Shown here piece by piece: positions 1 to 36,369 of a stretch of DNA of 36,369 bases. The number at the start of each line of letters is the position of its first letter. Within the stretch, counting starts at the first letter, position 1. The stretch lies in assembly GCA_024641705.1 (NCBI GenBank), contig JAHECO010000035.1:1-36369 (forward strand), in the 5' to 3' direction. Both the position numbers and the translations under genes were made by a program. The notes under the pieces are model-generated. The model did no database searches and was not told where the DNA came from. It worked only from the letters and a program-made list of their open reading frames with translations. This DNA comes from Candidatus Kryptoniota bacterium (GTDB lineage: Bacteria; Bacteroidota; Ignavibacteria; Kryptoniales; JAKASW01).

Positions 1-354
1 GGCCTCAGATACCATGGAGTTGCCCCGCTGATCTCCTCGCTGGTGAACGCAGGGATCATTCAGCCCGTGGCCTATACGCAGAACGAAGTTTTCGACGCGG
101 CGCTCAAGTTTGCCCGGAGCGAGGGAATTATCCCGGCCCCGGAGTCCTCTCATGCCATCCGTGCGGCCATCGACGAAGCTCTCCGGGCCAAGTCGGAAGG
201 GAAGAAAGAGGTCATCGTTTTCAATTTGTCCGGCCACGGCTATTTCGATATGAGCGCGTACGACGATTATCTACAGGGCAAACTGGCCGACAGTTCGGTG
301 GACGAAGAAGAGCTTCAGAGGTATCTTAACCAGCTGCGACACCAGTCTTTCTGA
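1..354 (+). CDS. trpB: Tryptophan synthase beta chain (TrpB2-like), 3' part only
   Basis: The reading frame is open from base 1 to the TGA at 352-354, giving the last 117 residues of a gene that begins outside the window. It opens with [14 protein letters not shown], then an [16 protein letters not shown] stretch, [14 protein letters not shown] and [10 protein letters not shown]. These match the C-terminal part of the PLP-dependent tryptophan synthase beta subunit, especially the TrpB2 subgroup, where the SGHG(Y/H)FD loop and the PESSHA helix line the cofactor and subunit interface. The known reaction is condensation of indole with serine to give tryptophan. The PLP lysine lies upstream and cannot be checked. 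No trpA follows; the next gene is unrelated, which suits TrpB2 proteins, often encoded away from trpA. Assignment as TrpB2 rather than TrpB1 is from remembered sequence style. Confidence 0.85.
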
Positions 355-484
355 TACAAGATCAAATCTCGTTGTTCATTGTCGGTTTCATCCGCGGTTC
401 TAATCGCATCTGTTCACTGTCATTTCTCGTTTTCTTGATTTTTACCGGAGGCGTTGATAACTTGGAAATGAGCTCAAAATTATA

Positions 485-491
485 GGAGGTG
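485..491 (+). promoter_or_regulatory. Strong ribosome binding site before the YtxH gene
   Basis: GGAGGTG lies five bases before the ATG at 496, a near-perfect match to the anti-Shine-Dalgarno sequence. It fixes the start of the downstream gene. The 141-base gap before it (355-495) probably also holds a promoter, but I see no convincing -35/-10 pair: TTGATT at 435 with TAACTT at 458 has a 17-base spacer but a poor -10. Confidence 0.6.
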
Positions 492-495
492 TATC

Positions 496-876
496 ATGGC
501 ACACGATGATGATGGGTTAGCGAGGGGACTGTTTCTTGGATTCATGGCTGGAAGTGTCATCGGGGCGGTGACTGCTTTGCTCCTTGCTCCAAAAGCGGGA
601 AAAGATTTGCGGAAGGACCTCAAGCAAAAGTCGGACGAACTCAAGGATGCGGCACAAACGCAGCTTGAGACCGCACGCAAGAGGGCTGAAGAGCTTATCA
701 AGGAAGGGCGCAAGCGATCGGACGATCTGATCGGCCAGGCAAAGCAGAAGGCAGAGACTATGTTGTCGGATGCCGAGAAGGCTATCGGTCAGGCGAAGGG
801 CGAGGGAAACAAGCTGAAAGCCGCAGTGAAGGCCGGGACCGATGCGTTCAAGGAAGAGCGAAGCAAAAACAGCTAG
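496..876 (+). CDS. YtxH domain-containing small membrane protein
   Basis: A 126-residue protein. Residues ~10-32 form one hydrophobic, glycine-rich segment (GLFLGFMAGSVIGAVTALLL) followed directly by APKAGKDLRKDL. That is the hallmark of YtxH-family proteins: one N-terminal membrane helix followed by APxxGxxxR. The rest, about residues 40-126, is highly charged and rich in Lys, Glu, Ala and Gln with heptad-like spacing, so it is probably a long amphipathic helix or coiled coil. YtxH proteins are often stress-linked in other bacteria, but their molecular role is not settled. The start is fixed by GGAGGTG at 485-491. The next gene begins 12 bases after the stop and also encodes a one-helix membrane protein, so the two are probably co-transcribed. 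Confidence 0.85.
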   Translation: MAHDDDGLARGLFLGFMAGSVIGAVTALLLAPKAGKDLRKDLKQKSDELKDAAQTQLETARKRAEELIKEGRKRSDDLIGQAKQKAETMLSDAEKAIGQAKGEGNKLKAAVKAGTDAFKEERSKNS

Positions 877-888
877 AAGGATAAGACC

Positions 889-1275
889 GTGGCGACAATC
901 TTCTTAGTAGTGGCCTCGGTTGCCCTGCTGGCAATCGCGGCGGCAAGTGTCTATTCAATCATTCTAATGAACGACGCCAAGAAGGTGCTCAACCAGCTGG
1001 AGGTTTCGGTACGCGAGATTTCCGAGACCTCGCGTCCTCTGCTTGAGAATTCGGGCGTCATCACCGGAAAGTTAAGGACAATTGCCGAAAGCGTGGACGG
1101 CGAAGTTACGAATGTCAAAACGGCGGTCGATTCGCTCGTGACAGCTGTCGAGGACCTCGTCGACCTTGAAAAAAGAGTGAAATCACGAATCGAAGACCCG
1201 ATCATGGACACTGCGGGATATCTCGCGGCCATCACCAAGGGAATCAGGGTTTTCCTGCGTGTTCTGAAAGACTGA
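889..1275 (+). CDS. DUF948-like one-helix membrane protein
   Basis: A 128-residue protein starting at GTG 889, 12 bases after the YtxH stop; an AGAAGGA-like ribosome site lies at 875-881. Residues 2-26 are a hydrophobic helix (ATIFLVVASVALLAIAAASVYSII). A helical, heptad-rich region follows, with repeated L/V/I and E/D/K (LNQLEVSVREISETSRPLL). This is the layout of DUF948 (general stress protein) family members, which commonly sit beside ytxH genes. The polypeptide is probably anchored in the inner membrane with a coiled-coil tail. The family's function is unknown. The GTG start is the only reasonable one, because the hydrophobic helix begins immediately after it. Confidence 0.75.
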   Translation: MATIFLVVASVALLAIAAASVYSIILMNDAKKVLNQLEVSVREISETSRPLLENSGVITGKLRTIAESVDGEVTNVKTAVDSLVTAVEDLVDLEKRVKSRIEDPIMDTAGYLAAITKGIRVFLRVLKD

Positions 1276-1281
1276 TTCCAC

Positions 1282-1316
1282 CCGGCTAAGAAAAACATTT
1301 CCGGGAAGCCGGTTTT
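1282..1316 (+). terminator. Weak candidate terminator before the EF-G2-like gene
   Basis: CCGGCT (1282-1287) can pair with AGCCGG (1307-1312), followed at once by TTTT (1313-1316). The loop is 19 bases and the T run is short, so this is at best a weak terminator or attenuator between the DUF948 gene and the GTPase gene. Confidence 0.3.
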
Positions 1317-1347
1317 CCTGATTTCCTGATCGGAAGAAGGAGAGAAT

Positions 1348-3444
1348 ATGAAGGAATATCTTCCATCCAATCTGAGAAACGTAGCACTAGTCGGCCATGG
1401 CGGGTGCGGCAAAACCACCTTTGCAGAAGCGACACTCTTTGCAGCGGGCGTCACCAACCGGATGGGCACGGTGGCGGAAGGCAATACGGTTTCCGACTAT
1501 AACCACGACGAGATCGAAAGGAAGTTCTCGGTAAGTACCTCTTTGCTCCACACCGAGTGGCGCGACCTGAAGTTCAATATACTCGATCCGCCGGGATACC
1601 CGGATTTTCTCGGCGAAGTGAAGGCGGCCCTCCGTGTCTCTGACCTCGCCATCGTTCTCGTAAAATCGGTGGAAGGGATTGAGGTCGGAACCGAGATTGA
1701 CTGGGGATTCACGAAGGAATACAAGACACCCGCACTCTTCGTCATCAGCAAGGCCGACTCAGAAAACTCGGCTTTCGGGAAAACACTCCAGCAGATAAAG
1801 GACAGGATCACTCATGACGTCGCGGCCGTGCAGTTCCCGGCCAACGAGGGGACCGGTTTCGACTCCGTCGTGGATGTACTTAAGATGAAGCTGCTGAAGT
1901 TCAATTCCGACTCCAAGGGAAGTTACTCGGAAGAGGAGATACCCGCTTCACTCAAGGGGACTGCGGAAAAATACCGCGAAGAGCTCCTCGAACAGCTTTC
2001 CGAAACCGATGAGAGCCTTCTGAACTCTTTCCTCGAGAACGGGAAACTGACCGACGAACAGATTACCACGGGTCTCCGGAACGCGATTGCCGGAAGAAAG
2101 ATGTTCCCGGCCTTTGCTGCGGCTGGTCAACGACTGACGGGGGTCGCATCTATTCTGGATTTCATTTCCGATTACGGGCCTTCCCCCGACGTGATGCCGC
2201 CGGCTGCCGGCCAAAAGGCGAACGGCTCACACGAAGACGTGGTCGTCCCGTGCGATCCCGGAGCTGACACTGCGCTGTTCATTTTCAAAACGATCTCTGA
2301 AAGGAACATCGGCGAACTCTCGCTGTTCAGGGTCTATTCCGGGATCGTGATGCCGGGGATGGATCTCGTAAACCAGGTGAACGGGAAGTCCGAACGGCTC
2401 GGTACGCTGTACGTCCTCAACGGCAAGGACCGAAAAGAAGCACCGAAGGTCGTTGCCGGCGATATCGGGGCGGTCGTCAAGCTGAAGGATACTCATACGA
2501 ACAATACTCTCTCCGGGAAGAATAACCCGGTGGCGATGAAGAAGATCGATTTTCCTCCCCCTATAATGAGAGTAGCTATTGTTTCGAAGAACCGCCACGA
2601 TGAAGACAAAGTCGCTTCAGGCCTGCACGCGCTGCACGAGGAAGATCCGACGTTTCTCGTCGAGGTTGATCCCGAGCTGAAACAGACCGTGCTCAGCGGG
2701 CAGGGAGAAATGCATCTGCAGGTCGTCGTGAAACGGCTGAAGGAACGGTACGGCGTCGAGGTTGAGATGGTTGAGCCGGATATCCCATACCGCGAGACCA
2801 TCCGCGGCGTTGCTGCGGACTCGGAGTATAAACACAAGAAACAATCGGGCGGGCGAGGGCAGTACGGCCATGTACATTTGAAACTTGAACCCCTGCAGAG
2901 AGGCAAAGGGTTCGAATTTGTCGATGAGGTTGTCGGCGGAGTCGTTCCCGGACGCTTCATTCCGGCGGTCGAAAAGGGCGTCGTCGACGCGATGGAACGC
3001 GGGGTTATCTCCGGACACAAGGTGGTAGACGTTAGGGTGACGCTCTTCGACGGTTCTTTCCATCCCGTCGACTCGGATGAAATCTCTTTCAAGATAGCGG
3101 GGTCCATGTCATTCAGGAAAGGATTCAAGGAAGCCAAGCCTATACTGCTTGAACCGATCTACGAACTCGAGGTCGTTGTACCGGACGAACACATGGGCGA
3201 CATAATGGGCGACATCTCCGGACGACGCGGAAAGATTCTGGGCATGGAAGCCGAAGGAACGAACCAGAAGATCAAGGCGCAGGTGCCGTTGAAGGAACTG
3301 TACAAGTACGCAAATGTCGTGAGGAGTATGACGCAGGGGCGCGGCGTCTTCGGGCAGAAGTTTTCTCACTACGAAGAAGTTCCCAAAGACGTTGCCGACA
3401 AGATCATAGCCGATGCTCAGAAAGAGAAAGTCGAGCAGGAATAG
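1348..3444 (+). CDS. EF-G2-like translation-factor GTPase
   Basis: A 698-residue protein with the five-domain EF-G architecture. The P-loop GHGGCGKTT is at residues 16-24. G3 is DPPGYPDF at 80-87, and G4 is SKAD at 134-137. Later come the EF-G domain II, the domain IV block with GGRGQYGHV and GGVVPGRFIPAVEKG, and a C-terminal domain V ending near TQGRGVFGQKFSHYEEVP. Canonical EF-G has DTPGH in G3 and NKxD in G4. Here the catalytic His is Tyr and the Asn is Ser. From memory this matches the EF-G2 paralog class (for example Thermus EF-G-2, which has DAPGY), so it is a family trait and not damage. EF-G2 roles are poorly defined; a housekeeping fusA is expected elsewhere. AAGGAGAG precedes the ATG. 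Confidence 0.88.
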   Translation: MKEYLPSNLRNVALVGHGGCGKTTFAEATLFAAGVTNRMGTVAEGNTVSDYNHDEIERKFSVSTSLLHTEWRDLKFNILDPPGYPDFLGEVKAALRVSDLAIVLVKSVEGIEVGTEIDWGFTKEYKTPALFVISKADSENSAFGKTLQQIKDRITHDVAAVQFPANEGTGFDSVVDVLKMKLLKFNSDSKGSYSEEEIPASLKGTAEKYREELLEQLSETDESLLNSFLENGKLTDEQITTGLRNAIAGRKMFPAFAAAGQRLTGVASILDFISDYGPSPDVMPPAAGQKANGSHEDVVVPCDPGADTALFIFKTISERNIGELSLFRVYSGIVMPGMDLVNQVNGKSERLGTLYVLNGKDRKEAPKVVAGDIGAVVKLKDTHTNNTLSGKNNPVAMKKIDFPPPIMRVAIVSKNRHDEDKVASGLHALHEEDPTFLVEVDPELKQTVLSGQGEMHLQVVVKRLKERYGVEVEMVEPDIPYRETIRGVAADSEYKHKKQSGGRGQYGHVHLKLEPLQRGKGFEFVDEVVGGVVPGRFIPAVEKGVVDAMERGVISGHKVVDVRVTLFDGSFHPVDSDEISFKIAGSMSFRKGFKEAKPILLEPIYELEVVVPDEHMGDIMGDISGRRGKILGMEAEGTNQKIKAQVPLKELYKYANVVRSMTQGRGVFGQKFSHYEEVPKDVADKIIADAQKEKVEQE

Positions 3445-3487
3445 TAGCATCCCGATGACGGAAAGATAGGACAAACTACTCAAGCGT

Positions 3488-3994
3488 ATGGAAAGATTGT
3501 GGTCGCCCTGGAGGTCGAAGTACATAGAGTCCTTCTCAGAAAAGAAAAACGGGCGTGAAAACAGATGTATCTTCTGCGACAAACTCTCCGAGAGAGATGA
3601 CGGGAAAAACCTGATTATCTACCGGGGGGCTTTGAGTGCGATCGTCATGAACATTTATCCCTACAACAGCGGCCATCTCCTTATAGTCCCCTTCGCCCAC
3701 AAGGCGACTTTCGAGGAATTGACCGACGGGGAAAATTCCGACGTGATGAGTCAAACCCGTCTGGCAATCAGACTCTTGCGGCAAACGTCTCACCCCGACG
3801 GTTTCAATTTCGGAGCGAATCTCGGAAGGACCGGTGGTGCCGGAATCGCCGAACATGTCCACTTTCATGTTGTCCCGCGATGGAACGGAGACGTGAATTT
3901 TATGCCCGTTCTGGCCGACGCGAAGGTGATATCGGAAGGACTGGAACAAACGTACAAGAAGCTGACCGACGCACTGAACTCTATGAAGTTGTAG
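3488..3994 (+). CDS. HIT family nucleotide hydrolase/phosphorylase (Ap4A-type)
   Basis: A 168-residue protein of the histidine-triad superfamily. The triad HVHFH is at residues 123-127, with His125 the expected nucleophile, followed by VVPRW. A CIFC pair at 27-30 together with the N-terminal MERLWSPWRSKYI is typical of the branch that includes actinobacterial diadenosine tetraphosphate (Ap4A) phosphorylases; the cysteines probably help bind zinc. Other family blocks are NIYPYNSGHLLIVP (about 65-78) and NLGRTGGAGIAEH before the triad. The expected role is cytosolic cleavage of dinucleoside polyphosphates. Whether it is a hydrolase or a phosphorylase cannot be read from sequence. It sits 43 bases after the GTPase gene, probably in the same transcript. 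An ATG at 3488 with little ribosome site is used; no better start is visible. Confidence 0.85.
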   Translation: MERLWSPWRSKYIESFSEKKNGRENRCIFCDKLSERDDGKNLIIYRGALSAIVMNIYPYNSGHLLIVPFAHKATFEELTDGENSDVMSQTRLAIRLLRQTSHPDGFNFGANLGRTGGAGIAEHVHFHVVPRWNGDVNFMPVLADAKVISEGLEQTYKKLTDALNSMKL

Positions 3995-4002
3995 CCCATC
4001 GT

Positions 4003-4035
4003 AGCCTCGTTGGGGCGAAACCGCGAAATGAGGCT
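4003..4035. other. Stem-loop after the HIT gene
   Basis: AGCCTCGTT (4003-4011) pairs with AATGAGGCT (4027-4035) through nine base pairs including one G-U, with a 15-base loop. There is no T run after it, so it may be a transcript-end or processing hairpin rather than an intrinsic terminator. The 124-base gap to the next gene is otherwise featureless. Confidence 0.35.
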
Positions 4036-4118
4036 TAATCAAATTACCCGCTCGAGAGGAGTCCCTGGCACGACGGAAGTGTCGGCCAAAAGGGCTAAAT
4101 TGTGGCGCAATTCAAAAT

Positions 4119-5282
4119 ATGGCTGGAGACGGCGTGGCATATAAAATACTTTTCATATTTGGGACGAGGCCGGAAGCGATAAAGATGGCACCCCTTGTAA
4201 AGGAGGTGCAGAAATCCCGGTCGTTTCACGCGAGCATCTGCGTAACCGCCCAGCACAGACAGATGCTCGATCAGGTCCTTCGGATCTTTCAGATCGTCCC
4301 GGATCACGACCTGAATATCATGACGGCCAACCAGAGCCTGTTCGATCTCACCGGGAGGATAATTTCCAGGCTTAGGGGGATACTCGACGACGAGAAGCCT
4401 GACCTTGTTGTGGTCCAGGGCGACACGACGACTACGTTTGCGGGGGCTCTCGCGTCTTACTATGCGCGCATCGCCGTCGCCCACCTGGAGGCCGGACTCC
4501 GCACTCATAACAAGTTCGCACCTTTCCCGGAGGAGATTAACAGGAGGATCACAAGCGTCATCGCCGATATCCATCTTGCCCCCACAGAATGGGCGAAGGA
4601 GAACCTCCTGAGAGAGAACGTCGACAAGCGGAAGATTTTCGTGACGGGCAATACGGTGATCGATGCGCTTCTGCACGTCGTGGATTATCTGCGGAAATCG
4701 AAACCCGACTTCGGAACTCTCTTCAAAGGAATCGACCTTTCCAAACGTATCGTGCTGATTACAGGTCACAGGCGCGAGAATTTCGGCGAAGGGTTCAGGA
4801 ACATTTGTGAATCGATAAGCGAGCTCGCCGGCAAATTCCCCGATGTTGAATTTGTCTACCCGGTGCATTTCAACCCGAACGTGCGGGAGCCCGTCAACAG
4901 GATACTGAAAGGCATTGCCAACGTCCACCTGATAGAACCTCTGGATTACGAGCCCTTCGTCTATGCGATGGACAGGTCGTGCATAATCCTGACCGACTCC
5001 GGCGGCGTGCAGGAGGAGGCGCCTTCGCTCGGGAAGCCGGTGCTCGTTATGCGTGACACGACCGAGCGCCCCGAGGCGGTCGACGCGGGTACAGTGAAAC
5101 TGGTTGGAACCGACAAACACAAAATTGTCGGCGGCGTGACGAAGCTCCTGACCGACGAAAAGGAATACACGACCATGAGCCGCGCCCACAACCCGTACGG
5201 AGACGGCAAGGCGTCAGCGAGAATTATAAAGATATTTGAAGATTATCTTAATAGTAATTTCTCCCCAAAACCGGAGCTATAG
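4119..5282 (+). CDS. wecB: UDP-N-acetylglucosamine 2-epimerase (non-hydrolysing)
   Basis: A 387-residue cytosolic GT-B-fold enzyme that interconverts UDP-GlcNAc and UDP-ManNAc, supplying ManNAc sugars for surface polysaccharide. Visible family blocks in order: FGTRPEAIKMAPLVKEV near the N terminus; VQGDTTTTFAGALASYY; VAHLEAGLRT; PFPEEINRR; TGHRRENFGEGF; YPVHFNPNVREPV; and TDSGGVQEEAPSLGKPVLV with MRDTTERPEA. All expected active-site motifs are intact and the length is normal. The ATG at 4119 lacks a ribosome site, while GTG at 4134 has GGAG five bases upstream (4125-4128) and would start the protein five residues later, just before the first strand. I think 4134 may be the true start. The following HAD gene begins close behind, suggesting an envelope-sugar operon. 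Confidence 0.93.
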   Translation: MAGDGVAYKILFIFGTRPEAIKMAPLVKEVQKSRSFHASICVTAQHRQMLDQVLRIFQIVPDHDLNIMTANQSLFDLTGRIISRLRGILDDEKPDLVVVQGDTTTTFAGALASYYARIAVAHLEAGLRTHNKFAPFPEEINRRITSVIADIHLAPTEWAKENLLRENVDKRKIFVTGNTVIDALLHVVDYLRKSKPDFGTLFKGIDLSKRIVLITGHRRENFGEGFRNICESISELAGKFPDVEFVYPVHFNPNVREPVNRILKGIANVHLIEPLDYEPFVYAMDRSCIILTDSGGVQEEAPSLGKPVLVMRDTTERPEAVDAGTVKLVGTDKHKIVGGVTKLLTDEKEYTTMSRAHNPYGDGKASARIIKIFEDYLNSNFSPKPEL

Positions 5283-5292
5283 CCTGCGTCCC

Positions 5293-5955
5293 GTGGATAA
5301 ACACTCGCTTTTCCTTTTCGATCTCGACGGTACTTTGACCGAAACACATCAGCTAATATTCGACAGCTTCAACCATGTGCTCATGAAGTATAAGTCTATC
5401 CAGATGACCCCCGCACAAATACTGTCGTACTTCGGCCCTCCCGAAGAAGTGTGCATAAGAAACATGATGGACGGAATTGATTTCGATCCCGTGTGGAAGG
5501 ATTTTCTGGAATACTACCGTTCACATCTCGGAGAGAGTATCGTCTTCGAAGGCATAAAGGGACTCCTAGAGCAATTGAAAAAACGGGGGAAGCTCATCGG
5601 TGTCTTCACCGCCAAGGGAACGAGCACTGCCGAGATCACTCTGGAATTCCATGGGCTCAGGAGTCTTTTCGACATCGTCGTGACAGGGTCGGTCGTAAAG
5701 AACCACAAACCCAATCCGGAGGGGATCGAGATCGCCCTGGACAGACTCGGCATAATGCCTGAGGATACAATTGTCATTGGAGACTCGCCCTCGGACTACA
5801 AGGCAGCCGCTTCCGCGGGCACAGATTTTATCGCCGTTCTTTACGACAACGTCTCGAGAAATCGCTTCAGTAACCTGGACTGCAGAAAAGCCGCATCGGT
5901 TTCCGAACTGTCGGGGCTTCTGCTGGGCCGGGGGGATTGCGGGGATAGAAGATGA
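5293..5955 (+). CDS. HAD-superfamily phosphatase (PpaX/Gph-like)
   Basis: A 220-residue protein if started at GTG 5293. HAD motif I is FDLDGTLTE, with nucleophile Asp10 and acid Asp12. Motif II lies in GVFTAKGTS, motif III is the Lys in VVKNHKPNPEG, and motif IV is IVIGDSPSDYKAA. An alpha-helical cap lies between motifs I and II (about residues 17-90), as in the pyrophosphatase PpaX and phosphoglycolate phosphatase group. The substrate is unknown. An in-frame TTG at 5236 would add 19 residues but overlaps the epimerase gene by 47 bases and has no homology-like content, so I prefer 5293, ten bases after the epimerase stop. The stop overlaps the next start (ATGA, 5952-5955), so translation is probably coupled. 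Confidence 0.8.
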   Translation: MDKHSLFLFDLDGTLTETHQLIFDSFNHVLMKYKSIQMTPAQILSYFGPPEEVCIRNMMDGIDFDPVWKDFLEYYRSHLGESIVFEGIKGLLEQLKKRGKLIGVFTAKGTSTAEITLEFHGLRSLFDIVVTGSVVKNHKPNPEGIEIALDRLGIMPEDTIVIGDSPSDYKAAASAGTDFIAVLYDNVSRNRFSNLDCRKAASVSELSGLLLGRGDCGDRR

Positions 5956-7307
5956 AGTTCACGCAGTTCGACAGATATTCACGTTATCTAAAGGCGGCCG
6001 CGCTCCTTATCGCGTTCCTGACATATTGGACGTTCCGCGACCTCGAGCTTTCCGGCGTTTACTCTTACGTGGCCCAGGGCGATGTCCTGCGTTCTGCGCT
6101 GATGAGCGGTCTGGTATCGACAAGATCGGTCATCTGGGATTTCTTCGGGCTGCTGGACAGGTTCTTCACCCCTCATACGGTCACACTATTGCGAGCTGCC
6201 GGGTTGGTGCTGACGGTACTCGATCTGTACCTCCTTGCGAAACTCCTGGATTATATCCTGGGTCAAAAGTTTTGGGGGTTCCTGGCAATGTTCTTGGGTG
6301 CACTCTCTCCGTTTGCTATCGTGGCATCGGTCTCCGGCAGTCCCGCGGCGGCAGCGGCGGCGCTCGTGCTTCTCTTCCTGATGTCGTTGTATAGAAACCA
6401 GTACATGTACGCGGGCTTGCTGGCAGGGGTCTGTTACGCGGCCAACCTCCCCGGTCTAATCATGTTCCTGATCGCTCTTCTTGACCTTCTTCAGAACTTT
6501 CAGGACAGGAAGAAGATGGTGTCGAAGATCCTCTCGACGACAGCTGCGTTCATGGGCGTTCTCGCCCTCGTGTATCTGTACTCGCTTTATACGGGGAGCG
6601 CGAGATTGTTTTCGATACCCGTCGGAGAACGCGACCTGAGCTGGAGCCTCGTGGGAGTACTGCCGTTGGTCGTTGCAAACCTGCTCAACGTCGTTGGGAT
6701 CGGGTATCTCATTGCGAAACGCAGATATGACGTATACAGGACGCACTTTCACACGCTCATGATGTGGATTACCTCCTGTGCCATGTGCATCATCCAGCCG
6801 TCGACGCTGAATCTTCTCTCTGCTCTCATAGTGTCCATCGTTCTGGCCGTTTTCTTCCTGCAGGGTTTCAGCTCGCTCTGGACGTTCAGACTGATTTCGG
6901 CGGAGACGTTCTTGTTTTTCTTCGTCACCGTTTTTCTCTTCGGCGATTTGTACGCCAACAACGCGTTTTTGAAGGACTCCGTCCTTGATGGTACCTACCA
7001 GAGGACCGAAGCGGTGAGCGACGTTATGAGATCCGTGGCGCGGACGCGGACCGATGCGTTGCTTGCGAGTAACTTTGTCCCCGCCGAGCTCTCCGTAAAG
7101 CTCGGGAGGCAGGTGATCGCGGTCGACGAGGGCTTGTCCGCGCTGGACCGCTTCGGGGAACCGGGATCGGCGATAATTTACGTCGCCAAGCGCTCATCGC
7201 GGGTTGATACCCTGTCAAGCGGGTGCAGGATAATACTCAATACTTCCTTCTCTGAAATGGGGAAGACTTATTTCGTACAGGTAGCAGAATGCGGGGAGAA
7301 CAAATGA
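5952..7307 (+). CDS. Polytopic membrane protein, possibly GT-C glycosyltransferase-like
   Basis: A 451-residue protein of unrecognised family. About ten hydrophobic segments are visible: near residues 14-26, 80-100, 105-125, 130-145, 150-180, 195-215, 230-255, 270-285, 290-305 and 312-330. A soluble C-terminal part of roughly 115 residues follows. The arrangement, many helices and then a small soluble tail, resembles GT-C fold lipid-linked sugar transferases and their degenerate relatives, and the first extracytoplasmic loop contains acidic residues (RDLELSG). No diagnostic motif confirms activity. Context supports envelope glycan work: it overlaps the HAD gene upstream (ATGA) and the oxidoreductase downstream (ATGA), and a UDP-sugar epimerase lies two genes before it. 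The function is inferred only. Confidence 0.55.
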   Translation: MKFTQFDRYSRYLKAAALLIAFLTYWTFRDLELSGVYSYVAQGDVLRSALMSGLVSTRSVIWDFFGLLDRFFTPHTVTLLRAAGLVLTVLDLYLLAKLLDYILGQKFWGFLAMFLGALSPFAIVASVSGSPAAAAAALVLLFLMSLYRNQYMYAGLLAGVCYAANLPGLIMFLIALLDLLQNFQDRKKMVSKILSTTAAFMGVLALVYLYSLYTGSARLFSIPVGERDLSWSLVGVLPLVVANLLNVVGIGYLIAKRRYDVYRTHFHTLMMWITSCAMCIIQPSTLNLLSALIVSIVLAVFFLQGFSSLWTFRLISAETFLFFFVTVFLFGDLYANNAFLKDSVLDGTYQRTEAVSDVMRSVARTRTDALLASNFVPAELSVKLGRQVIAVDEGLSALDRFGEPGSAIIYVAKRSSRVDTLSSGCRIILNTSFSEMGKTYFVQVAECGENK

Positions 7308-8302
7308 ACGGGAAAGTGAAGATAGGTGTGATCGGCGTCGGACATCTCGGCCAGACTCACGCAAGGCTCTTGAAGCAGGTTGAAGCCGCGCAGCTTGTCG
7401 GCGTTTACGATACAGAGACGACCAGGTCGGCGAGCATCGCCGGGGAGCTCGGCGTGAAGTCGTTCAGCTCTGTGGATGAGCTCGCAGACTCTGTGGATGC
7501 CGTCTCGATTGTGGCTCCTACGAGCTTCCACCACGAGCTGGCCGTCGGCCTGATGAACCGCGGGAAACACTGCTTCATAGAAAAGCCCGTGGCCGCCACG
7601 GTAGAGGATGCCGAGAGCATATGCGCTCTCGCCGACCGGACGAAAGTGAAGGTGCAGGTCGGGCATATCGAGAGGTTCAACCCCGCTGTTCTAGCGCTGT
7701 CGCATCTCAAGCTCGAGCCGATGTTCGTGGAGTGTCACCGGCTGGCGCAGTTCAAGCCGCGCGGGATCGACGTCGCGGTCGTTCTCGACTTGATGGTACA
7801 CGACATCGACCTGATACTGAACTTCGTGAAGAGTCCCGTGACCAGCATAGATGCGAGCGGCGTCGGCGTGATTTCAGATACGGTGGACATCGCCAACGCC
7901 AGGGTCAAATTCGCAAGCGGTGCTGTCGCCAACCTGACCTCGAGCCGCATATCGCAGCACCCCATGCGCAAGATGAGGATGTTCCAGCGCGACGGCTACA
8001 TCTCCATAGACTTCGCGGAGGGAATTGCTGAGGTTTACCGGGCGACGAAACCCAACGCGGCCGCGGCTTCCGGACTTACTCTCGGCACAATAGGTGTGGG
8101 GGACGCAGCCCGGGTGGTGACATACGAGCAGCCCGAGCCGCCGCAGGTAAATTCGCTGAAGATGGAACTTGAACTCTTTCTGAAAAGCATTTTGGAAGAT
8201 ACTCCGACCGCCGTGAGTCCGCAGGAAGCGCTTAAAGTAATGGCGGTCGCGGATACAATTGTCAGGCAAATTGATGAATCGAAACGGCTCTTAAGTCTGT
8301 AG
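7304..8302 (+). CDS. Gfo/Idh/MocA family NAD(P)-dependent oxidoreductase
   Basis: A 332-residue protein with an N-terminal Rossmann domain (KIGVIGVGHLGQTHARLL, GxGxxG type) and the family EKPVAAT signature (…KHCFIEKPVAAT), which holds the conserved Lys. The C-terminal domain has GHIERFNPAV and DLMVHDIDLIL, with HDID carrying the usual catalytic His. Members dehydrogenate or reduce sugars, including UDP-sugars; the GHIERFNP style resembles versions found beside lipid A or UDP-GlcNAc genes, such as GnnA-like 3-dehydrogenases. The sugar is not determined. An upstream ATG at 7289 is possible, but ATG 7304 has GGGGAGA just before it and overlaps the previous stop (ATGA), so I chose it. The epimerase, membrane protein and this enzyme fit a nucleotide-sugar pathway. 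Confidence 0.85.
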   Translation: MNGKVKIGVIGVGHLGQTHARLLKQVEAAQLVGVYDTETTRSASIAGELGVKSFSSVDELADSVDAVSIVAPTSFHHELAVGLMNRGKHCFIEKPVAATVEDAESICALADRTKVKVQVGHIERFNPAVLALSHLKLEPMFVECHRLAQFKPRGIDVAVVLDLMVHDIDLILNFVKSPVTSIDASGVGVISDTVDIANARVKFASGAVANLTSSRISQHPMRKMRMFQRDGYISIDFAEGIAEVYRATKPNAAAASGLTLGTIGVGDAARVVTYEQPEPPQVNSLKMELELFLKSILEDTPTAVSPQEALKVMAVADTIVRQIDESKRLLSL

Positions 8303-8303
8303 A

Positions 8304-9728
8304 ATGGCAAGGAAGAAGAAGCTGAAAATAGAAGAACCGATTCTCCTCGGGCTCGGCGCGCTTGCGGACGATCTGGGCATCGAGGCGTACGTCGTCGGCG
8401 GATATGTCAGGGACCTTGTCCTCGGCGGCGAGAACAAAGACATAGATGTGATGGTCATAGGCGACCCCGTCGTTTTTTCACGAAAGGCCGCCCAGAAACT
8501 TGGAGCGACCGGATTTGTCGTGTTCGAGAAGTTTCGCACCGCGCAGATGACCGTCGGTGACGTGAAGGTGGAAATCGTGGGAGCCCGCAAGGAGAGTTAT
8601 GAACACGGTTCAAGGAAACCTCATGTCGTTGCTGGAACGCTCCATGAGGACCTTTCCCGGAGGGATTTCACGATCAATGCGATGGCGGTCGGCATAAACA
8701 GAGCTCTGAAGGGGGAAAGCGGTTTCGGCGAGCTGGTCGATCCGTTTGGCGGGGTAACGGCGCTGTCGAAAGAGATAATCGACACGCCGCTGGATCCGGC
8801 CGAGACGTTCAGTGAAGATCCGCTGCGTATCCTGCGTGCCCTTCGTTTCGCCTGCCGCTTCGGGTTCTCTCTCGCACCGCGTGTCTCTGAGGCTGTGGTA
8901 GAAATGAAAAGCCGACTCGGGATCGTCTCGCAGGAAAGGATCACCGACGAGTTCATGAAAATACTCTCGTCGTCTCGGCCCTCGGTTGGATTGAAACTCA
9001 TGCAGGATACCGGTGTCATGCGTCTGGTTTTTCCGGAGATCAGCGAGATGCCGGGGGTCGAACAGAGACAGGACCACCACCACAAGGACGTCTTCCTGCA
9101 TACGCTGAGCGTCGTGGACCATCTCGCAGAAGCATCCGACAATGTCTGGCTCAGGTTCGCGGGACTGGTTCACGATATCGCGAAACCCGATACGAAGAAG
9201 TTTGTCGAAGGAGTCGGCTGGACTTTTCACGGGCACGACGAGATCGGAGCCCGGAGGATGAAGAAACTCTTCCAGCGTATGCGCTTGCCGATGGAGAGCC
9301 TTCCGTACGTGGAGAAGCTGGTCAGGCTCCATCTGAGACCGATGGCTCTGGCGGTCGAAGGGGTGACGGATTCCGCCGTCCGCCGTCTTCTCTTCGAAGC
9401 GGGGAATGACTTCGACGACCTGATGAAGCTTTGCCGGGCCGACATCACCAGCAAGAACAAGAGACTGATTGCGGAATACACCCGGAACTACGACTCGGTC
9501 GAGGAGAAGGCCAAAGTCGTAGAGGAGAAGGACCGGGTACGGAATTGGCAGCCTCCCGTCAACGGCGAAGAGATCATGGAGACATTCGGGCTGAAACCAG
9601 GCAAGGCGGTCGGCCTGCTCAAAAAAGCGGTGGAAAGCGCGGTTCTGGACGGTCGTATCCCCAACGATCATGCCGCCGCGATGCAGTATTTGAGGGAAAA
9701 CAGGGAAAAAATATTGGCGGGATCGTGA
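8304..9728 (+). CDS. cca: CCA-adding tRNA nucleotidyltransferase with HD domain
   Basis: A 474-residue cytosolic enzyme that builds or repairs the 3' CCA end of tRNA. The class II nucleotidyltransferase head shows VVGGYVRDLVLG, the metal-binding DID of NKDIDVMV, RRDFTINAMA, and EDPLRILRALRFACRFGF (the nucleobase-binding region), then ERITDEFMKIL. The middle contains an HD-phosphohydrolase domain with HHKDVFLHTL, RFAGLVHDIAKPDTK and FHGHDEIGARR. The C terminus holds a tRNA-binding helical part (NGEEIMETFGLKPGKAVG). The domain order and length match bacterial CCA enzymes carrying an HD insert, as in Bacteroidota. It begins one base after the oxidoreductase stop and probably shares its transcript. 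Both expected catalytic acidic residues are present. Confidence 0.93.
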   Translation: MARKKKLKIEEPILLGLGALADDLGIEAYVVGGYVRDLVLGGENKDIDVMVIGDPVVFSRKAAQKLGATGFVVFEKFRTAQMTVGDVKVEIVGARKESYEHGSRKPHVVAGTLHEDLSRRDFTINAMAVGINRALKGESGFGELVDPFGGVTALSKEIIDTPLDPAETFSEDPLRILRALRFACRFGFSLAPRVSEAVVEMKSRLGIVSQERITDEFMKILSSSRPSVGLKLMQDTGVMRLVFPEISEMPGVEQRQDHHHKDVFLHTLSVVDHLAEASDNVWLRFAGLVHDIAKPDTKKFVEGVGWTFHGHDEIGARRMKKLFQRMRLPMESLPYVEKLVRLHLRPMALAVEGVTDSAVRRLLFEAGNDFDDLMKLCRADITSKNKRLIAEYTRNYDSVEEKAKVVEEKDRVRNWQPPVNGEEIMETFGLKPGKAVGLLKKAVESAVLDGRIPNDHAAAMQYLRENREKILAGS

Positions 9729-9807
9729 AACAGTCGCTCTTTTAATCCGTCTAAGTACAAGAGGTAGTTAAAAGTCTGAGTTAATTCATATTCTGAGGAG
9801 TTATTAG

Positions 9808-11163
9808 ATGGTTAAGAAATTAATGACGCTGGGTGTTATTTTTGTATTTGCACCAATGGCATTCGGGCAACAGGGTGGCGGCGTGAGGCAATTGACACTT
9901 CAGGAGTGCATCAACATCGCTTTGCAGAGGAACACGAGTGTCCTGCAGGCACAATACCAGTCGGAGGGTCAGGACGCGAAGCTCCTTAGTGCTTACGGTG
10001 CTCTACTTCCGACTGTGGAAGCCACCGGGCAATTCCTGTATCAGTACAGCAAGATCCAAAGCGGCGTCACAGTGGGAGGCGTGCTTATACCGTTGACCGC
10101 TACCTCAATAGCCAGGCGCTATTCGGCCGGTGCTCAGGCAAGCTACACGCTGTTTGACGGGACGGCGAACATCGCGGGATTGAACATGGTTAAATCCCAG
10201 AGCCGTTCCTCGGACTTGAGCTTCGAGAGGAGCAAGCAGACTGCGGTTTACCAGACGACTCAGAATTATCTCGCGGTTTTCAATTCGAGGGACCAGCTGA
10301 AGATAAGTGAAGATAACCTCAAGAGAGACCAGCGGCAGCTGGAGAGCATAAAGGAATCGAACAGTGTCGGATCCGCCTCGCTGGCCGATGTCTACCAGCA
10401 GCAGGCACTTGTGAGCGGCGATGAGTATCAGCTTGTCCAGGCTAAAAACGCTTACGACCAGGCCCGCGCGAACATGAAGTTCTTTCTCGGTCTGCCCGTA
10501 ACGGACAGCATCGAATTTGCGGACTCAGGAATAAACAGCAACATCGACACAACCGACTTTGCGGCAGTGAACGAAAAATACAGCCACATCGCCATACTGG
10601 TCGAAAAGGCATTACAGGCACGCCCTGACTACGAAGCGGCGCAGGAAACAGTAAACGCGAGCAAGTCGTCCCTGACGATAGCCAAGGCGGCATACTCGCC
10701 GACGATCAGCGCGTTCGCCCAGTACGGGGTAAACGGTCCGGGCCTTACCTCCTCCGAATTCAGTCAGAACAAGGCTTTCTACGGCGGATTGAATATCTCG
10801 CTCCCGATTTTCAACGGCTTCCAGACTCAGACCAATATTCAGATTGCCGATGTCAACCTGAAATCCTCTCAGGAAACTCTGGACGCTACCAAGCGGCAGG
10901 TCCAGCTTGACGTTTACAAGGCATTGCTTAATTTGTATGCATCGGAGAAGGGGTACGAATCGGCCGTGAATGCGGTGGCGTACGCGAAGATCAATCTTGA
11001 AACCGCGCAGGAAAAGTACAAGATCGGCAGCGGCACTCTCCTGGACGTGCTGACCGCGAACGCTATCTACACGCAGGACCTGTCTAACCAGGTGGTGGCT
11101 GCTTACACGTACGTTCAGGCCAGGCAACAGGTAGAATACGCTATCGGAACAATCAATTACTGA
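9808..11163 (+). CDS. TolC-family outer membrane efflux channel
   Basis: A 451-residue protein with a signal peptide (residues 1-20, cleavage expected after AFG before QQGG). The mature part starts with LTLQECINIALQRNTSVLQAQYQ, the typical first helix of TolC/OEP proteins. Two OEP repeats follow, each a pair of long helices and outer-membrane strands: the first ends near the FFLGLPVTDSIEF turn, and the second includes LFNGF near residues 340-350 and ends with GTLLDVLTANAIYTQ. It forms the trimeric outer-membrane duct of tripartite exporters. GAGGAG lies 11 bases before the ATG. The stop is eight bases before the adaptor gene, so channel, adaptor, ATPase and permeases form one export operon. 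The 79-base gap upstream probably holds the operon promoter, but no clear hexamers are seen. Confidence 0.93.
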   Translation: MVKKLMTLGVIFVFAPMAFGQQGGGVRQLTLQECINIALQRNTSVLQAQYQSEGQDAKLLSAYGALLPTVEATGQFLYQYSKIQSGVTVGGVLIPLTATSIARRYSAGAQASYTLFDGTANIAGLNMVKSQSRSSDLSFERSKQTAVYQTTQNYLAVFNSRDQLKISEDNLKRDQRQLESIKESNSVGSASLADVYQQQALVSGDEYQLVQAKNAYDQARANMKFFLGLPVTDSIEFADSGINSNIDTTDFAAVNEKYSHIAILVEKALQARPDYEAAQETVNASKSSLTIAKAAYSPTISAFAQYGVNGPGLTSSEFSQNKAFYGGLNISLPIFNGFQTQTNIQIADVNLKSSQETLDATKRQVQLDVYKALLNLYASEKGYESAVNAVAYAKINLETAQEKYKIGSGTLLDVLTANAIYTQDLSNQVVAAYTYVQARQQVEYAIGTINY

Positions 11164-11171
11164 GGACAATA

Positions 11172-12437
11172 ATGGCGACTAATAAGAAAAAGAAGAAGGT
11201 GTTCATATTTTCGGGAGCTGGGTTGCTCCTGATTATACTTATTGCTGCGATCGTGATCGGAGGGAAGAAGGAACCGGTGATTGTTGTCCAGACCGAGAAG
11301 GTCGTCCACCGCACGATAACTCAGGTGGTGACAGCCAGCGGTTCCATCCAGCCGACGGTTGAGGTGAAGATAAATCCCGAAGTGAGCGGGGAAATAGTCG
11401 AACTGCCGGTCGTCGAGGGGCAGAGGGTGACGAAGGGACAGCTTCTCCTGAAAATCCGTCCCGACACCTACCTCGCCCAGGTACAGCAGAACCAGGCTGC
11501 CTTGCAGGCGACGGAGGCGAATCTCGAACTCGCGAAGGCGAACTTCGCGAAAGCGGAGTCCGACTACAACCGCGCCAAGGAAATGTACGCGAAACATCTG
11601 ACGAGCGCGTCGGACATCGAGAACTCGAAAACGCAGTACGATGTCACGAAGGCGCAGGTCGATGCGAACAAGTCCCAGGTCGCGCAGGCAGAGGGCGCGC
11701 TCAAGGTGGCGCAGGACAACCTGAGCAAGACCACAATCCACGCGCCGATGGACGGCGTGATCTCCACCCTCAATTCGAAGCTCGGTGAGAGAGTACTCGG
11801 TACGAACTTCAGCCTCGGTACGGAAGTGATGGACGTCGCCGACATGGCAAGCATGGAAGCCCAGGTGGACGTCGATGAAAACGACGTCGTCCTCGTGGCA
11901 GTCGGAGACACCGCGATCCTTTCGGTCGATGCATTCCCGGACACGAAGGTGAAAGGAATCGTTTACCAGATAGCGACCTCGGGAACGACGACGGGGTCCG
12001 GCACGCAGGATCAGGTTACGAACTTCCTTGTGAAAATCAAGGTGCTTCACCCGTCGGAATATGAGCTCAGGCCGGGGATGTCCGTGACGGCCGACATACA
12101 AACGGCGACACACTACGACGTGCTTTCCGTTCCGATCCAGAGCGTAACGATAAGGACGCCGAAAGCCCAGGAAGGAGCGGCAAAGCCGACTGCTGCCAAA
12201 CAGGCAGGGAACCGCGAGAAAGCCCAGGAAGTTGTATTTGTTGTGAGTAACGGGACCGTGAAAGCGGTGCCGGTTAAACGCGGCATAAGTGACGACAACT
12301 ATGTCGAGATTACATCCGGCTTGAAGGAAGGCGAAGAAGTCGTGAGCGGCACCTTCGTCGCGATCAGCCGCGAACTGAACGACGGCTCAAAAGTAAGAGT
12401 GGAAAACAACAAAATGGTTGCCACGAAGGGAGTCTGA
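11172..12437 (+). CDS. Periplasmic adaptor of tripartite efflux (MacA/HlyD family)
   Basis: A 421-residue membrane-fusion protein. A positively charged start (residues 2-8, ATNKKKKK) precedes one membrane helix, [21 protein letters not shown], which anchors it in the inner membrane. A biotinyl-lipoyl half ([22 protein letters not shown]), a long alpha-helical hairpin (about residues 95-185, rich in Ala/Gln/Lys), the second lipoyl half ([13 protein letters not shown]) and beta-barrel and membrane-proximal parts ([25 protein letters not shown]) follow. This is the MacA-like order. It links the TolC duct to the ABC permeases. GAGGAC sits immediately upstream, over the TolC stop. Its last bases TGATG overlap the ATPase start, indicating coupled translation. 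The C-terminal end (about 320-421) is charged and variable. Confidence 0.93.
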
Positions 12438-13201
12438 TGATGGGCGGACAGAAAGTTATCGAACTCGTCAAGGTGAATAAAGTCTACGACATGGGAGCGG
12501 AGGTCCAGGTCAACGCGCTCAAGGATATTTCGCTGTCAATCGATAGCGGCGAGTACGTAGCCATCATGGGGCCTTCCGGTTCCGGAAAGACGACCCTGAT
12601 GAATATACTCGGCTGCCTCGACACGCCGACGAGCGGGCTCTATCTTTTCGACAGTGTCAACGTCAGCGATATGGACGACAATGAATTGGCGAGAATACGC
12701 AACCAGGGAATAGGTTTCGTCTTTCAGACTTTTAACCTGATCCCCAGGTCGGATGCGCTCCACAATGTCGAGCTGCCGCTGATCTACAGTGGCGTCCCGG
12801 TATCCGAGCGCAAGGAGAGAGCCAGGAAAACTCTCGAAATGGTGGGACTGGGCGACCGCGTCCATCACAAGCCCAACGAGCTTTCAGGCGGACAGCGGCA
12901 GAGAGTCGCGATCGCGCGTGCCCTCATCAACGACCCCTCCATCATACTCGCCGACGAGCCCACGGGGAACCTCGATTCGAAGACCGGTGACGAAATCATG
13001 CTCTTCTTCGAGGATCTTTATGCCAGGGGAAATACGATCATTCTCGTGACTCATGAGGAGTACATTGCGGAGCATGCGAAGCGGATCATAAGGATCCGAG
13101 ACGGCATGATAGAAAGCGATCTCCCGATCGAGAGAAACGGGAAGGTGAAGGCGCACCACGACACTGAGAAAGTGACGGTGGGCACCGGAGGGCAGGGATG
13201 A
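12437..13201 (+). CDS. MacB/LolD-type ABC transporter ATPase subunit
   Basis: A 254-residue ATP-binding subunit of the MacB/LolD/FtsE (type VII) class. Walker A is GPSGSGKT at residues 45-52, the Q-loop is [10 protein letters not shown] near 94-103, the signature LSGGQ is at 149-153, and Walker B is ILADEP at 170-175. The D-loop is GNLD, and the switch His lies in VTHEEY. The D-Y-V-A-I-M-G sequence before Walker A and the NxVE motif (HNVELPL) are typical of this class. Unlike Escherichia coli MacB, the ATPase is not fused to the permease. It is the only ATPase in the cluster and must serve all four permeases. The ATG at 12437 overlaps the adaptor stop, and its own stop overlaps the first permease start (ATGA, 13198-13201). 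Confidence 0.95.
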
Positions 13202-14424
13202 CCTTCGGGGATGAGGTAAGGGAGGGCTTCAAGCTCTCCTTCGCCGCGCTCAACGCCAACAAGGCGAGGGCCGTGCTGACGATGCTCGGCATAATTATCG
13301 GCATCGTTTCCGTGACCCTTATGGGCGCCGCGATCTCCGGTCTGACCAACGCCTTTAACAACAGCATCTCGTCGATCGGCGCTGATGTCCTCTATGTACA
13401 GAAGTGGCCCTGGGGCGGCGGCGACAACGAGTGGTGGAAGTACAGGAACCGCAGGGACATGAAAATCGACTACGCGGACAAGATCCGTAGGGATGCCACG
13501 ATGCTTGCTGCGGTCGCCCCGGTTGTCCAGAGGCTGGGCACCATAAAATTCGGGAACCGGACTGCCAACAACGTCATCGTGGACGGAACAACATCCGACC
13601 TCGCTTACGTGTCGAACATGAGTTTTACGGACGGAAGGTTCTTCACGAACGTCGAGACTCGAGGAGACCGGCCTCTCGCGGTGCTCGGCTCGGACGTTGC
13701 CGACCAGCTTTTCCCGAACCAGGATCCCATCGGGAAGACGATCAAGGTCAACGGCCTCTCCTTCAGGGTAATCGGAGTCAGGAGCAAGCAGGGAAGTTTT
13801 CTCGGTATGTTCAGCCTCGACAACCTCGTGATAATTCCTATCGGGCAGTTCCAGGATATTTTCGGGACTCACTTTCACCCGACGATCGAAGCGAGGGTGG
13901 CCGACTCCAAAGACATGGAGGATGCGAAGGAAGAGCTCCGCGGAATCATGAGAAAGATCAGGGGCTTGACTCCGTACCAGGAAGATGATTTCTCTATCAA
14001 TCAGCAGGATTTGTTAACTAATGCATTCAACAAGATTGCCGCGGTTATAGGCGGGGTCGGCTTTTTCGTGACGGCCCTCTCGCTCTTTGTCGGCGGTATA
14101 GGGATTATGAATATTATGTTCGTGAGTGTGACCGAACGTACTAAAGAAATCGGCATAAGAAAGGCGCTCGGCGCGAGGAGACGGACTATCCTGGCCCAAT
14201 TCCTGATCGAGTCGTCGCTGATATGTCTGGGAGGAGGGTTGATCGGTCTTGGGCTCTCCTATCCGCTGAGTATGCTCCTCGACAAGTTCCTCCCAACCGC
14301 GATGCCGGTTTCGCTGGCTATTATCGGAATTGTAATCTCGCTCGCGGTCGGCGTCATTTCCGGAATTGTGCCGGCTTTCAGGGCGTCGAGGCTCGACCCC
14401 GTAGATGCATTGAGATATGAGTAG
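13198..14424 (+). CDS. MacB-like ABC permease A1
   Basis: A 408-residue FtsX/MacB-type permease. One helix near residues 25-47 ([19 protein letters not shown]) is followed by a periplasmic MacB core domain of about 220 residues, with [21 protein letters not shown], and [19 protein letters not shown] followed by [16 protein letters not shown]. Three C-terminal helices follow, with the FtsX signature [30 protein letters not shown] and the ending VDALRYE. There is no ATPase part. It works with the separate ATPase encoded just upstream, whose stop it overlaps. Residues 1-20 ([20 protein letters not shown]) mark it as the A type, shared with the permease at 15832. Permease B1 begins 36 bases after its stop. 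Such proteins couple ATP hydrolysis to mechanical work on a periplasmic adaptor and export lipids, peptides or drugs. Confidence 0.92.
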
Positions 14425-14460
14425 AAGCGTTGCTTCTGCTTTTGATGGAGACATTGGTTT

Positions 14461-15708
14461 ATGAATAGATATTTCCTTTGGTCTGAATGGTCGGAGAGCT
14501 TCCTTATGGCGCTCGCGGCTATCAGGTCAAACAAGCTCAGGTCGATACTCACACTGCTCGGGATCGTGATAGGTGTATTCTCTATCATCGCGGTCACGAC
14601 CGCCATGCGGGTTCTTCAGAATAACATCGAAAGTGAACTCAACTCGCTCGGTTCAAACGTGTTCGTGATAACCAAATACCCGGTCTTTCACGCCGGTGGA
14701 CCCGGGTGGTGGGCCAAGTACCGGAACCGGAAGAATCTGAATTATGAACAGGCGATGCAGCTGAAAGAGAGAGCGACCCTCGCCAGCGCCGTCGGCGTAC
14801 TGGCCGACAGGGGCGGCAAAATCGTCACCTACAAGGACCAAAAGACAAACCCAAACGTCGACGTGATCGGCGTAACGCCGGATATTTTTCAGGCACGCAA
14901 CGAGAAGATAGGCGAGGGAAGAGCGATCACTCAGAGCGACGTCGAGATCGGCAGGCTCGCTTGCGTTCTCAGCCCGGACCTGGCGAAAACCCTCTTCCCG
15001 CACTCCGACGGATTGGGAGAGGAAGTGAAACTCGACGGCATCGGTTACCGCGTCGTCGGCCTCATACAGGATCTAGGGAACGTCGTGGGGGGACAGCAAT
15101 ACTACATGGTGATTCCGATAACGACGTTCTTCGCGCGGTACGGCAGCCAACGGAGTCTCGATATCTACGTCCAGTCCACGAGCCAGAAGGACTTCGTGGC
15201 CGCGCAGGAACAGGCACAGGGAATTCTACGCGCCATAAGAAAAGTGCCGCCCGGCAAACCTGACGACTTCGAAATGGTTTCCAACGCATCGCTCGTCGGC
15301 CAGTTCAACGATATTACATTTTATGTGAGGATCGGCGCGATCGTCGTCAGCGCGATAGCGCTTCTTGCCGCCGGGGTTGGCATTATGAACATCATGCTCG
15401 TCGGTGTCACCGAGCGGACGCGGGAAATCGGCGTCAGAAAGTCGATCGGTGCCACGAAGCATAACATACTTATGCAGTTCCTCCTGGAAGCGGTGGTCCT
15501 GTGCGAGGTCGGAGGTGTAGTCGGCATATTGCTCGGGCTTGTCGGCGGCAACCTGGCCGCTCTCCTTCTCCACATGAAGGCCGCGTTCCCTCTTGACTGG
15601 GCGATTATTGGACTGGTCGTCTGCTCACTTGTAGGGGTCACGTTCGGCGTGTATCCGGCCTACAAGGCGGCCAGCGTCGATCCGATTGAATCCTTGCGCT
15701 ACGAATAA
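14461..15708 (+). CDS. MacB-like ABC permease B1
   Basis: A 415-residue permease of the same family as A1 but a distinct subtype. Its N terminus MNRYFLWSEWSESF and the FtsX block LLAAGVGIMNIMLVGVTERTREIGVRKSIGATK are shared with the permease at 17051 rather than with A1. Helix 1 covers about residues 30-52. The periplasmic core spans about 55-280 and includes KYRNRKNLNYEQ, KTNPNVDVIGVTPDI and DGIGYRVVGLIQD. Three helices lie near 285-400, and the ending IESLRYE is of the same type as the others. It follows A1 by 36 bases in the same operon, so A1 and B1 may pair as a heterodimer around the single ATPase dimer. Type VII family members are usually homodimers, so two subtypes in tandem are notable. 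Confidence 0.92.
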   Translation: MNRYFLWSEWSESFLMALAAIRSNKLRSILTLLGIVIGVFSIIAVTTAMRVLQNNIESELNSLGSNVFVITKYPVFHAGGPGWWAKYRNRKNLNYEQAMQLKERATLASAVGVLADRGGKIVTYKDQKTNPNVDVIGVTPDIFQARNEKIGEGRAITQSDVEIGRLACVLSPDLAKTLFPHSDGLGEEVKLDGIGYRVVGLIQDLGNVVGGQQYYMVIPITTFFARYGSQRSLDIYVQSTSQKDFVAAQEQAQGILRAIRKVPPGKPDDFEMVSNASLVGQFNDITFYVRIGAIVVSAIALLAAGVGIMNIMLVGVTERTREIGVRKSIGATKHNILMQFLLEAVVLCEVGGVVGILLGLVGGNLAALLLHMKAAFPLDWAIIGLVVCSLVGVTFGVYPAYKAASVDPIESLRYE

Positions 15709-15716
15709 GTAGGCGG

Positions 15717-15735
15717 GGTCCCGGCTCCCGGGACC
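15717..15735. other. Stem-loop between permease pairs
   Basis: GGTCCCGG (15717-15724) and CCGGGACC (15728-15735) form a perfect 8-bp GC-rich stem with a 3-base loop. Only GATTT follows, so it is a weak terminator at best. It could stabilise or attenuate the transcript between pair one and pair two. Confidence 0.5.
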
Positions 15736-15755
15736 GATTTCTCCCGGCAAGATCG

Positions 15756-15784
15756 CTCGTCGCCGCGCTGGATCGATCGACGAG
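15756..15784. other. Second stem-loop between permease pairs
   Basis: CTCGTCG (15756-15762) pairs with CGACGAG (15778-15784) through 7 bp, with a 15-base loop. It lies 21 bases after the first hairpin in the 123-base gap, the largest gap in this operon. No T run follows. Confidence 0.4.
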
Positions 15785-15831
15785 AGGCTTCTGTGACTTA
15801 CCTGCAGCTCAGAAAGTAGAAGGTGTAGGCT

Positions 15832-17058
15832 GTGACATTCGGGACTGAATTGAGGGAAGGGTTCAAGCTCTCCCTCTCGGCGTTGACCGCAAACAAGGGG
15901 CGGGCTGTCCTGACGATGCTCGGGATAATAATAGGGATTATCTCCGTCACGCTGATGGGGGCAGCCATCGAAGGGCTTACAAGAGAGTTCAACAAGAGTT
16001 TTGCCTTCATGGGCGCGGACGTCCTGTATGTCGACAAGTGGCAGTGGGGGTTCACCGGAGGTGAGTGGTGGAAGTACCGCAACAGGAAGCCGCTGAAAGC
16101 CGATTACGCGGACAGGATCAGAAGAGAGGCCACGCTTGCCGCGGCGGTTGCCCCTGAGGTGGACAGGTCGGGCAAGGTCCGGTTCGGGAACAAGGTCGCC
16201 AACAATGTGGACATAGACGGGACTACGGCCGACTACGCGTTCGTCACCAGGATGGATTTCGATGCGGGCAGATTCTTTACCGACGAGGAGTCGCGCGGCG
16301 GAAGACCCATCGCGGTAATAGGCAAGGATGTTGCCAACCTTCTTTTCCTTAACCGGGATCCGATCGGGGAGCAAATAAAAATTAACGGGCTGCCGTTCCG
16401 GGTGATCGGCGTCCGAAGTACTCAGGGGAGTGTGCTTGGACTCTTCAGTCTCGATAACGTCGTGTACATCCCGCTGGGGCAGTTCGAGAGAATCTACGGC
16501 ACTCGGTTTTCCGCCACAATCGGAGTGCGGGCCGTTCCGGGGAGCGATCTCGACAATGCCAAGGAAGAATTACGCGGCGTAATGAGGAAGATCCGCGGTC
16601 TTTTACCCTCTCAGGAGGATGATTTTTCGATAAACCAACAGACCGCTTTCACCAACGCTTTCGACCAGATGATATTCTACGTGGGCGCGATAGGGCTCTT
16701 TGTGACCGCGCTGTCGCTCTTCGTGGGAGGTATCGGGATTATGAACATCATGTTCGTCAGCGTCACCGAGCGAACCAGAGAGATCGGAATCAGGAAGGCG
16801 CTCGGCGCGAGGAGACAGGCCATAATGGTGCAGTTCCTGATCGAAGCTGTGCTCATCTGTCTCGGCGGAGGTCTGCTGGGACTCTTCCTTTCCTATCCTC
16901 TGAGTATGCTTCTCGACAACTTTCTTCCGACGGCGATGCCGGTTTCCATCGCCATGCTCGGCATTGCCATATCACTTTTCGTGGGAGTTGTCTCGGGAAT
17001 CGTTCCCGCTCTCAGGGCTTCCAAACTTGATCCCGTCGAGGCTTTGCGTTATGAATAG
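15832..17058 (+). CDS. MacB-like ABC permease A2 (paralog of A1)
   Basis: A 408-residue permease, exactly the length of A1 and about two-thirds identical to it by eye. The shared N-terminal pattern is [30 protein letters not shown]. The middle has [12 protein letters not shown] and GRFFTDEESRGGRPIAVIG; the end has [31 protein letters not shown] and VEALRYE. It starts at GTG 15832, with GAAGGTG about five bases upstream. It follows the 123-base gap holding two stem-loops. Its last codons TAT GAA TAG overlap the next gene's ATGAATAG, an eight-base overlap. The gene looks like a duplicate of A1 with diverged periplasmic residues, so pair two may handle a different substrate. Confidence 0.9.
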   Translation: MTFGTELREGFKLSLSALTANKGRAVLTMLGIIIGIISVTLMGAAIEGLTREFNKSFAFMGADVLYVDKWQWGFTGGEWWKYRNRKPLKADYADRIRREATLAAAVAPEVDRSGKVRFGNKVANNVDIDGTTADYAFVTRMDFDAGRFFTDEESRGGRPIAVIGKDVANLLFLNRDPIGEQIKINGLPFRVIGVRSTQGSVLGLFSLDNVVYIPLGQFERIYGTRFSATIGVRAVPGSDLDNAKEELRGVMRKIRGLLPSQEDDFSINQQTAFTNAFDQMIFYVGAIGLFVTALSLFVGGIGIMNIMFVSVTERTREIGIRKALGARRQAIMVQFLIEAVLICLGGGLLGLFLSYPLSMLLDNFLPTAMPVSIAMLGIAISLFVGVVSGIVPALRASKLDPVEALRYE

Positions 17059-18283
17059 GTACTTTATTTTATCGGAATGGAACGAGAGCCTTTCGATGGC
17101 GCTTGCCGCGCTGCGTTCGAACAAGCTCCGCTCGAGCCTCACGCTGCTCGGCATCGTCGTAGGCGTCTTCTCCATCATCGCGGTGAATACGTCCATGAGA
17201 GTACTGCAGAGCTTCGTGGAATCGAAACTGAATTCAATGGGGTCGAACGTCTTCATGATCCGAAAGTTTCCGGCGTTCTTCACCGACTGGGACAAATACA
17301 GGAACCGGAAAGACATAACTTATGAACAGGCGTCGGAGCTGAAGGAGCGGGCGACGCTTGCGAAGAGCGTCGGTGTGCTCACCGGGACATGGGGCAAGAT
17401 CGTCAGGCATCGCGACGAAAAGACCAATCCGAATGTGAGTCTGCTGGGAGTTACCCCGGACATTTCCGCTGCGCGTAACGAGAAGATGGAGGAGGGTAGA
17501 GGGATCAGCGAGAGCGATGTGGAGACCAGCCGGCGCGTATGCGTCCTCGATCCGAACCTGTCGAAAGCGCTCTTCGTCCGGTCGGACCCGATCGGGGCTG
17601 AGGTGACCGTCGACGGCATAGGGTATACCGTCGTCGGGGTGATCGAGGACCAGGGGAACATGATCGGCCAGCAGCTCTACATGGAGGTCCCGATAACAAC
17701 CTTCTTCGGCCGGTACGGTAAAGAGAGAAGCATGAACATATACGTGCAGGCCGCATCGCAGGACGTGTTCGATGCCTCTGAGGAACAGGCGATCGGCATC
17801 CTCCGCGCGGTCAGAAAGGTGCCGCCCGGGAAGGAGAACGACTTCGACCTGATCTCCAACGCGTCCCTGGTGAGCCAGTTCAACGAGGTGACATATTACG
17901 TGAAGATAGGCGCGGTAGCCGTCAGCGCGATCGCGCTCCTCGCGGCGGGTGTCGGGATAATGAACATCATGCTCGTCGGCGTGACCGAGAGGACAAGGGA
18001 AATAGGGGTGAGAAAATCGGTCGGCGCCACGAGGAGAAACATCCTGATACAGTTCCTTCTCGAGGCTGTGGTGCTCTGCGAGGTGGGCGGGATAGCGGGG
18101 ATTTTGCTGGGGCTTCTCGGAGGCAACCTGGCAGCGATCCTTCTTCATCTCCAGGCAGTTTTCCCTGTCGACTGGGCCCTCATAGGCCTCATCGTCTGCT
18201 CGATCGTCGGCGTGGTTTTCGGCGTCTATCCTGCCTACAAGGCGGCAAGCGTCGATCCCATCGAGTCGTTAAGGTATGAGTGA
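17051..18283 (+). CDS. MacB-like ABC permease B2 (paralog of B1)
   Basis: A 410-residue permease if started at ATG 17051, overlapping the A2 stop. GAGG lies nine bases upstream. The N terminus MNRYFILSEWNESLSMALAALRS aligns directly with B1; a longer in-frame reading from 16964 would add 29 residues with no match in B1, so I rejected it. The periplasmic core (about residues 55-275) contains DKYRNRKDITYEQ, KTNPNVSLLGVTPDI and DGIGYTVVGVIED. The C-terminal helices carry AAGVGIMNIMLVGVTERTREIG and the ending IESLRYE. Compared with B1, a few residues before KYRNRK are missing (TDWDKYR against a longer glycine/tryptophan stretch). It is the last gene of the export operon and is followed by the repeat-rich gap at 18284-18407. 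Confidence 0.9.
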   Translation: MNRYFILSEWNESLSMALAALRSNKLRSSLTLLGIVVGVFSIIAVNTSMRVLQSFVESKLNSMGSNVFMIRKFPAFFTDWDKYRNRKDITYEQASELKERATLAKSVGVLTGTWGKIVRHRDEKTNPNVSLLGVTPDISAARNEKMEEGRGISESDVETSRRVCVLDPNLSKALFVRSDPIGAEVTVDGIGYTVVGVIEDQGNMIGQQLYMEVPITTFFGRYGKERSMNIYVQAASQDVFDASEEQAIGILRAVRKVPPGKENDFDLISNASLVSQFNEVTYYVKIGAVAVSAIALLAAGVGIMNIMLVGVTERTREIGVRKSVGATRRNILIQFLLEAVVLCEVGGIAGILLGLLGGNLAAILLHLQAVFPVDWALIGLIVCSIVGVVFGVYPAYKAASVDPIESLRYE

Positions 18284-18292
18284 GGCTGAAGT

Positions 18293-18396
18293 GGAATAAT
18301 GGAATGTTGGAATAATGGAAAAGGGGAATAATAGATTACCGGCCGGATTAGCGGCTAATCAGCCCCGTATCCAATAATCCATTACTCCATTAATCC
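18293..18396. repeat. 16-bp periodic repeat with large imperfect dyad
   Basis: Three units spaced 16 bases apart begin at 18293, 18309 and 18325, each starting GGAATAAT. The first arm, 18293-18319, is complementary to 18370-18396 at 21 of 27 positions by my count. Between the arms, GATTAG (18346-18351) and CTAATC (18355-18360) form a perfect 6-bp inner stem with a 3-base loop. The structure sits between convergent genes. It may end transcription from both sides, or it may be a mobile-repeat scar. Confidence 0.6.
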
Positions 18397-18407
18397 CTTC
18401 CGCTTCG

Positions 18408-20114
18408 TCACGCTTTCATCCTCAATCCCTTTTCTTCATACGAGAATATCCAGCCGACGATCTTGCCGGGCTCGATCTTCTCGAAATTACTCCAGTAGTC
18501 CTTGGTGTATATGAAGCGGGAACTCGAGTCGCCGACAGGGATCGGCTCGGTCATGCGGATGATCTCGTTGAAGCGCTCTTTCCAGTGCGCCATGTTTGAG
18601 ACGCGGAGGTCGACCCACCCGTCGTGAGCCCAGGCATCGATGGTTTTGTTGGTCGAGGGCAGAACATGGTCGCCCCTGAAAGGCGGGATCTTGATCTCTT
18701 CGCCGCGCAGAAGGCTCTTGCCGTCGGGAAGCAGAATGGGGATCCCGATCGATATTATTTCCGAACGCAGCTTGCCGTCTTTCCTGATCATTTTCAGAAG
18801 CGCGTTCGACATGTCTTCCGGACTTGCTTTCTCCACCCCGGCGAAGCTTCCGTACTCCCTGGAAAGCAGGTAGCTTTCGTACAGGAGTTTCGACAACCGC
18901 GGCGGGCCGAGGAGTTCGAAGGCGACGCTGTCGACCTTGTGCTCCTTTTCCAGTTCCTTCATCCGCGAGTAAGCGGAGTGGAACATATATCCGGCGCGGT
19001 ATGTCGGAGCAAGAGTGGCGTTGTCGAGGGCATTTATTATGTCGTGCCCTGTGTTGCCTCCCTTTATCTCGAAGATGACGTCTTCGGAAATCTCCTCGGG
19101 CGTGACGTACTCCATTTGCCCGGGCGTAGTTATTGCTTCGAACTCCCCGCGCGAAAAGAGGCCGTTCTCACCGGTGTCGACGAAGACTGAGCGTAAAGGC
19201 TCGTTTGTCATTTTCGTCTTCGCAGCCGTCTTAAGCTCCAAATGGTCGCCGATAGTGTAGGGATCGTCGGGCGAGCAGTCCTGGAGCATGATGGGCTTGC
19301 CTCTCTTCATGATCTCGCCGTAGCCGACGCGCTTCCAGGCGATCGCGGCCGTCGGCTTTATCTCTTTGGTGATGGGTGCGTCCGGTGTGCGCCCCATGAG
19401 AAACATGAGGAGTGTGTGCGCACCGGCAACAGCGGATTTGCTCAGCAGCACGCTGCTCGGTTTCTCCTCGCTGTGAGTGTACGGAATGTTGAGTCCCATG
19501 CCGCCGGTCCCGCTGGTCCCGATCTTCACGTATATCTTCGTCCCGGCGTCGTGCATGGACCTGTAGAGAAGCTGCACGTGCCTGATGAGCTGCGGTGTGT
19601 AAAGCGTGCAGAGGAGTCTCTCGACCGAATCGTAGAGGATGCTGTCTTTGCCTCCCTTCGCCTTGTCGAGTTCTTTCAGCAGGGCGCGGCTCGACTGAAA
19701 CTGGTCCTGGTAAGCGATCGCTGTCGCGGAGTTGATGCAATCGATGATGACTTCCGGCCGGTAATCGGTCAGCAGGTTGTATATCGTGCTGGCTTTGAGT
19801 GTTTCTTCGAAGAGTTCTCCGATCGTGTCCGAGATGAGTACCCTTCGTCGTTCGGAGTTGCCGAGGATTTCCTCGCGCTGCATGTCTTTGTACTCTTCAC
19901 GTACGAAAATATTCCCGTAGTACGGAACAAAAAAATCCGGATCGTGATCCGGATATTCATGTCTTAGTTGATTAACTGCATCGAGTGACTCTGATTTCAA
20001 AAGGGATGAGACGATAATCTTGTCCGGTTTCTCCGGCACAAGTTTACGGCAGATTGCTGAGCCCACCAAGCCCCATCCGCCCAGAACAAGGACTGTTCTT
20101 CCTTTGATCTCCAT
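18408..20114 (-). CDS. Large Rossmann-fold (SDR-like) protein of unknown function
   Basis: A 568-residue protein, the only clear minus-strand gene. The N terminus TVLVLGGWGLVGSAICRKL has the GxxGxxG dinucleotide-binding loop (residues 12-18), so NAD(P) binding is expected. Residues ~110-140 (YRPEVIIDCINSATAIAYQ) resemble the region before the SDR active site. KIGTSGTGGMGLNIPYTHSE and LLSKSAVAGAHTLLMF (about 200-240) look like a degenerate catalytic Ser/Tyr/Lys segment. The following ~300 residues match nothing I recognise and could form a substrate domain. There is no signal peptide or membrane helix, so it is cytosolic. Its promoter must lie in 20115-20301, shared with the divergent porin gene. 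The substrate is unknown. Confidence 0.75.
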   Translation of the reverse strand: MEIKGRTVLVLGGWGLVGSAICRKLVPEKPDKIIVSSLLKSESLDAVNQLRHEYPDHDPDFFVPYYGNIFVREEYKDMQREEILGNSERRRVLISDTIGELFEETLKASTIYNLLTDYRPEVIIDCINSATAIAYQDQFQSSRALLKELDKAKGGKDSILYDSVERLLCTLYTPQLIRHVQLLYRSMHDAGTKIYVKIGTSGTGGMGLNIPYTHSEEKPSSVLLSKSAVAGAHTLLMFLMGRTPDAPITKEIKPTAAIAWKRVGYGEIMKRGKPIMLQDCSPDDPYTIGDHLELKTAAKTKMTNEPLRSVFVDTGENGLFSRGEFEAITTPGQMEYVTPEEISEDVIFEIKGGNTGHDIINALDNATLAPTYRAGYMFHSAYSRMKELEKEHKVDSVAFELLGPPRLSKLLYESYLLSREYGSFAGVEKASPEDMSNALLKMIRKDGKLRSEIISIGIPILLPDGKSLLRGEEIKIPPFRGDHVLPSTNKTIDAWAHDGWVDLRVSNMAHWKERFNEIIRMTEPIPVGDSSSRFIYTKDYWSNFEKIEPGKIVGWIFSYEEKGLRMKA

Positions 20115-20238
20115 TGTGGGTTCCTTTCTTTAGGTGAAATCAAAATAATCCCCGGAAGGTGCCTGAACAAGTTCATAATCGATGCCTGGCGGCCTCGGAA
20201 GCTCTACCTGGGGGTGGAGGTTTCAACATTTTCCAGCA

Positions 20239-20267
20239 TTGGATTTATTTGCGACATCACTTAAAAT
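20239..20267 (+). promoter_or_regulatory. Candidate promoter of the FadL-like gene
   Basis: TTGGAT (20239-20244) and TAAAAT (20262-20267) are separated by 17 bases. The -10 element matches TATAAT at five of six positions, the -35 at three of six. It lies 35 bases before the start at 20302, with GGAGGT (about 20291-20296) in between. If the organism is Bacteroidota-like, its sigma factor may use other hexamers. Confidence 0.4.
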
Positions 20268-20301
20268 AGCGGCGTTAGTAAACCTAAAAAGGAGGTAGCC
20301 T

Positions 20302-21546
20302 GTGGCTTTTACGAAGAAGGTTGTGGCGCTGTTTGCGGTCGTCCTGTTCTCCGCATCCGCAGTATACGCGAGCGGCTATCAGTTAAACGAACATGGCGCA
20401 AGAGCGGTGGCGATGGGTGGCGCGTTCGTGGCAAGAGCCGATGACCCATCTGCGATCTTTTTCAACCCGGCGGGCCTGAGTTACGTTGAAGGATTCAACG
20501 TGATGGTGGGCGGCACTCTGATTTTGCCGAGCACGACTTTCACCGGACCTTATCCGAACAACACCGAATGGAAGATGAACTCTCTTACGTTCTTCCCGCC
20601 CAACGCGTACATAACCTACAACTTCGGCAACGGACTTGCCGCCGGCGTCGGTGTATATACGCCGGAAGGACTCGGCACCAGCTGGCCGAATGACTGGGTA
20701 GGGAGATTCCTCATCACTAAGATCAATCTGCAGTCGTTCAATATTAATCCCACCGTATCCTATGCATACAAGGATATTGTTTCCGTCGGCGTAGGTTTCG
20801 ATTACGCCCTCGGGAACGTCGTTCTTGAAAGGTACAACGCGACTCCGTTCAGCGATTCTCTTGGAAATCCGATAACGCCGTTCGTGCACATGGAAGGCAA
20901 CGGCAACGGCACCGGTTTCAATTTCGGCATCATGCTGAAGCCGATAGAGAACGTGTCGATCGGCTTCTCTTACAGAAGCAAGATCGATTTCAAATTGACG
21001 AGCGCGACTGCAACCTTCACCGGAGCCGGAGTCCTCGCCCCGTTGCTCCCCGGCGGATCGGTCTCCACGTCGCTTCCGTTTCCGGAGACATGGTACGCGG
21101 GCATAGCCTATAAGGGCGACAAGTATTCTGTGGAAGCGGACTACCAGTTTACGGGCTGGAGCGCTTACAACGAGCTCGACATCAATTTCGCGACACACAC
21201 CGAGTTGCAGCAGAATTCAGCGATCATCGGCAACTACAAGGACTCATATATCCTCAGGGTCGGCGGCGAGTATATGATTAACGATGTGTGGACTGCCCGT
21301 GCCGGTCTGTTCTACGACAAGAATCCGGTCCCGGACGCGTATCAATTGCCGGACCTGCCGGATGCAGACAGGATCGGCCTCAACGTCGGAGTCGGTGTCA
21401 ACGTGACAAAGAGTCTTTCCATCGACGCATCGTATATGTTCCTTCCTTTCAAGCAGAGGACGGTCACGACTTCCGCGTACGGGTTCAACGGAACTTACAA
21501 CACGACGGCAAATCTGCTCGGTATCGACCTGAGTTACAAGCTGTGA
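20302..21546 (+). CDS. OmpP1/FadL-family outer membrane transporter
   Basis: A 414-residue outer-membrane beta-barrel. The signal peptide is residues 1-23 (cleavage after VYA, before SGYQ). The mature N terminus SGYQLNEHGARAVAMGGAFVARADDPSAIFFNPAGLSY is the classic FadL hatch region (…A.A.D.S...FNPAGL). The rest alternates aromatic and polar residues as in barrel strands and ends in a terminal strand, LGIDLSYKL. FadL-type proteins let hydrophobic substrates such as long-chain fatty acids, alkanes or aromatics cross the outer membrane. The start is GTG 20302, about six bases after a strong AAGGAGGT. The gene is divergent from the Rossmann-fold gene and is followed 79 bases later by a lipoprotein hydrolase, which may release or process the transported lipids. 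Confidence 0.92.
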   Translation: MAFTKKVVALFAVVLFSASAVYASGYQLNEHGARAVAMGGAFVARADDPSAIFFNPAGLSYVEGFNVMVGGTLILPSTTFTGPYPNNTEWKMNSLTFFPPNAYITYNFGNGLAAGVGVYTPEGLGTSWPNDWVGRFLITKINLQSFNINPTVSYAYKDIVSVGVGFDYALGNVVLERYNATPFSDSLGNPITPFVHMEGNGNGTGFNFGIMLKPIENVSIGFSYRSKIDFKLTSATATFTGAGVLAPLLPGGSVSTSLPFPETWYAGIAYKGDKYSVEADYQFTGWSAYNELDINFATHTELQQNSAIIGNYKDSYILRVGGEYMINDVWTARAGLFYDKNPVPDAYQLPDLPDADRIGLNVGVGVNVTKSLSIDASYMFLPFKQRTVTTSAYGFNGTYNTTANLLGIDLSYKL

Positions 21547-21625
21547 TTCCGGCCATCCACATAGCGTGCGAAGAGCCGCTTTTCGGATGTCCCTTCGGAT
21601 CAACAAAAACAAAAGAGGATCGAAA

Positions 21626-23032
21626 ATGAAAAGTTTTGCTTCTAAAGCAGCAACCATCGCAGCCCTCGCCGTCGTCGCCTTCCTCGTCGCTTCGTGCGGC
21701 GATTTCAAGAAGTCGAGCGTGGTCAACGCCCCATCGAACGGCTCGGTGGACTTCTCGATGTATGTCTCGCTCGGCAACTCGCTGACGGCAGGCTACCAGA
21801 GCGGAGCCCTGTTCGAGTCCGCCCAGGAGTACAGCTTCCCGGCGGACATTGCCCGGCAGGCCGGTGTGGCCGATGCCAACTTCAAACAGCCGTTGATGGC
21901 CAACCCGGGGACCGGACAGATCATGTCGATAAAGAGCCTCGTGGGCCCGGTGATCGGCGAAGGGACCGCGACGATAATTCCTCCCGCCGACGCAGCAACG
22001 TTGATGAGGCCGTACAACAACCTCGGCATACCCGGGGCAGTCCTGTACGATATGATCGACACTACGAACTTCACAGCGAAAAGCACTGCGCGGGCTAACC
22101 CATTTTTCTCGCTTATACTGAGAAACGCGGCCTTCGGCAATAGCCCCGTCGCCCAGGCGCTCGCTCTCCACCCGACCTTCATGACGGTGTGGATCGGCGC
22201 GAACGACGTTCTCGGGTACGCGACTTCAGGCGGCGTTGTCGGGACGCAGGGACCCGGCTCGGGCCCGACCGACCCGACGATATGGGCCGGACTTTACAAT
22301 CAAATGATGAATGCCCTCCTGGCGGGCGCACCGAACGCGAAATTTGCCGTGGCTAATATCCCGGACGTCACTTCCATCCCGTTCTTCACCACCGTCCCGG
22401 ACAGCTTCCCGAACCCGGTAACGGGTAAGAACGTCGGAGCATTCATTGTTCAAAGACATGACGCCAGCGGGAATCTTTATGCCGGAACTATCAACGCAAA
22501 GACGGACTACATACTTCTCACCGCGATAGACTCTCTGAACGCCGGAGTCGGCGTACCGGTCGCAGCGGGCGGAACGGGCCGGCCTCTGCCAGATCAGTTC
22601 GTGCTCGACTCTCTGGAAGTTGCGAGGACTGAGGCGGCTATCGACGCCTACAACACGGCGATCGCGGCTTTTGCCAGCGCCCATTCCTCCCGGGTCGCGT
22701 TGGTCGATGCACACGCGCTGCTCAACGACTTCAACATGTATGGTTATCTCGGGCAGGGTGTTGATCTGACCAGCAGCTACATAACAGGAGGGTTCTTCGG
22801 ACTCGACGGAGTACATCCGACCTCTCAGGGTTATGCCTACGTGGCGAACGCGTTCATAAAGGCCATCAACAGCACATTCGGCGCGAACGTTCCGATGATG
22901 TCCATAGCCTCTGTCCCGAGCTCGATCGTTCTCGGAAAGACATCGCTGCAGAAAGCGCCCTGGCCGAACGTTCGATACTCCGCGTTGCAGCCCATGCTGA
23001 AGCTCCTCAGGAGCGCGAGCGTTTCTTACTAG
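21626..23032 (+). CDS. SGNH/GDSL-family hydrolase lipoprotein
   Basis: A 468-residue lipoprotein. The signal sequence ends in a lipobox, VAS-C, with the lipidated Cys at residue 24. Block I is SLGNSLTAGY with nucleophile Ser52 (GNSL in place of GDSL). Block III is VWIGANDVL (GxND), and block V is LDGVHPTSQGY, with the catalytic Asp and His. These are the SGNH esterase/lipase blocks in the right order. ATG 21626, with GAGG upstream, gives the clean lipoprotein signal; a longer reading from 21566 would add 20 residues before it and is unlikely. The protein is longer than a minimal SGNH domain, with large insertions between blocks (about residues 130-330). It probably cleaves esters at the outer membrane and supplies the neighbouring FadL-like channel. 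Its acyl substrate is unknown. Confidence 0.88.
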   Translation: MKSFASKAATIAALAVVAFLVASCGDFKKSSVVNAPSNGSVDFSMYVSLGNSLTAGYQSGALFESAQEYSFPADIARQAGVADANFKQPLMANPGTGQIMSIKSLVGPVIGEGTATIIPPADAATLMRPYNNLGIPGAVLYDMIDTTNFTAKSTARANPFFSLILRNAAFGNSPVAQALALHPTFMTVWIGANDVLGYATSGGVVGTQGPGSGPTDPTIWAGLYNQMMNALLAGAPNAKFAVANIPDVTSIPFFTTVPDSFPNPVTGKNVGAFIVQRHDASGNLYAGTINAKTDYILLTAIDSLNAGVGVPVAAGGTGRPLPDQFVLDSLEVARTEAAIDAYNTAIAAFASAHSSRVALVDAHALLNDFNMYGYLGQGVDLTSSYITGGFFGLDGVHPTSQGYAYVANAFIKAINSTFGANVPMMSIASVPSSIVLGKTSLQKAPWPNVRYSALQPMLKLLRSASVSY

Positions 23033-23079
23033 CGGACCACCTGCGGATATTCTTCGTCCTGTGGCGGAATGATTTCAAG

Positions 23080-23105
23080 GCCCCGTGTAAGCGGGGCTTT
23101 TTTTT
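23080..23105 (+). terminator. Rho-independent terminator after the lipoprotein gene
   Basis: GCCCCG (23080-23085) and CGGGGC (23092-23097) form a perfect 6-bp GC stem with a 6-base loop, followed by eight T (23098-23105). This is a textbook intrinsic terminator, ending the porin/lipoprotein unit before the zinc-ribbon gene. Confidence 0.9.
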
Positions 23106-23126
23106 CGTAAATTGGAGCACAAGCCT

Positions 23127-23423
23127 ATGGCAACCCAAATCTGTCCGAACTGTCAGTCGACAAACTTAAGGCTAAGCCGCACGCACGGCTTCAAGGAAGC
23201 TTTCCTTAAACTGTTCAAGCGCAAACCGTTCCGATGCAAAGACTGTGGCTGGCGCGGGATAATGTTCGCGCGGGAAAGCAAGGGAAGAAACGTTTCGAAG
23301 CAGAAAGCTTACGTGTTCGCGGCGGTTTTCTCCCTGGTCGTCCTTGTGCTCCTGGTGATCTTCAACCTCCGTCCGGAAGTAATTGAAAAAATAATAAGAC
23401 AATTTATCGGTGCCCCTAAATGA
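23127..23423 (+). CDS. Small zinc-ribbon protein with C-terminal membrane helix
   Basis: A 98-residue protein. CPNCQS near residues 6-11 and CKDCGW near 37-42 give two CxxC pairs that should bind one zinc ion. The segment between them is basic (KLFKRKPFR). Residues about 67-85 ([20 protein letters not shown]) form one membrane helix near the C terminus, so the zinc ribbon is probably cytosolic and tethered. ATG 23127 with GGAG nine bases upstream is preferred over an in-frame TTG at 23112. Its stop overlaps the purL start (ATGA, 23420-23423). Small proteins of this layout are common in this bacterial group but have no known function. A link to purine synthesis is not implied by the overlap alone. 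Confidence 0.7.
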
Positions 23424-25675
23424 ACATAGAAGTGAGTCTGAAAGCAGCCCGGGAAATGGGGCTGACATCCGGAGAGTTTGATGAGATAAAGAAGATACTC
23501 GGCCGCGTGCCGACTTACACAGAGCTCGGAATCTTCTCGGTGATGTGGTCCGAACACGCGAGCTACAAGAACTCGATCCTGCAGATAAAGAAGCTTCCGA
23601 GGTCGGGAAAGAACCTCCTCGTAAGCGCGGGCGAGGAGAACGCGGGTCTGGTCGACATAGGCGACGGGCTCGCGGTCGCGTTCAAGATAGAGAGTCACAA
23701 CCACCCGAGCGCTGTCGAGCCGTACCAGGGCGCGGCTACGGGAGTCGGCGGGATATTGCGCGACATCTTCACGATGGGAGCCCGGCCGGTCGCCGCACTC
23801 GATTCCCTCCGATTCGGCAACCCGGACAACCCGCGCGTAAAATATCTCCTCGAAAATGTCGTGAGAGGAATTGCCGACTACGGCAACGCGTTCGGCGTTC
23901 CCACCGTCGCCGGCGAAATATATTTCGACGAATGTTACGATGAGAATCCTCTGGTCAATGCGATGGCCGTCGGCATCGTGCGGCACAACCGCGTCGCGAA
24001 GGCCGCTTCCACCGGGATCGGGAACCTCGTTATGATAGTCGGCTCCTCGACGGGACGCGACGGCATACACGGGGCCACTTTCGCGTCGGAAGACATCTCC
24101 GAGGCATCGGAGGCGAAGCGGCCGTCAGTTCAGGTGGGTGATCCTTTCACGGAGAAACTCCTCCTCGAAGCCACGCTCGAAGCGATAGAGGCCGGGGTCG
24201 TCGTCGGAATTCAGGACATGGGGGCGGCCGGCATCGCTTGCTCGACCTCCGAGATGAGCGCAAAAGGAAGCACCGGAATGGACGTCGATCTAGATCTCGT
24301 CCCGCTGCGCGAGGCCGACATGTCCGCGTACGAGATAATGCTGTCGGAATCGCAGGAGCGGATGCTTGTCATCGTGAAGCCGGAAGATGAAAAGGCGATA
24401 AAGAAGATTTTCACGAAGTGGGACCTGAACGCCGAAGTGGTCGGGAAGGTGACCGGCGACGGGATCCTCCGCATCAGGCGGTTCGGTAAGGTCGAAGCCG
24501 AGATACCCTCCAAGACACTCGCCCTCGGAGAGGGAGCTCCCGTGTACGTCAGGGAAAGCAGGCGGCCGGAGTATCTCGACAAGCTCGCAGAGTTGGACCC
24601 TGGGACGCTTAAGGAGCCGGGAGATTACGGCGACGCATTGAAGAAGCTCATCTCCTCACCGAACATAGCCGCGAAGAACTACGTCTTCGAGCAGTACGAC
24701 TACATGGTCGGGACGAACACCGTCGTTCTGCCCGGTGAAGGCGACGCGGCCGTGATACGCCTTGAGAGGTGGGCGAAAAGCGAAGAAGGGAAGAGGCGCG
24801 GACTCGTCGTCAAGACGGACTGCAACGCCCGTTATGTTTACCTAGATCCCAAAACGGGCGGCGAACATGCCGTCGTGGAAGCCGCGCGCAACATCGCCTG
24901 CATGGGCGGAAAGCCGGTGGCGATAACGAATTGCCTCAACTTCGGCAACCCGTATAAACCTGAAGTGTACTACCAGTTCGAGAAGGCCGTCGAAGGCATC
25001 GCTAAGGCCTGTACCGAGCTTGAAACCCCCGTCACCGGCGGCAACGTCAGTTTCTACAACGAGAGCCCGAACAGGACCGTCTATCCCACCCCGGTAATCG
25101 GAATGCTGGGTGTGATAGACGATGTATCGAAGTCGCTGCGCGCTTCCTTCGTGAAGGAGAACGACCTGATTGCGGTTATCGGTACCGAGAGCAACGAGCT
25201 CGGAGGGAGCGAATACCTCCGTGTCATACACGGTATTGTCGGTGGGAAAGTTCCCGCCGTCGACTACGAGTATGAGAAGCGGCTGCACTCTTTCCTCCGC
25301 GAGTGTGCGGGCTCCGGTTTGCTCAACTCCGCCCACGACGTTTCCGAAGGCGGCCTTGCCGTCACACTGGCAGAGTGCTGTGTCCTCAACCGGGAGAATT
25401 TGCTCGGCGCGAAGATCGCGATGGATTTCTCGATGAGGAAGGATTTTGTCCTCTTCGGCGAAGGGGGCGGGAGGGTTGTGATTACGTACGACCACGAGAA
25501 GGCCGACGACGTCCCGGCGTTTGCCAAATCTCTCAAGCTCCCGATAGAAGTGATCGGCGTGGTTTCGGGAGACAAACTGCAAATCAACGAAACAATCCTC
25601 GTCGACGTCAACGAACTTTCGGCACTGTATTACGGAATACTTCCGTCAAAATTTGCCACATCGCTGGCTGTATGA
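23420..25675 (+). CDS. purL: Phosphoribosylformylglycinamidine synthase subunit PurL
   Basis: A 751-residue enzyme of the small PurL class (partner of PurS and PurQ), the ATP-dependent amidation step of de novo purine synthesis. The N-terminal region has [14 protein letters not shown] with the conserved catalytic His. Next come [28 protein letters not shown], then [15 protein letters not shown] and [16 protein letters not shown]. The second half of the pseudo-repeat has [29 protein letters not shown] and [12 protein letters not shown], and ends with [17 protein letters not shown]. Length and motifs are complete. The start overlaps the zinc-ribbon stop; no clear ribosome site is present, so translation is probably coupled. 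purQ and purS are not nearby. Confidence 0.95.
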
Positions 25676-25723
25676 CGACGAGATTTCTCGACGGGGTCCA
25701 CATCTAGGAGAAGTGCGCGGGAA

Positions 25724-26617
25724 GTGAAATTCCTAACGCGGTTGATTACGGGGGTCGCGGGAAGCGTCTGGTACTACATGAAGTATGCTGCGCGGAAGTA
25801 TTTCTCGGACGACGTCTTCTTTTACACCTCATCGCTGTCGTTTCAGGTCGTCCTCTGCCTCATCCCGACCGTTCTCCTTCTCATCTGGGCTCTCAGCACT
25901 TTTCTTTCGATCGAAACGATGATCAGGCAGATCGAATACATCAGCTTTTACGCGCTTCCGCGGCAGATCCATTCGGTGGAAGAATTCCGGAGGGCGGTGA
26001 TGTACCGCGCCGAATTGTTTGTCAGGCACAAAGGGCTGTTCGGGGTTGTCGGTGTGATCGGGTTCTTCTGGACTTCTCTCGCGCTGGTCAGCACGCTGCG
26101 GAAAAGCGTGTTCCATGTCCTCGGCATAGAGATCAACCAGTCTTTCCTGAGACAGACTATCTACGACCTGCGTGTTCTTCTCATCGCCGGCTTCTTCCTC
26201 ACGGCAAGCACCGCGGTCACAACGCTCTTCGCGGCGATCAGGGAAATCTTCCTTCACCTTCCCCCGGGGCACGTGCGGTTCGCGCTCGTAAGGGTGGCCG
26301 TCCCGGTTCTTTCGGGACTGGGTTTGACATTCCTTCTCTATTTCTCAATCTACAGATTCCTTTCGTTCGGAAAACTGAAATCGTCCCACGCCGCGTTCGG
26401 TGCGATATGGGCGGCGGTGTTGTTCGAAGTTGCCAAAAACTCTTTCGCGATATATTTGTCGACTGCGGGCAGCCTGACGAGAGTTTACGGTGCGCTTGAA
26501 GTGGTCGTCTGGCTCCTGCTCTGGATATTTTATTCCACGACGGTCTTCATGGTCGGAGTGGAACTCGCCGACGCAAATTCGAAAAGGAGGGAAGCAGTAT
26601 GGGTAAGCTTTTCATAA
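25724..26617 (+). CDS. YihY/BrkB-family inner membrane protein
   Basis: A 297-residue polytopic protein that starts at GTG 25724. Six hydrophobic segments are visible, near residues 34-60, 95-115, 138-160, 180-205, 215-240 and 250-275. The first is preceded by FFYTSSLSFQVVLCLIPTVLLL, which resembles the A(L)S(F)..L.S..P motif of YihY/BrkB (UPF0761) proteins. RVYGALEVVVWLLLWIFYST near the C terminus matches the family's YGAL....lLlW.Y.S. motif. The role of the family is uncertain, and the RNase BN name once attached to it is wrong. It overlaps the following SDR gene by 19 bases, and the ribosome site of that gene (AAAAGGAGGG) lies inside this coding sequence. Confidence 0.85.
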   Translation: MKFLTRLITGVAGSVWYYMKYAARKYFSDDVFFYTSSLSFQVVLCLIPTVLLLIWALSTFLSIETMIRQIEYISFYALPRQIHSVEEFRRAVMYRAELFVRHKGLFGVVGVIGFFWTSLALVSTLRKSVFHVLGIEINQSFLRQTIYDLRVLLIAGFFLTASTAVTTLFAAIREIFLHLPPGHVRFALVRVAVPVLSGLGLTFLLYFSIYRFLSFGKLKSSHAAFGAIWAAVLFEVAKNSFAIYLSTAGSLTRVYGALEVVVWLLLWIFYSTTVFMVGVELADANSKRREAVWVSFS

Positions 26618-27678
26618 CGGGATTTCCCGGGTTCATAGGAACGCGGCTGCTGAAGGAGTTGTTCGCGAGGGATCCGAAACTCGAAGTCGTTGCGCTGGTC
26701 CAGCAAAAATTTCTGCACGCGGCCGAGGCGGCGCGGGCGAAGCTGTCTGAGAATATACCGGGCGTGTCTTCGCGGCTCGAATTCGCCTTCGGCGACATTA
26801 TACTGGAGAACCTCGGCCTGCCCGACGCGGACGGACTCGCCTCCCAGGTTGCGCGCATATTCCATCTTGCGGCTGCGTACGACCTGGCGATCCCCCGGAA
26901 CAGGGGGATGCTGATCAACGTGGAAGGAACGCGGAACGTCATCGGCTTCGCCAGGAAGTGCAGGAACCTCTCGAGGATGGACTACGTCAGCACGGCGTAC
27001 GTGTCCGGGTCTCACAAGGGGGTGTTTTCCGAGGACGACTTCGAATTGGGACAGAAATTCAAGAACTATTATGAGGAAACCAAGTTCCTCGCGGAGAAGC
27101 TGGTCAGGGAAGCTAAAGATATACCCTCGGTAATATACAGGCCCGCGATTGTCGTCGGGGACTCGCGGACCGGAGAGACATCGAAATACGACGGGCCGTA
27201 CTATGTCATGCGGACGATGCAGTCGCTGCCGAACCATTTCCCGTTCCCGAGGATCGGAAAGGGGAACGTCGTGGTAAACCTCATCCCCATAGATTATGTC
27301 GTCGACGCGATGGCCGCGCTATCTACGAGCGAGAACGCCGTCGGGAGAACGTTCCATCTTACCGACCCGGCGCCGCTGTCGGTCAAGGAGCTGCAGGACC
27401 TTCTTGCCGAATCGCTCGGCAAAACTTTCATCGGCTATCCGCTGACTGCCGGCCTTGCGCGTACCGCACTTAAGATCGGTCCGGTGCGCAAGATCTACAA
27501 GATGCCCGCCCAGGTCGTGGACTATTTTGTGCATGACGTCCGGTACGAATCGTCGAAGACGGCAGCGGTGCTCGGCGAGCACAAAATATCCTGCCTTAAG
27601 TTTACGGAGTATTTACCCAATTTGATTAAATTCTTTAAAACCCATAAAGAATCAGAACTTCAAGGAATTCTCATATAA
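26599..27678 (+). CDS. Extended SDR-family NAD(P)-dependent reductase/epimerase-like
   Basis: A 359-residue cytosolic protein. KLFITGFPGFIGTRLLKEL carries the GxxGxxG NAD(P) loop (GFPGFIG). DYVSTAYVSG holds the active-site Ser, and YYEETKFLAEKLV is the YxxxK motif (Y-E-E-T-K). IYRPAIVVGDSRTGE follows, with NLIPIDYVVDAM later; this is the order of the NAD-binding_4/thioester reductase and fatty acyl-CoA reductase branch of extended SDRs. The substrate, whether acyl, steroid-like or sugar, cannot be decided. The C-terminal 60 residues are helical. AAGGAGGG at 26584-26591 decides the ATG 26599. It overlaps the previous gene and is followed 12 bases later by the glucan phosphorylase, so they may share a transcript. 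Confidence 0.8.
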   Translation: MGKLFITGFPGFIGTRLLKELFARDPKLEVVALVQQKFLHAAEAARAKLSENIPGVSSRLEFAFGDIILENLGLPDADGLASQVARIFHLAAAYDLAIPRNRGMLINVEGTRNVIGFARKCRNLSRMDYVSTAYVSGSHKGVFSEDDFELGQKFKNYYEETKFLAEKLVREAKDIPSVIYRPAIVVGDSRTGETSKYDGPYYVMRTMQSLPNHFPFPRIGKGNVVVNLIPIDYVVDAMAALSTSENAVGRTFHLTDPAPLSVKELQDLLAESLGKTFIGYPLTAGLARTALKIGPVRKIYKMPAQVVDYFVHDVRYESSKTAAVLGEHKISCLKFTEYLPNLIKFFKTHKESELQGILI

Positions 27679-27690
27679 ACCCGAGGAACC

Positions 27691-29805
27691 ATGGCCGAGA
27701 AGACATTCCATTTCGTAAAGGAACGTAAAAAAGTATATGAACTCGCACACAACCTGAGGTGGTCGTTTGATTGTCCCACCCAGCAGTTCTTTGCAAAGTT
27801 GAGCCCGCGCGTGTGGGACCGCTCGAAGCACAGTCCCATAGCGGTACTGAACGAGATCAGTGAAGAGGAGCTGCGGTCGCGCTTGATGGACCGGGACGTG
27901 CTCGCCGAGCTCGACCGTTGTTACCAGTCCCTCCAGAATTACCTGAAGCAGGTGCGCAAGCCTTCACAGTCATTGAAGCATTTCGAGAAACACCCGGTCG
28001 CCTACTTCAGCGCGGAGATAGGAATACACGAGAGCCTCCCGATATATTCGGGCGGACTCGGTATCCTTTCGGGCGACCACACGAAGAGCGCCAGCGACAT
28101 CGGGCTCAACTTCGTCGGGGTCACGCTTTTTTACCGGCAGGGATATTTCACACAGCGCATAAACAGCGACGGCTGGCAGATGGAAGAGTATGCGCAGCAT
28201 GACACCCACACGCTTCCGGTTTCACCCGTCACCGACGAAGGGGGCAATCTCGTCAAAGTACAGGTGCAGATAGGGAGCAGCGTCGTGTCGGTCGCGGCCT
28301 ACAAAGCCGTGGTCGGACGCTCGGTGCTGTACCTGCTGGAGACCAACCTCCCGGAGAACGAGGAGCACTACCGCGGCCTCACGGCGAGGGTGTACGGCGG
28401 CGACAGCAACACGAGAATTTCGCAGGAGATCATACTCGGCATCGGCGGGGCGAAGTTCCTTAAGGAGATGGAGCACGAGCCGGCCGTCTACCACATGAAC
28501 GAAGGGCACTCCGCCTTCCTGACGCTGGAGCTGCTGCACGAGCAGATGCTCCTCGGAAGGAGCATCCACAAGGCGGTCGAAGAGGTGAAGAAGAAATGCG
28601 TCTTTACGACTCATACACCGGTAGCGGCGGGACACGACAGGTTCACGCAGGACCTGATAAACTTCAGCCTGAGCGGGTTCATCTCTTCGCTGGGGATCAA
28701 GCTCGACGAGTTCATGAAGTTCGGAAAGGTCAACGAATCCGACAAAGGTGAAACGTTTTGCATGACGGTGCTCGCACTAAAGATGAGCCGCGGCGCCAAC
28801 GCCGTCAGCGAACTTAACGGGAAGATCAGCCGTCAGATGTGGACGGGACTCTTCCCCGGGAAGAAGCCGGACCAGGTACCGATCGGGCACATAACCAACG
28901 GCATACACAGCCTGTCGTGGCTTGCCCTGGAGGCACGGGGACTTTACGAAAAATCCATCGGCCCGAAGTGGCACGATAAGATGTCGAAGCCTGCAGAGTG
29001 GAAGGCCGCGGTCGCTAAAGTAAGCGACGAGGAGCTGTGGGCGCTTCGTTATGCCCTCAGGAGAAGGCTGATCGAGTCGGTGCGCGAGAGGATGAGGAGG
29101 CAGCAGATCAGGTTCGGTAATTCATCCGACTGGGTCGAGAAGACCCTTTCGGCCGATGCGCTGACTATCGGTTTCTCGAGAAGGTTCGCGACATACAAAA
29201 GGGCTCCGCTCCTTTTCACCGACATGGAAAGGGCTGCGCGGCTCCTTGGCGACCCGAAACGCCCGGTCCAGATAATATTCAGCGGAAAGGCTCACCCGCG
29301 CGACGATGCGGGCAAGGCCTTCATTCAGCAGGTCGTCAGGCTGAGCCGCGATCCGCGCTTCGTCGGGAGGGTCGTGTTTCTCGAGGACTACGACATGGCG
29401 ATCGCCCGGCAGCTCGTCGCGGGATGCGACCTCTGGCTCAACAACCCGAGACGCCCGCTTGAAGCCAGCGGAACGAGCGGACAGAAGGTGATAATGAACG
29501 GCGGAGTCAATTGCAGCGTTATGGATGGATGGTGGCGCGAAGCTTACAACGGAAAGAACGGCTTCGCCATAGGCGAGGACAAAGATTCCCAGCTGCCGGT
29601 GGACCAGCAGGACAAGATCGACGCCGCGAACCTTTATGACGTGGTGGAACATAAAGTGGTTCCGCTCTTCTATGACCGCGATGCATCGGGCCTGCCGACG
29701 AAATGGATCAAGATGATCAAGGAATCTCTGCGAACGATCGCGCCGGTTTACAATACAGATAGAATGGTAATGGAGTACGTGGAAAAGTATTACCTGCAAA
29801 AGTAA
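27691..29805 (+). CDS. glgP: Alpha-glucan phosphorylase (GT35)
   Basis: A 704-residue enzyme of the short alpha-glucan phosphorylase group. It releases glucose-1-phosphate from glycogen or maltodextrins in the cytosol. A DUF3417-like N-terminal region starts with [11 protein letters not shown]. The catalytic part follows: [27 protein letters not shown], then [26 protein letters not shown] and [13 protein letters not shown]. Near the C terminus [13 protein letters not shown] carries the PLP lysine (QK), where many relatives have [26 protein letters not shown] closes the active site. The Q before the PLP lysine differs from the commoner Met but is probably tolerated. ATG 27691 follows GAGGAACC. 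The transketolase gene begins 16 bases after the stop, making a carbon-storage and pentose-phosphate pair. Confidence 0.92.
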
Positions 29806-29821
29806 AAGAGGTCTTAGCGAA

Positions 29822-31816
29822 ATGACAAAACTCGAAGAATTATGTGTTAATACAATCCGGTTTCTAGCTGTCGATGGGGTACAGAAAGCGAATTCAGGAC
29901 ACCCCGGGATGCCGATGGGCACCGCGCCTATCGGATATCTCTTATGGACGAAGTACCTGAAACACAATCCCCACAATCCCAAGTGGTCGAACCGCGACAG
30001 GTTCGTGCTCTCCGCCGGACACGGCTCGATGCTGCTGTACTCGCTTCTTCATCTAACCGGCTACAGGGTATCGCTCGATGATCTGAAGAGTTTCAGACAG
30101 TACGGCAGCATAACTCCGGGACATCCGGAATACGGCCTTACACCTGGTGTGGAGACGACGACCGGTCCGCTCGGTCAGGGGCTAGGCAACGCCATCGGGA
30201 TGGCGATAGCCGAAGAGCACCTTTCTGCCTATTTCAACCGTGACAGCTTCAAGGTTGTCGACCACCACACTTACGTCATTGCCGGCGACGGCGACATGAT
30301 GGAAGGCGTTACGAGCGAAGCGAGCTCGATTGCCGGGCACCTGAAGCTTGGAAAGCTGATAGTCTTCTACGACGACAACCACATAACGATCGAGGGCAGC
30401 ACCGAGCTCGCGTTCAGCGAAGACGTTCTCGCACGATATGCGGCGTACGGCTGGCACACACAGCGCGTCAGCGACGGCAACAACCTTGAAGGAATCGCGA
30501 AGGCGGTCGACACAGCAAAGGCGGTCAAGGACAGGCCGTCGGTGATCGCCGTCAGGACCCATATCGGCTATGGCTCGCCGAACAAGCAGGACACCGGCGA
30601 AGCACACGGCTCTCCGCTCGGCGACAAGGAAGTGGAGCTCACAAAGAAGAACCTCGGTTGGCCTGTCGAGCCGAAATTCCTTATTCCCGACGAAGCATTG
30701 AAAGTATTCCGTGCGTGCGTCGAGAGTGGAAAAAAGGCCGAAGAAGAGTGGAACAACATGTTCCGCGAGTACGAGAAGAAATACCCGGATCTCGCGGGTG
30801 AATTCCTCTCGTGGATGTCGGGTGAAGTTTCTCCCGATGCCCTGAAGGATATTCCTCAATTCGATCCTGCCGCCGGAGCGGTCGCGACGCGCTCGGCATC
30901 GGGCAAGGTCATCAACGCCTTTGCACCGAAGGTGAAGAACTTCCTGGGAGGGGCCGCCGACCTTGCACCTTCGACCGACACGCTCATGAAGGGGACGAAC
31001 TCCTTCTCGGCGGGCGACAGGCTCGGAAGGAACTTCCACTTCGGCATCAGGGAACACGGCATGGGCGCGATCATGAACGGGATGGCGGTGCACGGCGGAC
31101 TGATTCCCTTCGGTGCTACGTTCCTCGTTTTCTCCGACTACATGCGCCCGCCGATAAGGCTTGCAGCGCTTTCACATTTCAGGACGGTCTATGTCTTCAC
31201 GCACGACAGCGTCGGGCTCGGCGAAGACGGGCCCACTCACCAGCCTATCGAGCACTTCATGGCGCTGCGCGCGATACCGAACATGGTATTCGTCCGGCCG
31301 GCGGACGCAAATGAAACCGCCGAGGCGTGGAAGTTCGTGCTCGGGTACAACAAGGGCCCGGTGGCGCTCGCGCTGACGAGACAGAAGCTGCCGGTCATCG
31401 ACAGGAAGAAGTACGCGGGGGCGGACGGGCTGAAGCGAGGCGCTTACGTCATGGCGGAGTCGGGCGCTCCGGAGGCGATAATCATCGCCACCGGCAGCGA
31501 GGTCCCGGTTGCCATGGCGGCGTACGAGCAGCTTGCCGCGAAAGGAAAGAAGGTCCGCCTGGTCAGCATGCCGAGCTGGGAAGTGTTCGACATGCAGGAC
31601 GAGAATTACCGCGAATCGGTGCTTCCTTCCGGCGTAACGAAGAGGGTGTCGATCGAAGCTGGCATCACGAAGGGTTGGAGCCGTTACATCGGCAGTAAAG
31701 GTATCGCGATAGGCATCGACCACTTCGGTGCCTCGGCCCCGGGCGACGTGGTGATGAAGGAGTTCGGCATCACCGGCGACGCCGTTGTCTCGGCGGTGGA
31801 GAAGCTGCTCGGCTGA
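29822..31816 (+). CDS. tkt: Transketolase
   Basis: A 664-residue thiamine-diphosphate enzyme of the pentose phosphate pathway that moves two-carbon units between sugar phosphates. Visible motifs are [10 protein letters not shown] (residues about 22-31), the substrate-binding [16 protein letters not shown], the ThDP/Mg site [19 protein letters not shown] with YDDN, and in the second domain [40 protein letters not shown] and [12 protein letters not shown]. The third domain ends with [12 protein letters not shown]. The length is standard and all catalytic His residues expected in the HxxxG and REHGM motifs are present. AGAGGTC is 10-15 bases upstream of ATG 29822. The gene is followed after five bases by the start of a secreted protein gene, which may be in the same transcript. 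Confidence 0.96.
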
Positions 31817-31821
31817 ACGTC

Positions 31822-32595
31822 GTGAAGAAGGCAATCGTACTTCTGACCTTCGGTTCGTGGATGGCGGTTCTGTGCGGCTCAAATATTTGCCGTGCACAGG
31901 ACGAGTATGACTCCGATACTTCCCCATGTGCTCATCCGATATCCTGGTTGAAGGAGAATTGCTGCGCAATCGTGGACTCCGCCGCCTCCGGAAAGTGCAG
32001 GGTCGCGGAATTCGGGGAGCTCGGACGGATCGGAGACGACGCCTACTATTACGCGATCTATGTGGGCGCACAGCGTGATGAAGACAGCGCGACTGGATCA
32101 GGCGGCGGGCTTGACAATTACTACCGCGAGGCGAGAGTCTTTGAGAGTGTAGGGAATACAGATTCGGCTACTTCAATCTTCGGATGGGGTGCGCGGGTAT
32201 ACGATTTCTGGGTAGACAGGCCGGTGCTTGTCAGTAGCAAGTACGGGACATTCCTGCACGTCTTCATAACCTCGGGAAACGGCGGCTGGGAGATGGGACA
32301 TTACTACATCTACAGAGGCCATAAGTGGGTCGAGCTCAGTTACGAAGATTGGCTGGACGGAGAATCATGGGGCGGTCTTGTCAAGAAGACTCTCCCAAGC
32401 GGGTACTGGCTTTGCAGGGGCAACGAAATCGATCTCCGGAGTATGGAGATAACGTTCCCGGTATACAAATCGAACGACCCGTGCTGCTGTCCGACGGGAG
32501 GAACGCTGATGGTCAAATTGAAGCTTGAAGCGGACAGTATAGCCGTCGACTCGTGTCACTACTCTCCGAAGGAATGGGAATACCACAGAAACTGA
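31822..32595 (+). CDS. Secreted cysteine-rich protein of unknown function
   Basis: A 257-residue protein that I do not recognise. The signal peptide MKKAIVLLTFGSWMAVLCGSNICRAQDE ends after CRA, before QDE, so export is expected. The mature part has several Cys: SPCAHP and ENCCAIV early, KCRV, WLCRG, DPCCCP and SCHY late. The paired CC and CCC clusters could form disulfides or bind metal. It is rich in Trp, Tyr and Gly (GNGGWEMGHYYIYRGHKWVELSYEDW) and contains beta-type stretches, compatible with a periplasmic or surface beta-fold. GTG 31822 starts it, five bases after transketolase, without a clear ribosome site. Its position at the edge of the accessory region, next to a serine hydrolase, gives no firm clue to its job. 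Confidence 0.55.
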   Translation: MKKAIVLLTFGSWMAVLCGSNICRAQDEYDSDTSPCAHPISWLKENCCAIVDSAASGKCRVAEFGELGRIGDDAYYYAIYVGAQRDEDSATGSGGGLDNYYREARVFESVGNTDSATSIFGWGARVYDFWVDRPVLVSSKYGTFLHVFITSGNGGWEMGHYYIYRGHKWVELSYEDWLDGESWGGLVKKTLPSGYWLCRGNEIDLRSMEITFPVYKSNDPCCCPTGGTLMVKLKLEADSIAVDSCHYSPKEWEYHRN

Positions 32596-32621
32596 GCTGA
32601 GAGCGGCAGAAGGTTCCCGGT

Positions 32622-32705
32622 TTGCAGATGTATCCGTGAACAGATAAATTCGGACAAGGCAGCAGGGCATGCGGGCGAAGGTTAGCGGAATCTTTCCCCG
32701 GCAAT
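32622..32705. repeat. Intergenic direct repeat, copy R1
   Basis: This ~84-bp stretch aligns with 34071-34150. Exact shared blocks include GGCATGCGGGCG (32666-32677), AAGGCAGCA, GATAAATT and CCCGGCAAT. Overall identity is about three-quarters by eye. Indels are not multiples of three, which suggests it is not coding. The first possible ATG of the downstream serine hydrolase frame (32669) lies inside it. Confidence 0.7.
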
Positions 32706-32800
32706 CTGAGTATCGGCGATCCGCGTGGCCGGCGCACTCCGGGAATGCCTCGCGCGATATGCCCGGCGGCCGGAGCATCTTCCATATAACCTCATATTCT

Positions 32801-33904
32801 ATGAAAGACAGGGACAAGGAAGTATCTCAGTTTCTCGTCGAGAGGCATTTCAGGGAAATGCTGAAAAAGGACCGCAAGATTCACAGCGCGTTCCTGACGG
32901 CCCATTCCGGAAGACTTGGCATTCACCTTGACCTGGCCCAGGGGACAACCGGCGGCGAACCCGCGTCGCTGCATCAGCCCTACTATATCGCAAGCGTCGG
33001 CAAATTGTTTACATCCGTTCTGGTTGCGATTCTGTCGGAGCGGGGGCTGTTGTCATATGAAGACCCGGCTGCACTTTACCTTGACGATGAGGTGACGAAG
33101 GGCTTGCATGTATGCAAGGGCACGGACTACAGTCATGACATCAGGATAAGGCACCTGTTGAATCATACTTCGGGACTGCACGACTATTTCGAGGACAGGC
33201 CGGCGCACGGTAAGCGGATGATCGATTTGCTCCTCGAGGAACCGTCACGTTTCTGGACGCCCCGGGAGACGGTCTCGTGGTCAAAGAATAACCTGAAGTC
33301 GCATTTCCCGCCGGGGAAGGGTTTCCACTATTCGGATACAGGATATCACATCCTCGGACTTATAATCGAGAAGGTGACTTCGAAACCGTTTCATGAGGCA
33401 CTTTCGTCCCACATCTTCCGTCCGCTCGGCATGGCTCATTCCTATTTGCTGCAGCATTCGGAGCCGGAGATCAGAAGCGACTGCCGGGTAGCCGGCGTGT
33501 ATGTAGGGGAGACAGACGTCGTGAACTTTGTGAGCCTCAGCATCGACTACGCGGGCGGAGGGATCGTATCGACTTCCGACGATCTGCTCAAATTCATGGA
33601 GTCGCTGGTGCATCACAGGATTATCCGAAAGGATACATTCGATGGCATGAAGGATTGGGCCAGGTTCTTTCCGGGCATCGACTATGGGTACGGTCTGATG
33701 AGTATTCGGACCGTCCCTTTCTTCATGCCGCGGAAATACAACGCCTGGGGGAATGCGGGCTCGGTCGGGTCATTCATGTTTTACCATCCGGTTCTTGACC
33801 TTTATCTGATCGGAACCTTGAACCGGTTTCGCTATCATAGGAAGGCATTCAGACTGATGCTCAAGTGCATAGATATCTTTTCGAAGGCCGGGCACTCTTC
33901 ATAA
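32801..33904 (+). CDS. Beta-lactamase-fold serine hydrolase (PF00144-like)
   Basis: A 367-residue protein. The nucleophile motif SxxK is SVGK at residues 65-68, in YYIASVGKLFTSVLVA. The second region is NHTSGLHDYF, and GKGFHYSDTGYHILGLIIEKVT supplies the Tyr of the usual YxN; here it reads YSDT, so the Asn is missing. GGGIVSTSDDLLKFM follows, and a C-terminal strand (WGNAGSVGSFMFYH) stands where the H/KxG motif is expected. The family includes class C beta-lactamases, D-Ala peptidases and esterases; specificity is not predictable. No signal peptide is seen from ATG 32801, so it is probably cytosolic or exported by other means. A longer start at 32669 falls inside a repeat and is less likely. 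No strong ribosome site was found. Confidence 0.8.
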   Translation: MKDRDKEVSQFLVERHFREMLKKDRKIHSAFLTAHSGRLGIHLDLAQGTTGGEPASLHQPYYIASVGKLFTSVLVAILSERGLLSYEDPAALYLDDEVTKGLHVCKGTDYSHDIRIRHLLNHTSGLHDYFEDRPAHGKRMIDLLLEEPSRFWTPRETVSWSKNNLKSHFPPGKGFHYSDTGYHILGLIIEKVTSKPFHEALSSHIFRPLGMAHSYLLQHSEPEIRSDCRVAGVYVGETDVVNFVSLSIDYAGGGIVSTSDDLLKFMESLVHHRIIRKDTFDGMKDWARFFPGIDYGYGLMSIRTVPFFMPRKYNAWGNAGSVGSFMFYHPVLDLYLIGTLNRFRYHRKAFRLMLKCIDIFSKAGHSS

Positions 33905-33939
33905 CTCTCCCTCCATCCCCCTCGCTTCGCATTTCACCC

Positions 33940-34030
33940 AGAGTCCGCGAAGAAGAAACCGCAGAGAACGCGAAGGGAAAATCTACTTCTTCTTAGCGAT
34001 CTTCGCGCCTCCATTGCGCTCCTTGCGTGA
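33940..34030. repeat. Structured intergenic repeat-like element
   Basis: The 326-base gap 33905-34230 holds no convincing gene. This part has CGCGAAG (33969-33975) facing CTTCGCG (34001-34007), and GCGAAGAAGAA (33947-33957) facing TTCTTCTTAGC (33987-33997) with one mismatch. The two stems compete. The ACCGCAGAGAACGCGAAG…TGCGCTCCTTGCG style resembles dispersed repeats I have seen in environmental bacteria. It is not assigned to a named element. Confidence 0.45.
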
Positions 34031-34070
34031 AACACCTTAGGGCCTACTCAGGCCTGGTCATATGGACAGC

Positions 34071-34150
34071 TTGCACATCTGACCATGAACGGATAAATTT
34101 CGCGGAAGGCAGCACGGCATGCGGGCGGGGGGATGAGCATTCCCGGCAAT
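34071..34150. repeat. Intergenic direct repeat, copy R2
   Basis: This is the second copy of the element at 32622-32705, in the same orientation, 1449 bases downstream. GGCATGCGGGCG lies at 34116-34127. It ends 80 bases before the DUF4386-like gene, much as R1 ends 95 bases before the serine hydrolase gene. The rest of the gap up to 34230 shows only the AGGGGG ribosome site. Confidence 0.7.
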
Positions 34151-34230
34151 ACAACCGCAAATCGTTACCCGAGAGAGTCCGGCTGCCGCATGAAATAACC
34201 GGAATTTGATTTCATCAGGGGGATGAATTC

Positions 34231-34935
34231 ATGGAAACAATCGATCGGATGGACACTGCTGGAGTCGCGGGCGCGCAGTGGAAGGGAGTCTACAGGGTCG
34301 GCGGCATCGCCGCCATCGTCATGGCGGTATTCATACCGTTACAGCTCACCGTCTTCGTTATCTGGCCGCCGCCGGCAACGGTCGCGGGGTGGTTTGCGCT
34401 CTTTCAGCAGAGCGCGATCATCGGCCTCCTCAACATGGACCTCCTCCTCATCGTCGACCAGGTCCTTTTGATACTCATGTTCCTCGCTCTCTACTTTGCC
34501 CTCAGGGACTCGAGTCGTTCCTTCATGACGATCGCCGTCGTCCTGGGCATTGGAGGGGCGCTTATCTACTTCGCCTCGACCTCCGCTTTCGAGATGCTCA
34601 CGCTGAGTGGCAGGTTCGCGGCGGCAATGACTGAAGAGGAGAAGTCCATCATACTTGCAGCCGGAGAGGTCATGCTTGTCAACTGGCAGGGGACGGCATT
34701 CAATATCAGCTACGTCATGGCGGGGATCGGCCTCCTCATAACGGCGATCGTGATGGTGCGGAGCAGCGTCTTCGGAAAAGCAACCGCCTATATCGGGCTC
34801 GCCCTCGGCATCATGTCCCTCCTCCCGCCGACGGCAGGTATGGTCGGCGTGATGTTCGCGCTCGGCTCGCTCCTCCCGCTGGAAGTGTGGGATATACTTG
34901 TCGGCCGGAGGCTGCTGCAGATGGCGGGGAAGTGA
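34231..34935 (+). CDS. DUF4386-like polytopic membrane protein
   Basis: A 234-residue inner-membrane protein with about six to seven hydrophobic segments: near residues 24-46, 60-75, 78-92, 100-116, 157-178, 185-200 and 205-220. YRVGGIAAIVMAVFIPLQL near the N terminus and the later ISYVMAGIGLLITAIVM block resemble DUF4386 family proteins, whose function is unknown. A short charged loop (MTEEEKSIILAAGEV) lies between helices four and five. ATG 34231 follows AGGGGG by eight bases. The gene stands alone between repeat elements, with no obvious partner. Other small polytopic families cannot be excluded. Confidence 0.6.
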   Translation: METIDRMDTAGVAGAQWKGVYRVGGIAAIVMAVFIPLQLTVFVIWPPPATVAGWFALFQQSAIIGLLNMDLLLIVDQVLLILMFLALYFALRDSSRSFMTIAVVLGIGGALIYFASTSAFEMLTLSGRFAAAMTEEEKSIILAAGEVMLVNWQGTAFNISYVMAGIGLLITAIVMVRSSVFGKATAYIGLALGIMSLLPPTAGMVGVMFALGSLLPLEVWDILVGRRLLQMAGK

Positions 34936-34997
34936 GAATGAAAGCTTTCTCATGTGCACAGGGTGATGGATTTTTTGAGACTATCCCCAACGGCCTC

Positions 34998-35089
34998 ATT
35001 GTCATGCTGAGCGAAGCGAAGCATCCAGTCTTATGCACATACTGGATTCTTCGATCGTCACGCGAAGCGCGTGACTCCCTCAGAATGAC
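34998..35089. repeat. REP/MITE-like inverted-repeat element
   Basis: GTCATGCTGAGCGA (from 35001) and TCCCTCAGAATGAC (ending 35089) are imperfect inverted ends matching at 12 of 14 positions. GAAGCATCCAGT and ACTGGATTCTTC inside pair at 11 of 12. GTCACGCGAAGCGCGTGAC (35058-35076) is a further perfect inner palindrome around one central base. The style (GTCATGCTGAGCGAAGCGAA…CAGAATGAC) is known to me as a widespread intergenic repeat in environmental bacteria. No transposase is present. Confidence 0.7.
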
Positions 35090-35170
35090 CTTCCGTTACT
35101 TTTTACCCCCCGCAGAACGACAAAGACATTTCAGGGATTTGTCGTCATGGAGAAATCGGGACACTGCTAA

Positions 35171-36369
35171 GTGAAATCACTCAGCTTGCAAGTCAGATCG
35201 ACCGGAAGGTACTTCGTGTCCGCGGCCTTTGTCGCCTCGCTCACGGCAATGTTGGCCGCATGTTCCGGAACCGAATTTGACTACCCTCCTCCGCAGGCCA
35301 ACGCCGCGGCGGACAGCGTCACGATCCGACCGGGATCTTTCAAGATAGGCTCTGAGACTTACGCCGCCGACTTCGGCACGATCACCGTACCGGAATGCAG
35401 GAGCAAGCCTGGCTCGCGGCTCATCGACATACCGTTCCTCCGCATTCATTCGAAATCGGAAACGCCTTCCGAGCCGGTGTTCGGCTTCGCGGGCGGACCC
35501 GGGATGAGCAACATGTCGTGGGACTGGGGAAAGGCTCACTTGCTTCTGTCCAACTACGACTTCGTGCTTGTGGGTTACAGGGGCGTCGACGGCTCGACGG
35601 TCCTCGATTGCCCGGAGGTGGCAGAGGCATTCAGGGGCGACGGTGACATCCTCGGAGACCAATCGATGAAGACGATGGCGGAAGCCTGGGGCGCCGCCGC
35701 CTCGAGGCTGACGGCGGAGGGGATCGACCTCGAAGGCTACACGATGCCGGAGGTCATCGAAGACAACGAGTCGGTGCGCAGGGCGCTCGGCTATACGCGC
35801 ATAGATTTGCTGAGCGAAAGTTACGGCACGCGCGCGGCGTATCTCTACGGGCTGAAACACCGGGGAAGCATTTTCAGATCGGCGATGATCGCCGTGAATC
35901 CGCCGGGCCGGTTCGTGTGGGAACCCGAGACGATCGACTGGCAGCTAAGATATTACTCGGCACTCTGGGCCGGAGACTCCGCCGCATCGGCGAGGTGTGC
36001 CAATCTTTACGCGACGATGGCCAGGGTGCTCGACAACATGCCGCGGAGGTGGCTCTTCTTCCCGATAGATGCAGGGAAGGTGAAGGTCGTGACGTTCGCG
36101 CTTCTCTTTCACCGCAAGACCGCCGCGACGGTCTTCGACGCGTACGTACACGCGGGTGAGGGAGACGCGAGCGGACTCGCGCTGATGTCGCTCGCCTATG
36201 ATTTTGTCGTTCCCACCATGGGCATCTGGGGCGACCTGGCGGCGAAGGCAGTGAGCGCGGACTTCGACTCGACGCGGGATTACTGCGCCAACATGGATCC
36301 GCCGTGGCTGCCGCTCGGCTCTCCGATGAGCAAGGTGTCGTGGTGCCCGCTGAAGTACGGCGGCTGGCC
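35171..36369 (+). CDS. Alpha/beta-hydrolase lipoprotein (S33/TAP-like), truncated by window end
   Basis: An open frame from GTG 35171 to the window end gives 399 codons with no stop. An in-frame TAA directly precedes the GTG, so this is the furthest possible start. The N terminus is a lipoprotein signal: basic residues (K2, R9, R13), a hydrophobic stretch VSAAFVASLTAMLAA, and Cys31 in the lipobox LAAC. The hydrolase core shows FGFAGGPGMSNMSWDW, with GGPG as the oxyanion-hole motif of proline iminopeptidase-like S33 enzymes. FVLVGYRGVDGS follows, then LLSESYGTRAAYLYG with nucleophile Ser in S-E-S-Y-G. A cap region runs after IAVNPPGR. The catalytic Asp and His should lie past the edge. It probably cleaves peptides or esters at the envelope. 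No strong ribosome site is visible. Confidence 0.85.
   Translation, partial: MKSLSLQVRSTGRYFVSAAFVASLTAMLAACSGTEFDYPPPQANAAADSVTIRPGSFKIGSETYAADFGTITVPECRSKPGSRLIDIPFLRIHSKSETPSEPVFGFAGGPGMSNMSWDWGKAHLLLSNYDFVLVGYRGVDGSTVLDCPEVAEAFRGDGDILGDQSMKTMAEAWGAAASRLTAEGIDLEGYTMPEVIEDNESVRRALGYTRIDLLSESYGTRAAYLYGLKHRGSIFRSAMIAVNPPGRFVWEPETIDWQLRYYSALWAGDSAASARCANLYATMARVLDNMPRRWLFFPIDAGKVKVVTFALLFHRKTAATVFDAYVHAGEGDASGLALMSLAYDFVVPTMGIWGDLAAKAVSADFDSTRDYCANMDPPWLPLGSPMSKVSWCPLKYGGW

Follow-up and report, generated by a model that had tools for sequence, protein, structure and literature searches.

Two unrelated neighboring genes of a Candidatus Kryptoniota genome are most likely preceded by copies of one promoter

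Introduction

Why should two genes that encode unrelated proteins be preceded by the same sequence of about 85 bp? This question is raised by a locus of a Candidatus Kryptoniota bacterium (GenBank assembly GCA_024641705.1), which we analyzed within a window of 36,369 nucleotides, positions 1 to 36,369 of contig JAHECO010000035.1, to which all coordinates refer. The first copy, R1 (32622 to about 32706, plus strand), precedes a serine hydrolase gene; the second, R2 (34071 to about 34151, plus strand), precedes a gene for a DUF4386-like membrane protein. The first-pass annotation of this DNA regarded the repeat as a shared leader, which agrees with our results, whereas none of the four readings it offered (a regulatory RNA, an operator, an integration scar or the remains of a duplicated gene edge) fits them best. 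We propose with considerable confidence that R consists of one housekeeping promoter and the initial part of its transcript and occurs twice, R2 being native to the DUF4386-like gene and R1 having been copied to the hydrolase gene.

Results and Discussion

The R1/R2 repeat and the genes around it

The upstream neighbor of the variable stretch that contains the repeat is tkt (29822..31816, plus strand), encoding transketolase (TIGR00232, 908.8 bits). Between tkt and R1 lies ORF257 (31822..32595, plus strand), the 257-amino-acid product of which shows no match in Pfam, NCBIfam or PADLOC. Our genus set comprised 13 genomes, the genome of the window (G000) and 12 other congeners; a relative of ORF257 (36%) was found only in G008, so that the gene is present in two of these 13 genomes, its own included. 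R1 is followed by the gene for a β-lactamase/AmpH-like serine hydrolase (32801..33904, plus strand; PF00144, E 1.7e-42), which R1 likely drives. The gene likely driven by R2 (34231..34935, plus strand) encodes a membrane protein whose match to PF14329 (E 8.3e-6, 26.3 bits) lies just below the Pfam cut-off of 27.6. A start of the hydrolase at 32669, giving a longer N terminus, was rejected, since in three congeners the homologous proteins begin to align only at residues 1 to 6 of the product that starts at 32801.

The local alignment of R1 and R2 scores 71, whereas 1000 dinucleotide shuffles average 17.5 and never exceed 31; the diverged direct repeat is thus genuine. Exact blocks common to both copies include AAGGCAGCA-GGCATGCGGGCG, and with gaps of 1, 3, 1 and 1 nt the alignment contains non-triplet indels. 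The likeness begins at a TTG (32622 and 34071) and peters out at CCGGCAAT (∼32706 and ∼34151). Beyond these borders the two flanks are unlike each other: the similarity of the downstream pair was equalled in 92 and that of the upstream pair in 264 of 300 shuffles. The description given in the first-pass annotation was accurate in these respects, from the long exact blocks and the non-triplet indels to the distances of ∼95 nt between R1 and the hydrolase ATG at 32801 and ∼80 nt between R2 and the DUF4386 ATG at 34231, and also in calling the two downstream genes (PF00144 hydrolase and DUF4386-like protein) unrelated.

Two other sequence features were noticed in this part of the window. Positions 33930-34045, directly before R2, hold an inverted repeat-like sequence (CCGCAGAGAACGCGAAGG ... 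CTTCGCGCCTCC), which is loosely resembled by the stretch before R in the congener G009 (24 of 300 shuffles equal it). The intergenic positions 34980-35095, which translate as LSEAKHP...ILRSSREARDSLRMTF, form an imperfect palindromic repeat, presumably of a kind that many metagenome genomes related to Bacteroidota contain.

R is restricted to one locus, with an ortholog in a congener

R occurs twice in the 4.6 Mb of its own genome. The lack of further copies had been named in the first-pass annotation as a sign of a chance remnant; one more copy was found, in the relative G009. Among the 13 genomes of the genus, a profile trained on R1, R2 and the copy of G009 detected only G000 and G009 above noise and nothing else below E 0.05. 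R1, itself a training sequence, scores 80.2 bits against this profile. Eight further matches in congeners, at E 0.05 to 0.41, were taken as chance, as was a weak match in G092 (E 0.0056), the only one besides the own genome and G009 in a profile search of 294 genomes of the class. A blastn search with R2 against 100 genomes gave a match at E ≤1 in 53, of which outside G000 only that in G009 was strong (6.4e-17), followed by one at 0.0026. When the core pattern was run over the genome contigs, 34 stretches were obtained, among which only the G009 record was a full profile match (92.9 bits; all others ≤22.4 bits). No copy of R was present in the plasmids, phages or viral contigs searched. Since no copies were found beyond G000 and G009, R is assigned to a single locus and does not represent a dispersed family. 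A dispersed, REP-like repeat would require many copies per genome and was discarded on the two copies in 4.6 Mb, and a mobile repeat because R is local, with no copies elsewhere.

All 13 genomes of the genus, the own one included, contain tkt, and the stretch that follows it varies. In G000, the order after tkt is ORF257, R1, hydrolase, R2 and DUF4386. In G009, tkt is followed by ∼234 nt, a single R in the same orientation, ∼75 nt and DUF4386, and no hydrolase gene was detected anywhere in this genome at E 1e-20. The hydrolase gene adjoins tkt without R in G003, G010 and G012. Relatives of DUF4386 are encoded in seven of the 13 genomes, of which only G000 and G009 show R above noise. As R accompanies DUF4386 in both R-bearing genomes, the additional copy is R1. 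Identity between R2 and the G009 copy amounts to 66 of 80 ungapped positions, and the sequence downstream of the G009 copy matches that of R2 (equalled in none of 300 shuffles) and not that of R1 (51 of 300). R2 is, judging by sequence, orthologous to the G009 copy.

A leader peptide starting from the ATG within R was considered and rejected: the frame ends with a stop after five codons in R2, continues in R1 into that of the hydrolase, and in G009 opens an unrelated frame of 76 amino acids. Given three differing frames, such a peptide is not conserved.

R matches a promoter motif derived from the genome

We derived a promoter motif from a sample of 326 kb of the own genome (the window and 20 stretches, L120 to L139), in which 228 genes were called by a simple codon score and 114 upstream intergenic regions were taken; the matrix was trained on 112 of these, excluding R1 and R2. 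A scan of TTG-Nd-TAnnTT over all spacings gave one sharp peak at d=20, where 22 sites were found without R1 and R2, compared with a background of 2.0 per spacing (Poisson P 5.5e-16). TTG-N20-TAnnTT is likely the housekeeping promoter of this genome. The one tRNA in the sample agrees with this assignment (n=1), with a matrix match of 12.1 bits that ends 15 nt before the tRNA. A literature search retrieved no paper on Ignavibacteria promoter motifs.

R1, R2 and the G009 copy all contain TTG-N20-TA-ATT in register on the coding strand, and in all three the distance to the start codon is 75 to 95 nt. They reach matrix scores of 13.5, 15.2 and 9.6 bits, respectively (equalled or exceeded in 0, 0 and 3 of 1000 shuffles), compared with antisense scores of 3.9, 0.9 and 2.3. 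The predicted –33 box of R1 is the TTG at 32622..32624, or TTTG with the preceding T, and its predicted –7 box is the TAAATT at 32645..32650; the corresponding boxes of R2 are the TTG at 34071..34073 and the TAAATT at 34094..34099 (all plus strand). In both copies the TAAATT follows exactly 20 nt after the TTG, as in the learned geometry, and the left edge of the homology between R1 and R2 is the –33 TTG itself.

The Bacteroidota sigma-A consensus is given as –33 TTTG / –7 TAnnTTTG (PMC2483708, PMC9723704), with the –7 box placed at –12 to –5 (PMC9723704). From this placement, transcription is predicted to start near 32657 and 34106, so that both transcripts would begin, at their 5′ ends, with the conserved 19-mer AAGGCAGCASGGCATGCGG (32656..32674 in R1, 34106..34124 in R2, plus strand; also in the G009 copy). 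R resembles this promoter by its TTG and TA..TT boxes at the usual separation, R1 even having TTTG. R2 reads TAAATTTC, G009 TATATTTC and R1 TAAATTCG; at the –7 box, each copy has five of the six bases fixed in TAnnTTTG, so that none has the strict form, and the final G is absent as a feature from the matrix learned for this genome. Unlike the promoter as described there, R adds a conserved leader of ∼50 nt.

About 30 nt upstream of R, G009 contains a second promoter match of 13.1 bits, above the 9.6 bits of R, which suggests that tandem promoters may precede DUF4386 in this genome.

R is conserved like an ordinary promoter with its leader

The core of R2 agrees with that of the G009 copy at 49 of 57 positions, compared with 110 of 290 fourfold sites of tkt and 18 of 29 in a piece of DUF4386, which argues that R is constrained. 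Part of this conservation could be explained by a recent transfer, since the silent sites of DUF4386 (34231-34460) are less diverged between G000 and G009 than those of tkt (18/29 versus 110/290, P 0.016) and the R core differs from the DUF4386 silent sites at a P of only 0.026. The silent sites hint at a transfer of the DUF4386 end. The best-kept part of R spans the –7 box and the bases up to about +20, where R2 and G009 share 29 of 30 bases (positions 20 to 49).

As a single control, we used an unrelated divergent promoter region of the window (20115 to 20301), for which a match was found in 11 of the 13 genomes, the own one included. Its minus-strand promoter, at 20174, shares 83% identity with G009 across a 65-bp block, which starts at the –33 box and passes through the leader into the gene. 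Because this one control is conserved likewise, the length, identity and left edge of R are those of an ordinary promoter plus leader between these species.

Alternative explanations for the repeat

The possibility that survives best, although we give it a less than even chance, is that a hydrolase module lies between R1 and R2 and can be lost or gained by homologous recombination between them, with G009 representing the deleted state. Such a recombination hinge concerns the history of the locus and is compatible with R being a promoter. The core contains 11 informative sites (columns 5 to 58), at which the G009 copy is R1-like at the first three and R2-like at the next eight (P 0.006 for this order), as a deletion requires. 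The R2-like downstream flank of the G009 copy points in the same direction, as does the tkt protein tree, which places G009, itself without hydrolase, among hydrolase-bearing genomes. However, the sites number just 11, the pattern is mixed and the alignment gapped beyond the core, the supports in the tkt tree are weak (80/69 and 80/78), and the upstream flank of G009 clearly resembles neither that of R1 (41 of 300 shuffles) nor that of R2 (24 of 300). An ancestral order of R1-hydrolase-R2-DUF4386, followed in G009 by a deletion through recombination between the promoters, is no more than suggested by these data.

It is doubtful that R is a co-regulated promoter in which the 19-mer acts as an operator or leader element through which one regulator controls both the DUF4386-like gene and the hydrolase. 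Apart from one S position, R1, R2 and G009 share the same 19-mer, which falls into the best conserved stretch of R, but the leader of the control promoter is likewise well conserved, and no regulator gene was seen among the immediate neighbors. Within the genome the 19-mer has no other promoter-borne copy: five further matches (3 mismatches), compared with one control match, all lie within long open frames, which led us to reject a wider regulon. The operator proposed in the first-pass annotation would be a local one at most. A combined version, in which a promoter plus 5′ operator or leader copied to the neighbor would have created a two-gene regulon, the copies also serving as the recombination hinge that lost the hydrolase in G009, appears still less probable.

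We consider it very unlikely that R is a structured regulatory RNA, a riboswitch-like leader common to the two genes. The second half of R is predicted to be transcribed and small hairpins are conceivable close to its 3′ end, but transcription is predicted to start only ∼35 nt into the shared block. No Rfam family was detected at gathering thresholds, and permissive thresholds gave one match, at E 4.2 and outside R. Folding of both strands of R and of the predicted transcripts revealed no excess: the z-scores are 0.04 for R1 and 0.37 for R2, and 0.07, –0.24 and 0.55 from the predicted transcription start. Compensatory changes on both sides affect one of 21 predicted pairs, in a comparison of three sequences only.

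Equally improbable is a relic without function, left by chance or by a duplicated gene edge. R has few copies at a single locus, as a relic might, but its core matches G009 at 49/57 positions, whereas 38% of tkt fourfold sites do, and it shows exact promoter geometry. The mismatches number 5, 5 and 4 at the first to third codon positions; they hence lack codon periodicity, which speaks against a gene edge. An integration scar is disfavored by the absence of R from the plasmids, phages and viral contigs searched and by the hydrolase gene that stands beside tkt without R in three congeners; the same three genomes, together with the lack of a folding excess on either strand (RNA parameters), speak against an integron attC site or cassette.

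A promoter probably copied to the neighboring gene

Taken together, the two unrelated neighboring genes most likely appear to be started by one signal. Each copy of R would provide the standard –33/–7 elements, a TTG and a TAAATT separated by 20 nt, with a conserved 5′ transcript end behind them. R2 would natively serve the DUF4386-like gene, and R1 would be a second copy that may give the hydrolase gene its own transcription start behind the tkt-ORF257 pair. We infer that R1 arose by copying of R2 and not the reverse. The visible 85-bp repeat would then be the part kept by selection, while other duplicated flanks have presumably decayed.

Some observations speak against a promoter. No matching promoter precedes the hydrolase gene in G003, G010 and G012 (best scores 4.3, –3.3 and 4.4), and the hydrolase may thus not need one. 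Conservation does not stop at the –7 box but continues into the transcript, an extension superfluous for a bare promoter, and the G009 copy reaches only 9.6 bits, less than the site ∼30 nt upstream of it.

In horizontal regulatory transfer, or promoter switching, a regulatory region moves or is copied apart from the gene that it serves. The copying proposed here is similar in this respect; unlike in horizontal transfer, the copy lies next door in the same genome, and its direction is deduced. Our literature search found no paper on the duplication of upstream regions.

A duplicated promoter would explain the puzzling repeat as its visible, selected part. The locus would thus add a modest example of a promoter being copied, and a relative may provide a case of deletion by recombination between two promoters. 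The consensus TTG-N20-TAnnTT provides a data-derived promoter motif for an uncultured group of Bacteroidota, which helps to annotate their operons.
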